The notes below the pieces were generated by a model. That model was not told where the DNA came from. It searched no databases and saw only the letters and a program-made list of their open reading frames with translations. A stretch of DNA of 51,691 nucleotides from Thermococcus sp. GTDB lineage: Archaea; Methanobacteriota_B; Thermococci; Thermococcales; Thermococcaceae. Below are positions 1 to 51,691 of this stretch, one piece after another. Numbering within the stretch: the first letter of the stretch is position 1; every line of letters starts with the position of its first letter. Position numbers and translations under genes: made by a program. The stretch is taken from NCBI RefSeq assembly GCF_027052235.1, contig NZ_JALUFF010000019.1, positions 1 to 51,691 of the forward strand, read 5' to 3'.

Positions 1-1
1 C

Positions 2-175
2 TTTGACGGGGAATACTGGTGTGCTAGGGGGATCGAGGAGGATATATTCACCCAGGGGAAAACCCTCGATGAGCTCATGGAGAACCTCCGAGAGGCCGTT
101 GAGCTTCATTTTGAGGAGGAAATCGAGGGGGGAGAGAATATTTCAAAAGGTGATCTTTGTGAGCCGTATAATTAA
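2..175 (+). CDS. HicB-family antitoxin-like protein, 3' part only
   Basis: The gene runs in from the left edge and ends at TAA 173-175. The visible 57 residues read FDGEYWCARGIEEDIFTQGKT followed by a helix-rich LDELMENLREAVELHFEEE. That matches the HicB/UPF0150 pattern: a strand with an aromatic pair, then TxGxTxxEAxxNLxEA. HicB proteins are usually antitoxins paired with the small RNase HicA. Any HicA would lie outside the window, so pairing cannot be judged. The 3' end overlaps the start of the aldolase gene by about 17 bases in another frame. Solitary HicB-like proteins are common in Thermococcales. Confidence 0.7.
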   Translation, partial: FDGEYWCARGIEEDIFTQGKTLDELMENLREAVELHFEEEIEGGENISKGDLCEPYN

Positions 176-728
176 ATCCCAGCTGGTAGAATACTCCCGT
201 CTTGCCCACCAACGCGGTTTAACCGCCGCCTTCGGCGGGAACCTGAGCGTAAGGCTCGGGGACAGGGTTTTTATAAAAGCCACCGGTGTTGTTATGGACG
301 AGATGAACGAGGCTCAGGTGGCTGTTATTGACATGAAGGGAAACCAGCTCTCGGGCGTAAGGCCCTCCTCGGAGTACCGCCTTCATCTGGCCGTTTACAG
401 GAAGAGGCCCGACGTTAGGGCCATAGCCCACCTCCATCCGCCTTATTCGATAGCGGTCTCGGCCCTTTTGAGGGGCGAGCTTCCGATAATAACCCCCGAG
501 GCGGAGCTCTACCTTGGGAAGATACCAATAGCTCCCTTCAGGCCCGCTGGAACCGAGGAGCTCGCCGAGGTGACTTCAGAGGCTCTGAGAAAAGCCGACG
601 CGGTTATAATGGAGAGGCACGGTGTAGTCACCGTCGGCAGAACCCTAAGGGAGGCCTTTTACAAGGCCGAACTCGTCGAGGAGAGCGCGAAGCTTTGGTA
701 CCTGACTGAAAGACCTTGCGGAAAATGA
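159..728 (+). CDS. class II aldolase (fuculose-1-phosphate aldolase family)
   Basis: About 189 residues, the usual length for this family in Thermococcales. The class II aldolase/adducin fold is shown by an N-terminal AFGGNLSVR segment, KATGVVMDEM, the metal-binding pair HLHPPY, the acidic ITPEAELYLG stretch and a late RHGVVTVG with the third histidine. The family uses a divalent metal to cleave or form sugar phosphates such as L-fuculose 1-phosphate. The true substrate cannot be read from sequence. I chose GTG 159 because a GGTGAT-type ribosome binding site sits at 149-154; GTG 150 is possible. The frame stays open further upstream only because it crosses the HicB-like gene. Confidence 0.85.
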   Translation: MSRIIKSQLVEYSRLAHQRGLTAAFGGNLSVRLGDRVFIKATGVVMDEMNEAQVAVIDMKGNQLSGVRPSSEYRLHLAVYRKRPDVRAIAHLHPPYSIAVSALLRGELPIITPEAELYLGKIPIAPFRPAGTEELAEVTSEALRKADAVIMERHGVVTVGRTLREAFYKAELVEESAKLWYLTERPCGK

Positions 729-743
729 GCGAAAAAATAAAGC

Positions 744-998
744 TCACTTCACCTGCTCAAGGGCTCCGAGAACCTCCCAGATGATGGTTCTCGTGTGCAT
801 GGGCATGTTCGGGTCTTCGCTTATCTCCTCAAGGATTGCTATCGCATCAGCCGCCCTGACGGCGGGCTCCTTGCTCTCGTCGAGGAGAACCTCGATGGCC
901 TGCTCGGCAGCTCTCCTAATGTTCCTCGGGACGACGGTGTCCTGGACGACCTGCTCCTTGAGAACCTGCACTATTTGCTGGATCAGCTCGTTGCTCAT
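744..998 (-). CDS. UPF0147 family protein
   Basis: An 84-residue, mostly helical acidic protein that matches the archaeal UPF0147 family over its full length (core [16 protein letters not shown], then [18 protein letters not shown]). No function is established for the family. The start is firm: GGAGGTGA lies eight bases ahead of the ATG. It converges with the aldolase gene, leaving only 15 bases between stops. A TATA-like TTAAAATAAG on the minus strand near 1046-1060 may be its promoter. Confidence 0.85.
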
Positions 999-1184
999 AT
1001 TCTCACCTCCGACCTATTCTAAAAAATTGTTACTAAAATCTTCCCGGCTTATTTTAATCACTCCCAACTAAAAAGCTTTTCGGTTAATGTCGAAACCCGC
1101 TAAGGAGTCACCCGAAAAATCATCCTCCTGAGGAATTTCTCACCGTGAAAATTTTGGGCTGGAAGTTTAACAGATGGATAAAAG

Positions 1185-1197
1185 CAAATTTTTAAAT
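1185..1197 (+). promoter_or_regulatory. BRE/TATA promoter of the amino acid ABC operon
   Basis: The sequence CAAATTTTTAAATG is a good archaeal BRE plus TATA element. A start of transcription about 25 bases on, near 1220, would leave a leader of roughly ten bases before GTG 1230. Inferred from spacing only. Confidence 0.5.
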
Positions 1198-1229
1198 GAA
1201 TGCAGTCAATTTTCAGAACGGTGGTCATC

Positions 1230-1994
1230 GTGAGGGCAAAGTCCCCGTACGTCGCTGTTGTTTTGGTGGCCCTTCTGCTGGCGGTCGCCGCGAGCGGGTG
1301 CGTCAGCACAGGGGCAAAGGAGAAGGTTCTCGTTGTCGGAACCAGTGCGGACTTCCCGCCCTTCGAGTATAAGAACGCAAGCAACGGCCAGATTACGGGC
1401 TTCGACATAGACCTGATAAAGCTCATAGCCAAGAAGATGGGCTACGACAGGGTCGAGATAAAGGACATGGACTTCGACTCCCTCATCCCTGCCCTCCAGG
1501 CCGGCAAGGTTGACGTCGTCATAGCCGGAATGACCATAACGCCTGAGCGCGAAAAGGTCGTTGACTTCAGCATACCCTACTGGGAGGCTGATCAAGCCGT
1601 CCTCGTGAGGAAGGGCTCGGGGATAAAGGTCTCCTCTGTGGATGACCTCAAGGGCAAGAAGATAGGCGTTGAGAAGGGAACAACGGGGGCAATCTACGTC
1701 AAGAAGCACCTCGGCAACAGCTCGACGATAAAGGAGTACCCAACTTACGTTGCGGCCCTTGAAGCACTCCTCAACGGGCAGGTTGACGTGGTTGTGCTCG
1801 ACAGCCCGGTCGCGAAGATGTTCTCCAAGAAGTACAGCGTTGAGATAGTCTACACCATAAAGACCGGCGAGCACTATGGAATAGCCGTCAAGAAGGGTAA
1901 CAAGGAGCTCCTCGACGGGATAAACAAGGCCCTCAAGGAGATAATGAACTCCCCTGAGTGGGACAAGCTCGTCGAGAAGTACTTCGGTAGCTGA
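1230..1994 (+). CDS. polar amino acid ABC transporter, substrate-binding lipoprotein
   Basis: 254 residues from GTG 1230, which follows a GGTGGTC ribosome binding site. The N-terminus is a signal sequence with a lipobox-like ASGC, so the mature protein should be lipid-anchored outside the membrane. The body is a type-3 (GlnH/HisJ) solute-binding fold: TSADFPPFEY, GFDIDLIKLIAKKMG, AGMTITPEREKVVDFSIPYW and a second lobe with GVEKGTTGAIYVKK. The family captures polar or charged amino acids. Two permeases and the ATPase follow directly, so this is a complete importer. An in-frame ATG at 1200 would add ten residues before the signal peptide and has no ribosome binding site. Confidence 0.9.
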   Translation: MRAKSPYVAVVLVALLLAVAASGCVSTGAKEKVLVVGTSADFPPFEYKNASNGQITGFDIDLIKLIAKKMGYDRVEIKDMDFDSLIPALQAGKVDVVIAGMTITPEREKVVDFSIPYWEADQAVLVRKGSGIKVSSVDDLKGKKIGVEKGTTGAIYVKKHLGNSSTIKEYPTYVAALEALLNGQVDVVVLDSPVAKMFSKKYSVEIVYTIKTGEHYGIAVKKGNKELLDGINKALKEIMNSPEWDKLVEKYFGS

Positions 1995-2026
1995 TTCCCC
2001 TTTCCCTTTTCCGGAGGGTGCCGGCG

Positions 2027-2713
2027 TTGATAGGAACCGCGGTTTCTCTCGACGTTGCAATGAGGATGCTCCTCGAAGGGGCAAAGATGACCGTTATCCT
2101 TTCGGTTCTCTCGATAATCCTCGGCCTCCTCGTTGGGCTCCCCGTGGCGATAATGGAGACCTACGGGGGTAAGGTGCTGAGGTACATAGCTATGGTTTAC
2201 GAGGGAACCCTCAGGGGGATTCCGCTCCTCGCGATATACATGGTGATATTCTTCTCCATACCCCTCCTGACTGGAATAGGCCTGCCGGCCTTCTGGGCGG
2301 CGGTTATAGGCCTCGGGATACGCTCTTCAGCCTACCAGTCCCAGATATTCAGGAGCACCATACAGGCCGTTGGCGAGGGGCAGATAGAGGCAGCTTACTC
2401 CCTCGGGATGTCCAAGTTGGAGACCCTCAGGTACGTTGTTCTGCCGCAGGCGATAAGGATGGCCGTTCCGGCGTGGATGAACGAATACGTCATAGTCCTG
2501 AAGGACACCTCGATAGCCCTCGCCATAGGCATAGTCGAGCTCACGAGGCAGGCCCAGTACCTCGTTTCGATAACAGGCGAGCCCTTCCGCTACTACGGTC
2601 TCGCCGCCTTCCTGTACCTGATAATGGTTCTCCCGCTCACCTATCTGGCGGGGGTTCTTGCGAAGAAGTATGGAATAAAGGGAACGGGGGGTGCCTCCAA
2701 CGTCAGAATCTGA
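2027..2713 (+). CDS. polar amino acid ABC transporter permease (first)
   Basis: About 228 residues with around five hydrophobic segments and the HisM/GlnP signature EGTLRGIPLLAIYMV. The EAA loop EAAYSLGMSKLETLRYVVLPQA couples it to the ATPase. It forms the membrane channel together with the second permease at 3462. The start is TTG 2027, six bases after GGAGGGTG; GTG 2018 directly abuts that ribosome binding site and is less likely. Its 3' end overlaps the ATPase gene. Confidence 0.88.
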   Translation: MIGTAVSLDVAMRMLLEGAKMTVILSVLSIILGLLVGLPVAIMETYGGKVLRYIAMVYEGTLRGIPLLAIYMVIFFSIPLLTGIGLPAFWAAVIGLGIRSSAYQSQIFRSTIQAVGEGQIEAAYSLGMSKLETLRYVVLPQAIRMAVPAWMNEYVIVLKDTSIALAIGIVELTRQAQYLVSITGEPFRYYGLAAFLYLIMVLPLTYLAGVLAKKYGIKGTGGASNVRI

Positions 2714-3452
2714 CGTTCTGATAATTAGAAACCTGAAGAAGAGGTTCGGGGAAAAGACGGTTCTCGATGGGGTCTCTTTCAGCGTGAAGAGGGGCGAAAC
2801 GAAGGTCATAATAGGGCCGAGCGGTGCCGGGAAGAGCACCCTCCTCAGGTGCATCAACAGGCTCGTCGAGCCCGATGAGGGGGAGATAATCTTCGACGGG
2901 ATAAACGTCCTCTCGAAGGACGTGGACATAAGGAAAATCCGCGCGAGGATAGGCTTCGTCTTCCAGCACTTCAACCTCTTCAAGCACCTGACCGCGCTCG
3001 AAAACGTCAAGATAGGGCCCAAGGTGGTGAAGGGCCTGAGCGACGAGGAGGCCGAGAAGATAGCGGTCAAAGCTCTAAAGGCGGTTCACCTTGAGGAGGA
3101 CGCCTTTGAGAAGTACCCGGCCGAGCTGAGCGGTGGACAGCAGCAGCGCGTAGCAATAGCGAGGGCCCTCGCGATGGAGCCCGACATAATACTCTTCGAC
3201 GAGCCGACTTCCGCTTTAGACCCCCAGCTCGCGGGGGAGGTCTTGGACGTCATGAGGGAGCTCGCTAAGAAGAAGGTCACGATGCTGGTGGTTACGCACG
3301 AGATTGGCTTTGCCCTGAACGCTGCTGACGAGGTGCTCTTCTTCTACAACGGAAAGATCTGGGAGAGGGGAGAGCCGAGGGAGCTGCTCTACAACCCGAA
3401 GAAGGAGGAGACAAAGGCCTTCCTGAGAAGGATAGCAGATTTGTCACTGTGA
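2691..3452 (+). CDS. polar amino acid ABC transporter ATP-binding protein (GlnQ type)
   Basis: 253 residues with every ATPase motif: Walker A GPSGAGKST at 42-50, Q-loop near 92, signature LSGGQ at 146-150, Walker B IILFDEP around 166-172, and the switch histidine in VVTHE. The length and closely related sequence fit the GlnQ/HisP class, which powers amino acid uptake. GTG 2691 lies inside the end of the permease gene (23-base overlap), pointing to translational coupling. The ribosome binding site is poorly spaced, so the exact start is uncertain by a few residues. Confidence 0.92.
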   Translation: MPPTSESDVLIIRNLKKRFGEKTVLDGVSFSVKRGETKVIIGPSGAGKSTLLRCINRLVEPDEGEIIFDGINVLSKDVDIRKIRARIGFVFQHFNLFKHLTALENVKIGPKVVKGLSDEEAEKIAVKALKAVHLEEDAFEKYPAELSGGQQQRVAIARALAMEPDIILFDEPTSALDPQLAGEVLDVMRELAKKKVTMLVVTHEIGFALNAADEVLFFYNGKIWERGEPRELLYNPKKEETKAFLRRIADLSL

Positions 3453-3461
3453 GGTGGGAGG

Positions 3462-4139
3462 ATGGACTACGGGTTCATAATCGGCCAGCTCGCCAAGGGG
3501 CTTGAAGTTACCCTTGAGCTAACGCTCCTCGGCTTCCTCGGGGGCTTTGCCCTGGGCTTTCTCTTGGCTATAGCGAGAACCTACGGGGGTGGCATAGCCA
3601 GAGCGCTGGCAGTGGCTTACATAGAGCTCATAAGGGGCACCCCAATGCTCCTCCAGCTCTACATAATCGGTTTCGGGTTACCCCTCCTCATAAGGCAGTA
3701 CCTCCCGAACTTCGTCATGAACCCAACGATAGCGGCCCTCCTCGGGATAATGCTCAACAGCGCGGCTTATCAGGCCGAGTACATGAGGGGAGCCTTCAAC
3801 TCGATAGAATCGGGCCAGATAGAGGCTGCACTCTCCCTCGGCATGACGAGGTGGCAAATAATAAGGCACGTCGTGTTTCCGCAGGCCTTCAGGATAATGC
3901 TCCCCAGCTGGACGAACGAGATGGTTTACCTCCTCAAGTACTCCTCGCTAGCCATGCTCCTCGCGGTTCCCGAGCTCATGTACATGGCGAGCGTCACCGC
4001 GTCGGAGACCTTCCTCTACGCCCAGATATACCTGATAGTCGCGGGGATTTACCTGGTCTTCGCGACGCTGATAATCCAGCTTATGCGCATTGTCGAGCTT
4101 AAAATCCACATCCCGGGGGTAACGACGATAAAGAGGTGA
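3462..4139 (+). CDS. polar amino acid ABC transporter permease (second)
   Basis: 225 residues with around five membrane segments, ELIRGTPMLLQLYIIGFGLP near the first third and an EAA loop EAALSLGMTRWQIIRHVVFPQA. It is the paralogue and likely heterodimer partner of the permease at 2027. ATG 3462 follows GAGGTGGGAGG. The gene closes the operon; its stop is adjacent to the stop of the convergent adenosyltransferase gene with no base between. Confidence 0.9.
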   Translation: MDYGFIIGQLAKGLEVTLELTLLGFLGGFALGFLLAIARTYGGGIARALAVAYIELIRGTPMLLQLYIIGFGLPLLIRQYLPNFVMNPTIAALLGIMLNSAAYQAEYMRGAFNSIESGQIEAALSLGMTRWQIIRHVVFPQAFRIMLPSWTNEMVYLLKYSSLAMLLAVPELMYMASVTASETFLYAQIYLIVAGIYLVFATLIIQLMRIVELKIHIPGVTTIKR

Positions 4140-4667
4140 TCAGTACTCCACGCCCCTCCTCGCTAGGACACCCCTCTGGTAGGGGTGCTTTACCTCCCTC
4201 ATCTCCGTCACGTAGTCGGCCAACTCGAAGAGCTCTTCGGGGCAGTACCTCCCGGTGAGGACGAGCTCGGTGTGGGGAGCTTTCTTCCTTATCAGCTCCT
4301 TAACCTCACCCACGTCGAGCATGCCGAAGCTTAGGGCAACGCAGAGCTCGTCGAGGACGACCAAGTCCCACTCCCCACTTGATGCAACTTCCCTGGCCCT
4401 CTCAAGGGCCCGCTTTGCAGCTTCTATGTCTTCCTCGCTCGGCTTCCCGTGGACGAACTTGGGAAGGCCGTAGGACTCTATAACTGCCCCGCACTCCTCT
4501 ATCTTAACCTGCTCTCCGTAAGCCCTGCCAGCCTTCAGGAACTGGATTATTATCACCTTTCCGCCAGAACCCAGCATCCTGACGGCCAATCCAAAGGCTG
4601 AAGTCGTTTTTCCCTTCCCGTTGCCGGTGTAGATGTGCACTAGGCCAAGTCTGTCTTTCCACGACAT
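4140..4667 (-). CDS. cobO: corrinoid (cob(I)yrinic acid a,c-diamide) adenosyltransferase, CobA/BtuR type
   Basis: About 175 residues. The P-loop GNGKGKTT is near the N-terminus, followed by the family segments IIIQFLKAG, WDLVVLDEL and VLTGRYCPEEL. Enzymes of this type transfer the adenosyl group of ATP to the cobalt of corrinoids, the step that makes coenzyme B12. ATG 4667 sits behind GGTGAAGGA; an in-frame GTG nine bases upstream (4676) is the other option. No other cobalamin gene is in the window, so it probably serves salvage of imported corrinoid. Confidence 0.88.
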   Translation of the reverse strand: MSWKDRLGLVHIYTGNGKGKTTSAFGLAVRMLGSGGKVIIIQFLKAGRAYGEQVKIEECGAVIESYGLPKFVHGKPSEEDIEAAKRALERAREVASSGEWDLVVLDELCVALSFGMLDVGEVKELIRKKAPHTELVLTGRYCPEELFELADYVTEMREVKHPYQRGVLARRGVEY

Positions 4668-4823
4668 TTCCTTCACCGGGTGGATATAATCGCCAGGCTT
4701 TTTAGTGGTTTGGGTGAATTAACCCGAGAGCTCAATTCAGAGAGTCATCGTACTGGATAACCATTCTGTGGGTGGGTCAAACGCCCAAGAATCAGCAATT
4801 GGTCGATAAACCCTCTGGAACCA

Positions 4824-4850
4824 GAAAGGCACTTCATTTCCGCCAGCGCT
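4824..4850 (+). repeat. direct repeat flanking the hairpin block, copy 1
   Basis: This 27-base copy starts GAAAGGCACTTC and ends CGCCAGCGCT. It recurs at 5365-5393 with two one-base insertions and one substitution. Confidence 0.75.
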
Positions 4851-5364
4851 GAAGCTTTTGGGAAAAGCTTCACTAAAAGTTTGTATCTCTCTTTAAAGCG
4901 AGAAATTCAAGTTGGTTTAACTTCTAAAACAAACCCTTTAATAGGAGAACTCTCTTTAAGGTCTCAACCGTGAGAAGTTTACTCTTCCTTTGACGCCCTT
5001 TGGGCGTCGATTTTAGGGGTAAACTCACTCTGCGGAGCAATTCGAAAAGTCCTCACTTCAAAAGGGCTGTTCAAGGGAAACCAACTTAGAATTTTGCTTT
5101 TTAGAAGGAGCTACGAACTTTGATTAAACTTCGCGCAGGCGAACAAACTTTGCGGAGCAAAGTTTGGTCAAAAGAGTGCCTTTCACATGAAAGGGCAAAG
5201 GGTCAGTCGTGCACTCTTCAAGGAGTAAGTTTTGAGGGGTTTAACATTAAATTGGCCTTTTCAGACAGTTTCAATTTTAATCCGCGCCTGAAGGGCGCCT
5301 TCTTGAGTGAAGCACTCACCAAAGGAGCTAGCGAGTAAAACCCTTTCAAAATCCGAACATTATG

Positions 5365-5393
5365 GAAAGGGCACTTTATTTTCCGCCAGCGCT
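5365..5393 (+). repeat. direct repeat flanking the hairpin block, copy 2
   Basis: A 29-base copy starting GAAAGGGCACTT and ending CGCCAGCGCT. It ends 19 bases before the 3' end of the tRNA-Val gene. The two copies bracket nearly all the hairpins. Confidence 0.75.
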
Positions 5394-5412
5394 TGCGAGG
5401 CAAGGGCTGTTG

Positions 5413-5490
5413 TGGTGGGCCCGCGGGGGTTCGAACCCCGGACCTCCGCCGTGTGAGGGCGGCGTCATAACCAGGCTAGACCACGGGCCC
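5413..5490 (-). tRNA. tRNA-Val, anticodon CAC
   Basis: The minus strand folds into a full cloverleaf. The acceptor stem GGGCCCG pairs with CGGGCCC, the anticodon stem CCGCC pairs with GGCGG around loop CTCACAC (anticodon CAC, reading GUG), and the T arm is CGGGG-TTCGAAC-CCCCG. The CCA end is encoded. There is no intron; the total is 78 bases. The high-GC stems suit a hyperthermophile. Confidence 0.96.
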
Positions 5491-5513
5491 ATCCCGGGAA
5501 TAGTGGGAGGAAG

Positions 5514-5530
5514 CAAAAATATAAAGGTTT
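5514..5530 (-). promoter_or_regulatory. BRE/TATA promoter of tRNA-Val
   Basis: Read on the minus strand this is AAACCTTTATATTTTTG, a strong BRE plus TATA box. Its centre is about 31 bases ahead of the tRNA 5' end, the expected archaeal distance. It sits in the gap just after the dph5 stop codon. Confidence 0.8.
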
Positions 5531-5532
5531 CG

Positions 5533-6327
5533 CTAGACCTCGCGCAGGATTTCCTCGGGGGCACCGGCAAACTCCACCAAATACTCCGCCTCGACGATGT
5601 GTAGCCTTCCGGGCACTATGAGAACGTGGGGCTGTCTCCCGAAGTCCTCCCCAATCATATCCTTCACGTAACCAGCCCTTATGGTGGGGTTCAGCGAACC
5701 CGCCCTGGCAAGAACTACCACTAGGGTCTCGGGCGTAAAGACGCCTTCCCCCTTCATCTCCTCGACCTTTTGGAGTATCTCCATGGCCTCGTTGGCCGTC
5801 ATGTAGCGGTTCTGCTCGGCCTTTATGTCGAGGAACAGGAGTGTATGAAGGCCCCTCTCACGGTTTTCCCTTATTACATCGTAGTGGCTCGTGGGAAACC
5901 AGTTCTTCTCGGGATAGGCAACTGTGGCGCTCTTCCCGAACTTGTATATCTGGAGTCCCGTTACAGCCACCGCCGAGTAAATGCTGGGGGCGTGGATGAC
6001 GTAGCTTTCCACTCCTGCCCTCTTCGCCCTTATCCTCAGGTCAGCGTGGGTCGTGGCAACCATAGGGTCACCGGCGGTGAGAAAGGCAACGTCCTTCTCC
6101 CTCGCCTCCGGAAGGACTATTTTCTCGAAGTTCAGCTCAACGTCCTCCCTTGTGAGTCTCTTTATCGGCTTCCCTATCAGTTCCTCAATCCTTTCTATCG
6201 TTGTCCCTGCCAGCAGGGAGGTGTAGAACTCGGCAAAGACCCTCTCGCATTTCTTCGCTATCTCAAGCCCCTTGAGAGTTATGTCCTTTTCATCGTGGAG
6301 GCCCAGTCCTATGAAGTAGAGCGCCAT
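5533..6327 (-). CDS. dph5: diphthine synthase
   Basis: 264 residues, full length for archaeal Dph5. The N-terminal MALYFIGLGLHDEKDITLKGLE, the segment FLTAGDPMVATTHADL and the C-terminal region around VLIVPGRLHIVEAEYL are hallmarks of this tetrapyrrole-methylase-fold enzyme. It uses S-adenosylmethionine to methylate the modified histidine of translation factor aEF2 on the way to diphthamide. GGTGATGAT stands directly ahead of ATG 6327. It is transcribed away from the DtxR-type gene through a symmetric divergent promoter. Confidence 0.95.
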   Translation of the reverse strand: MALYFIGLGLHDEKDITLKGLEIAKKCERVFAEFYTSLLAGTTIERIEELIGKPIKRLTREDVELNFEKIVLPEAREKDVAFLTAGDPMVATTHADLRIRAKRAGVESYVIHAPSIYSAVAVTGLQIYKFGKSATVAYPEKNWFPTSHYDVIRENRERGLHTLLFLDIKAEQNRYMTANEAMEILQKVEEMKGEGVFTPETLVVVLARAGSLNPTIRAGYVKDMIGEDFGRQPHVLIVPGRLHIVEAEYLVEFAGAPEEILREV

Positions 6328-6351
6328 ATCATCACCGTTCGGAGTTCTCCT

Positions 6352-6389
6352 AAAACTTTTAAGCCTTGGGAAAACTACTTAAAGGTTTT
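6352..6389. promoter_or_regulatory. symmetric divergent promoter of dph5 and the DtxR-type gene
   Basis: AAAACTTTTAAG at 6352-6363 and CTTAAAGGTTTT at 6378-6389 are inverted copies (11 of 12 bases) separated by 14 bases. Each contains the TATA-like core of one direction, facing outward. The layout invites control by a dimeric regulator, possibly the adjacent DtxR-family protein; that is inference. Confidence 0.5.
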
Positions 6390-6415
6390 TGGCAAACCTA
6401 ATGCAGGTGGGACCC

Positions 6416-6850
6416 GTGAAGATCAGCAAGAGGGAGGAGGAGTACCTGGAGGCGATGTACATCCTCCACAAGAACAAGGGCGTTATCCGCGTGAAGGACA
6501 TAGCCAAGCTCATGAACGTCAAACCCCCGAGCGTCGTCGATGCCCTCAAAAAGCTCGCCGAGAAGGGCCTCGTCGAGTACGAGAAGTACGACAGGATTCT
6601 CCTGACGGAAGAGGGAAGGAAGGTGGCCGAGGAGACCTACTCCAAGCACGTCTTCCTCACCGAGTTCTTCATAGACATACTCGGCATCCCGCCGGAGATA
6701 GCCGAACACGACGCCTGCCAGTTTGAGCATTACGTCAGCGAGATAACCGTCCAGAGGATGAAGGAGTTCGCCAAGTTCATACAGGAGCAGTGCCCCTACG
6801 TCCTCAAGCAGTTCCTAAAGGAGAAGCTTGAAGAAAAAGAAAAGGGCTGA
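6416..6850 (+). CDS. metal-dependent transcriptional regulator, DtxR/MntR family
   Basis: About 144 residues. An N-terminal winged helix (REEEYLEAMYILHKNKGVIRV, then AKLMNVKPPSVVDALKKL) is followed by the metal-binding and dimerisation region with HVFLTEFF, EHDACQFEHYVS and CPYV. Those histidine, glutamate and cysteine positions are the usual metal ligands. There is no C-terminal SH3/FeoA domain, so it is the short MntR-like form. GTG 6416 is preferred because AGGTGGG precedes it by five bases; ATG 6401 and TTG 6389 are in frame. Likely role: repression of metal uptake when Fe or Mn is plentiful; targets unknown. Confidence 0.88.
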   Translation: MKISKREEEYLEAMYILHKNKGVIRVKDIAKLMNVKPPSVVDALKKLAEKGLVEYEKYDRILLTEEGRKVAEETYSKHVFLTEFFIDILGIPPEIAEHDACQFEHYVSEITVQRMKEFAKFIQEQCPYVLKQFLKEKLEEKEKG

Positions 6851-6864
6851 CTCTTCTTCTTTCA

Positions 6865-8196
6865 TCAGAAGACTCCTGCGAGGTAGGCGAAGTAGGCAAC
6901 GAAGACCAGCGCTAGGGCGTACATGAGCGGGTGCACTTCCCTCCAGCGTCCGCTGAAGACCTTGAGCAGTGTGTAGCTTATGAAGCCAACGCCTATGCCG
7001 TCCGCTATCGAGTAGGTGTAGGGTATGGTTATGAGCACGAGGAAAGCCGGAAGTGCCTCTGTGTGATCGCTGAAGTCAACCTCCCTCAATGCTGTGAGCA
7101 TGTAGTAGCCGACTATGACCAGTGCCGGAGCCGTTGCGAAGGAGGGTATCGCGCCCGCGAGCGGGGCTATGAAGAGGCCTATCGCGAGGAAGAGAAGGCC
7201 AGTGACGAGGGCTGTCATCCCGGTTCTTCCGCCCTCCTCTATTCCCGCGGCACTCTCGATGTAGGTCGTTACCGTTGAAGTTCCCAGGATGGCCCCAAAG
7301 GTCGTTCCTATCGCATCCGTGAGGAGAACTTTTTCAGCATCGGGGACCTTTCCGTCCTTTGTGAGGAAGCCCGCCTTGGCACTGAGCCCTGTTACCGTTC
7401 CAAGGGTGTCGAAGAAGTCCACCATAAAGAAGGCGAAGACAACTCCGAGTGCTCCGGCGTTGAGGAGGCCGTGGAGGTCCATTTTGAGGAAGGTGTAGCT
7501 TATGTCGGGAGTTGAGAGTATCTGCTTGGGCCAGGGTGCGAGGCCCGTTATCCACCCGAGGAAGGCAGTTGTGAGGATTGAGATGAGGAGCGCCCCCTTG
7601 ATGCGCCTCGCTATGAGTATTCCCGTGAAGAACAGGCCGAAGAGAAAGAGCAAGATTGGCCCGGTCTTCAGTGCCGGGGCGTTGAGGCCGGTAAACTTCA
7701 GAACGCCGGTCTTGCTAACGACCGCTGAGAGAAGTCCAACGTCGTTGAGGCCTATTAGGGTGAGGAACAGGCCGATTCCGGCTCCGATGGCATATTTCTG
7801 GCTCCTCGGAATTGCGTGTATTACCGCGCTCCTGACCTTGGTGAGGGTGAGGGCTATGAATATCAGACCCTCTACAAAAACGGCCGCGAGGGCAACCTTC
7901 CAGCCGTACTTTGGGGCAACCGTGTAGGCGAAGTAAGCGTTGAGACCCATTCCAGGGGCAAGTGCAAAGGGCTTCTTGGCGTAGAGGCCCATCAGTATCG
8001 TTGTCAGACCAGCTGCCAGGGCCGTTACAGCCACGAGAGAGTTGAAGGCCTCCTTGCCGATTGCGTCGCTGAGTATGGCAGGGTTCACGAAGAGTATGTA
8101 GGCCATCGTCATGAAGGTCGTTACTCCAGCGAGGACCTCGGTTCTCATGTCCGTGCCGTACCTATCAAACTCGAAGTACCTCTCGAACCAGCCCAT
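6865..8196 (-). CDS. purine permease, AzgA/NCS2 family
   Basis: 443 residues with about 12 membrane segments. Family marks include the N-terminal YGTDMRTEVLAGVTTFMTMAYI, LAPGMGLNAYFAY, FFMVDFFDTLGTVTGLSAKAG, and STVTTYIESAAGIEEGGRTG. AzgA/PbuG proteins take up adenine, guanine or hypoxanthine by proton symport. The exact base is not readable here. The promoter region carries paired repeats (8211-8275), suggesting regulated expression. Confidence 0.92.
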   Translation of the reverse strand: MGWFERYFEFDRYGTDMRTEVLAGVTTFMTMAYILFVNPAILSDAIGKEAFNSLVAVTALAAGLTTILMGLYAKKPFALAPGMGLNAYFAYTVAPKYGWKVALAAVFVEGLIFIALTLTKVRSAVIHAIPRSQKYAIGAGIGLFLTLIGLNDVGLLSAVVSKTGVLKFTGLNAPALKTGPILLFLFGLFFTGILIARRIKGALLISILTTAFLGWITGLAPWPKQILSTPDISYTFLKMDLHGLLNAGALGVVFAFFMVDFFDTLGTVTGLSAKAGFLTKDGKVPDAEKVLLTDAIGTTFGAILGTSTVTTYIESAAGIEEGGRTGMTALVTGLLFLAIGLFIAPLAGAIPSFATAPALVIVGYYMLTALREVDFSDHTEALPAFLVLITIPYTYSIADGIGVGFISYTLLKVFSGRWREVHPLMYALALVFVAYFAYLAGVF

Positions 8197-8210
8197 TGTA
8201 TCACCCCGGG

Positions 8211-8275
8211 TTATCTTGACATTAACATGGCTATAAAACCAACTTATAAACCTTATCTTGACAAAAATAAGTCAA
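8211..8275 (-). promoter_or_regulatory. purine permease promoter with paired operator-like repeats
   Basis: On the minus strand the TATA box TTTATAAG lies at 8243-8250. The 11-base word TTATCTTGACA (plus-strand reading) occurs at 8211-8221 and again at 8253-8263, one copy just upstream of the BRE/TATA and one over the predicted transcription start. They are exactly 42 bases apart, about four helical turns. The upstream copy is part of TTGAC-N8-GTCAA (8258-8275). Repeats and spacing are seen; a repressor binding them is inferred. Confidence 0.6.
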
Positions 8276-9285
8276 AAACGTGGGGGGAGAACAGCGTAGG
8301 ACGTTACCTCCAGACCGACCCTCTCGGGCGGTCTTTCGGGGTCGAAGAAGAGCTCCCCTATAAAGCGCTCGGCCGTGATGGTGGTTCCTTCTATTCCCAC
8401 CCTCAGCCTCGCCCTTCCCGGAAGGAGCTCGACCTCCAAGAGCTCTGCACTCTCACCGGGCTTTATGAGGACGTTTTCCGGCCTGAAGAAAACCCTGACG
8501 GTGCCTTTCCCTTCGACGTCAAAGCACAGCTCACCCAAGCAGGCCTTCCCGTCCCGGGCCTCAAGCTCAAGGATGTTGCCGGTTCCGAGGAAAGTGGCCA
8601 CGAACTCCGTTTTGGGGTGATAGTAGAGCTCCAGCGGTTTCCCGACCTGCTCTATTGTCCCGACGTTCATGACGGCTATCCTATCGCTTATCGCCATTGC
8701 CTCCTCCTGATCGTGGGTGACGTAGAGGGCCGTTATCCCGAGCTCGCGCTGAATCCTCCTCACTTCACCCCTCAACCTCTCCCTTATCTTGGCGTCGAGG
8801 TTGCTCAACGGCTCATCAAGGAGGAGAACCTCCGGCTCGATGACGAGTGCCCTCGCGAGGGCAACCCTCTGCTGCTGTCCCCCGCTGAGCTGTTCCGGGT
8901 AGCGGTTCTCGAATCCCCTGAGGCCAACGAGTTCAAGGGTCTCCCTGACTTTCCTCTCTATCTCTGCCCTCGGGAGCTTTCTCATCTCAAGGCCGAAGGC
9001 GACGTTCTTGAAGACCGTCATGTGGGGGAATAGGGCGTAGTCCTGAAAGACTATCCCGATGCCCCTCTCGTAGGGGGGCAACTCGTTGACAACCCTGCCT
9101 CCGAAGAGAACCTCCCCCGAGTCCGGCCGTTCAAAACCCGCTATAACCCTCAGGGTAGTCGTCTTACCGCATCCGCTTGGCCCTAGGAGAGTGAGGAGCT
9201 CGCCGTCCCTGACCTTAAGGCTCTCTATACTCAGCCTGAAGTCCTCCCAGCGCTTTTCAATCCCCCTGAGTTCTACGCTCACCAT
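8272..9285 (-). CDS. ABC transporter ATP-binding protein, FbpC/PotA/ThiQ-like
   Basis: 337 residues. Walker A GPSGCGKTT at 35-43, signature LSGGQ at 133-137, Walker B VLLLDEP near 153-159, followed by a C-terminal TOBE-type regulatory domain from about residue 240. This class powers importers for iron(III), thiamine, polyamines, sulfate or molybdate. ATG 9285 overlaps the end of the permease gene (ATGGTGA), so the two are translationally coupled. The substrate cannot be named because no binding protein is adjacent. Confidence 0.88.
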   Translation of the reverse strand: MVSVELRGIEKRWEDFRLSIESLKVRDGELLTLLGPSGCGKTTTLRVIAGFERPDSGEVLFGGRVVNELPPYERGIGIVFQDYALFPHMTVFKNVAFGLEMRKLPRAEIERKVRETLELVGLRGFENRYPEQLSGGQQQRVALARALVIEPEVLLLDEPLSNLDAKIRERLRGEVRRIQRELGITALYVTHDQEEAMAISDRIAVMNVGTIEQVGKPLELYYHPKTEFVATFLGTGNILELEARDGKACLGELCFDVEGKGTVRVFFRPENVLIKPGESAELLEVELLPGRARLRVGIEGTTITAERFIGELFFDPERPPERVGLEVTSYAVLPPRF

Positions 9286-10904
9286 ACCTCCTCACCGACG
9301 CGCTCTATTATCATGAAGCTGAGTGCGGAAACGAGCATCAGGAGAACCGAGAGGGCCGATGCGCTCCCGAACTGTCTCGCCCCGATGAACTTGTAAACCG
9401 CTATCGTCATCGTCGTGTACTCCGGTGTGGCCAGCATATACGTCGCCCCCAGCTCGGCTATGCTCATCGCGAAGGCGAATATCGCCCCCACGACGAGCCC
9501 TCCGATGGCCAGGGGTAGTTCGACCCTGAGGAAGGCAGTGACCTCTCTGGCGCCGAGGCTGAGAGCTGCCTCGAAGAGGTTCCTCTTTATCTTCCCGAGG
9601 CTCGTCGATATTGCCCTCAGGACAAAGGGGTACGCTATGACAACGTGAGCTATGGCAACTATCCAGAAGGTGTAGTAGAGGGGGGTGCTGTGGAAGAAGC
9701 GGACGTAGGCGAGGCCTATCGTTATCGGGGAGCTGGCCAGGGGCAGCATAGCCAGAACGTCGAGAATCCTCTTTCCCCTGAACTCCCAGCGGTTGAGGGC
9801 GTAGGCTATCGGGAGGGCAACGAGGGTCGAAAAAACGACCGTTGCAAAGCCGAAGAGGAGGGAGTTCCTCACCGCGCCGAGCGTTGAAGTGCCGAACATC
9901 GGGTTATACGCGGTGGAGAAAACCCTGCGGTAGTTTTCGAGGCTGAGGTGGCCGTTGAAGACCAGCGAGTCGTAGAGAACGGCCAGAAGAGGGGCGACTA
10001 TGAAGAGCAACACAACGAGGATGTAAAGGGCCATCCCGATGCCCCTCAGCCCGAGGAAGTCCCTGAGGGTGAGCCTTCTGGTTTCCCTCACCAGCTTCTG
10101 CTCCTCCCTCTTTGAGTAGGCCTCAAGGCTCTTGAGGTAGAGGTACATGAAAACTCCACTCAGGGCGATCTGGATGACGGCTAAAACCGCCCCGGTTTTG
10201 AAATCGAGGAGCGTCATGACGGAGGTGAATATGTCAACCTCAATGGTGGCGTAGCGGTAGCCCCCGAGGATGAGGGGTATCGAGAAGCTAAGGAAGCAGA
10301 AGACGAAGGTGAGCATGGCGGAGGCGAAGATGGCCGGGGAGATCAGGGGCAGTGTAACCCTCCAGAAGAGCCTCCACCCCCTCGCCCCGAGGGCCATGGC
10401 GGCTTCCTCGTAGTGGGGGTTCACCCTCTGCCAGAGCGCTGAAACCATCCTGACGACAACGGGGAAATTGTAGAAGGCGTGTGCCAAGAGGATGGCCTTC
10501 CATGTGTAGATGATGCCCGGGTCGTGGCCGATGAGGTTAGCTATAATCCCGTCCCTGCCGAAGAGAATTGTAAAGCCGAGGGCGACCATTATGCTCGGCA
10601 TGACAAAGGGGACGGTGAGAATGGCCTTTACGGCCCTCTTCCCCGGGAAATCGTAGTTGGCGAAGAAGTAAGCCCCGGGCAGGCCGATTGCCAGGGTGAG
10701 CAGGGTAGAAGCGAGGGCCTGGGCTATGGTGAAGGCTATTACCCCCCTGTGGTAGCCGTTCTCAATAACGGAGATTACGCCGGTGAGAGTGAGCCCGTTT
10801 TCCCAGAGGCCCAGCTTGAGAACGCTGGCCATGGGGAGGTAGAAGAAGACCAGCAGGAAGGAAACCGGGATGAGGAGGAGCAGGTGGGCAATCCTAAACC
10901 TCAT
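9279..10904 (-). CDS. ABC transporter permease, two fused halves (FbpB/ThiP type)
   Basis: About 541 residues with around 12 membrane segments in two homologous halves. Each half has an EAA coupling loop: EEAAMALGARGWRLFWRVTLP in the first and FEAALSLGAREVTAFLRVELP in the second. Such fused permeases serve iron(III) and thiamine importers. It is the first gene of a two-gene operon. I place the start at ATG 10904 because the TATA box is about 26 bases upstream, which implies a leaderless message; TTG 10910 is in frame. Confidence 0.88.
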   Translation of the reverse strand: MRFRIAHLLLLIPVSFLLVFFYLPMASVLKLGLWENGLTLTGVISVIENGYHRGVIAFTIAQALASTLLTLAIGLPGAYFFANYDFPGKRAVKAILTVPFVMPSIMVALGFTILFGRDGIIANLIGHDPGIIYTWKAILLAHAFYNFPVVVRMVSALWQRVNPHYEEAAMALGARGWRLFWRVTLPLISPAIFASAMLTFVFCFLSFSIPLILGGYRYATIEVDIFTSVMTLLDFKTGAVLAVIQIALSGVFMYLYLKSLEAYSKREEQKLVRETRRLTLRDFLGLRGIGMALYILVVLLFIVAPLLAVLYDSLVFNGHLSLENYRRVFSTAYNPMFGTSTLGAVRNSLLFGFATVVFSTLVALPIAYALNRWEFRGKRILDVLAMLPLASSPITIGLAYVRFFHSTPLYYTFWIVAIAHVVIAYPFVLRAISTSLGKIKRNLFEAALSLGAREVTAFLRVELPLAIGGLVVGAIFAFAMSIAELGATYMLATPEYTTMTIAVYKFIGARQFGSASALSVLLMLVSALSFMIIERVGEEVW

Positions 10905-10924
10905 GGGCAAAACTCGGTTTTTGC

Positions 10925-10936
10925 AGTTTATAAGTG
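10925..10936 (-). promoter_or_regulatory. TATA box of the FbpB/ThiP-type ABC operon
   Basis: Minus-strand CACTTATAAACT. Its distance to ATG 10904 fits transcription starting at or next to the start codon. Confidence 0.55.
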
Positions 10937-10986
10937 TTGATTGGCAAAGCCCTTAAGGACAGTGGTTAAACCCCTCCGGTGGTTCT

Positions 10987-12030
10987 ATGAAGGCCCCTGA
11001 TTTGGGAATAAGAATCGGCCTTCACGAGCACGGAAAGAGGAACTCCATAGCGGATCTGGGCGTTAGAGTTGGACACAAAACGCTGATGGAGGGAGAGAAC
11101 ATCAGAACGGGCGTTACCGTTCTTCTACCGCCCGTTGAAAACCCCTACCGCGAAAGGCTTTTCTCGGCTACCTTCATCATGAACGGCTTCTCAAAGCCCA
11201 TAGGCTTCGTCCAGGTTGATGAACTGGGATACATCGAGACGCCCATCGCACTAACAAACACGCTGAGCGTCTACACCGTTGCGAACGCGATGGTTAAGCA
11301 CATGATAGAGCTGAACCCGGATTTGAGGAGCGTCTCGCCCGTTGTGATGGAGTGCAACGACTCATACCTCAACGACATAAGGGCGATGAAAGTTGGTGAG
11401 GAGCACTACTTTGAGGCGCTCAAAAATGCCAAACTCGACTTCGAGGAGGGTTCCGTTGGAGCGGGAACGGGAATGAGCGCCTTCGAGTTCAAGGGCGGAA
11501 TAGGCTCTTCCTCAAGGGTCGTCGAGATAGGCGGAGAGAACTACACGGTCGCTTCCCTCGTTTTGGCGAACTTCGGGAGGAGGGAGGATTTAACCACCGC
11601 CGGTGTTCCCGTCGGCCTCTACCTGAAGGACTACCCCGGCAGGGGCACCTCTGGAAGGGGGAGCATCTCGATTGTTGTAGCGACGGACGCCCCGTTAACT
11701 GCCAGAGGGTTGAAGAGGCTCGCGAAGAGGGCAATCGTTGGACTCGCGAGAACCGGGGGCTACGCCTACCACGGGAGCGGTGATGTTGTTTTAGCTTTCT
11801 CCACAGCTCAGACGGTTCCAGCCGGGAAAGAACCAGAGCTTGTGAGTTCTCTCCCAGACAATGCCCTGAGCGGGCTCTTCAGGGCGACCGCCGAGGCGAC
11901 GGAAGAGGCGATAATCAACGCCCTCCTTCAGGCTAAAACCGTTGAAGGCAACGGGCACGTGAGGTATGCCCTCCCCGTTGGGAAAGTCCTTGAAATCCTT
12001 GGGAAGCATGGGTTAATTGAGAAAGCCTGA
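10987..12030 (+). CDS. P1-family (DmpA-like, S58) aminopeptidase
   Basis: 347 residues, the normal length of the DmpA/BapA family. These Ntn-hydrolase-fold enzymes cut themselves at a Gly-Ser or Asn-Ser bond, and the new N-terminal serine is the nucleophile. The expected site is visible at about residues 225-226 in GRG|SISIVVATDAPL, leaving a beta chain of 122 residues, as in the family. Other marks: NSIADLGVRVGHKT at the start, GAGTGMSAFEFKGGIGSSSR and the late GSGDVVLAFS. Substrates are peptides with N-terminal D- or small L-residues. ATG 10987 follows GGTGG. Confidence 0.9.
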   Translation: MKAPDLGIRIGLHEHGKRNSIADLGVRVGHKTLMEGENIRTGVTVLLPPVENPYRERLFSATFIMNGFSKPIGFVQVDELGYIETPIALTNTLSVYTVANAMVKHMIELNPDLRSVSPVVMECNDSYLNDIRAMKVGEEHYFEALKNAKLDFEEGSVGAGTGMSAFEFKGGIGSSSRVVEIGGENYTVASLVLANFGRREDLTTAGVPVGLYLKDYPGRGTSGRGSISIVVATDAPLTARGLKRLAKRAIVGLARTGGYAYHGSGDVVLAFSTAQTVPAGKEPELVSSLPDNALSGLFRATAEATEEAIINALLQAKTVEGNGHVRYALPVGKVLEILGKHGLIEKA

Positions 12031-12876
12031 TCAGGCCTTTATCTCCTCGTATTTCTTCTTCATAAGGAGCGCATCACCCTCGATGTTCGGGCTCTCGCTT
12101 ATGACGACTCCCTTAACGCGGAACTCCTTGAGAACCCTCAGGAGGTCTTCCCAGTTCATGTCGCTCTCCTGGAGGTTGAGGTGCCTCCTCTCGCCCTTGT
12201 CGGTGTACTCTATACCGCTCACGTGGATGTGCATGTTGTCGAGAGCCTCTCTCCCGAGCCTGTCTTCTATAAGGGAGAGCATCTCGCGCCACTCCTCGGT
12301 GGAGTTGCACCTGCCTTTGTTCCTCGCGTGTGCGTGAGCGAAGTCTATCGTCGGGAGAACCATCTCAAGCTCCTCGCTGAGCTTGACTATCTCCTCCAAA
12401 TCGCCGAACTGGGTGGGCTTCCCGGTAAGCTCGGGCCGTATCCAGACCTTAACGCCTTTGTCCATTAGTTCCCTCTGGACGTCCTTCAGGGCCTCAAGAA
12501 CCCTCTGGTAAACGCTCTCCTTCGGCTGTTTGAGGTAGTAGCCTGCATGGAAAACCACGCTCCAGCCACCCGCTTGGTAGAGCCTCTCGGCGCTCTGGAT
12601 AATCCTCCTTTTACTTGCCTCAACCTTGGCCTTCTCACTCGCGTTGAGGTTTATGTAGTAAGGCGCGTGGGCCGTAAGAAGGACGTCGTGCTTTTTGGCT
12701 ACGTACTTTATCTTTTTCGCCAGCTCGGGCTTGAGGTTAACTCCTCGCACGAACTCAAGCTCCATCGCGTCTAAACCGAGGTTTCTGACGTGGACTATGC
12801 CGTCTATCGTTGAGCGCTTTGGAGTTGATAGGGGAATCCCGGCCGTGCCGAAGCGTAGCCTGTCAACCTTGAACAT
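12031..12876 (-). CDS. endonuclease IV-like (deoxyribonuclease IV / AP endonuclease, TIM barrel)
   Basis: 281 residues. The xylose-isomerase-like TIM barrel carries the metal-binding motifs of endonuclease IV: LTAHAPYYINL, VVFHAGYY, IRPELTGK (in place of the usual ETMAG-type glutamate), TIDFAHAHAR and HIHVSGIEYTDKGERRHLNL. The family nicks DNA at abasic sites. ATG 12876 follows GGTGGTGA; GTG 12885 is in frame. Its stop abuts the P1 peptidase stop. It may be cotranscribed with the coiled-coil gene upstream, though TTTTAAG near 12906 could be its own TATA box. Confidence 0.85.
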   Translation of the reverse strand: MFKVDRLRFGTAGIPLSTPKRSTIDGIVHVRNLGLDAMELEFVRGVNLKPELAKKIKYVAKKHDVLLTAHAPYYINLNASEKAKVEASKRRIIQSAERLYQAGGWSVVFHAGYYLKQPKESVYQRVLEALKDVQRELMDKGVKVWIRPELTGKPTQFGDLEEIVKLSEELEMVLPTIDFAHAHARNKGRCNSTEEWREMLSLIEDRLGREALDNMHIHVSGIEYTDKGERRHLNLQESDMNWEDLLRVLKEFRVKGVVISESPNIEGDALLMKKKYEEIKA

Positions 12877-12908
12877 GCTCACCACCAGTCGAATTAGGGG
12901 AGCCTAAC

Positions 12909-13973
12909 TTAAAAGGCTATCCCGATTTCAACACCTAGGAGCTCTTCGAGCTTCTTTTTCTCCCCCGCGATTTCCTCCTCCAAGTGGGCTCTCTTGCGCT
13001 CAAGCTTTTCCTTCATGGCCTTTTTCTCCCTGAGGTCTCTCTCAAGCTCCCTTATCTCCTCCTCAAGTGGCTTAATCTCCTCCAGAAGTTTCTCCCTCTC
13101 CCTTTCGAGGGCCTCGATTTCTTCCCTGAGGCTCTCCAGCCTCTCGACCTCCGCCGGCAGGTTCTCCAGGAGCCACTCGGCTGCCTTCTTCGCCTTCCCG
13201 TCGAGTCTGGGGTAAATGGAGCGTAGCAGGGAGAGAAACTCCACCGGCCTTTCGAGGGCAAGCCCGCTGTTCCTGGCAACTTCATCAGCGAGACCGCCGA
13301 GACGCATTCTCTTCAGGGGCTTTCCAAGCTTGGAGACCTTTGATCTTACCTCCATCTCTCTCCTACGCAACTCTCTCCTGAGGTTCTCAATTTCCTTCTC
13401 CGTTTCCCTGATCTCGGGAGATGCCATTCTGGACTCCAGCTCCTCCCTTTTCCTCCCTAGCTCTTCCGCGATTGCGCGGATTTCAGAATCCAGCTCCTCA
13501 ATGCGGGAGGAAACATCCCTCAGCTCGGAAATGGCCTTTTCCAGCTCGACCTCGGGGAGGAGGAGAGAGGAAAGTTCCTCCACGTATCTGGCGTATCCCT
13601 CGCTCAGCTCCTTGAGGAGGGCGTTTATGGCGTAAACTTCCTTCTCGTAGAGCACCATCACGTGCCTGCCGTGGCTCACATGGAGTTTGCCCAGGTCGGG
13701 AAGCCTCTTGCCGAGTTCCTCGATGTCCTCTATGGACTCAAGGGCCCGCCTCAGAGCGGAGACGTAGGCCCTCCTCTCCGCCTCGACCCTCTGTAGGAGG
13801 CGCTCGTCTACTTTCTTGGGGGGCTTCTTTTTCTCCAAGGCCGAAATCTTCTTTAATATCTCCTTCTTTTTCCTTGAAAGCCAGCGGTTGTACTCTCCTC
13901 TGAGCTTCTCAGCCTTCTCTTTGCTCTCTTCACGCCTTCGCCTGTACTCCTTCAACGCCTTTTCCAGGCTCAT
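12909..13973 (-). CDS. coiled-coil protein of unknown function
   Basis: About 354 residues, very rich in Glu, Lys, Arg and Leu, with long heptad-like stretches at both ends (roughly 1-60, 150-210 and 255-350). A less charged middle part has LHVSHGRHVMVLYEKEVYAINALL. There is no Walker motif, so it is not an SMC or Rad50 ATPase although the helices look similar. It overlaps the 3' end of the DUF373 gene by about 44 bases, suggesting coupled translation. ATG 13973 follows AAGGAGCAAAGG. I do not recognise a function; a scaffolding role is a guess. Confidence 0.75.
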   Translation of the reverse strand: MSLEKALKEYRRRREESKEKAEKLRGEYNRWLSRKKKEILKKISALEKKKPPKKVDERLLQRVEAERRAYVSALRRALESIEDIEELGKRLPDLGKLHVSHGRHVMVLYEKEVYAINALLKELSEGYARYVEELSSLLLPEVELEKAISELRDVSSRIEELDSEIRAIAEELGRKREELESRMASPEIRETEKEIENLRRELRRREMEVRSKVSKLGKPLKRMRLGGLADEVARNSGLALERPVEFLSLLRSIYPRLDGKAKKAAEWLLENLPAEVERLESLREEIEALEREREKLLEEIKPLEEEIRELERDLREKKAMKEKLERKRAHLEEEIAGEKKKLEELLGVEIGIAF

Positions 13974-15120
13974 CCTTTGCTCCTTCAACCTTCATCCATC
14001 CCCTAACCTTTCCTCTGAGGTAGACCCCAACTATGACGGAGAACGCGATGTCGAAGACCGCGAACAGCAGTTTCTGGAAGACGTCTATGTCCGATATGGT
14101 GAGTATCGAGAGTGCATACCTCGTCGTGAGGTCAACGGTGACCCAGAGGGCGGGCGTCATGAGGAGCGCCGATGTGCTGTACCAGATGTGAGGGTCCCTC
14201 TTGAGGTATGCCTGGAGAACCTTTCCCGCTATCATGACGCCGATTCCGATCGCAAGCGGGCCGGCCAGCGCGTTTAGGTAGATGAGCGTGGCGAGCAACG
14301 GCGTTCCGGGGTAGCTACCTATCAGCTCCAGCGAGTACCTCTCAAGGTTGAGGTAGGCGTTTATCGCACCGCTTATTATGATTAACAGGCCTGCAATCAC
14401 AGAGAGGACTACGATGAACTGCTCAACGACCGCCCTCTTGATGCCCCTGAGTATCGCCCCGAAGTCCACGTTGAAGCCCTTGGCGAAGAATATCCCGCCG
14501 ATCAGGAGGAGTATCGTCCCCGAGATTATTGTCGAGACTATCTTCTCGCTCTCCGGGTTCCAGACCCCGAAGAGCTTCGCGAGGCCGTAGAGAAGGGCCA
14601 TGAGGCCGGGTATTCCAAAAACCACCTTGGCGACCTCGGGGTCACTGAGTATTTCCCTTGTGTACTTGACGATTATGTACCATGTGGTCTCTATCCCGGG
14701 GCTCTGCTTGACGACGACGCGACGGGAGCTTATTATAGGCACCTTGGAGGCAATTATCGGGAATATCTGCTCGTCCTCGGCGCCGTCCGTTACGGGTATA
14801 ACCCCATCCGCCGGGAAGACCGTTAGAACCTCGTCGAGTTGTTTTGCTAGTTCCATGTCGCTCTTGATGCCGACCTTCGGGTGGCCTGTGATGAGGGCAA
14901 CTTCGACGGCGTTGAACTCCCCCTTCTCCCTAAGCTCGTCCGCGAGCTTCACCGCGGCGTAAACGACGTTCGCGTCGCTGTCCTCGGGATCGGCCAGGCT
15001 GAGCTTTAGGGCCGCGTCTATGCAGGCTTCCCTGCCTATCACGGGGCCTTTAACGCCCGCCTTCCTGCCGAAGTCGTCGTCGCGGTCTATCGCCAGAACA
15101 AGAACCCTGATGTCAACCAC
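13930..15120 (-). CDS. DUF373 family membrane protein
   Basis: 396 residues. The N-terminal half is soluble with the DUF373 pattern VLAIDRDDDFGRKAGVKGPVIGREACIDAALKLSLADPEDSD, then TDGAEDEQIFPIIASKVPI. The C-terminal half has about six membrane segments. The family is archaeal and uncharacterised; the acidic DRDDD stretch could bind metal or nucleotide, which is inference. GTG 15120 overlaps the stop of the MTH1187-type gene by eight bases, so the pair is coupled. Confidence 0.88.
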   Translation of the reverse strand: MVDIRVLVLAIDRDDDFGRKAGVKGPVIGREACIDAALKLSLADPEDSDANVVYAAVKLADELREKGEFNAVEVALITGHPKVGIKSDMELAKQLDEVLTVFPADGVIPVTDGAEDEQIFPIIASKVPIISSRRVVVKQSPGIETTWYIIVKYTREILSDPEVAKVVFGIPGLMALLYGLAKLFGVWNPESEKIVSTIISGTILLLIGGIFFAKGFNVDFGAILRGIKRAVVEQFIVVLSVIAGLLIIISGAINAYLNLERYSLELIGSYPGTPLLATLIYLNALAGPLAIGIGVMIAGKVLQAYLKRDPHIWYSTSALLMTPALWVTVDLTTRYALSILTISDIDVFQKLLFAVFDIAFSVIVGVYLRGKVRGWMKVEGAKDEPGKGVEGVQAKA

Positions 15121-15424
15121 CCCTCACCTTCTCCATTACGGATTTAACCTTGTCCTCCATACTCCGCTCCTTATCGCGCCTGTCGTCTATCCTTATCGTC
15201 GTCGAGACCCTCCTCGCACCCAGCCTGAACATCAGTTCGTGGGCCTCCTCAATAACATCGAGGGCCTCCCTCACCGTTGGAACCTCTATTATCGTTGACA
15301 TAGGCGTCAGCTGATATTTAATACCCCTCCTCTCTAAAAGCTTTATCACCTCGGCAACGTACCTGCTGAGGCTCCTCTCCCCGAGGGGCACTATGACGAA
15401 CTCCACAATGACCACCTTCGACAC
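15113..15424 (-). CDS. MTH1187/YkoF-type thiamine-binding family protein
   Basis: Up to 103 residues with the MTH1187 (DUF77) pattern VEFVIVPLGERSLSRYVAEVIKLLERRGIKYQLTPMSTIIE, a ferredoxin-like fold known to form tetramers. Some members bind thiamine-like ligands. The start is uncertain: GTG 15424 gives the longest form, while GTG 15406 sits five bases after AAGGTGG and gives 97 residues starting at the conserved strand. First gene of a likely operon with DUF373 and the coiled-coil protein. Confidence 0.85.
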   Translation of the reverse strand: MSKVVIVEFVIVPLGERSLSRYVAEVIKLLERRGIKYQLTPMSTIIEVPTVREALDVIEEAHELMFRLGARRVSTTIRIDDRRDKERSMEDKVKSVMEKVRGG

Positions 15425-15507
15425 CCGTCTTATCTTCCTTCGGCGATGTTTTAAGGCTTGCGATACGTTAATAAACTAACCGGTGGTAAATTTAAGTGGT
15501 GGTGGCG

Positions 15508-16125
15508 ATGTACAGGATAAAGGATGAGTGGGGCGAGTTCCTGGTCAGGCTCGCGAGGAAGGCCGTTGAGGAGTACGTGAGGCACGGGAAGGTTATAAAA
15601 CCCCCAGCGGATACACCGCCCGAGCTGTGGGAGAAGATGGGCGTCTTCGTTACCCTGAACAGGCACAACGTTCCCCCCCAGATAGCCCTTCGTGGCTGCA
15701 TAGGCTTCCCGCTCCCGATTTACCCGCTCGTCGAGGCGACGATAAAGGCGGCAATCTACGCCGCCCTTGACGACCCGCGCTTCCCGCCGGTGAGGGAGAG
15801 CGAGCTTGACGATATCGTCGTTGAGGTAAGCGTTCTGACGCCACCCGAGCCTATCGAGGGCCCGCCGGAGGAGAGGCCGAAGAAGATAAAGGTCGGCAGG
15901 GACGGCCTGCTCATCGAGAAGGGCATCTACTCGGGATTACTGCTCCCGCAGGTTCCTGTTGAGTGGGGCTGGGACGAGGAGGAGTTTTTAGCGCAAACAT
16001 GCTGGAAGGCAGGCTTACCGCCCGACTGCTGGCTTGACTCGGACACTAAGGTTTACCGCTTCACAGCCGAGATATTCGAGGAGGAATATCCCCGAGGCCC
16101 CGTGAGGAGAAAGCCTCTGGTTTGA
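15508..16125 (+). CDS. AMMECR1 / TIGR00296 family protein
   Basis: 205 residues. The hallmark LRGCIGF motif appears as IALRGCIGFPLP, followed by AAIYAALDDPRFPPV, SVLTPPEPI and VPVEWGWDEEEFLAQTCWKAGLPPDCW. The family is conserved in archaea and eukaryotes (human AMMECR1). Its enzymatic role is not settled; a radical-SAM-linked function (MEMO1 neighbours) is known for relatives. ATG 15508 follows GGTGGTGG. Divergent from the MTH1187-type gene. Confidence 0.92.
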   Translation: MYRIKDEWGEFLVRLARKAVEEYVRHGKVIKPPADTPPELWEKMGVFVTLNRHNVPPQIALRGCIGFPLPIYPLVEATIKAAIYAALDDPRFPPVRESELDDIVVEVSVLTPPEPIEGPPEERPKKIKVGRDGLLIEKGIYSGLLLPQVPVEWGWDEEEFLAQTCWKAGLPPDCWLDSDTKVYRFTAEIFEEEYPRGPVRRKPLV

Positions 16126-16134
16126 GGTGATAGG

Positions 16135-16317
16135 ATGAGCCTCCCCTATTCATTGGCCCTTATTTTACTGGCTGGAGCACTTTATTACCGGCTTACGGAG
16201 AAGGCGATTGAAAAGTACAGGGAAGCGTGGATAGATGGGAGGGGCTTTGGCGTTCGCATCGTGGCATACACGGCGCTGTACTACCTGATTGCCCTCTACG
16301 CTGTTTGCCATGCCTAG
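16135..16317 (+). CDS. small membrane protein of unknown function
   Basis: 60 residues with two hydrophobic segments (about 4-17 and 43-58) separated by a charged amphipathic stretch. GAGGTGAT precedes ATG 16135, and the gap after AMMECR1 is nine bases, so it is very likely translated from the same message. Its stop overlaps the convergent methyltransferase stop by four bases. Confidence 0.65.
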   Translation: MSLPYSLALILLAGALYYRLTEKAIEKYREAWIDGRGFGVRIVAYTALYYLIALYAVCHA

Positions 16318-17669
16318 CCCTTTCCCATCTTCGCTATAAAGAAGCTGTTGCAGTCGTGCCTGTGGGTCCAGGCGCGGAAGACCTTATCTCCAATCTCAAG
16401 GAATCCCCTGTCGCCCCAGCTGAACTCGTAGGGGACAAGCTCAAAGCCCACCTTATTGACCGCGAAGAGCACGTTTTCTTCGTCTTCATCGATTCTGATC
16501 GAGCATGTTGAGTACGTCATCTCGCCACCCTCGCGGAGGTTCTCGTAGGCGTTGCGGAGCATGTTCCTCTGGACGCTGATTATTCGCTTTATCTTCTCCT
16601 CGTTAAAGCGCCACTTCACCTCTGGGAACTGGCGGTAGGTTCCGGAGCTTGAACACGGCGCGTCGAGGATTATTTTGTCGAACTTGTCTTTATCCCTGAA
16701 GCTCTGCCCGTCGGCGTGGACGAGCTTGACGTTTTTAATCCCCAAAAGCTTCATCTTCTCCTTCATGCGCATGAGCCTGTCGTAGGAATAATCCACAGCA
16801 ATTATCTCGCCCCTGTTCTCCATCAGCGATGCAGCATGGAAGGTCTTCGAGCCGGGGGCCGCAGCTAAATCGAGAACCCTCTCGCTCGGCTCTGGAGCCA
16901 GAACGTGGGCAACGTAGGCAGAGGCTAAATCCTGAATCACGAACTTGCCCCCTTTATACCAGTCGAGCCTCGTAACCGGCGTCTTGTATTCAAGAACCTT
17001 CAAAACGTCTGGAACCGGAGTTAGGGCCGTCCTTACACCGTTTTCCTCAAGGTAATCCCTGAGGGAATCAACATCCGTCTTCAGCGTGTTGGCCCTGACG
17101 TAGTAGCGCTGAGGTTTATTGTTGCTGAGAAGTAAGCGAACCGCCTCGTCGTAGCCGAAAAGCTCTATTACGTACTCTACGTACCAGCGCGGGTGGGAGA
17201 AGCGAACGCTCAGCCACTCTATTCTGTCCTTCTCCTTGAGCCTTTTTAGGGCCTTTTCGACGTCGAACTTCTCCACCGAGTGCATCAGCGCGTTGACGAA
17301 TTTGGCGCGGGAGAAATCGAACTTTTCTTTAACCACGCGGATTATTGAGTCAGTCGCTATCGCGGGAGGAACCTTCCGGAAGTGCATCTCAAAGGTCCCT
17401 ATCCTCAGAAGATTCGCGAGATAGGGGTCGAGGTCTTCAACGGTTGAGCCCTTCAAAACCGAGTTGATTATGAAGTCTATCTTTTTCCTCCACTTCTCTA
17501 TCTCGAAGACGTACGCATGGGCCAAACCGCGCGCCTTCTCGCGGTCTTTTCCAGCGACTCGCTTAAAGACTCTCTCAAGCGCGTGCTTGGAAGATAATTC
17601 GCGCTCCTCAACGAGCATCAGCGCGTCCGCCACCACTTCCTGAAAGCTTGCCCTGTAAAACAGCTCCAT
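16314..17669 (-). CDS. RNA cytosine-C5 methyltransferase, RsmB/NOP2/Sun family
   Basis: About 451 residues. An N-terminal NusB-like helical domain (ALERVFKRVAGKDREKARGLAHAYV) is followed by a SAM-binding methyltransferase domain: VLDLAAAPGSKTFHAA (motif I), AVDYSYDRLMRMKEK, and LDAPCSSSGTYR with the catalytic cysteine of motif IV, then STCSIRIDEDEENV with the second cysteine of motif VI. The enzyme methylates cytosine in rRNA or tRNA; the target is unknown. I place the start at ATG 17669 because a TATA box (17690-17700) is about 26 bases upstream, a leaderless arrangement. Confidence 0.92.
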   Translation of the reverse strand: MELFYRASFQEVVADALMLVEERELSSKHALERVFKRVAGKDREKARGLAHAYVFEIEKWRKKIDFIINSVLKGSTVEDLDPYLANLLRIGTFEMHFRKVPPAIATDSIIRVVKEKFDFSRAKFVNALMHSVEKFDVEKALKRLKEKDRIEWLSVRFSHPRWYVEYVIELFGYDEAVRLLLSNNKPQRYYVRANTLKTDVDSLRDYLEENGVRTALTPVPDVLKVLEYKTPVTRLDWYKGGKFVIQDLASAYVAHVLAPEPSERVLDLAAAPGSKTFHAASLMENRGEIIAVDYSYDRLMRMKEKMKLLGIKNVKLVHADGQSFRDKDKFDKIILDAPCSSSGTYRQFPEVKWRFNEEKIKRIISVQRNMLRNAYENLREGGEMTYSTCSIRIDEDEENVLFAVNKVGFELVPYEFSWGDRGFLEIGDKVFRAWTHRHDCNSFFIAKMGKG

Positions 17670-17689
17670 GGGCGGGACTTGAAAAAGGA

Positions 17690-17700
17690 GGTTTAAAAAG
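17690..17700 (-). promoter_or_regulatory. TATA box of the RNA methyltransferase gene
   Basis: Minus-strand CTTTTTAAACC, about 26 bases ahead of ATG 17669. It supports a leaderless start there over the longer frame. Confidence 0.55.
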
Positions 17701-17771
17701 GTGATGCACCCGAAACCCATCTGCAAAAACGATAAATATCAGCGTGAGAATGGACATATAGTGGTGTGTCA

Positions 17772-18353
17772 ATGGGAATTGAGGTCGGAAAAGGGGGAAT
17801 AAGGATTTCAAGGGAGCTCAGCGACTTGGACAGATTCGTTCTTGATGTTGTGCACTTCATAGAGAGGCATGCAAACTACGTGATAGTCAGAGGTTACGTA
17901 ACCATACTCTTCGGCCGCTCGAGGGGTACGGAGGATGTAGACTTTGTAGTGGAGCGGGTATCTAAAGAGAGATTCGTGGCCATGTGCAGGGAGGCCCTGA
18001 ACGCAGGTTTTGAGTTTTTAAATCCTGAAGACTGCGGAGGCCTCTACGAAATGCTTGAAGAGAAGATGGGGATCAGGATGGTCAGAAAGGGCGAGATAAT
18101 ACCTAACGCGGAAATCAAGTTTCCAAAGGATAGTTTTCATGAAGAGGCTTTAAAGAAGAGAATCCCCCTCAGGCTGAATGACGAAACCCTCTATATTTCC
18201 CCTATAGAACTTCAAATCGCCTACAAACTTTACCTTGGGAGCGATAAGGACATAGAAGACGCCGTTTTCCTATACGAGATGTTTAAGGACTACCTGAACT
18301 GGAGGGCTCTGGATGAGTACGCAAAGAGGCTCGGAGTTGAAGTCCCGTTCTAA
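17772..18353 (+). CDS. nucleotidyltransferase-fold protein
   Basis: 193 residues. The segment YVTILFGRSRGTEDVDFVVE is the G-x-R-x-T-x-D-h-D motif of the DNA polymerase beta-like nucleotidyltransferases, with two acidic metal ligands (DVD). A further acidic position is likely at AEIKF. Relatives include AbiEii/MNT-type toxins and uncharacterised archaeal proteins. Codon use is somewhat less GC-rich than that of its neighbours. ATG 17772 follows GGTGTG. It is directly followed by and overlaps a small charged protein, a layout seen in toxin-antitoxin pairs, though also in housekeeping pairs. Confidence 0.78.
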   Translation: MGIEVGKGGIRISRELSDLDRFVLDVVHFIERHANYVIVRGYVTILFGRSRGTEDVDFVVERVSKERFVAMCREALNAGFEFLNPEDCGGLYEMLEEKMGIRMVRKGEIIPNAEIKFPKDSFHEEALKKRIPLRLNDETLYISPIELQIAYKLYLGSDKDIEDAVFLYEMFKDYLNWRALDEYAKRLGVEVPF

Positions 18354-18564
18354 ACGTGATATGGAGGAAAGACTAGCCTTTATACGGCTCTACGTGAGAA
18401 AGCTGAAGGAGAACCCGGATGAGGTGTTCAGACAACAGGTCAAGCTCGTTAACTCCTTCCTGCAAGCCGCTAAAGACTTCCCGCTCACGAAGGAGGAGTA
18501 CCTTAGGCTGAAGGGCGAGCTTAAGAAACGGCCAAAATCCTCCCGCTCTTCGCCAACGTCTTGA
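18313..18564 (+). CDS. small charged helical protein, partner of the nucleotidyltransferase
   Basis: 83 residues from ATG 18313, which lies six bases after GGAGGG inside the preceding gene. An alternative ATG at 18361 gives 67 residues and starts at MEERLAFIRLYVRKL, the part that looks like structured protein. The sequence is helical, basic and acidic, with a KENPDEVFRQQVKLVNSFL core. It resembles no family I can name. Tight linkage to the nucleotidyltransferase suggests that the two products work together. Confidence 0.65.
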   Translation: MSTQRGSELKSRSKRDMEERLAFIRLYVRKLKENPDEVFRQQVKLVNSFLQAAKDFPLTKEEYLRLKGELKKRPKSSRSSPTS

Positions 18565-18629
18565 AGTGAGTCCGAGTGTCCTAGTGAGGTTTATTAGGAT
18601 GCAGTCTTAAACTTCTCTTGGTGTTCCTC

Positions 18630-21440
18630 ATGATCCTCGACACAGACTACATAACCGAGGATGGAAAGCCCGTTATAAGGATTTTCAAGAAAGAAAACGG
18701 TGAGTTCAAGATTGAATACGATAGAAACTTCGAGCCCTACTTCTACGCCCTCTTGAAGGACGACTCTGCAATTGAGGATGTCAAGAAGATAACAGCCAGC
18801 AGGCGCGGGACGGTTGTCAAGGTAAAGCGCGCCGAGAAGGTTGAGAAGAAGTTCCTCGGCAGGCCGATAGAGGTCTGGAAGCTCTACTTCACCCATCCCC
18901 AAGATGTCCCGGCAATCAGGGACAAGATAAGGGAACATCCTGCTGTCATAGACATCTACGAGTACGACATCCCCTTCGCGAAGCGCTACCTCATTGATAA
19001 GGGCCTCATCCCAATGGAGGGCGATGAGGAACTCAAAATGCTCGCCTTCGACATCGAGACGCTCTACCACGAGGGCGAGGAGTTCGCCGAAGGGCCTATC
19101 CTGATGATAAGCTACGCCGACGAGGAGGGGGCGCGCGTTATTACCTGGAAGAAGGTTGATTTGCCCTACGTTGACGTCGTCTCCACCGAGAGGGAGATGA
19201 TAAAGCGCTTTCTGCGCGTTGTCAAGGAGAAGGACCCCGATGTGCTCATAACTTACAACGGCGACAACTTCGACTTCGCCTATCTGAAAAAGCGCTGTGA
19301 AAAGCTCGGCATCAACTTCACCCTCGGGAGGGACGGTAGCGAGCCGAAAATCCAGAGGATGGGCGACCGCTTCGCCGTTGAAGTCAAGGGAAGGATTCAC
19401 TTCGACCTGTACCCCGTCATAAGGAGGACCATCAACTTACCAACCTACACCCTTGAGGCGGTCTATGAGGCCATCTTTGGGAAGCCGAAGGAGAAGGTCT
19501 ACGCGGAGGAGATAGCACAGGCCTGGGAGAGCGGGGAAGGTTTGGAAAGGGTAGCCCGCTACTCGATGGAAGATGCCAAGGTAACTTTTGAGCTTGGAAA
19601 GGAGTTCTTCCCGATGGAGGCGCAACTTTCGAGGCTCATAGGCCAGAGCCTCTGGGATGTGTCGCGCTCAAGCACCGGAAACCTCGTCGAGTGGTTTCTC
19701 CTGAGAAAGGCCTACGAGAGGAACGAGCTTGCACCAAACAAGCCCGATGAGAGGGAGCTGGCGAGGAGAAGGGAGAGCTACGCGGGTGGATACGTCAAGG
19801 AACCAGAACGCGGATTATGGGCCAATATTGTGTATCTAGATTTTCGCTCTTTGTACCCCTCGATAATCATCACCCACAATGTTTCGCCGGATACGCTCAA
19901 CAGGGAAGGCTGTAGGGAATACGACGTGGCACCACAGGTTGGACATAAGTTCTGCAAGGACTTTCCGGGATTCATTCCAAGCCTTCTCGGCGACCTTTTG
20001 GAGGAGAGGCAGAAGATAAAGAGGAAGATGAAGGCAACGATAGACCCCGTTGAGAGGAAGCTCCTCGATTACAGGCAGCGGGCTATCAAGATCCTGGCAA
20101 ATAGTTTCTATGGTTACTACGGCTATGCGAAAGCACGTTGGTACTGCAGGGAGTGCGCCGAGAGCGTTACCGCTTGGGGCAGGGAATACATTGAGACCAC
20201 GATAAGGGAGATAGAGGAGAAATTTGGCTTTAAAGTGCTTTACGCGGATAGCGTCACAGGAGACACCGAGGTTATCATCAGAAGAAACGGCAGGATTAAG
20301 TTCGTTCCAATCGAGAGACTCTTTGAGCGCGTTGATTACAGAGTTGGTGAGAAAGAATACTGCGTTCTCAGTGGGGTTGAGGCACTGACACTCGACAAGA
20401 GGGGTAGACTCGTTTGGAAGAAGGTTCCGTACGTCATGAGACACAGGACCGACAAAAAAATTTACCGCGTCTGGCTGACTAACAACTGGTATCTGGACGT
20501 TACAGAGGATCACTCGCTCATTGGCCACTTAGATGGAGAATACTTGGAGATAAAACCCGTTGATATTCTCAAAACTCCCGACATGAAACTGATAACCATT
20601 GCATCCCGCGAGTTGCAGGAGGTTGGGCTCAGAAATCCATCGAGGATTGAAGAAATCTCCTATGACGGATACGTCTATGACATTGAAGTTGAAGGAACTC
20701 ACAGGTTCTTTGCCAACGGGATACTCGTTCACAACACCGACGGTTTTTTTGCCACAATTCCCGGAGCAGATGCCGAAACCGTCAAAAAGAAGGCCAGAGA
20801 GTTTCTAAAGTACATTAACGCCAAACTGCCCGGCCTGCTCGAACTCGAATACGAGGGCTTCTACAAGCGCGGTTTCTTCGTGACCAAGAAGAAGTACGCG
20901 GTTATAGACGAGGAGGACAAGATAACGACGCGCGGGCTTGAAATAGTCAGGCGTGACTGGAGCGAGATAGCGAAGGAGACTCAGGCGAGGGTTCTTGAGG
21001 CTATACTCAAGCACGGTGACGTCGAGGAGGCAGTTAGGATTGTCAAAGAGGTAACGGAGAAGCTGAGCAAGTACGAGGTTCCGCCCGAGAAGCTCGTCAT
21101 CCACGAGCAGATAACCCGTGATCTGAAGGACTACAAGGCCACCGGACCGCATGTGGCCGTTGCAAAACGCCTCGCCGCGAGGGGAATAAAAATCCGGCCC
21201 GGGACGGTCATAAGCTACATCGTGCTCAAGGGCTCGGGAAGGATTGGAGATAGAGCAATACCCTTCGATGAATTCGACCCGACGAAGCACAAGTACGATG
21301 CAGAATACTACATCGAGAACCAAGTTCTGCCCGCTGTCGAGAGGATTCTTAAGGCCTTTGGTTACCGTAAGGAGGACTTACGCTACCAGAAGACGAGGCA
21401 GGTGGGGCTTGGCGCTTGGCTCGGAATGGGGAAGAAGTGA
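18630..21440 (+). CDS. pol: family-B DNA polymerase with in-frame mini-intein
   Basis: 936 residues; removing the 162-residue intein leaves 774, the length of KOD-type polymerases. Exonuclease site [10 protein letters not shown] at about 138-147, motif [11 protein letters not shown], motif [14 protein letters not shown], and motif C YAD-TDG, which the intein splits after Asp540. The N-terminal uracil-sensing region and the C-terminal PCNA-contact tail appear intact. The protein is a replicative and repair polymerase with 3'-5' proofreading. ATG 18630 follows GGTG and yields the canonical [12 protein letters not shown] start; the longer frame from TTG 18618 is not needed. Converges with the HAD hydrolase gene. 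Confidence 0.98.
20250..20735 (+). mobile_element. mini-intein in polymerase motif C (no homing endonuclease)
   Basis: 162 residues from Ser1 (SVTGDTEV, block A) to HN, followed by extein Thr. Block B is DVTEDHSLI; blocks F and G are [14 protein letters not shown] and NGILVHN. All residues needed for splicing are present (Ser1, block B TxxH, penultimate His, Asn, +1 Thr). There is no LAGLIDADG-type endonuclease between B and F, unlike the related full-size motif C inteins of Thermococcus polymerases. The segment is richer in A/T (for example a run of seven A at 20454-20460) than the surrounding extein. Confidence 0.95.
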
Positions 21441-21445
21441 AAGAT

Positions 21446-22153
21446 TTACTCGCCCTCTCCACTCCCCATTTTCTCCAGCACCTCCAAAATCCCTTCAACG
21501 CTCGGCACCTCAAAGCCCCTCTCGTGGATTCTCCTCACTCCTTCCGCTTCCGGATTTATCCAGACCGCCCATAGACCGGCCCTTAAAGCACCTTCGAAGT
21601 CTTCCGCCTTTGTGTCGCCGATGTGGATGGCCTCTTCGGGCTCAACGTTGAAGGCCTTGAGCGTTTTTTCGAACATCTCGGGCATCGGTTTGTACGCTAA
21701 AACCTCATCCGCGAAGAAGGTCTTGTCCACGTAGTCCATAAGGCCGAACCTCTCCAGCAGGAGCCTCGTGTATGAGCCGGGCCAGAACATGACGTTGCCC
21801 GTGACGGTAACCTTCAGTCCTTTCCTTTTGACGCCCTCCAGAGCTTTCTTGGCCCCGGGGAGGACTATTTCGTCGCCAACCTTCAGCACCGCCCTGGCAG
21901 AGGCCCTCTTGACGAGCTCAACATCAACCTCGAAGAGGCCCGCGAGGAGCTCCTGACTCTCCTCCAGCGCCCTGCGCGGGTTACCTTCGCCCCTGGCGCG
22001 CATGCCCTTCAGCGTTCCTCTCGCCAGCATTATTCCCTCGACCACGTCTACTATACAGACACCCATAAGCTTCGAGAGCTCGACCGCGAGTGCGTCGAGC
22101 ATGACGTTTATGTCGAGGAGGGTATTCCAGACATCGAAGGACACCAGCTTCAT
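21446..22153 (-). CDS. HAD-superfamily hydrolase
   Basis: 235 residues. HAD motif [11 protein letters not shown] contains the nucleophile Asp and a second acidic position. Motif II is VTVTGN and motifs III/IV are [11 protein letters not shown] and [16 protein letters not shown] helical cap lies between motifs I and II. Likely a phosphatase for small phosphorylated metabolites; the substrate is unknown. ATG 22153 overlaps the stop of the TOPRIM gene (ATGA), so it ends a three-gene operon. Confidence 0.88.
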
Positions 22154-23187
22154 CTCCTCCCCCTCCCCTCAGCCCATGCGAGGCGTTGGAGGCCCTCCAT
22201 GAGGCCCGCTTCCCTGAGAATGGACTTCAGGTTTCTAAATCTGGAGCGCATGACGAAGAGCTCGTAGAAGCCCTCAAGGTTGCCCCAGTGGCCGTAGGCC
22301 GAGAGGGCTAGATACATAACTTCCTTCGGCTTCAGCTTTCTCCCGAGGCTCTCGTTGAGGGCCTTGATACCCGGCTTAATCCTCTCAAGGAGGCCTTCCC
22401 TCTCTATGAGGTGTAGCATGAGGTCTTCGACCGTCGGTTTCTTCCATTCTATGGTTTCATCCTCGAAGGGAAGGCCTATTATGAGTGGAACAACCTCTGT
22501 ACCGCCCACGAGGTAGCCGAAGGCCGTTTTCTCGTGCCTGAAGTTCGAGAGCTTTCCCGTTATTGAAGCGACAGCGCTCTCCCTATCCTCGTCAACGTCA
22601 ATGGCAACCCCTATTCTCTCGACAGAAAAGTTGAAAACCTCCATCGCCCTGAGAAAGTTTCCAAGGTTTCTTATGACCCCTGAGTTTCCCTCGCTCGGGA
22701 TTACGGCAAGGAAAACGCCGTCGGATTCCCTCCTCAGCAGGTCGAAGTTATCCCGCTCAAAGACCCTCTCGACGAATCTCAACGCCCTTGGGGCTTTTCT
22801 GCTCTCCCTGAACTCGAAGAGTTTCTTAAACACGGCTTTGAAGAACTTTGCATCGGTCTTTCCCTCGACGAAGAGAACGCTTGTCCCTGCCTCCTCCCCA
22901 GAGAACCCTCCCCTGACGTCAAAGTCGAGGTATTTCCTGAGTTCGTAGACCTCCTTCAGGGTTAGGGCCTTCCCTGTGTCCGAGTATATCAGGACGTTAT
23001 CCTCTCCCCTCCTGAAGCGCTCCGAGAGAAGGTCAACAACCTCAAGGCTTGAGGTCACGACTGTCTCGTCTCCCCTGAGGGAATCGGCAAAGTCTATCAG
23101 CTCGTCCCGGTTCTTTCTGTATTCCGGGAAGAGGACTGCCCTCTCGTCGGCAAACTCCTCAAACCTGTTTCCGGTTACAATCCTCAT
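22150..23187 (-). CDS. TOPRIM-domain protein (DUF3226-like)
   Basis: 345 residues. The middle part has [19 protein letters not shown] (TOPRIM glutamate) and, further on, [13 protein letters not shown] (the DxD metal-binding element), the pattern of OLD-family and DUF3226 TOPRIM domains. Before it lies a segment with [38 protein letters not shown] domains bind Mg2+ and handle nucleic acid phosphates. No ATPase domain is attached, so it is not a full OLD nuclease. GGTGAAGTGA precedes ATG 23187. Neighbours are a DUF2391 membrane protein and a HAD hydrolase. Confidence 0.78.
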
Positions 23188-23721
23188 TCACTTCACCATG
23201 TCAACGGTTATCGCCCCTATAACGGCGAAGGTGCTTATTATGACGGTGGCGTTAACGAACTGCTCCCCTGTGAAGTTCGCTATGGAGTTTATACCGTAGA
23301 GGTATATGAGAAACGCCGAGACGGCGTAGGATATTGAAGCCACCGTCAGAAGCCTCTTGGGGACGTGGAACACCTCCTCGCGCTTTATGTTCCCTATACG
23401 TGATTTGGCGAGGAACAGGTAGGCGAGCAGGAGGGTGAGGAGGAATATTATGAGGGAGCGCTCGATGGAGATGTCCTTGGCCACGTCCCAGACCTCGCCG
23501 GTGAAGAGGAACGGAAGGGCAAAGGTCACCGCGCCGATTATCTCCTGGGCGATGTCGTCCCAGCCAAGTCTGTCGGGGAGCGATTTACTTTCCTCGGCCT
23601 TCCGCAGGCGTTCGAGTTCGAGGCCTATCTCCTCAAGCCTCTCCCGGATCTCTCCCATTTCCCCAACCTCTTGCTCAGGTATGGGGTTCATCATCCCGTC
23701 AGCATTGGATTCACTCATCAT
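23188..23721 (-). CDS. DUF2391-like membrane protein
   Basis: About 177 residues: an acidic N-terminus with a short coiled coil (EIRERLEEIGLELERLRKAEE), then four hydrophobic segments beginning with IAQEIIGAVTFALPFLFTGEVW. This resembles the archaeal DUF2391 family, function unknown. The start at ATG 23721 (or 23718) is supported by a TATA box TTTATAACC near 23745-23755, about 26 bases upstream. Longer frames run through that promoter. Its stop directly abuts the TOPRIM gene start, so they are cotranscribed. Confidence 0.75.
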   Translation of the reverse strand: MMSESNADGMMNPIPEQEVGEMGEIRERLEEIGLELERLRKAEESKSLPDRLGWDDIAQEIIGAVTFALPFLFTGEVWDVAKDISIERSLIIFLLTLLLAYLFLAKSRIGNIKREEVFHVPKRLLTVASISYAVSAFLIYLYGINSIANFTGEQFVNATVIISTFAVIGAITVDMVK

Positions 23722-23785
23722 CGCGCTCTCCCTTTCTCGGGAAGGGTTATAAATGTTGACGCGGTCATATGATAAGGTGATAGCT

Positions 23786-25249
23786 ATGAAAAAGTTTGCC
23801 GGGGCACTGGCCGTTCTCCTTTCGTTTCTGATGCTCTCCACTGCCGGCGCCGTTACCTTCAACTCCGCCAACACGGTGATAGTGCTACCCACAACCAAGG
23901 TCGTCAGCAACGTTCCGCTCCACATCAACGAGGACGCAATAGCGGGTTCGAGGCTCGGGGCCTTCCTCGTCCTCAAGGGAATCGTCACGAACCCCCACTA
24001 TCAGACGGTAGAGGTTCCAGTTGAATACCACAGCATCCTCATCAAGGACGAGAACCAGAGCTACGTTCTGACTTCCAGGGACATGCCGGATCTCGGACTG
24101 CCCCTTGGGAGCCGGCCCATTGGAAAGACAATCGTTCTGAGGGTCAACTTCGACAGGGTGAGGTACAACTCCACGAAGCACATGGCCGAGTTCATGGACA
24201 GAAGCGTTGAGATAGTCTTCAACGAGAACACCACCCCCCTCAACATTGGGGGCAACTACAGGGTCGTCTACAACACCGTCAACGGGACAGATTACATGTA
24301 CTTCTATTCCTATCAGTCCGGCGACGGGAACATGAGCTCCATAGGTGACACGATAACTTTTGGTAGCTGGAGCATACACTTCATAGACATAAACATCAAC
24401 CAGAGTAGCGCCCTTGTCGAGGTCAGCTATCCGAGCGGTGTGCTCAAGCTCAAGCCCATGCTCAAGGGCAAGTACTACCTGATGTACCTCGACGCCAAGG
24501 GCAACGAGGATTACGAGGAATACGACACCTATCCGAGCGTCAGGATTAACGAGCTCCTCAAGAACGGAGTCGTCCAGATGGTCGTCTTTACCCCAACGAG
24601 CTTCTTCATAGGCGTCAACGAGATAAAGTCCGTCATCTACAGCTACTGGTTCTACGAGAAGGAGAGGGAGTACCACGACGGTGAGGTCTACAGCGGGCAG
24701 TGGGTGTGGGACATAGACCCGCAGGACAACCTCTACGTGCTGTACCTCCACGTGAAGGCCAACACTACCTTTGAGCCGGTGTTCATAGGTTCGGGCGCGC
24801 GCCTTGAAATACCTATACAGTCCTGGGGCCTCTCTATAGTCCCGGTCTTCAACAGGACGAAGAACGGTGGCGTCATAGTTGGCGTCCTCGGCTACCGCTT
24901 CGTCAGAACAGTTATGCTCAAGAAGAGGGTGAAAGTCGACGTCCCAACGGTCGTGGCTACAAACGACGTCAACAGTTTCATAATCAACGATACGGCCCTT
25001 CAGAAGCTCCCAAGCGACAAGAATGTCATAATCATCGGTGGTTGGGTCAGCAACAAGGCCTGGAAACTTTTAGAGGGAGTTTACGGCTCGGCAAAGATAA
25101 ACGAGCTGAAGAACGAGCTTGAGAGCAAGGGCTACATAGTGGCTGAGCTCCCGAACCCCTACAACGCCAGCTACAAGGTCGTAATACTGGCCGGTAAGAC
25201 CTACCGCGAGACGGCTAAGGCCGTAGAAGAGTTCATGGAGGGCATTTGA
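23786..25249 (+). CDS. secreted S-layer-like protein
   Basis: 487 residues. The N-terminus MKKFAGALAVLLSFLMLSTAGA is a signal peptide. The middle is rich in beta strands, Tyr and Asn-X-Ser/Thr sequons. The last ~90 residues (NVIIIGGWVSNKAW... VVILAGKTYRETAKAVEEFM) look like the C-terminal domain of archaeal S-layer proteins. ATG 23786 has GGTGAT four bases ahead. Probably part of the cell envelope; at under 500 residues it may not be the main S-layer subunit. Confidence 0.75.
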   Translation: MKKFAGALAVLLSFLMLSTAGAVTFNSANTVIVLPTTKVVSNVPLHINEDAIAGSRLGAFLVLKGIVTNPHYQTVEVPVEYHSILIKDENQSYVLTSRDMPDLGLPLGSRPIGKTIVLRVNFDRVRYNSTKHMAEFMDRSVEIVFNENTTPLNIGGNYRVVYNTVNGTDYMYFYSYQSGDGNMSSIGDTITFGSWSIHFIDININQSSALVEVSYPSGVLKLKPMLKGKYYLMYLDAKGNEDYEEYDTYPSVRINELLKNGVVQMVVFTPTSFFIGVNEIKSVIYSYWFYEKEREYHDGEVYSGQWVWDIDPQDNLYVLYLHVKANTTFEPVFIGSGARLEIPIQSWGLSIVPVFNRTKNGGVIVGVLGYRFVRTVMLKKRVKVDVPTVVATNDVNSFIINDTALQKLPSDKNVIIIGGWVSNKAWKLLEGVYGSAKINELKNELESKGYIVAELPNPYNASYKVVILAGKTYRETAKAVEEFMEGI

Positions 25250-25281
25250 GCCCCTTATTTTATCCCCTTATTTTAGCTCGA

Positions 25282-25313
25282 AGGGTGAATTTCGCCCTGA
25301 GTAATTCTTTTTT
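25282..25313 (+). terminator. possible terminator after the S-layer-like gene
   Basis: A weak AGGG/CCCT hairpin (25282-25298) is followed by a TTTTTT run at 25308-25313. Oligo-T runs alone terminate archaeal transcription, so the T-run matters most. Confidence 0.45.
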
Positions 25314-25416
25314 ACTGATAAATTTTTTGGTTCACCAGTGCAAGGAAACAAGGGAAAGGTTATAAGCCGACCCTCGGTTTAGGCTTGAGGGAGAGAGGCG
25401 TTTTTGGGTGATGCTT

Positions 25417-27639
25417 ATGGTGGTAAAGGAGTGTCCCGAGTGTCATGGAACCGGAAAGGTAAAGGTGGGTGAGAAGGAGTGCCCCGTTTGCGAGGGATGG
25501 GGCTACGTTCCCGCTGACTTCAAGATAGGTGACAAGCTGAAGGGCTACCGTAACCTTGACCACCTCGGAGTCGAGGACGAGGTTGACGAGATACCCTGTC
25601 CAGAATGCCACGGAAAGGGAACTGTCCCGGTTTACGACACCTGCCCAACGTGTGGCGGAACCGGAAAAGTTCTCGCCTGCGACATCTGCGGTAAAATCAA
25701 GGGCCCCTGGGAGCCGGGTATGGAGACCACGTGGGTCTGCCCCGACTGTCTGAGGAAGTACAAGGTGGTCTTCATACTCGACAAGACCTGCGACTACGAG
25801 GACGTTGAGATAGGGAGCCTTTACAAGGGCACGATAGACAGGGTGGAGCGCTTTGGCGTTTTTGTCAAGCTCAACCCGCACGTGGTTGGTTTAATCAAGA
25901 GGAAAGACCTTCTCGGTGGCAGGGACTACGTTCCCGGGCAGGAGATAGTAGTTCAGGTTCTCGACGTGAGGCCGGACAAGAGGGAGGTTGACCTCATCGA
26001 ATCGGCCCTCAGGCACTACAAGACCGTCGTGGTTAAGAAGGAACTCCCGGTGACGCTCATCAAAGACCTCAACAAGGACATGGCGGGCAAAACGGTAAGG
26101 ATACAGGGGAAGGTGACGCAGATACAGGTTACCGGCGGTCCAACAGTCTTCACAATAACAGACGGAACCGGAATAACCTGGGCCGCTGCCTTTGAGGCAC
26201 CGGGAGTGAGGGCTTATCCGAACATAAACGTCGGCGACATCGTGGAGATAATAGGCAAGATAGCCTTCCACTCGGGCGAGATACAGATAGAGGTCAGCGA
26301 CATGGCGAGGCTCTGGGGACCGGATGCAGCGAGGGTTAAACAGCAGATAGAGGCCGAGCTGGACAAGCGTGCCCAGCCCAAAGACGTTGGCTTCCTCGTT
26401 GAGAGCGAGGTTTTAGAGAAGCTCAAACCCAAGATTATGAAGGCCGCGTTCATGATAAGGAGGGCAATCTTCGAGGGAAGGCCCATCCTACTACGGCACC
26501 ACGCCGATACCGACGGCTACACCTCCGGTTTGGCTCTTGAGTACGCTATAGTCCCGCTCATCGAGCAGGTTTCGCCCGATCCACAGGCAAGATGGAAGCT
26601 CTTCAAGCGCAGACCTAGCAGGGCACCCTTCTACGAGCTTGAGGATGTTCTCAAGGACATTATCTTCATGGTCGAGGACCACGAGAAGTTCGGTGATCCC
26701 CTCCCGCTGGTTGTCATAGTTGACAACGGCGGAACCAGCGAGGACATTCCGGCTTACAAGCGCATAAGGGCCTACGGAGTTCCTATCGTCGTCATAGACC
26801 ACCACGATCCGCGCGAGTGGGTGAGCGAAGGTAAAGCCAAGGTCGATGAATACGTTGACGTCCACGTCAATCCCCACCACGTGAAGAGAGGTTACTACGA
26901 ACTTACCGCTGGAATGCTGGCAACCGAAGTGGCAAGGTTCATCAACCCCGAGGTGGAGGACAGGATAAAGCACCTGCCGGCAATAGCCGGAACCGGCGAC
27001 AGGAGTAAGGCTCCAGAGTTCTACCAGTACCTCGAGATAGCCAAGAAGGCCAAAGGCTTAACAGAGGAGGATTTGAAGAAGATAGCCGAAGTAATAGACC
27101 ACGAGGCCTACTTCTGGAAGTTCATGGACGGGCACGGAATCATCGACGAGATTCTCCTCCTCACCGGCAACCTCCAGAGGCACCGCGAGCTGATAAATGC
27201 CATCTACCCCGAGGTTAAAGAGAAGCAGGAGAAGGCCCTCAAAGCTTCTCTGCCGCACGTCAAGAGCGTCGTCCTTCCGAACGGCATAAGGTTCAACACG
27301 ATAGACGTGGAACTCTTCGCGCCTAAGTTCAGCTATCCATCGCCGGGCAAGTTAAGCGGACTCATCCACGACCACTTCAAGGAGAAGTACGGCGAGGACA
27401 GTCCAATCCTGACGCTCGCCTACGGCCCGGACTTCGCCGTTGTGAGGGCCAGCGACGGAATGGCCGCTTACAACTTCGACCTCAACGAGATAATCCCAAG
27501 GCTCCAGGAGAAGCTCCCGAGTGCGGGAATAGAGGGCGGCGGCCACAGCTACGCGGGCTCTATTAAATTCTTCGAGGGCATGCGCAAGGAGGTCTTAGAG
27601 GAGTTCGCGAAGCAGGTGGTCAGGCTGAAAAGGGCCTAA
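25417..27639 (+). CDS. DHH-family (RecJ-like) phosphoesterase with zinc-finger, S1 and OB domains
   Basis: 740 residues. Order: DnaJ-type CxxCxGxG zinc fingers (CPECHGTG, CPVCEGWG, CPECHGKG, CPTCGGTG; about 5-90), S1 domain (GSLYKGTIDRVERFGVFVKL), OB fold (GKTVRIQGKVTQI... FTITDGTG), DHH domain with HHADTDGYTSG, VIVDNGG and VIDHHDPR, and a DHHA1-like end with GGGHSYAGSIKF. This layout suggests an RNA- or DNA-acting exonuclease or single-strand nuclease. It is distinct from the shorter GINS-associated nuclease. ATG 25417 follows GGTGATGCTT. TATA box GGTTATAAG near 25358. Confidence 0.88.
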   Translation: MVVKECPECHGTGKVKVGEKECPVCEGWGYVPADFKIGDKLKGYRNLDHLGVEDEVDEIPCPECHGKGTVPVYDTCPTCGGTGKVLACDICGKIKGPWEPGMETTWVCPDCLRKYKVVFILDKTCDYEDVEIGSLYKGTIDRVERFGVFVKLNPHVVGLIKRKDLLGGRDYVPGQEIVVQVLDVRPDKREVDLIESALRHYKTVVVKKELPVTLIKDLNKDMAGKTVRIQGKVTQIQVTGGPTVFTITDGTGITWAAAFEAPGVRAYPNINVGDIVEIIGKIAFHSGEIQIEVSDMARLWGPDAARVKQQIEAELDKRAQPKDVGFLVESEVLEKLKPKIMKAAFMIRRAIFEGRPILLRHHADTDGYTSGLALEYAIVPLIEQVSPDPQARWKLFKRRPSRAPFYELEDVLKDIIFMVEDHEKFGDPLPLVVIVDNGGTSEDIPAYKRIRAYGVPIVVIDHHDPREWVSEGKAKVDEYVDVHVNPHHVKRGYYELTAGMLATEVARFINPEVEDRIKHLPAIAGTGDRSKAPEFYQYLEIAKKAKGLTEEDLKKIAEVIDHEAYFWKFMDGHGIIDEILLLTGNLQRHRELINAIYPEVKEKQEKALKASLPHVKSVVLPNGIRFNTIDVELFAPKFSYPSPGKLSGLIHDHFKEKYGEDSPILTLAYGPDFAVVRASDGMAAYNFDLNEIIPRLQEKLPSAGIEGGGHSYAGSIKFFEGMRKEVLEEFAKQVVRLKRA

Positions 27640-27690
27640 TCCCAACCTTTTTAACCCTCCCGGAGAAATAGGAGAAACGGAGGAATTTGC

Positions 27691-27945
27691 ATGAAGATAG
27701 TTCTCGAAGTTACCTTCAGGATGGGCGGGGTCTCCTACAGGGGCCACCGCTGGGAAGACGATGCACTCGTTTTTGAGTTCGAAAGGCTGGGGGATGCTTT
27801 CATACAGGTTTTGAGCACGAGGAAGGTTGAGGTAGAGGTAGAAAAGACTCCAGAGAAGGTTCTCGTCGAGCTGAAGACGAAGGAAGGGGGAAAGGTCTTC
27901 GAGGCCTTCGAGAGGGATGGCGTTTACCTGGCGGTGGAGCCCTAG
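27691..27945 (+). CDS. small conserved-looking hypothetical protein
   Basis: 84 residues, beta-rich with a charged C-terminal half (RKVEVEVEKTPEKVLVELK). ATG 27691 follows ACGGAGGAATTTGC. It starts 51 bases after the DHH gene on the same strand and may be cotranscribed. No family recognised. Its stop overlaps the stop of the convergent PEGA gene by four bases. Confidence 0.65.
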   Translation: MKIVLEVTFRMGGVSYRGHRWEDDALVFEFERLGDAFIQVLSTRKVEVEVEKTPEKVLVELKTKEGGKVFEAFERDGVYLAVEP

Positions 27946-30254
27946 GTTTCTCTCTTCCCAACCATCAGCACTAGGAGGGCCAGTATTCCTATAAAGGCAG
28001 GCCCACATATGTTTCTTTTCTCGTTTAACGGTTGTGTACCCATGTTTTGAGCTGGGGCGCTTGAGGTTTTGTCATGAGTAACGGATGAAGATGTATTCAT
28101 CGAGCTTGTTGTGGATGGCGTCACCGGGGTGAGAGTGATGTCCAGTTTTCTGGTCTCTCCAGGATCGAGGGTTATGTTCATGGAGTAGTTCTGGTAGCCC
28201 TCCCGTGACAGGACTACACTGTAATTTCCGGGATTAAGGGTAACAGTTAGGGGGGTTATATTGTACATCTTCCCATTTATCAGCACCCTTGCTGATGGGT
28301 TGCTTGATATTACCAGAGTAGCGGGCTCGGGCCTAAGGTTGAATGTTAAGTTAATAGCACCAAAAGTCCATATCTTCTTTGATTGGGGAACGTAACCATC
28401 TTTAATGGCAGTAACAAGGCAGTGGTAGCTAGTTGGCAATATTATTCCCCTTGTCTCGGGTGTAAGGTTAAATGTGAACTTGTAGGTTGGTCTATAGGAT
28501 ATTGGGCATATTATCTTTATAGTGGCGTTTTTTGGAGAAACAGAAAGCCGCAAAAATGACGCAAGAACATCGACATGAAAACCATAACTAACAAACGCCT
28601 GTAAGTGAATCTTCTCCGTGTGGGATATGAAACCGGGACGGGTTACAGTAACATTGTGTGTTCCGGGAAGGAGGTATAGAGTAGTCACTGAGCTAACGTT
28701 AATTTTAGTGTTGTCTACGTAAATTGACGCATCTTTTGGAAATTGTGAATTTTTTCCCCGGATTATTTCTACCTCAACCATTGGTTTTGGATTTCTGAGT
28801 TCAACAAGGTTCAAGGCAGAATCAACAGGAACAATGCTGATATTTCCGGGATGCATCTCAACGTTGAGAAGTTTTATGTTATAAGGGGCAATATATCTGC
28901 CTGCCTTAATCCTGAAACCCGTATTCCGTAGCTGTATCGAAAAGTTTCCTCCATAGAGGAAGCTCTTGCTCAGTTCTGAAGGGTTATGGAGCTTGGTGTA
29001 GGGAATCCTGATGGCTAGAAGGGGATTGTATATCTTGAAGTTCGTATCTGAGTATCGTGTAGCAGTTAATAAGAGAACTAGGGAATTGTCCATGCTGAAA
29101 ACAGAGGTGAATGGGGGAATGGTTGAGGGATAGTAAGTTACGGGAGAGCGGTTAACGTTAACAAAATAGCCGTCTATAGAGCTATTGTGAATCCACCCTA
29201 CAAAAAATCTCTCATAGTTCTTGTAGATCCCAGACACTATCAGAGATTCGTTGGCAACCGGTAAATGATACAGGGTGAGGACACCGGAATAACCAAGCTC
29301 AATGGGGCTGGAGTTAACGATAGCTTCCTTAAATGAATAATAAATGGGGTTAAGGTTCTTATCAATGGTCATCCACCATAATCCGCTTTTCTGAAGGGTA
29401 GTCCTCACGGGGCTGTACTTTTTAACGAGGAACTCTCCAAAGAGCTTAATCGTATTGTTAGAGTAGCTTGCATTAATTGTCCACCAGTCAGCTGACCTTA
29501 CGGGAGTGCCGCCATCAAGGAGAGTGTATGCAATCGAGTTCAGAATGCTAAGATCCTTTGTGAACTTCAAAATGAAGACTTTCCCCTGAGTATCGCCTAG
29601 ACTCCAAGAACTTCCCACTACAATGTACGAGTTCTTGAGAACCAGAACGGCATCAATTCCATCGGCGTAAAGACCACCAATAGCAACGAGCCTCTCAAGC
29701 TTTCGGGTTTCTGGGTTGAAAATCCCAATGAATCCATCACTACCAGAGTAAAAGGATCCACTACCTACCAGCAAAATTTTCCCCGTGAATTTATCAACGA
29801 GCACCTTTGAGATAGACGATGTAGAACGGGTTAAGTAAGCCCTCTCCCATAGAATATCCCCTTTTTTGTTGAGATAAGCTACCCAGAACCCTCCGTGAAA
29901 ATTTGAATGAATGTTTCCAGAATCTATGGCACCTGCAATTAAAAACCCTTCATCATAAGGGATGATTGAGGAAGGATAGATTGTATAGCCTTTTGGCTCA
30001 GAAGCACGGTATACCCGAAGGGGAATGAGATTCATATCATCGTCCAACTGGATAAGGGACCAAGTGTTTGTATTGTCAAAGAGGAAGATAAGCAAGCCAT
30101 AATTCCCATTCTGTTCCATCACTAGGGCTGGTGTCTTATTGTTAACAGCGTATCCTGTAACTGTCACTTCGTCTTTAGGGCTGACTCCTGAGACATAACC
30201 AAAAGATATGATGTGAAGTAAAATAATGGTTAGAACTATCCGTCTAATATTCAT
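27942..30254 (-). CDS. secreted PEGA-domain protein with CGP-CTERM sorting signal
   Basis: About 770 residues from ATG 30254, behind GAGGTGATGAGGTT. N-terminal signal peptide; residues ~30-450 form a repeat-rich, propeller-like region (motifs such as GFWVAYLNKKGDILWERAYL). Then come at least three PEGA-type beta domains, the last at about 644-715 (ARVLINGKMYNITPLTVTL... REGYQNYS). A Ser/Thr-rich linker leads to CGPAFIGILALLVL and a KRET tail, the CGP-CTERM signal thought to give membrane or lipid anchoring at the Cys. The gene is clearly more AT-rich than its neighbours and full of glycosylation sequons. Confidence 0.88.
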   Translation of the reverse strand: MNIRRIVLTIILLHIISFGYVSGVSPKDEVTVTGYAVNNKTPALVMEQNGNYGLLIFLFDNTNTWSLIQLDDDMNLIPLRVYRASEPKGYTIYPSSIIPYDEGFLIAGAIDSGNIHSNFHGGFWVAYLNKKGDILWERAYLTRSTSSISKVLVDKFTGKILLVGSGSFYSGSDGFIGIFNPETRKLERLVAIGGLYADGIDAVLVLKNSYIVVGSSWSLGDTQGKVFILKFTKDLSILNSIAYTLLDGGTPVRSADWWTINASYSNNTIKLFGEFLVKKYSPVRTTLQKSGLWWMTIDKNLNPIYYSFKEAIVNSSPIELGYSGVLTLYHLPVANESLIVSGIYKNYERFFVGWIHNSSIDGYFVNVNRSPVTYYPSTIPPFTSVFSMDNSLVLLLTATRYSDTNFKIYNPLLAIRIPYTKLHNPSELSKSFLYGGNFSIQLRNTGFRIKAGRYIAPYNIKLLNVEMHPGNISIVPVDSALNLVELRNPKPMVEVEIIRGKNSQFPKDASIYVDNTKINVSSVTTLYLLPGTHNVTVTRPGFISHTEKIHLQAFVSYGFHVDVLASFLRLSVSPKNATIKIICPISYRPTYKFTFNLTPETRGIILPTSYHCLVTAIKDGYVPQSKKIWTFGAINLTFNLRPEPATLVISSNPSARVLINGKMYNITPLTVTLNPGNYSVVLSREGYQNYSMNITLDPGETRKLDITLTPVTPSTTSSMNTSSSVTHDKTSSAPAQNMGTQPLNEKRNICGPAFIGILALLVLMVGKRET

Positions 30255-30337
30255 AACCTCATCACCTCGTACATCCAAACCCTAGGAGTCCATTATAGTT
30301 TTAAATGTTTCTATTAGAGAAGAAAACGGTGGTGCCG

Positions 30338-30553
30338 ATGTTCCTTGCCGAATTCAAGCTACGCTTTGGAGACAGGAAGTGGTACGTCAGGAGGATCGTT
30401 GAGGCATCGAGCATCGAGGAGGCCGAGGAGAAGGCGAGGCGCTACGCCGAGCTCATGAACCGCGGGGAGGTGAAGTGGGAGCTGAGCTACGTCATGGAGT
30501 CCAAGAGACCCCTCCTTCTGGGGGACGAGGAGATAGAAAAGCTCTCAGGTTGA
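30338..30553 (+). CDS. small hypothetical protein
   Basis: 71 residues from ATG 30338, just after a GGTGGTGCC ribosome binding site. It has a strand-rich start (FLAEFKLRFGDRKWYVRRIVEA) and a helix SIEEAEEKARRYAELMN, a layout seen in small archaeal proteins of unknown role. The longer frame from 30305 lacks a ribosome binding site. Overlaps the convergent asparaginase stop by nine bases. Confidence 0.65.
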   Translation: MFLAEFKLRFGDRKWYVRRIVEASSIEEAEEKARRYAELMNRGEVKWELSYVMESKRPLLLGDEEIEKLSG

Positions 30554-31528
30554 AATCTCGCAGGCGAGGTTCTTCCCCATTATTTCCCTAACCTTCTCAA
30601 CGCTCTTCGTGTGTCCCAGAGCGTACATGAGCTTTGTGAGCGTTGCCTCCTTCGTCATGTCTCCAGCGGGGATTACGCCGGCTTCAAGGGCTCTCCTGCC
30701 GACTTCGTAGCGGGTCAGGTCAACGCCACCGTACAGCGCCTGCGTCGTCATGACCACGGGCTTTTCTCCTGCAACCTTGGAAACGGCCCCGAGGAGGTTT
30801 CTGCCCCTGTAGGGAATTCCTCCCGCACCATAGCCCTCAAGCACAATCCCTTCACTCCTTCCGGCAACCGTCAGGAAGACCTCCGGCGAGAGGCCCGGCG
30901 TTAGGCGGAGGTAGGTAACATTGGGCTCTATTCTGGGGTCGAAGGAGGGCTCTCCCGATGGTAGGGCCGGCCTGTGCCTCACGATAACGTCATCCCCCTT
31001 TACGTAGGCAACGTCCGGGTAGTTGATGCTCTGGAAGGCGTTCAGGCCGAGGGAGTGAACCTTGGAAACCCTCGTCCCGAGCATTATCTTGTCCATGAAT
31101 GCCACGTAGATTCCGGGGAAACCTTTAACCGCGAAGGTGAGCGCGGTTTTGATGTTTCTAGGGGCGTCGCTCCCGGGCTCGGTTATGGGAAGCATAGAGC
31201 CCGTCAGAACCACCGGGACTGGAACGTTCCCCAGCATGAAGCTCAGCGCGGAGGAGGTGTAGGCGAGGGTGTCGGTTCCGTGGGTTATCACGATGCCGTC
31301 GTACTCCCCGAAGGCCCTGAAGACGGCCTTTCCGATGGTAACCCAGTCCTCGGGCTGAATGAGCGTGCTGTCAAGGTTCAGAACGTCCTCCGTGTCTATT
31401 TTAACTCCATCGGTCTTTTCAATGCCGGCAAGGCTCAGTATCTCGTCGACGCTCAGTTTGGCTTTGTAACCTTTCTCGGTTCTCGCGCTGGCTATTGTTC
31501 CCCCGGTCCCAATGATGAGAATCCTCAA
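30545..31528 (-). CDS. type I L-asparaginase
   Basis: 327 residues, close in length and sequence to the Pyrococcus enzyme. Catalytic threonines are in IIGTGGTIAS near the N-terminus and in VITHGTDTLAYTSS around 85-95, with the conserved Lys in DMTKEATLTKL. It hydrolyses asparagine to aspartate and ammonia. TTG 31528 gives the canonical RILIIGTGGTIAS start and follows GGTGGGGG; the longer frame from 31555 adds nine doubtful residues. The absence of an N-terminal extension argues against GatD. Confidence 0.92.
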   Translation of the reverse strand: MRILIIGTGGTIASARTEKGYKAKLSVDEILSLAGIEKTDGVKIDTEDVLNLDSTLIQPEDWVTIGKAVFRAFGEYDGIVITHGTDTLAYTSSALSFMLGNVPVPVVLTGSMLPITEPGSDAPRNIKTALTFAVKGFPGIYVAFMDKIMLGTRVSKVHSLGLNAFQSINYPDVAYVKGDDVIVRHRPALPSGEPSFDPRIEPNVTYLRLTPGLSPEVFLTVAGRSEGIVLEGYGAGGIPYRGRNLLGAVSKVAGEKPVVMTTQALYGGVDLTRYEVGRRALEAGVIPAGDMTKEATLTKLMYALGHTKSVEKVREIMGKNLACEIST

Positions 31529-31615
31529 CGCCCCCACCGTCCCTAATTGTCCCAACTCCTTTTAGTCTTTTTGACAATGAATGGGTGGAATTCCGGGATA
31601 AAATTTAAACAACTG

Positions 31616-32794
31616 TCATTTTTCACCCCGAATAAAGAGCATCATGACAAAAGCGAGGAGGTTCACCAGGGCGGAGTATAGGAAGGCCCATTCCAGGGAG
31701 CGGGCCTGCCAGAGGTAGCCGGCTATGACCGAGGCAGGAAAGACGAAAACGCCGAAGACCGTGTGATAGGCCCCGATTACCGTCCCCTTCTCGTAGCCCT
31801 TTGCAATATCGGCCATGTATGCCCTCGGGACGGTGTCCTCTATGGCTATGTAAACTCCGTAGAGGACGAAGGCCAGGAGGAGTGTGTGTATGTCGTGGGC
31901 GTAGGCGAACGCCAGAGAGGCCAGAGAGGCAACGAGAAAGCCAATGGTTATGAGCCTCTTCTTGCCGAAGCTGTCAGAGACGACGCCGAGGGGATAGGCG
32001 GAGAGTGCGTAGATGAGGTTGAAGAGGGCGTAGAAGGCTATGCCCTGCACCACAGTAAGGCCGAGCTCCTCTGCCTTCCAGAGCGTGAAGGCGTAGCTGT
32101 ACCTCCCGAGGGCACCAACCGCGGCGGCCGCCAAAAAGAGCTGCAGCTCCCTGCTCCTCAGGGTTGAAATCCCGCTGATTTTCTTCTTGGCATTTCCTCC
32201 CCTCTCCCTGATAAAGAGGACTATCACGAACAGCGAGAGAAGTCCCGGCACCGCCGAGAGGAGGAAGAGGTAGCGGTACATCGTCCCCTTGGGCAGTTCC
32301 TTGAGGAGCTCTATGAGGGCTATGGCAACGAGAGGACCCGCAACTGCCCCAAGGGTGTCCATCATTCTGTGGAAGCCGAAGGATTTACCGCTCTTTCCCT
32401 TCTCGCTCGACTCGGCTATGAGTGCATCCCTCGGTGCTGTCCTTATGCCTTTGCCAATCCTATCGAGCGCCCTAATGGTTAGAAAATCCCACCAGTGCCT
32501 TGTAAAGGCCAGCGAGCCTTTAGCAAGGGTTGATAGAGTGTAGCCTGCCAGAACAAAGGCCTTCCTCTTCCTAAAGCGGTCGCTGAAGTAGCCAAAGATG
32601 ACTTTAAAGAGGGAGCTCATGCTCTCTATCGCGCCCATGACCGAGCCACTGAGCAGTTCCCCGGTTCTGAGGACGTCGGTGAGGTAGCTGGGGATGACCG
32701 GGTTTATCATCTCACTGCTCATGTCGTTGAGGAAGCTGACTATACCGAGGATGAAGACCGTCCAGCTTACTCCGAGGACTTTGCGCTCGGACAT
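31616..32794 (-). CDS. major facilitator superfamily transporter
   Basis: 392 residues with 12 hydrophobic segments. The MFS loop 2-3 motif appears as GYFSDRFRKRKAFVLAGY, and its counterpart in the second half as GVVSDSFGKKRLITIGF. LDRIGKGIRTAPRDALIAES is typical of a subfamily common in archaea and bacteria and annotated as drug or sugar efflux. Substrate unknown. The start lies three bases after the thioesterase stop, so the two are cotranscribed. Confidence 0.88.
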   Translation of the reverse strand: MSERKVLGVSWTVFILGIVSFLNDMSSEMINPVIPSYLTDVLRTGELLSGSVMGAIESMSSLFKVIFGYFSDRFRKRKAFVLAGYTLSTLAKGSLAFTRHWWDFLTIRALDRIGKGIRTAPRDALIAESSEKGKSGKSFGFHRMMDTLGAVAGPLVAIALIELLKELPKGTMYRYLFLLSAVPGLLSLFVIVLFIRERGGNAKKKISGISTLRSRELQLFLAAAAVGALGRYSYAFTLWKAEELGLTVVQGIAFYALFNLIYALSAYPLGVVSDSFGKKRLITIGFLVASLASLAFAYAHDIHTLLLAFVLYGVYIAIEDTVPRAYMADIAKGYEKGTVIGAYHTVFGVFVFPASVIAGYLWQARSLEWAFLYSALVNLLAFVMMLFIRGEK

Positions 32795-32797
32795 GGC

Positions 32798-33187
32798 CTA
32801 ACGCTCCAGGACGTGCTTTTCGAGGACGTAGCAGTGGAAGGCTCCCTCGAAGACCTTTTCGTCCCTTTCATTAAAAACTTCCGCCCACACCACCTTCTTT
32901 CTCCCGAGGTCTTCCCTTACTTCTGCCCTAGCGGTGAGCAGTTCACCTGCCTTTACGGGCTTCAGAAACCTCACCTCGGCCTTTCCAAGGACGACGGTAG
33001 GCTCGTTTACCGCCAGCATCGCGGCGTAGTCGGCTAAGCCAAAGGTAAACCCCCCGTGGACGAGGCCGTACTCGTCGACGGCCATCTCCTCCGTTGTCAG
33101 AAGCTCGACCTCGGCGTAGCCTTCCCCAATCTTCAAGGGCCTTCCGACGAGCCTCTCGGAGGCAAGCCTGTGGGTTCTCTGCTCCAC
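32798..33187 (-). CDS. hotdog-fold thioesterase (PaaI-like)
   Basis: 129 residues. The hotdog signature is clear: YGLVHGGFTFGLADYAAMLAVN with the HGG(x)xxxxxD catalytic pattern, followed by VRFLKPVKAGELLTARAEV. The family cleaves acyl-CoA thioesters. GTG 33187 has GGTGG five bases ahead; GTG 33196 is in frame. Operon with the MFS gene. Confidence 0.85.
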   Translation of the reverse strand: MEQRTHRLASERLVGRPLKIGEGYAEVELLTTEEMAVDEYGLVHGGFTFGLADYAAMLAVNEPTVVLGKAEVRFLKPVKAGELLTARAEVREDLGRKKVVWAEVFNERDEKVFEGAFHCYVLEKHVLER

Positions 33188-33236
33188 GGCGACCACCAGC
33201 TTTATTTATCCTGGTGCCGTAAAAAGGTTGATGGCC

Positions 33237-33635
33237 ATGCATCCGCTTGAGGAGGCTGTTAAGGTTAAAGGCTCTCCGGAGTTCACGAGGAGCGAGCTGA
33301 TAGGAATACTCTCCTTCAGGCTCAGGAAGATGTCCCCCTCGGAGGCGAAGAAGGCCATTGCGGAGTGGATAGAGGAGGGCCTCCTGGAGGAGAGGGAGGG
33401 CAGGCTCATCGTAAAGGCTGAGGCCCTTGAGAGGGAGGAGAGCGGTGAGAGGCTCCTAGGGGAGATGGTTTCCCACATAGCCCGCTCGCTGGGGTGGAGC
33501 GAGCTGGAGGTCGTCGAGGGAATAAAGACCCTGAAGAAACGATACGGCGACCTCGACGAGAGGATACTGGCATACCTCTTCGGAATGGAGAAGGGGGTTG
33601 ACATGTCGAAGTTCAGGGAGAGGCTTGAGGTATAA
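33237..33635 (+). CDS. DUF2240 family protein
   Basis: 132 residues, mainly helical, with the pattern ELIGILSFRLRKMSPSEAKKAIAEWIEEGLL resembling a winged-helix, followed by a second helical part. It matches archaeal DUF2240, function unknown. ATG 33237 is preceded by GGTTGATGG, and a TATA element (CTTTATTTATCC, 33201-33213) lies at the right distance for a very short leader. Confidence 0.82.
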   Translation: MHPLEEAVKVKGSPEFTRSELIGILSFRLRKMSPSEAKKAIAEWIEEGLLEEREGRLIVKAEALEREESGERLLGEMVSHIARSLGWSELEVVEGIKTLKKRYGDLDERILAYLFGMEKGVDMSKFRERLEV

Positions 33636-33675
33636 CAATTTTAACCCGTTCGCCGAACTCTCTCCGGGTGGTACC

Positions 33676-34212
33676 ATGCCCGAGGAGGCACTCATAGTTG
33701 TTGACATGCAGAGGGATTTCATGCCGGGAGGGGCACTTCCAGTTCCCGAGGGAGACAGGATAATCCCCAGATGCAACGAGTACATCCGCGAGTTCCGGAG
33801 GAGGGGAGCGTTGATAGTCGCGACGAGGGACTGGCATCCCCCTAACCACATGAGCTTCAAGGAGCGCGGGGGGCCGTGGCCGAGGCACTGCGTCCAGAAC
33901 ACTCCCGGGGCGGAGTTCGTCGTCGAACTGCCGAGGGATGCCGTGATAATCTCCAAGGCAACCGAGCCGGATAGGGAGGCTTACTCGGGCTTCGAAGGGA
34001 CGAACCTCGCAGAAATACTGAAGAAGAACGGTGTGAAGAGGGTCTACATCTGCGGGGTTGCCACCGAGTACTGCGTGAAGGCCACAGCCTTAGATGCCGT
34101 AAAGCACGGCTTTGAGGTCTACCTCCTTCGCGATGCGGTGAAGGGCATCAAACCGGAGGACGAGGAGAGGGCCCTTGAGGAGATGAAGAGGGCCGGAGTG
34201 AGAATTCTGTGA
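33676..34212 (+). CDS. nicotinamidase
   Basis: 178 residues, the length of the structurally known Pyrococcus enzyme and very similar to it. The catalytic triad is visible: Asp in IVVDMQRDF (about residue 10), Lys in ATEPDREAYS-preceding ISKATEP, and Cys in ICGVATEYCVKATALDA. Zinc ligands lie in RDWHPPNH. It converts nicotinamide to nicotinate for NAD salvage. ATG 33676 follows GGGTGGTACC. Its last 65 bases overlap, antisense, the end of the AI-2E-type permease gene. Confidence 0.95.
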   Translation: MPEEALIVVDMQRDFMPGGALPVPEGDRIIPRCNEYIREFRRRGALIVATRDWHPPNHMSFKERGGPWPRHCVQNTPGAEFVVELPRDAVIISKATEPDREAYSGFEGTNLAEILKKNGVKRVYICGVATEYCVKATALDAVKHGFEVYLLRDAVKGIKPEDEERALEEMKRAGVRIL

Positions 34213-35185
34213 CTTTTTTCCACTCCTTCAGGAGGACGAGGAGGAGGTTGAGGACTATCGGCCCTATTATGAGGCCCTTCAGACCCATTGCCCACGTCCC
34301 ACCTATCATCCCGATGAAGACTAGGGTCTCGTCGAGTTCCGCGTCCTTAGCAACCATCATGGGCCTTATCGTGTAGTCAGGAAGGGGGGAAACGAGGACG
34401 AAGCCGTAGATGGCTATTCCTATTGCGTGGCCGTACATTCCGTTGACCCAGAAGTATATCGCGGCTGCGAGCCATATCATCCAGCCCTCGAATAGGGGCA
34501 CGAAGGAGAAGGCGAAGGTCAGAAGTCCGGCAAGAAAGGCCGTGTAGAGGTCAGAAACGCTGAAGATTATGAAGCCCAGTGTCATGAGGAAGCCCTTGGC
34601 GATGTTGAGGAGCAACCACGCCCTGAGGAGCGCCGAGAGAGTCCTGTCAACGCTCGACAGTATCTCCTCCCCGAGTTCCCTCTTGCTCTCCGGCAGGAGG
34701 GCCTTTATCTGGGCCGATATCTCATCTCCGTAGACGAGGGAGTAGTAGAATGTGAAGAAGAAGACTAAGAGCTGGAGAAGGTACCAGGGAAGGGAAAAGG
34801 CTCCCTTGGAGATGTAGTCCGCGATGCGGGGAATGAGCTGTTCCCTGAAGTTCTGCACGAAGTTCAGGACGTCGGGAGGGAGGGGCAGGGTTGCGATCCA
34901 GTCGAAGATGTTGACGACGTTGGTGTAGAGGGAAGTGAGAACCTGAACGGAAATCAGAATGAGCTTGAGGGCGAGGGCACCGCCCACTGCTATCATGAGG
35001 AGACTTATCGCTAAGGCGGATTCCCTCTTTCCAAGCTTCTCCTCCAAGCGTTCCTGAAGGGGGTAGAAGACGTAGGCCAGCACAAAGCCGAAGAATATGG
35101 CCGTAACTAGAGGCTGGACTACCCTCCAAGAGAGGTAGAGCACGAGGAAAACTGTCGAGGCCCAGACGAGTTCCTCAGTTCTCAT
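34148..35185 (-). CDS. AI-2E/PerM-family permease
   Basis: 345 residues with about eight membrane segments. Family features: FFGFVLAYVFYPLQERLEEKLG early on, a soluble middle with RELGEEILSSVDRTLSALLRAWLLLNIAKG, and the late DYTIRPMMVAKDAELDETLVFIGMIGGTWAMG. Some relatives act as Na+/H+ antiporters or exporters; the substrate is unknown here. ATG 35185 is likely leaderless with a TATA box at 35209-35219. The last ~21 residues are Pro/Ser-rich and lie antisense to the nicotinamidase 3' end. Confidence 0.85.
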   Translation of the reverse strand: MRTEELVWASTVFLVLYLSWRVVQPLVTAIFFGFVLAYVFYPLQERLEEKLGKRESALAISLLMIAVGGALALKLILISVQVLTSLYTNVVNIFDWIATLPLPPDVLNFVQNFREQLIPRIADYISKGAFSLPWYLLQLLVFFFTFYYSLVYGDEISAQIKALLPESKRELGEEILSSVDRTLSALLRAWLLLNIAKGFLMTLGFIIFSVSDLYTAFLAGLLTFAFSFVPLFEGWMIWLAAAIYFWVNGMYGHAIGIAIYGFVLVSPLPDYTIRPMMVAKDAELDETLVFIGMIGGTWAMGLKGLIIGPIVLNLLLVLLKEWKKVTEFSLRPSSSPQGPSPRPPV

Positions 35186-35193
35186 CTCAGAAA

Positions 35194-35219
35194 GTTTATT
35201 TGGCCAACGTATAAAAAGC
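35194..35219. promoter_or_regulatory. interlocked divergent promoters around TTGGCCAA
   Basis: GTTTATTTGG (35194-35203) suits the plus-strand gene at 35233. On the minus strand CTTTTTATACG (35209-35219) suits the permease at 35185. Between them lies the perfect palindrome TTGGCCAA (35200-35207). Each TATA box lies in the path of the other polymerase, so the promoters probably exclude each other. Confidence 0.5.
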
Positions 35220-35232
35220 TCCCGGTGGGAGC

Positions 35233-35550
35233 ATGGAGGCCGAGCTGAAGGAGAGGTTTGAGCTCTACATTGAGAGGGGCGACAGGCTGACGGAAGAGAG
35301 GAAATATGAGGAGGCCTTTGATGCATATCTTGAGGCCCTCATAACCCTCGCCAGTTTGAGGGTTTACGCGGACACGGGAATGCTCGTTCCAGCGGAGAGG
35401 CTGATAGGCTTCCTGGGGAAGTATCCGAGACTTGAGGAGGCCTTGAGAAGGTTCTCAGGAGTGAGGGGCGGTGAGAAAGAGGCAAGGGCTTTAAGGGAAG
35501 AGCTCGAAAGGCTCAGGGGCATGATGAGTTTGCCGAGTTCCGAGCGGTGA
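35233..35550 (+). CDS. small helical hypothetical protein
   Basis: 105 residues, all helical. The start AELKERFELYIERGDRLTEERKYEEAFDAYLEALITLASLRVYADTG looks like a TPR/HEPN-type helical hairpin. ATG 35233 follows GGTGGGAGC. No catalytic motif (no Rx4-6H), so a HEPN RNase is not supported. Unknown function. Confidence 0.7.
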   Translation: MEAELKERFELYIERGDRLTEERKYEEAFDAYLEALITLASLRVYADTGMLVPAERLIGFLGKYPRLEEALRRFSGVRGGEKEARALREELERLRGMMSLPSSER

Positions 35551-35556
35551 GGAGCC

Positions 35557-35937
35557 TCAGGGACTGACCCCGATCAGCTCGTTCCCCGTTTCCGTGCACT
35601 CCTCAACGGCTTTCCTTATGGTTCTCGCCAATCCGGGGCCGGTTTTCAAAACAAGCCTCAGCTTTCCCCTCTTTGTTTTGAAGAACATCTCAAGGACACT
35701 GCTGAGGCGGTGGTATTTCAGCGATGGCCTTCCCCGGACGAAGATTAGCCTCCCCTTTCCGTTTACGCTCACCTCGATTGAGGTGCCGTTGAAGAAGAGC
35801 GAGAAACAGGGGGTTCCGGAGGTTATCTCCTCGCCTTCCAGATAAGCCCTTCCCCTGGCCGTCCCGAGGTACACCGAGGAGGACACGCTGTCGAGGTAGC
35901 TCCCCAAAGCTTCATAAACCGGGGCTTCCCTATACAC
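35557..35937 (-). CDS. hypothetical protein
   Basis: 126 residues from GTG 35937, four bases after GGTGAT. ATG 35943 and GTG 35952 are in frame. Alternating hydrophobic and charged residues suggest beta strands (GTSIEVSVNGKGRLIFVRG), with a C-terminal helix GLARTIRKAVEECTETGNELIG. No family recognised. Converges with the small helical gene at 35233. Confidence 0.65.
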   Translation of the reverse strand: MYREAPVYEALGSYLDSVSSSVYLGTARGRAYLEGEEITSGTPCFSLFFNGTSIEVSVNGKGRLIFVRGRPSLKYHRLSSVLEMFFKTKRGKLRLVLKTGPGLARTIRKAVEECTETGNELIGVSP

Positions 35938-36001
35938 GGACATCACCTGCATAAGTTGGGCGTGGTGATATTTGGGTAATTACCCGTTAACGGTGGTTTC
36001 C

Positions 36002-36685
36002 ATGAGGATAGTGTCGGCCGACACGGGCGGTGCCCTTCTGGATGAGAACTATGAGCCGATCGGGCTGATAGCAACGGCTGCGGTGCTGGTGGAAAAGCCC
36101 TACAGAACCGCAACGCTGAGCAGGGTGAGGTACGCGGATCCATTCAACTACGACATGAGCGGAAGGCAGGCGATAAGGGACGAAGCTCTCTTGGCAGTCG
36201 AGCTCGCGAGGGAAGTTAAGCCGGATGTTGTTCACCTCGACTCGACAATAGGCGGAATAGAGCTCAGGAAGCTCGACGAGCCGACGATAGATGCACTCAC
36301 GATAACCGACCGGGGAAAGGAGGTCTGGAAGGACCTTGCCAAGGAACTCCAACCCCTCGCCAAGAGGTTCTGGGAGGAGACGGGGATAGAGATAGTCGCC
36401 ATAGGGAAGTGGAGCGTCCCGGTGAGGATAGCGGAGATATACTCCGGGATATACACGGCGAAGTGGGCGATCGACTACGCGAGGGAGAACGGGAAAGTTA
36501 TGGTGGGCCTTCCCCGCTATATGAAGGTCGAGATAAGGCCGGGAAAAATCTACGGTGAAAGCCTCGATCCCAGAGAAGGCGGTCTCTTCGGGGAAATAAA
36601 AGCTGAAACGGACGGAATATGCTGGGAGCTTTACCCTAATCCCCTCGTGAGGAGGTACATGGTGCTGGAAGTATGGGAAGAATAA
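36002..36685 (+). CDS. DUF4152 family protein
   Basis: 227 residues matching the Thermococcales DUF4152 family over the full length. The N-terminus RIVSADTGGALLDENYEPIG, the acidic HLDSTIGGIELRKLDEP and the end GICWELYPNPLVRRYMVLEVW are typical. The fold is reported to resemble RNase H-like nucleases in structures of relatives; conserved Asp residues (SADTGG, HLDSTIG) would fit, but activity is unproven. ATG 36002 follows ACGGTGGTTTCC. Confidence 0.8.
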   Translation: MRIVSADTGGALLDENYEPIGLIATAAVLVEKPYRTATLSRVRYADPFNYDMSGRQAIRDEALLAVELAREVKPDVVHLDSTIGGIELRKLDEPTIDALTITDRGKEVWKDLAKELQPLAKRFWEETGIEIVAIGKWSVPVRIAEIYSGIYTAKWAIDYARENGKVMVGLPRYMKVEIRPGKIYGESLDPREGGLFGEIKAETDGICWELYPNPLVRRYMVLEVWEE

Positions 36686-36689
36686 GGGG

Positions 36690-38597
36690 CTAAGCCCCCT
36701 TCTCCAGCTCGCTCGGGAACTTTATGGCGTCGAAGGGGCACGTCTGGTTGCAGACGCCACAGCCCGTACAGAGCAGGCTGTCTATCCTAACTTTCCTCTT
36801 CTCCGGGTCGTAAACGAGCGCTGGACAGCCGGTTAGGAGTATGCACGCCTTACAGCCGGTGCACTTCTCCTCAATGACGAGCGGTATCTCCCCTATTTCA
36901 CCGCGCCTTATCACCGGGATTACGCACTCGCGCCTCGCTATAATCACAGCAGGCCCCTCAACCTGCATTGCCTCCTTTATAGCGTCTCTCGTCTGCTTGA
37001 GGTCGTAGGGGTCAACTGTCTTGACGTACTTCACGCCGAGAGCTTTAACGAGAGCCTCTATGTCTATCTCGTTGAACTTCCTGCCGGTTTCGCTTCCGCC
37101 CGTTCCCGGGTGGGGCTGGTGGCCGGTCATTGCCGTTGTCCTGTTGTCGAGTATCATCACTAGAACGTTCAGGTTCTTGTAGACGGCATCGATTAAAGGC
37201 TGGATCCCGTTGTGGAAGAATGTGGAGTCGCCTATCGTCGCTATTATCTTCTTGTCCATGACGACGCTCTGCCCGTTCGCTAAACTTATGCTCGCGCCCA
37301 TGACGAACTCCGTCCAGATGGCTTCAAGCGGTGGGAGGAGCGATAACGCGTAGCAACCTATGTCTCCGTGTATGGGGACCTTGTAACGGCCGAGCTTCAG
37401 GTCGCGGAGCGCATCCAAGGCGGCCCTGTAGGAACCGCGATGGGGACAGCCTGGGCACATCACAGGAGGCCTCTTTGGAGCCAAGCTTTCGGCAAACTTT
37501 ACCTCCTCGGGCTTCTCGTAGGTCTCTCCTTCCTCGCCGATGAGCCTTAAGAGCGCGTTCCTTACGAGACTCGGGGTGAGCTCGCCCTCAAGGGGCAAAT
37601 GCCCGGTCCTCTTGCCGTATATCGGGACGTTTAGGCCGGCCTCGTAGGCGGCTATCTTGACCTCTTCCTCAAGGAAAGGCGCGCCGTCCTCGATTACTAT
37701 CGCGTACTCAATCGTCTTCAGGAAGTCAGTAACCAGCTTCCTCGGGAGCGGATGGGGCGTTGATAGCTTGAGAACCTTGAAGTCCGCGTTTATCTTTGGC
37801 AGAATCTCTCTAACGTAGTTGTAGGGCGCTCCCTCGACGATTATTCCGATTTTTCCGCTCCCCTCGACCCAGTTGAAGGGCATTGAGTTGAACTCCTCCT
37901 CTATCTTCGCCAGCGTCTCGTTGAGCCACTTGTGCCTCTTCCTGTTGCCCTCCATGCTCGCCCTTACATAGCGCTCTATGTCCTTCTTGAAGACGGGCTT
38001 TCTGTCGAGCTCGACGAACTCGCCGACCTCAACATCTGCGGTCGTGTGGTTAACCCTCGTTGTCGTGCGGAAGATTACCGGAACCTTGTACCTCTCGCTT
38101 AGCTCGTAGGCGTACTTTATGAGGTCGTGGGCCTCCTGCGGGTCGGCAGGTTCAAGAACTGGCAGGAGAGAAATTTTACCGTAATACCGATCGTCCTGCT
38201 CCGTCTGGCTGGTGTGCGGTCCGGGGTCGTCGGCAACGAGAATTACAAGACCGCCCTCAACGCCAGAGTAGGCCAAACTCATGAGCGGGTCGGCGGCGAC
38301 GTTTAAGCCGACGCACTTCATCGTTACTAGAGCCCTCAACCCGGTGTAGGCAACTCCCGCCGCTTCCTCCAAGGCCACTTTCTCGTTCGGTGCCCACTCG
38401 GCAAAAACCTCGGGTTTAAGCCTTGCTATGGTCTCAATAACTTCTGTTGACGGCGTTCCGGGGTAGCCAGTCGCGAAGACAACGCCGCTTTCAAGCGCCC
38501 CGTAGGCTATGGCCTCGTTGCCCATGAGAAGCTTTTTTTCGCGCCTCTCAGCTTTTACCTCCACCGAATCAGAAGGGTGAGCTTTAACGGCCTCCAT
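36690..38597 (-). CDS. iorA: indolepyruvate ferredoxin oxidoreductase, alpha subunit
   Basis: 635 residues, full length. Order: pyruvate-binding domain (ATGYPGTPSTEVIETIA... CVGLNVAADPLMSLAY), a middle domain, the thiamine diphosphate-binding domain (GDIGCYALSLLPP... GDSTFFHNGIQPLIDAV), and two C-terminal [4Fe-4S] motifs CTGCKACILLTGCP and CTGCGVCNQTCP. With IorB it oxidises aryl pyruvates from aromatic amino acids to aryl-CoA and reduces ferredoxin. No iorB lies on either side; downstream is the convergent DUF4152 gene. ATG 38597 follows ACGGTGGTGTT. Confidence 0.96.
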   Translation of the reverse strand: MEAVKAHPSDSVEVKAERREKKLLMGNEAIAYGALESGVVFATGYPGTPSTEVIETIARLKPEVFAEWAPNEKVALEEAAGVAYTGLRALVTMKCVGLNVAADPLMSLAYSGVEGGLVILVADDPGPHTSQTEQDDRYYGKISLLPVLEPADPQEAHDLIKYAYELSERYKVPVIFRTTTRVNHTTADVEVGEFVELDRKPVFKKDIERYVRASMEGNRKRHKWLNETLAKIEEEFNSMPFNWVEGSGKIGIIVEGAPYNYVREILPKINADFKVLKLSTPHPLPRKLVTDFLKTIEYAIVIEDGAPFLEEEVKIAAYEAGLNVPIYGKRTGHLPLEGELTPSLVRNALLRLIGEEGETYEKPEEVKFAESLAPKRPPVMCPGCPHRGSYRAALDALRDLKLGRYKVPIHGDIGCYALSLLPPLEAIWTEFVMGASISLANGQSVVMDKKIIATIGDSTFFHNGIQPLIDAVYKNLNVLVMILDNRTTAMTGHQPHPGTGGSETGRKFNEIDIEALVKALGVKYVKTVDPYDLKQTRDAIKEAMQVEGPAVIIARRECVIPVIRRGEIGEIPLVIEEKCTGCKACILLTGCPALVYDPEKRKVRIDSLLCTGCGVCNQTCPFDAIKFPSELEKGA

Positions 38598-38739
38598 AAC
38601 ACCACCGTATGGGATTGACGAAGGAAGTTAAAACTCTGACCTCAGAAAAGTCCCGCTAGAAATCTAAAATTTTCGGTTATGTCATGTTATAAATTAAAAA
38701 GTGTCGAACTAAAGCATCTTTCCAACGATAGGAATCAAT
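38598..38739. promoter_or_regulatory. iorA promoter region
   Basis: AT-rich gap. The minus-strand TATA-like GAGTTTTAACTTC near 38625-38637 fits a start near 38610 for iorA. The remainder (ATAAATTAAAAAG around 38690) is AT-rich with no gene seen; it may include the terminator of the small membrane protein gene. Confidence 0.4.
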
Positions 38740-39009
38740 TCACATATCTAGCCTGCTATTATGAGAGTATTTAGCCCGAGTTTTTGACTCCATCTTTTGT
38801 ATTTTCTCAATCTTTCGTATTCTTTCACTTTTGTCAAGGGCGTACACAATGGCCAGAAAAACTATTGCCAATACTCCCAAGGGTCCAATTATCATGAAGA
38901 ACACAGAAAAAGACGAGAAAAACTCAAGGAACATCCCAATCATGATCAGACCAAAGAGTAGTAGGAGCATATCATATCCATACCGCTCCATAAAGAGATC
39001 AAAGTCCAT
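38740..39009 (-). CDS. small membrane protein of unknown function
   Basis: 89 residues from ATG 39009, which follows GGTGGTGGAA. Two hydrophobic segments (about 14-38 and 42-60) and a basic C-terminal tail (KSERIRKIEKIQKMESKTRAKY). The 3' part is AT-rich. It shares a divergent promoter region with the plus-strand gene at 39095. No family recognised. Confidence 0.65.
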   Translation of the reverse strand: MDFDLFMERYGYDMLLLLFGLIMIGMFLEFFSSFSVFFMIIGPLGVLAIVFLAIVYALDKSERIRKIEKIQKMESKTRAKYSHNSRLDM

Positions 39010-39094
39010 TTCCACCACCGTAAAATTTCTCTCTTTGAGACGTAAAAGCTTTTCGGGCCGAGCCCCTTAAATACCCCGCCCGGGAGCTGTTATT

Positions 39095-39382
39095 ATGAAG
39101 GTCGGAAAGCTGATGGGGGAACTGGATAAGGCCATAGCCCACCTTGAGGTGGCCCTCGTCGCGAACCAGCAGAGGATTTTTGAGAGCCCTTATACCAGCT
39201 ACGAGTTCGCCCAGAGGGCCCTTGAGATAGAGGAAGACCTTAACGACCTGAAAAAGCTCAGGGAAGAACTCTCGAAGCTTGACCCGGAGAGCGAAATCGA
39301 GGAGCACTACCCGGAGAAGGATGTCGAGAGGCTTTTGAAACTCCTTGAACTGCTTGAACGGTCGAACGCTCACCTTTACTGA
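39095..39382 (+). CDS. helical hypothetical protein upstream of MazG-like gene
   Basis: 95 residues, entirely helical and charged (LMGELDKAIAHLEVALVANQQRIF... EIEEDLNDLKKLREELSKL). TATA box CCCTTAAATACC at 39062-39073 places the transcript start next to ATG 39095, so it may be leaderless. The MazG-like gene starts nine bases after its stop and is probably cotranscribed. Confidence 0.7.
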   Translation: MKVGKLMGELDKAIAHLEVALVANQQRIFESPYTSYEFAQRALEIEEDLNDLKKLREELSKLDPESEIEEHYPEKDVERLLKLLELLERSNAHLY

Positions 39383-39391
39383 GGTGATCGT

Positions 39392-39718
39392 ATGGACTTC
39401 AGGGAGCTTGAGAAAAAGCTGGTGACCTTTAGAGACGCAAGGGGCTGGAAGAAGTACCATACTCCAAAGAACCTTGCAATATCGGCGGTGGTTGAGCTCG
39501 GCGAGCTCCTTCAGCACTTCCAGTGGGCGAGTAACGAGGAGATACTGAAGGCGATGGAAGATCCGGAAAAGAAGGAGGCAGTGGCCGATAAGATAGCCGA
39601 CGTTATAATCTACCTGACCCTCCTTGCACATGAGCTCGGCATAGACCTTGGCGAGGCCGTTGCGAGAAAAATTGAGAAGAACGAGAGGAAGTACCCCACT
39701 AAGATGGTCGAGAAGTGA
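39392..39718 (+). CDS. MazG-like nucleotide pyrophosphohydrolase
   Basis: 108 residues. The MazG metal-binding signature is visible: AVVELGELLQHFQW (ExxE) and ADKIADVIIYLTLLAHELGIDL (ExxD-type). This matches the short RS21-C6/dCTPase-like branch, which hydrolyses non-canonical or excess nucleoside triphosphates to the monophosphate and PPi. GAGGTGATCGT precedes ATG 39392. Converges with the CGP-CTERM gene. Confidence 0.88.
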   Translation: MDFRELEKKLVTFRDARGWKKYHTPKNLAISAVVELGELLQHFQWASNEEILKAMEDPEKKEAVADKIADVIIYLTLLAHELGIDLGEAVARKIEKNERKYPTKMVEK

Positions 39719-39723
39719 ATCTA

Positions 39724-40461
39724 CTAATCGTCTTTTAGTGCATTCCTTCTGCTTTTCAGGAGGGTGAGTACTGGTAGAACGGCCAGTCCAGCGATTATCC
39801 CTAGACCACAAACTGCTTTTTCTCTGGATGGGCTGCTTTTGGGCGGTGTTCCTATTGGGGGTACGTTTGGATAAGCCTTAAACACGGGCTTTCCCCATTT
39901 ACAGGTTATATTTTTCCTTTCTCTCCAGCATTCGAAGGTGATGTATTCGTCGCATTCTCCTGAACCCCCGCAGGTGAAGGTGTGTAGTGTAATCTTCAAG
40001 TGGTTTGACGTGATTATCATGTTCCATTTTTCTATTGTGCTGTTCCAGTGTCCTTTCTCCCATTCTCCAGCTGAGAATTTCCCGCTGATGTTAGGCAGGT
40101 AATTCACAACGCCCCACTGGTATTCTTTGAGAACCTTTGAGAGGTTCCAGTCTGTTATGTTGAAGGGTATCCGGGGAGTGTTTGAGTAGTACTGGTCTGG
40201 TTTTTCGGTCTTTGCTCCGCTTGGAGAGTACGAGATTGTCCAAACGTGTGTCTCGTTGTAAGGCATTATAACGTAGACTTTTTGGATGGAAGAGTCGTTG
40301 AAGGGATTCCACGGTGGAGTCCAATTTCTTAGGGTCGCGTCACCTCTAATGCAGATGCAGAGGTATGTTTGGTTTTGGTCGAGCTTTTCGAGAGCATTGA
40401 GCGCACTAACCGGCTGGAGGAGCATCAAAAAGACAAAAAGCAAGGGAAGGAAACGCTTCAT
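39724..40461 (-). CDS. secreted protein with degenerate CGP-CTERM signal, copy 3
   Basis: 245 residues. N-terminal signal peptide (MKRFLPLLFVFLMLLQPVSA). The body shares VLKEYQWGVVNYLPNISG, FECWRERKNITCKWGKP and YPNVPPIG with the protein at 41278, so they are paralogues. Cys-rich and rich in N-glycosylation sequons. The C-terminal anchor reads CGLGIIAGLAVLPVL instead of CGP, so the sorting signal is altered. Last gene of the metalloprotease operon. Its ribosome binding site (GGTGGGGGTGA) lies at the end of the preceding fossil tail. Confidence 0.82.
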   Translation of the reverse strand: MKRFLPLLFVFLMLLQPVSALNALEKLDQNQTYLCICIRGDATLRNWTPPWNPFNDSSIQKVYVIMPYNETHVWTISYSPSGAKTEKPDQYYSNTPRIPFNITDWNLSKVLKEYQWGVVNYLPNISGKFSAGEWEKGHWNSTIEKWNMIITSNHLKITLHTFTCGGSGECDEYITFECWRERKNITCKWGKPVFKAYPNVPPIGTPPKSSPSREKAVCGLGIIAGLAVLPVLTLLKSRRNALKDD

Positions 40462-40465
40462 TCAT

Positions 40466-40558
40466 TCACCCCCACCGTACGGTTAAGTAATAGCCTACCC
40501 CCGTGTAAGGGCCGACTTTAGGTATGTTGTCTGGTGGATAGGTATTACCTCTTTCCAT
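40466..40558 (-). pseudogene. fossil C-terminal tail of the metalloprotease gene (30-codon open frame)
   Basis: This frame reads ...DNIPKVGPYTGVGYYLTVRWG and stops. It matches the metalloprotease C-terminus (GYIPKVGPYTGVGYYLRVNWG) almost exactly. It begins with an ATG inside the last codons of the 40545 gene and ends two bases before the next gene's first possible ATG. It may still be translated, but the simplest reading is a duplicated 3' end that supplies the next ribosome binding site. Confidence 0.8.
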
Positions 40559-41195
40559 TTATCCTCCTCTCCAACAGCGCAGAGATTAACGCTAGGCCAA
40601 CTAACAAAGCTGGCCCGCAGGTTCTTTTGTCTTCTGGTTTCTGGGCATTTGTTTTGGTGTACCTCATGTCCATTCCGCAGTCTGGGGGCACTTGTGACAT
40701 CACTTTACAGTTCGTTGCGTTAGCACTGCAATTAATATCCAAAATCAGCAAACAACCGTGTACCTCGCAGTCGCTACAGTGGAACTGAAGGTTAATCCCT
40801 TCACTCCAGATTTTTCCGTTCATTTCCTCAAAGCTTCCCTTCCATTTCGCTCCATATGGATCGTGTGCTGTCGTGTTTTTTGTGACGTTCTCCAAATTGC
40901 TCCAGTTAATGTTACTGATCGTGAAAGGGGGTGAGTTTTTTGTCGGAATGAGTTCTCTTCTGCTCTTGTTTCCAGTTATTATAATCTTGAGGTCGTGACT
41001 CTCGTTGTAGGGTTTAATGACGGTCAGGTTATCAACCAGGAACCACTTTTCTGGCGTGCAGTTTGAGTGGCACTCGAAGGTCACCAGCTTCACCGTTTCA
41101 TTAGCCGGCAGGTAGTTGAAGAGATTGACTTTTCCGGCCGAAACGAGCGGGGGGAGAAAAAGAAAGAGCAAAGCCAAAGCATAGAGCCTTCTCAC
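40545..41195 (-). CDS. secreted CGP-CTERM protein, copy 2
   Basis: 216 residues from GTG 41195, with GGAGGTGA eight bases ahead. Signal peptide MRRLYALALLFLFLPPLVSA. The body is Cys-rich (FECHSNCTPEKW, FHCSDCEVHGC, CSANATNC) with several Asn-X-Ser/Thr sites and only loose similarity to copies 1 and 3. The end CGPALLVGLALISALLERR with NGKR is a clear CGP-CTERM, nearly identical to that of copy 1. It therefore looks chimeric: shared ends, diverged middle. Expected location: outer face of the membrane. Confidence 0.85.
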   Translation of the reverse strand: MRRLYALALLFLFLPPLVSAGKVNLFNYLPANETVKLVTFECHSNCTPEKWFLVDNLTVIKPYNESHDLKIIITGNKSRRELIPTKNSPPFTISNINWSNLENVTKNTTAHDPYGAKWKGSFEEMNGKIWSEGINLQFHCSDCEVHGCLLILDINCSANATNCKVMSQVPPDCGMDMRYTKTNAQKPEDKRTCGPALLVGLALISALLERRINGKR

Positions 41196-41196
41196 C

Positions 41197-41277
41197 TTAA
41201 CTCACCTCCACTCTAAGGTAATAACCAACTCCAGTGTACGGGCCGGTTTTGGTATGTTGTCTGCTGGGAGTTAGGTA
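41197..41277 (-). pseudogene. fossil C-terminal tail of the metalloprotease gene, second copy
   Basis: In the frame ending at TAA 41197-41199 this gap reads TKTGPYTGVGYYLRVEVS, again the metalloprotease tail. It has no start codon of its own. The DNA also matches the 40466-40558 fossil closely, including the CCTCTTTCCATTT stretch around the preceding stop codon. Confidence 0.8.
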
Positions 41278-41970
41278 TCACCTCTTTCCATTTGTTCTCC
41301 GCTCCAACAGAGCAGGGAGTAACACCAATCCAATTAGCAACCCAGGCCCGCAGATTTTGTTTTCTTCTTTCCTTGTGTTTTCAGTCGTCTCCTTCCCGAT
41401 GGGTGGTACGTTAGAATAAGCCTTAAACGCAGGCTTTTCCCATTTACAGGTTGTGTTGTTTCCTTCTCTCCAGCATTCAAAGATGATGTACTGCTCGCAC
41501 TCGCCACAATGCCCACCATAAAGGACAACCTTAAACTTGCTTGCTGAGAGTGTGACTTCCCATCTGGTTATTGTGCTGTTCCAGTACCCCTTTTCCCAGT
41601 GTTCCCCGCTGATGTTAGGCAGGTAGTTTTCAACGCCCCACTGGTACTCCTTGAGGACCTTTGAGAGGTTCCACTCTGAGAGATTGAAGGGCTTTGGGTT
41701 TCCGTGTTTGGAAAAGTATCCTTCTTTCCATTTTCCTCCTTCGTAGTATTTGTTGAATGTGTGTGTTTCATTGTACTCGTAACCTATGTTAATCCAGGTT
41801 ATAGAGGAATCGTTAAGGGGATTCCACGGGGGAGATCCAGTAAGACTGTATCCTTCAATGTTGACGTAGTAAATGGGTTTATCAATTAAACCTTCCCACA
41901 CGCTTACACCCTTAACTAATGGGACTGAGAACAGTAGGGCAAAAACAAAAATTGAAAAGCGAATCCCCAT
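41278..41970 (-). CDS. secreted CGP-CTERM protein, copy 1
   Basis: 230 residues. Signal peptide MGIRFSIFVFALLFSVPLVKG. Shares VLKEYQWGVENYLPNISG, FECWREGNNTTCKWEKPAFKAY and NVPPIG with copy 3 (39724). C-terminus CGPGLLIGLVLLPALLERR, then NGKR: a canonical CGP-CTERM. ATG 41970 follows the GGGGGTGATGCT that also contains the metalloprotease stop codon, so translation is coupled to the protease gene. Function unknown; it may bind or anchor the protease at the cell surface, which is inference. Confidence 0.87.
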   Translation of the reverse strand: MGIRFSIFVFALLFSVPLVKGVSVWEGLIDKPIYYVNIEGYSLTGSPPWNPLNDSSITWINIGYEYNETHTFNKYYEGGKWKEGYFSKHGNPKPFNLSEWNLSKVLKEYQWGVENYLPNISGEHWEKGYWNSTITRWEVTLSASKFKVVLYGGHCGECEQYIIFECWREGNNTTCKWEKPAFKAYSNVPPIGKETTENTRKEENKICGPGLLIGLVLLPALLERRTNGKR

Positions 41971-41974
41971 AGCA

Positions 41975-44900
41975 TCACCCCCAGTTGACCCTTAGGTAGT
42001 AGCCAACGCCAGTGTAGGGGCCGACTTTAGGTATGTACCCCTTGGGGAGCTCCTGATCGGGTGTTCCATCAAAGTCCAAGTCAAGATAAAGCCCTGCATC
42101 TTGGTGGTATATCCCATTATAAGACAAAGTATGGCCCCTTGCAAGCAGTGCAAACACGACTTCCCACGCTGATGTCCTGTTTGTGGAGATGCTATCTATA
42201 GTGTACGCATCTTGCCAGTGAGACGGCATAATTTGATATAGGGTGGTTATGTTCTTGGTTGGATTGTGGTCATTTATTGCTTTCACAAGTCCATAACCAA
42301 ATTTTCCTCTCAGTTTTTTGTCGTACTCAACCAGTTCGTTGTAGAACCAGTCATAGTCGCTCTTCAGTGTGGGGTGCCCCTTCGTACTTAATTCTTCTCC
42401 TTTCCATTTCCTGCCCATAACCGTATGGAGCCAGTCGAAGCCTGAAACATGGTACTCATTCTGAAGAACCGAAGCCAAATCCCAATAGCAGAAGCCTTCA
42501 AGTGTTCCGTTCTTATCGTGATCCCATGAAAACGGTGCACTGTACTCATCCCCTATGCCGAACACGAAGTGGCCGAGTTCGTGGGCTATTCCCCTATAGT
42601 ATTCATCTGGAGTTTCATTCCCGAACTCTCTAAAGAGTTCGATATATCCATTCTCCTTATTGGTCATATTCTTCACCCACTTCCAGTACCAGAAACCGTG
42701 GTGTGTGAGTAAGGTGTCGTTCTTTGTAGGTCTAATTCTCACCATTGACTCCCTCCATTCCTCGCTTCCCTCCTGTACGTTGTTCTTTATGCTAATCTCC
42801 GTTATCATCGCGTAGCCGTCAGTGTAATCGTAGATCACCTGGCTTGCCCTCTGAAAACCTTTGATGAGTTTTTTAAGGTAATCTTCATCGGCGTTCCAGC
42901 CAACTGCGACCGAAAGCTTTATTCCGAGAACATCTGGCTTTACTGGATTCTTTCCTATGAACAGCTCCACCGCATTCGGAACGCTGTCGCCGTCGTAGTC
43001 GCCGTAAGCGTCGTTTATTCTCGGCGAGAATCTGTTAGTTCCAAGCTCTTTGTTAAGCTCCAGCTCTCTGTGGAATGGTATCCCATCGCCGTCTGCGTCG
43101 TTCAGCTTTATGAGGAACCATATTTCTGCATCGTCCTCGTCGATGTCCTCCGACGTTGCAACGGCGTCAAAGGTCAGCGCGCTTGTCTCAGTAGAGGTTT
43201 CTGAACTCGAAACTGATTCGGTGCTGAGGGTCTTGGCGCTATCTCCTCCCCTCCTGAAAATGAGTGTTGCCTCGTACTTGGTGTTCTTTCTAATTTTGGC
43301 CGTCGCATTGGTCGTGAGGTTACTTACGTTGGTGCCTTTACCTACCCCTTCCGTGGAGGTTGCACTCACTTCATCGTTCAGCTTCATTGTCCTCACTTTC
43401 GCGTTCCGCTTGTTGATGATGAGTACTTTCTTCTGAGTTCCGTTGGGTAGTGCGAGGGTGAAGAGCACGGCCTCTTCCGGGTTTGTGTACCGGTAGAGAG
43501 TTCCGCTCTGGTAATCTTTAAGTTCTAGCTCCTCTATTCCATCCCAGCCCTTCACGTCGGTGATGTTTACAACGCTTAAATCGTAGCCAAGGGCTTCAAG
43601 CTCATCGTAGTACTTGGAAAAAGGTTCGGCATCGTGTTCCCCTCCGTTCGTGTAGTCCTCCGTGGAGTCGTCGGCACCGCTCAGGTGGCCATAGCCGAAG
43701 TAAAGCTTATGGTCGTTTATGTAATCGTCACCCCACCACGTGCCGTTTCTAAGGCTAAAGAAGAGCTTAGCAACCTTTCCAGCTTCATTGTTTCCCGGTT
43801 TGGGGGAAATGTCCATAACGTCATCCCCCGAAGCCAAGTCTCTGTCCACAAGTTTAAGATCTACCTCAATAGTCTCAACGTCATCGGGCGGGTTGAACCT
43901 CAGAACGGCCACTGCTTCTCTCTGGATGTTCTCGAAGATGTCTTTTCCCAGCATTGTCATCTTCTCGACGTCTTGGGTGTTGTCGGGGAGGTCTTCTTTT
44001 AAGGTCTGGATGATTGAACCCGCCTTAAAAGTGGCCTCAACGCGGAAGTCAACATCCCAGCCTAAGTTGTAGTTTTCGGCTGGGTCAAGTGCCCTTGCTC
44101 TGAAGATATACAACTCAACAACGGCATCCCTCAGCGGGTCAACGTCCTTTGAGTCAATAACCCCATCACCGTCCGTGTCGTTGTTCCTCGGATTAGTGCC
44201 GTACTCAAGCTCCAAGGCGTTGCACCACCCGTCTTTATCGCTGTCGGTAATCACTGTTATCGTTCTGGTTACGGATTTGCCCTTAAGTCCATATTCATCG
44301 ATTGGCGTCGCCTCAACGGTGACTTCCTCCCTGCAGTTCGTGCGGTTGTAAATCGGTGCCAGCGGAAACTCTCTGGTTTTTCCGGAAACCAAGCCTTTTA
44401 GCCAGAAGCTGTAGCGACCGATAACCCTCACCCAGACCTTGACCCTATCTCCATCGCCATCAACCACAGTAACGCTTCCATTGCCCTTCTCGTTTGCATA
44501 GAGCAATTCTGGAAGCTCAAGGTCAACTATTGATGGTGGAGAGTTGGGTTTTACGTAGATGCGCTTCTCCCACCTGCTCGTTGACCCGTCGCTGGACTGC
44601 ATGATTATCGTGACCGTGTGATAGCCAGCCTCGGGACGCTTCCAGAGGAGGTAAAAGCCGTACTCACTGTGCCCGTACAGGAAGCCTTTCGTGAACTCGT
44701 CCGTCTTCGCCCCATCAACGAGAAGCGTTAACCTAACGTTGACTTTGCTTCCCGTGGGGTTCTCGGCCGTAATGTTGAACTTGAGAGGATGATTTTCGAC
44801 GGGTTTTCCGTATTCAACGTCCTTCAGATGCGGGTGAACCTCCAGAACCTTAAATGTCTTTGCCGAAGTTTGGGTTCTTCCTTTGTAGTTCGGGATGAAC

Positions 44901-45941
44901 TTGACGACGAGAGAGTGAGTGCCGGTCGTTGCCCTCCATCCAGTCCTTACCCAGTAGCCCCTTATACTGTAACCCCACACCGTCACGTTTTTGTTAGTTA
45001 CAACAAGGTTTCCGTCAACGTAGACCTGAACGGTTCCGGCACCGCTGACAACGCCCCTGTTGTCCAGCTTAATCTTAACTCTTAGAAAATCCCCAACCAC
45101 AGGGCTCACGGGATACACGGAAACGTCCTCTATGGTTATGTTTGGTGACGCTGTGTATCTGTAAATCGAGACGAGGTTGCCCGATTTATCAACCAGATAA
45201 ACGGTATCCCCGTCGTTGTTGAGTATAGCGTTTTCTGGGGAAGTTGCAAGCTGAACCTTTCCAACGGAGTTCGGCGCGATACTTAAGGAAAGCTTAACCA
45301 CGTGGTCTCTGCCAAAAGAGTCGTGGCAATCATCGCGCGGGAGGTTGTTTGCCCAGCACTTCTGATTGTTGTACGCGTAGCCATCTAGGAGGTACCATCC
45401 GTTTAGGCTAACGGTTGTCAGCGAGGGGTTTTCAATGTAAACGTACTCCCCGCTTCCATCGTTCGTCAGGTAGTCAACGCCCACTATCCTGACGCCGGGG
45501 CTTACCGAGAGGGGAGTTATTACGAAGTGGTTCTCAAGGGATTGAACTGAATAAGTGCCTGATTCAGCCTTTTTGACCGCGTTGAGGGCAGAATACGGAT
45601 TTTCCCAGAGGTATGTTTTGATTAAAGCTGGCTCGGTTCCGTTGTACCACCATATCTGGAATATCAAGTCAGTCCCGTTCCAGCGGACGTTTTTGATTCT
45701 CATGTAATCCGAAACCACAACGTCGCCGTTTAGAGTTCCGTTTAGGAGGGTTTCGATGAGGGAGAGCATCGCCTTCCTCTCGTCCGGGGTTGCGTTCTGG
45801 AGGGATTTCAGGTACTCCTCGAAGAAGGGGTTAATCACGCCCCCCCCCAGTTCGGGTTTTTGAAAGCGCCTTCACCTGTGGATTTCCTATCCCGCTTAAA
45901 ACCACCAGCGCTATGAGAAGCACTCCAACTGCTTTCCTCAC
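41975..45941 (-). pseudogene. large secreted metalloprotease-like protein, split by a frameshift at a poly-G tract
   Basis: The gene should start at GTG 45941, behind GGTGATAAAC, with signal peptide MRKAVGVLLIALVVLSGIG. After 31 codons a run of nine G (45840-45848) throws it out of frame and it stops at TAA 45831-45833. Without one G the frame joins the 1287-residue open frame (GTG 45838 to 41975), giving about 1321 residues. That part holds a lamin-tail domain (~113-230), CARDB-like Ig domains, Ca-binding DxDxDG repeats (NDTDGDGVIDS ~549; DADGDG ~912) and zinc motif AHELGHFVFGIGDEYSAP (HELGH 1086-1090). The intact length and domains argue for a living gene. Confidence 0.85.
45840..45848 (-). 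repeat. homopolymeric tract of nine G (minus strand)
   Basis: Nine C on the plus strand. Eight or eleven would join signal peptide and protease in frame; nine does not. I noticed no other G/C run this long in the window. Confidence 0.9.
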
Positions 45942-45963
45942 GTTTATCACCACTAGGAGTTGT

Positions 45964-45988
45964 TTCATAAAAAGTTCTGAATTCAAAA
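45964..45988 (-). promoter_or_regulatory. probable promoter of the metalloprotease/CGP-CTERM operon
   Basis: Minus-strand GATTTTTATTTTG and CTTTTTATG are both TATA-like. The first would start transcription near 45960, leaving a leader that contains the GGTGAT ribosome binding site. Confidence 0.4.
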
Positions 45989-46009
45989 TAAAAATCTTAC
46001 GGAAGAATG

Positions 46010-46471
46010 TTAAGCCGACCTAATTTCGGTTAAAAACTTCCTCAGCAGTGAAACTTCTCCCGGACTCAGCCTGTTCCTAATCCAGCGCTCCTTCATGTTC
46101 AGGTTCTCGTCCTCCAGGTCGAGAACGGCCTTCCTAACGCCTCCGCGGGGATTTTTGCTGTCCCCCTTCCACCTTGGAATAACGTGGAGATGTAGATGGG
46201 GAACCGTTTGGCCTGCTTCCCTTCCGAGGTTCATGCCGACGTTGAAGGCCTCCGCCTTCAGGACTTCCCTCAGGGCTTCCATTGCCAGCTCCATGCCCCT
46301 GATAAGCGCCAGCTTCTCCTCTTCCGTTAGTTCTTCCCACCTTTCGACGTGCCTCTTTGGGACGACGAGGAGATGGCCTTTGCTGGCTGGATACGAGTCG
46401 ATTAGAATCCTGATGAGCCTCCCTTCGTACACAACGCTTTCCGGTTCGGGCGAGCAGAAAGGGCACCCCAT
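46010..46471 (-). CDS. HIT-family nucleotide hydrolase/transferase
   Basis: 153 residues. The N-terminal CPFCSPEPE carries a zinc-binding CxxC, and the catalytic histidine triad is in QTVPHLHLHVIPRW. The substrate-binding ILIDSYPASKGHLLVVPKRHV is also typical. The family acts on nucleoside phosphoramidates, dinucleotides or AMP-lysine. A C-terminal extension of about 40 residues (LNMKERWIRNRLSPGEVSLLRKFL) is typical of Thermococcales forms. ATG 46471 follows GGTGGTTCT. Confidence 0.92.
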   Translation of the reverse strand: MGCPFCSPEPESVVYEGRLIRILIDSYPASKGHLLVVPKRHVERWEELTEEEKLALIRGMELAMEALREVLKAEAFNVGMNLGREAGQTVPHLHLHVIPRWKGDSKNPRGGVRKAVLDLEDENLNMKERWIRNRLSPGEVSLLRKFLTEIRSA

Positions 46472-46523
46472 AGAACCACCAAAGGCTTAAATCCCATTGG
46501 GGTTAAAAAGGCTTGGTGATTTA

Positions 46524-46742
46524 ATGGACGAGCTGAAGGAGATGGAGAGAACATACAGGAGGCTCTTTGGACTCGGCTCGCTCTTACTCCTGACGGGCTT
46601 TGTCCTGCTGATATTCAGGCCAATAGGGAATGAAACCTCGGTCGTTGCCGGGCTTATAGTCTTCCTGCTGTCCTTCATACCCCTTGACATGGCAAGGCGG
46701 ACAGCCAGAAAGATGGCCGTTGTTGCCCTCAGGGGAAAATAG
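46524..46742 (+). CDS. small membrane protein of unknown function
   Basis: 72 residues from ATG 46524, directly behind GGTGATTTA. Two hydrophobic segments (about 17-33 and 41-53) and a basic end (ARRTARKMAVVALRGK). TATA-like GGCTTAAATCCC at 46486-46497 overlaps the HIT gene promoter. No family recognised. The longer frame from 46497 lacks a ribosome binding site. Confidence 0.68.
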   Translation: MDELKEMERTYRRLFGLGSLLLLTGFVLLIFRPIGNETSVVAGLIVFLLSFIPLDMARRTARKMAVVALRGK

Positions 46743-46759
46743 AAAAGCTTAATATATCA
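46743..46759 (+). promoter_or_regulatory. promoter of the proteasome/exosome superoperon
   Basis: AAAAGCTTAATATATCA is a strong BRE/TATA box. Transcription from about 46783 leaves a short leader with GGGGTGATGTGA before ATG 46806. Confidence 0.7.
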
Positions 46760-46805
46760 CCGGAGAACAATCGGAAAGGAGTAGTGAAAGTAGGGGTGAT
46801 GTGAA

Positions 46806-47588
46806 ATGGCGTTTGTACCACCGCAGGCAGGTTACGACAGGGCTATTACGGTCTTCAGCCCCGACGGAAGGCTCTTCCAGGTCAACTACGCAAGGGAGGC
46901 CGTTAAAAGGGGAGCCACCGCCGTAGGCGTCAAGTGGAAGGATGGTGTTGTTCTGGCAGTTGAGAAGAGGATAACGAGCAAGCTCATCGAGCCGAGGAGT
47001 TACGAGAAGATATTCCTCATAGACGACCACATAGCGGCAGCGCCGAGTGGTATAATAGCTGACGCGAGGGTTCTCGTGGACAGGGCTAGGCTGGAGGCTC
47101 AAATCTACCGTCTCACCTACGGCGAACCCGTCCCGCTCACCGTTCTGGTGAAGAAGATTTGCGACCTCAAGCAGGCCCACACCCAGTACGGCGGTGTGAG
47201 GCCCTTTGGAGCGGCCCTCCTAATGGCCGGGGTTAACGAGAAGCCGGAGCTCTACGAGACGGACCCGAGCGGTGCCTACTTCGAGTGGAAGGCGGTAGCG
47301 ATAGGCAGTGGAAGGAACGTTGCCATGGCCATCTTTGAGGAGCACTACAGCGATGAGATAGACATGGAGGGGGCCATAAAGCTCGCCATACTTGCTCTCG
47401 CGAAAACCCTTGAGGAGCCCAGCGCCGAGGCAATAGAGGTCGCCTATATAACCACCGAGGAGAAGCGCTGGAAGAAGCTCCCGGCGGAGAAGCTTGAGAA
47501 GTACCTCAGCGAAGTCCTTGAGGAAGTCAAGGAAGAGGAAGTCGAGGAGAGGGAGGAGGACTACTCCGAGCTCGACCAGAACTACTGA
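46806..47588 (+). CDS. psmA: proteasome subunit alpha
   Basis: 260 residues. The start [29 protein letters not shown] is the alpha-subunit signature, including the YDR gate residues and the N-terminal H0 helix. There is no N-terminal catalytic threonine. Alpha rings cap the 20S proteasome and gate entry. The acidic C-terminus ([17 protein letters not shown]) is usual for Thermococcales. It leads the conserved archaeal superoperon with SBDS and exosome genes. Confidence 0.98.
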
Positions 47589-47599
47589 GGTGACGGGCG

Positions 47600-48310
47600 A
47601 TGCCGATAAGCGTTGATAAGGCCGTCATCGCCCGTCTGAAGACGCACGGCGAGACCTTTGAGATACTCGTTGACCCATATCTGGCTAGGGACTTCAAGGA
47701 GGGCAAGGACGTTCCGATAGAGGAAATCCTGGCCACTCCTTACGTTTTCAAGGATGCCCACAAGGGCGACAAGGCCAGCGAGCACGAGATGGAGAAGATT
47801 TTTGGAACGAGCGACCCCTACGAGGTGGCAAAGATAATCCTTCGAAAGGGCGAAGTTCAGCTCACAGCCGAGCAGAGAAGGCAGATGCTTGAGGAGAAGA
47901 GGCGCTACATAGCGACGATAATCCACAGGCACGCCGTCGATCCCAGAACAGGTTACCCACATCCGGTGGAGAGAATCCTCAGAGCGATGGAGGAAGCGGG
48001 AGTCCACGTTGACCTCTTCAAGGATGCAGAAGCGCAGGTTCCTCAGGTGATAAAGGCGATAAGACCCCTCCTCCCGATAAAGCTTGAGATGAAGGTGATA
48101 GCGGTAAAGATACCCGCTGACTACGTTGGCAGAGCCTACGGCGAGGTTCGGAAGTTCGGGAGCATAAAGCGCGAGGAGTGGGCCAGCGACGGCTCTTGGA
48201 TGTTCCTCATTGAGATTCCGGGAGGAGTTGAGGAGGAGTTTTATGAGAAGCTCAACGCCCTGACGAAGGGCACCGCGGTAACCAAACTTATAGAGAGGAA
48301 GGGACTATGA
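47600..48310 (+). CDS. ribosome assembly factor SBDS (Sdo1 homologue)
   Basis: 236 residues. The FYSH domain ([36 protein letters not shown]) is followed by the helical middle domain and the C-terminal ferredoxin-like domain. SBDS works with the GTPase EFL1/EF-2-like factor to release the anti-association factor aIF6 from the large subunit. GAGGTGACGGGCG precedes ATG 47600. Overlaps rrp4 by four bases (ATGA). Confidence 0.96.
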
Positions 48311-49083
48311 GGAGGATTTTTGTTAAGCCAAGGGAATTGGTAGTCCCTGGGACACTGCTTGCCCAGGGGCCCTTTAAGAACGGAAGAGGGACCTTCAGGG
48401 AAGGCAACAGGATATACTCGACGGTGATAGGGCTCGTGGAGATCAGGGGAGACATGATAAGGGTCATACCGCTTGAGGGACCCTACATACCCGAAGTTGG
48501 AGACAACGTGCTCGGCAAGATAGTGGACGTCAGGTTCTCGAACTGGGTCGTTGACATAGGCGCGCCATACCAGGCCAACCTCCGAGTTCAGGACGCTGTG
48601 GAGGAGAGGATAGACCTGCTCAAGACTGACCTGAGGAAGATATTCGACATTGGGGACATAATCTACGCCAAGGTCAAGGCCTTCAACGAGATAAATCAGA
48701 TCGACCTGACAACGAAGGGGATGCCCTTCAAGGGCGGACCCCTCAGGGGAGGCCAGCTTGTAACCATTACCCCCTCCAAGGTGCCGAGGCTCATCGGCAA
48801 GGGCGGTTCTATGATAAACCTAATCAAGAAGCTGACGAACACGAGGATAATAGTCGGCCAGAACGGCTGGGTCTGGGTCAGCGGAAAGAACGACGAGCTT
48901 GAGAAGCTCGCGATAGAGGCAATTCTGAAGGTTGACCGCGAGAGCCACACCCAGGGGCTCACCGACAGGGTGAAGGAGTTCCTGCTCTCAAGGCTCAGGG
49001 AACTGAAGGAGCAGGGCGTTATAGAGGAGGTACCCTCTATCGAGGAAAAGGAGGAAGGTGACAAAAATGATGGGCAGGCCTGA
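48307..49083 (+). CDS. rrp4: exosome RNA-binding subunit Rrp4
   Basis: 258 residues. N-terminal domain, S1 domain ([28 protein letters not shown]) and KH domain ([33 protein letters not shown]). Rrp4 trimers cap the Rrp41/Rrp42 hexamer and feed RNA into it. The C-terminus is acidic. ATGA overlap with SBDS and overlap with rrp41 show coupled translation. Confidence 0.97.
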
Positions 49084-49816
49084 GGGATTAAAGCTCATCG
49101 ATGAGAACGGTAAGAGGCTTGACGGTAGGAAGAAGTACGAGCTCAGGCCAATTAAAATGGAAGTTGGCATACTCAAGAACGCGGACGGCTCGGCCTACGT
49201 CGAGTGGGGCAAGAACAAGATTTTAGCTGCCGTCTACGGCCCGAGGGAGATACACCCCAAGCACCTCCAGAGGCCGGACAGGGCAATACTCAGGGTAAGG
49301 TACAACATGGCCCCGTTTAGCGTCGAGGAGAGAAAGAAGCCCGGTCCGGACAGGAGGAGCGTCGAGATAAGCAAGGTCATCAGGGGTGCACTTGAGCCGG
49401 CCTTACTGCTCCACATGTTTCCGAGGACAGCCGTGGACGTCTTCATAGAGGTTCTTCAGGCTGACGCCGGAACGAGAGTTGCCGGGATAACCGCCGCCTC
49501 ATTGGCCCTTGCAGATGCGGGCATACCCATGAAAGACCTTGTAGCTGCATGTGCAGCTGGAAAGATAGACGGGGAGATAGTGCTCGACCTGAACAAGGAC
49601 GAGGACAACTATGGCGAGGCAGACGTTCCCGTTGCCATAATGCCCCTCAAGAACGACATAACTCTCCTCCAGATGGACGGCTACCTCACCAGAGAGGAGT
49701 TCATCGAGGCCGTAAAGCTCGCAATAAAGGGCGCCAAGGCCATCTACCAGAAGCAGAGAGAAGCTCTCAAGGAGAAGTACCTCAAGATAGCGAGGGAGGT
49801 TGAGGGAAATGAGTGA
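49067..49816 (+). CDS. rrp41: exosome catalytic subunit Rrp41
   Basis: 249 residues, the standard length, starting [22 protein letters not shown]. RNase PH fold with phosphate and RNA-binding arginines ([26 protein letters not shown]) and catalytic aspartates in [21 protein letters not shown]. It degrades RNA 3' to 5' with phosphate. ATG 49067 follows GGTGA; GTG 49058 is in frame. Overlaps rrp4 and rrp42. Confidence 0.97.
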
Positions 49817-50624
49817 TGTTGAGGTTATGGCAAGCATAATGCGCGATCACATTCTCGGCCTTCTCCGCGAGGGCAAGAGGATAGACGGTCGCTCCTTCGA
49901 GGACTACCGCGACCTGGAAATTAAGGTCAACGTCATCGAGAAGGCCGAGGGCTCTGCATGGGTCAAGCTTGGAAACACTCAGGTTCTCGTGGGCATAAAG
50001 GTCGACCTCGGCGAACCCTTCCCGGACCTGCCTGAGAAGGGCGTCATGACGACCAACGTCGAGCTTGTCCCGCTGGCCTCGCCGACCTTTGAGCCCGGCC
50101 CGCCTGACGAGAACGCCATCGAGCTTGCGAGGGTTGTTGACAGGGGCATAAGGGAAAGCCAGGCTGTTGAGCTGGAAAAGCTTGCGATAGTTCCGGGCAA
50201 GCTCGTCAGGGTGATATTCATAGACGTCCACGTCCTGGACCACGACGGGAACCTCCTCGACGCCAGCGGTATAGGTGCCATAGCGGCCCTGATGAGCACG
50301 AAGATGCCCAAGATTGAGTACAACGAGGAGACCGGCGAGGTAACGGTGCTCGACGAGTACGAGCCCCTCCCTGTGAGAAGGGTTCCGATACCGGTTACCT
50401 TCGCCAAGATAGGCAACAACATCGTCGTTGACCCGAACCTGGACGAGGAGCGCGTCATGGACGGCAGGATAACCATAACCACCGACGAGAACGGCCACAT
50501 CTCCGCGGTCCAGAAGGGCGAAGGCGGTGCCTTCAAGCTTGAGGAGGTAATGTACGCCGTCGACACCGCCTTCAAGAAGGCGGAGGAGATAAGGAAGATA
50601 GTCCTTGAGGCCGTCAAGGCCTGA
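49809..50624 (+). CDS. rrp42: exosome structural subunit Rrp42
   Basis: 271 residues from ATG 49809, behind GAGGGAA. RNase PH fold ([38 protein letters not shown]) without the catalytic aspartate pair of Rrp41. It completes the active site together with Rrp41. It overlaps rrp41 by eight bases. Confidence 0.97.
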
Positions 50625-50651
50625 ACCCCTTTCTATTTTCCGGTGGTTGAA

Positions 50652-50933
50652 ATGGACATCATAACAATCATAGCCTCGGTTATATTCGCGGGTTTCTTTG
50701 TGAGAACGGTTTACCTTCTCCTCAGGGAGGAGTCCCAGAAGGAGCTCCTCCTCACAACGGGGCTATGGGGTTTAGCTCTGCTCGTGTGGGCCCTCTACCT
50801 CTGGAGCGAGAAGGGGCCAAAGCTCTCGATAACAGCTGTTATCCTGCTGTCCGTTGCGACCTTTGCGCTCTCCTTCTACGGGCTCTTCTGCCTGAAGGAG
50901 GAAAGGCCCGAAGAGTTTGAGAAAGAGCTATAA
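50652..50933 (+). CDS. small membrane protein of unknown function
   Basis: 93 residues from ATG 50652, which follows GGTGG. Three hydrophobic segments (about 3-22, 31-47, 56-76). It starts 27 bases after rrp42 on the same strand and may be cotranscribed with the superoperon. No family recognised. Confidence 0.68.
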   Translation: MDIITIIASVIFAGFFVRTVYLLLREESQKELLLTTGLWGLALLVWALYLWSEKGPKLSITAVILLSVATFALSFYGLFCLKEERPEEFEKEL

Positions 50934-50982
50934 AGGTTGGTAATTAAAATTAGACAGCCTTAGGTGTTACGGGGGGACGGTC

Positions 50983-51384
50983 ATGGGATTGTTTGACAGC
51001 CTTAAAAGGAAGGAAGAGAGGCCCAGGAGAAAGATTCCGGCTTCGCTAAAGAAGAAGGAGGAGGTTCCACCAAGGAGCGACATAGAGGTCGTCCCTATTG
51101 AGGAAGACGTTCTCGCCAAGGAGCTCGTTAAGCCCCAGTTCCGCTACCTGAAGAAGATAACCGTGACGAGCTACTCCGACCTTGAGAGGATTTCCGCTGA
51201 GCTCCAAGAGGGCAACATAGTCCTTGTGGACTTGACGCCCCTTGAGAAGAGGCCCGACGTCCTCGAAAAGATAGCGGAGCAGATAAAGGGCATGGTAAAC
51301 GCCCTCGACGGGCAGGCCGCGAAGGTTTGCAGGAACGAGATAAAGCTCATACTCCTTCCGAGCGACATAAGGATAGCCAAGTGA
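50983..51384 (+). CDS. sepF: cell division protein SepF
   Basis: 133 residues. A short N-terminal MGLFDSLKRKEE membrane-targeting amphipathic segment, a charged linker, and the SepF domain from about residue 55 (ITVTSYSDLERISAELQEGNIVLVDLTPLEKRPDVLEKIAEQIKGM). Archaeal SepF anchors FtsZ to the membrane. It ends in an oligo-T tract. ATG 50983 follows a GGACGGTC sequence. Confidence 0.92.
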   Translation: MGLFDSLKRKEERPRRKIPASLKKKEEVPPRSDIEVVPIEEDVLAKELVKPQFRYLKKITVTSYSDLERISAELQEGNIVLVDLTPLEKRPDVLEKIAEQIKGMVNALDGQAAKVCRNEIKLILLPSDIRIAK

Positions 51385-51385
51385 C

Positions 51386-51394
51386 TTTTTTCTT
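51386..51394 (+). terminator. oligo-T terminator after sepF
   Basis: TTTTTTCTT starts two bases after the sepF stop. Such T-runs end transcription in Thermococcales. Confidence 0.55.
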
Positions 51395-51401
51395 AACCAT
51401 G

Positions 51402-51412
51402 CCTTTATAAAT
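51402..51412 (+). promoter_or_regulatory. TATA box of the ZPR1-like gene
   Basis: CCTTTATAAAT lies about 38 bases before ATG 51445, leaving a short leader that contains GGTGGTCGTG. Confidence 0.65.
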
Positions 51413-51444
51413 CCTTTTGGGTTCTTCCTCCCGGTGGTCGTGAA

Positions 51445-51691
51445 ATGGTGGAGGGCGAGAAGAAGGAGAAGGTTGATGTTAAACCCGAGCTCGGCGAGAT
51501 TCAGGTAATAAGCCTTGGGGACTGCCCCATATGCGGTGGGAAGGGAACGCTCAAAGCCATGCAATACATCCACGAGATTCCCTACTTCGGCAAGGTCATG
51601 GAGAGCACGATATACTGCGAGAGGTGTGGCTACCGCAACGCCGACGTCATGATACTCGAAGACAGACCGCCGAAGCTCTACACGGTGAGGG
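51445..51691 (+). CDS. ZPR1 zinc-finger domain protein, 5' part only
   Basis: The first 82 residues are visible and the gene runs off the right edge. CPICGGKGTLKAMQYIHEIPYFGKVMES followed by CERCGYRNADV is the C-x2-C...C-x2-C zinc finger with the linking sequence of ZPR1-type proteins. The archaeal homologue's role is unclear; the eukaryotic protein is a chaperone of translation factor eEF1A. ATG 51445 follows GGTGGTCGTGAA. Confidence 0.9.
   Translation, partial: MVEGEKKEKVDVKPELGEIQVISLGDCPICGGKGTLKAMQYIHEIPYFGKVMESTIYCERCGYRNADVMILEDRPPKLYTVR

Follow-up and report, generated by a model that had tools for sequence, protein, structure and literature searches.

The tRNA-Val (CAC) gene lies on the minus strand of a 51,691 nt stretch of Thermococcus DNA (contig NZ_JALUFF010000019.1 of assembly GCF_027052235.1; the whole of this stretch is referred to here as the window), and the DNA behind its encoded CCA end is occupied by a block that is AT-richer than its surroundings (GC 0.43 over positions 4751–5250 against about 0.55 around it) and unusually rich in hairpins. 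The initial annotation of this block described at least six perfect short hairpins within about 500 bp, one of them nested concentrically in a 50-bp structure, an imperfect direct repeat of 27–29 bases bracketing the set, a recurring word and no convincing protein frame, and as an observation this is confirmed. We counted five perfect stems of 6 bp or more (loop 3–8) in 4824–5412 against a mean of 1.41 in shuffled sequence (2 of 200 shuffles reached five), and three stems of 7 bp or more against a mean of 0.56 (2 of 200), so that 'at least six' is slightly high under this definition, yet the block is the richest of 512 windows of its length in the 51.7 kb. It folds far better than shuffled sequence on both strands (z-scores of −6.0 on the plus strand and −6.3 on the minus strand; 0 of 100 shuffles as stable on either strand). 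The concentric structure is present, the bracketing direct repeat is found at 4825–4850 and 5367–5393 (repeat families D4 and D5), and TGCGGAGCA occurs twice, inside a 19 nt repeat (D1). The longest reading frames within the block are of 72 and 61 aa, neither of them convincing, and the block aligns to its relatives with many indels. One correction is required: the two 'brackets' are not the ends of a single element, but the starts of two B-type modules in an array that is anchored at 5409 and read on the minus strand (Table 1). The tRNA gene had been noted as lying beside the block, but not that it is the anchor.

Table 1. Features of the tRNA-Val array and of one further RNA gene in the window
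Position	Strand	Feature	Support
5413–5490	−	tRNA-Val (CAC) with encoded CCA; anchor of the array	ARAGORN; Rfam RF00005
5410–5412	−	Spacer of 3 nt (CAA) between the CCA end and the array; 3 nt is the commonest spacing in the family	Sequence; spacing census
5387–5409	−	B-head hairpin (CAGC-C-CTTGC/GCAAG-C-GCTG), followed by the conserved GCGGAA at 5381–5386	Sequence; alignment (head pairs near-invariant, one pair swapped G-C/U-A in 13 of 30 copies)
5156–5403	−	Module B (foldback of about 250 bp)	Profile match, 191 bits
5284–5299	−	Central hairpin of module B (GGCGCC...GGCGC)	Sequence; covarying column pair 135–143 (C-G to U-A in 11 of 30)
5144–5166	−	Junction hairpin: tail of B fused to a shortened A head (10-bp stem, 3 nt loop)	Hairpin scan; sequence
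4851–5139	−	Module A (foldback of about 290 bp)	Profile match, 169 bits
4976–5025	−	Concentric structure at the centre of module A (AGTTTAC/GTAAACT around GACGCCC/GGGCGTC); inner hairpin at 4992–5008 in the coordinates of the hairpin scan	Folding; hairpin scan; pairs swapped on both sides in 9 of 31 copies at four stem positions
4850–4872	−	Tail hairpin of module A (10-bp stem, 3 nt loop)	Hairpin scan
4769–4851	−	Truncated second B module (B'), distal end of the array	Profile match, 29 bits
23673–23725		C/D box sRNA sR46	Rfam RF01130, 71.3 bits

Distribution and placement of the modules

The block is one copy of a non-coding repeat family. A search with the block gave 18 matches in the 86-contig genome from which the window derives, the block itself included, and matches in 59 of 61 genomes of the genus and 72 of 94 genomes of the family (59 of 61 in its own genus, 2 of 3 in g2, 0 of 9 in g3, 6 of 13 in g4, 5 of 7 in g5 and 0 of 1 in g6). 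Exact B heads occur in 64 of the 94 family genomes, whereas a control pattern read backwards occurs in none. Two modules were defined by iterated nhmmer profiles, namely A, which is quasi-palindromic, and B; a third, GC-rich hairpin module recurs distally (L015, L097 and L169; individual loci are denoted by L and genomes by G). Each module is a foldback with a GC hairpin at its centre (GACGCCC/GGGCGTC or GCGCTCC/GGAGCGC in A; GGCGCCC/GGGCGCC or GGCGTCC/GGACGCC in B), paired inner ends and hairpins at both ends. Among 109 tRNA-anchored arrays, 62 start with A and 47 with B, and successive same-strand modules alternate in 86 of 99 steps (AB 46, BA 40, AA 8, BB 5). By rank along the array, B modules have higher profile scores in first place (median 188 against 112 in second), but A modules do not, and we draw no inference from this as to an age gradient. 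Hairpins of 7 bp or more number 155 in 25.3 kb of array against 181 in 352.6 kb elsewhere in the same regions and controls (6.12 against 0.51 per kb, a difference of about 12-fold). Neither of the outcomes named beforehand as refuting the observation, a hairpin density no higher than in shuffled sequence or the absence of homologous copies, was therefore obtained.

The position of the modules relative to tRNA genes was examined in two complete genomes, G015 and G010, by reading the regions of all 88 tRNAs listed by an Rfam search together with those of tRNA-Trp and tRNA-Ser(aga) of G015, which had been found through matches to the element; ARAGORN, allowing introns, found 46 tRNAs in G015 and 45 in G010. 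Modules start within 40 nt 3' of 22 of 41 and 17 of 40 tRNAs that end a unit, and 38 of these 39 are on the tRNA strand. None of the 5 and 5 tRNAs followed by another tRNA has a module within 40 nt, none of the 46 and 45 has one within 40 nt on its 5' side, and 60 kb of control DNA has none. Over 245 distinct tRNA flanks, the gap from CCA to the B head is 3 nt in 46 of 57 cases and 1–2 nt in 10 more, and that to the A head is 3–5 nt in 36 of 42, while no head lies within 60 nt 5' of a tRNA. Fifteen isotypes are used. In this sample tRNA-Val is over-represented because its locus was targeted, and many loci were included because they match the array, which inflates frequency but not spacing. Of the 18 exact B heads in G015 and G010, 15 follow tRNAs, one follows the C/D sRNA sR36, one follows an RNA-like sequence without a match in Rfam (L326) and one follows a module of the third type (L097). 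The sequence at L326 (2120–2250) is conserved and precedes the B head in several genomes (also L027, L029, L082 and L214); it consists of a K-turn-like stem followed by a GC-rich stem, matched no Rfam family at gathering score in the loci scanned, which did not include L326 itself, and looks like an undescribed H/ACA-type guide RNA. Heads also abut the ends of protein genes (0–2 nt after stop codons in L216, L319, L323 and L146/L037) or lie just upstream of genes on the other strand, so that the 3' ends of stable-RNA genes are the main anchor but not the only one, and tRNA sequence as such is not the signal.

This placement bears on two alternative explanations. One is that the arrays are host 3'-flank modules which terminate transcription, shape tRNA 3' trailers or insulate highly expressed RNA genes, and which are kept similar by gene conversion. 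The strict position after the last tRNA of a unit and after other RNA genes is in keeping with this, as are the compensatory changes described below and the occurrence of a run of five T within 100 nt on the tRNA strand in 23 of 44 tRNAs with arrays against 7 of 37 without. However, about half of the unit-terminal tRNAs in each complete genome have no module within 40 nt, modules are swapped or missing at the same tRNA between relatives, stem changes show no G-U preference on the transcribed strand, and arrays of up to 1833 nt exceed what a terminator needs; we therefore regard this explanation as unlikely. The other is that the arrays are remnants of islands integrated into tRNA genes by SSV-type or pTN3-type tyrosine integrases. 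Thermococcales islands do use tRNA genes as attachment sites (PMC8371274), and arrays lie behind isolated 3' fragments of tRNA genes (tRNA-Gln, tRNA-Gly and others) at L003, which is in the window's own genome, and L022 (also L201, L257 and L275). Against this, the arrays start outside the tRNA, no duplicated tRNA 3' end is found distal to the array in the window, no integrase belongs to the arrays, and the block has no match in the plasmid or phage collections searched, nor was any B head found in viral contigs. The fragment cases are probably the far borders of islands that entered a tRNA gene already followed by an array, and we consider an origin as island remnants very improbable.

Stem changes, module exchange and synteny

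The first of the readings offered by the initial annotation, that of a structured RNA, was not supported. No Rfam (release 15) family matches within 4824–5409 at the gathering score, and with E-values up to 1 only MIR7729 was found, at 20.6 bits against a cut-off of 92. The stems do show compensatory changes, at 8 of 28 pairs in 31 A copies and 8 of 36 pairs in 30 B copies, the copies having been chosen by us from the better-scoring profile matches and from the tRNA-Val loci described below. If the RNA on the tRNA strand were selected, however, G-U should exceed A-C on that strand. Among pairs predicted on both strands the GU/AC ratio is 5/7 (A) and 4/8 (B), and among stems found without energy rules it is 59/83 over 97 A copies and 44/69 over 72 B copies (103 and 152 in total). 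This is what a constraint on DNA hairpins, or simple decay after copying, would give, and constraint thus appears to act at the DNA level, although single copies fold somewhat better on the tRNA strand in 20 of 31 A and 26 of 30 B, which leaves room for a role at the RNA level. The other two readings, a repeat family typical of these genomes and a non-autonomous element, are supported, so that the initial interpretation was partly borne out.

The locus comprising a dphB-like gene and tRNA-Val was taken from 30 of the 58 genomes that matched the gene. A module lies behind the tRNA in 25 of the 30 (17 A-first and 8 B-first) and is absent from five, one of which ends at a contig edge. In genomes G013 and G032 the neighbouring gene is 95.3% identical, the tRNA stretch is identical and the distal flank is 96.6% identical over 989 bp, yet between them lies an A module in one and a B plus a third-type module in the other, with no alignable sequence beyond 19 nt. 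Within G015 a 332-bp A unit is 99.7% identical behind tRNA-Val(cac) and further along the array behind tRNA-Val(gac), both ends of the match lying inside terminal hairpins and neither in the tRNA. Other shared tracts include the tRNA itself (378 bp at 97.9% in G010), which is gene conversion rather than insertion. Individual near-identical tracts seemed to end at hairpins, but over 72 breakpoints no enrichment was found (18 at distance 0 against a null mean of 19.5); this null takes the better of two independent random positions and is too generous, and we make no claim on this point. No precise pair of empty and filled sites was found, since the loci without a module lie in more distant genomes, end at a contig edge or, as downstream of tRNA-Val in G012 (L194), are followed by what reads like a tyrosine-integrase island.

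It is also possible that recombination alone is responsible, an old set of repeats at tRNA 3' flanks being passed among tRNA loci by homologous recombination and gene conversion without any insertion machinery. Shared tracts that include tRNA sequence, mosaic tracts of 88–99% identity between loci and the synteny break described below are in keeping with this view. We nevertheless consider it unlikely, because heads occur without any tRNA, after sR36, after stop codons and inside DPANN RNA genes, because the 99.7% identical unit of G015 is shared without tRNA sequence, and because the spacing is nearly constant across 15 isotypes.

REARRANGEMENT. Beyond the array, the neighbours of the 30 loci fall into 18 groups among 28 usable loci, whereas on the other side of dphB they fall into 5 among 30, so that the array side is also a synteny break. 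The array side has less unmasked sequence, which inflates its number, and the effects of tRNA and array cannot be separated here. Still, this fits the report that large inversions in Thermococcus end at pairs of tRNA genes, and that a Leu-Thr pair implicated by synteny was not recombined by the pTN3 integrase in vitro (PMC5495485). Arrays shared at 88–99% identity between different tRNA loci would be ready-made substrates for such inversions, so that the idea can be tested at once. Several contigs (C46, C51 and C12 of genome G000, and L176) end in or next to arrays or their tRNAs, and the arrays therefore probably break assemblies at tRNA genes, and would confuse the annotation of tRNA trailers and small RNAs.

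The head hairpin in other archaea and the possible origin of the arrays

The B-head pattern (22 fixed bases) was scanned through 257 billion bases of genome contigs, in which about 0.3 matches would be expected by chance on our arithmetic, and at least 118 stretches were found. Of the 80 classified by record title, 37 are from Thermococcus, Thermococcaceae or Thermococcales, 34 are from other archaea (Woese-, Pace- and Aenigmatarchaeota, Nanoarchaeia, Parvarchaeota, Altiarchaeota and unplaced), 6 are from one Thermoplasmata MAG and 3 are bacterial (Shewanella L218 and L261; Clostridia L217), the bacterial matches being set aside as probable chance or coding matches. In the 37 Thermococcus-type loci (38 matches), 22 abut a tRNA found by ARAGORN and 4 more a visible tRNA 3' end or fragment, one abuts the same RNA-like sequence as at L326, one lies directly after a stop codon, and most others lie, as we read them, just upstream of a gene on the other strand. 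In the 34 other archaeal loci, joining the flanks yields a tRNA across the joint in 9 of 34 against 0 of 34 random positions; in two of the nine (L205 and L229) an intact tRNA lies nearby anyway, so that seven are clear interruptions, in the D-loop or anticodon loop. One more lies within the span of an RNase P RNA gene (L207), and by eye alone further cases (L234, L237, L241 and L247) interrupt tRNA genes. None of the 7 matches in the Thermoplasmata MAG does so. At L234 (3230–3406) and L241 a tRNA gene appears by eye to carry two inserts, the head hairpin in the anticodon loop and a different A/T-rich hairpin in the T-loop. Three archaeal contigs (L205, L252 and L263) show a tRNA 5' fragment ending in the D-loop, then the head hairpin and, some tens of nt later, an intact tRNA with the same start, possibly a duplication of about 20 bp made on insertion. 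The sharing of this hairpin across phyla is the most surprising of our results and the least understood. In Thermococcus genome G003 the short form stands alone, without modules, behind tRNA-Leu (L321), which suggests that the hairpin is the unit and that the modules are additions.

Our preferred interpretation, held with moderate confidence, is that the block is a tRNA-anchored array belonging to a non-autonomous mobile or recombining family of DNA hairpins, a genomic passenger kept as DNA, in which the head hairpin marks the junction with the host gene and further foldback modules follow in one orientation away from the tRNA. The anatomy, the precise spacing, the placement on the 3' side only and after the last tRNA only, the alternation, the copying of modules as a unit to different tRNA genes of one genome, their fast exchange at a fixed locus, the synteny break on the array side and the lack of bias of stem changes towards RNA pairing on the tRNA strand are demonstrated by the sequences. 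The mechanism, in contrast, is our inference: we hypothesize that head hairpins are inserted as folded single strands, by an enzyme acting in trans, at or just behind the 3' ends of heavily transcribed RNA genes, that the site is tolerated because the RNA end is set by processing and the element brings its own T-run, and that the arrays then diversify by recombination and gene conversion among the tens of array-bearing loci of a genome, which would also make them substrates for inversions. No transposase or recombinase was linked to the family in these analyses. A MITE of a DDE insertion sequence would be expected to have terminal inverted repeats and a target-site duplication; inner inverted repeats pair the two ends of module A (alignment columns 35–56 with 312–335), and no target-site duplication was seen at the junctions inspected.

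A non-autonomous element of the IS200/IS605 type, mobilized by a Y1 transposase in the manner of bacterial REP/BIME sequences, was considered because terminal hairpins with a mismatch and a conserved flanking motif, mosaic arrays and strand-neutral stems resemble such elements. However, Y1_Tnp (PF01797) is found in only 15 of 61 genomes of the genus and in neither G015 nor G010, both of which are array-rich complete genomes, and Y1 transposase as the general driver is thus not supported; we regard this origin as improbable. REP/BIME palindromic repeats, which are associated with RAYT (Y1) transposases, are likewise short imperfect hairpins with a conserved flank, combined into mosaic arrays in non-coding DNA, but the arrays described here are locked to one side, one orientation and about 3 nt from tRNA ends. 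Archaeal integrons (PMC9668308) share head-to-tail arrays grown from an anchor, hairpin sites between units and archaeal hosts including DPANN, but no ORF cassettes were found here and the head does not look like attC; the term 'Thermococc' does not occur in the main text of that paper. The tRNA-targeting retrotransposons of Dictyostelium (TRE) and yeast Ty3 also insert at a fixed short distance from tRNA genes, whereas the present modules are archaeal foldback structures without coding capacity, reverse transcriptase or long terminal repeats. The RtT repeats downstream of enterobacterial tyrT are placed behind a tRNA gene, but are confined there to a tRNA-Tyr operon and include a piece of tRNA. 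Transposed tRNA introns of Thermoproteales are near-identical short inserts at several positions of tRNA genes, as are the DPANN copies, but all 99 tRNA-abutting heads counted in the spacing census lie behind the CCA end, unlike a BHB intron removable from within the gene, and the shared 22-base hairpin signature is also found between genes.

We place the family among non-autonomous palindromic repeats. No description of it was found among the titles and abstracts returned by literature searches, although these did not cover most subscription papers and early Pyrococcus and Thermococcus genome papers may mention such repeats, and the terms 'repeat' and 'palindrom' do not occur in the main text of the T. 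kodakarensis transcriptome paper (PMC4247193). A nearly fixed distance of 3 nt to tRNA 3' ends in a prokaryotic repeat implies a targeting mechanism that no archaeal enzyme known to us explains, and its discovery would open a new kind of site-directed insertion. It is interesting to speculate, and we do so only tentatively since we consider it less likely than not, that a DNA hairpin of about 25–30 nt (CAGCCCTT...AAGCGCTGGCGGAA) is itself a mobile unit that homes to stable-RNA genes across Archaea. In this view it would land inside tRNA and RNase P RNA genes in DPANN and Altiarchaeota, and in Thermococcus about 3 nt behind the CCA end of tRNAs and at the ends of other genes, where it would seed arrays of foldback modules that recombine between loci and drive the tRNA-bordered inversions of these chromosomes; it would then be a hairpin-homing system with no known enzyme. 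Pieces resembling the right end of TnpB/IS605-type elements (CCCCGCCCTNNAGGGCG) lie inside or beside arrays at L079 (1990–2060) and in the array of L170.
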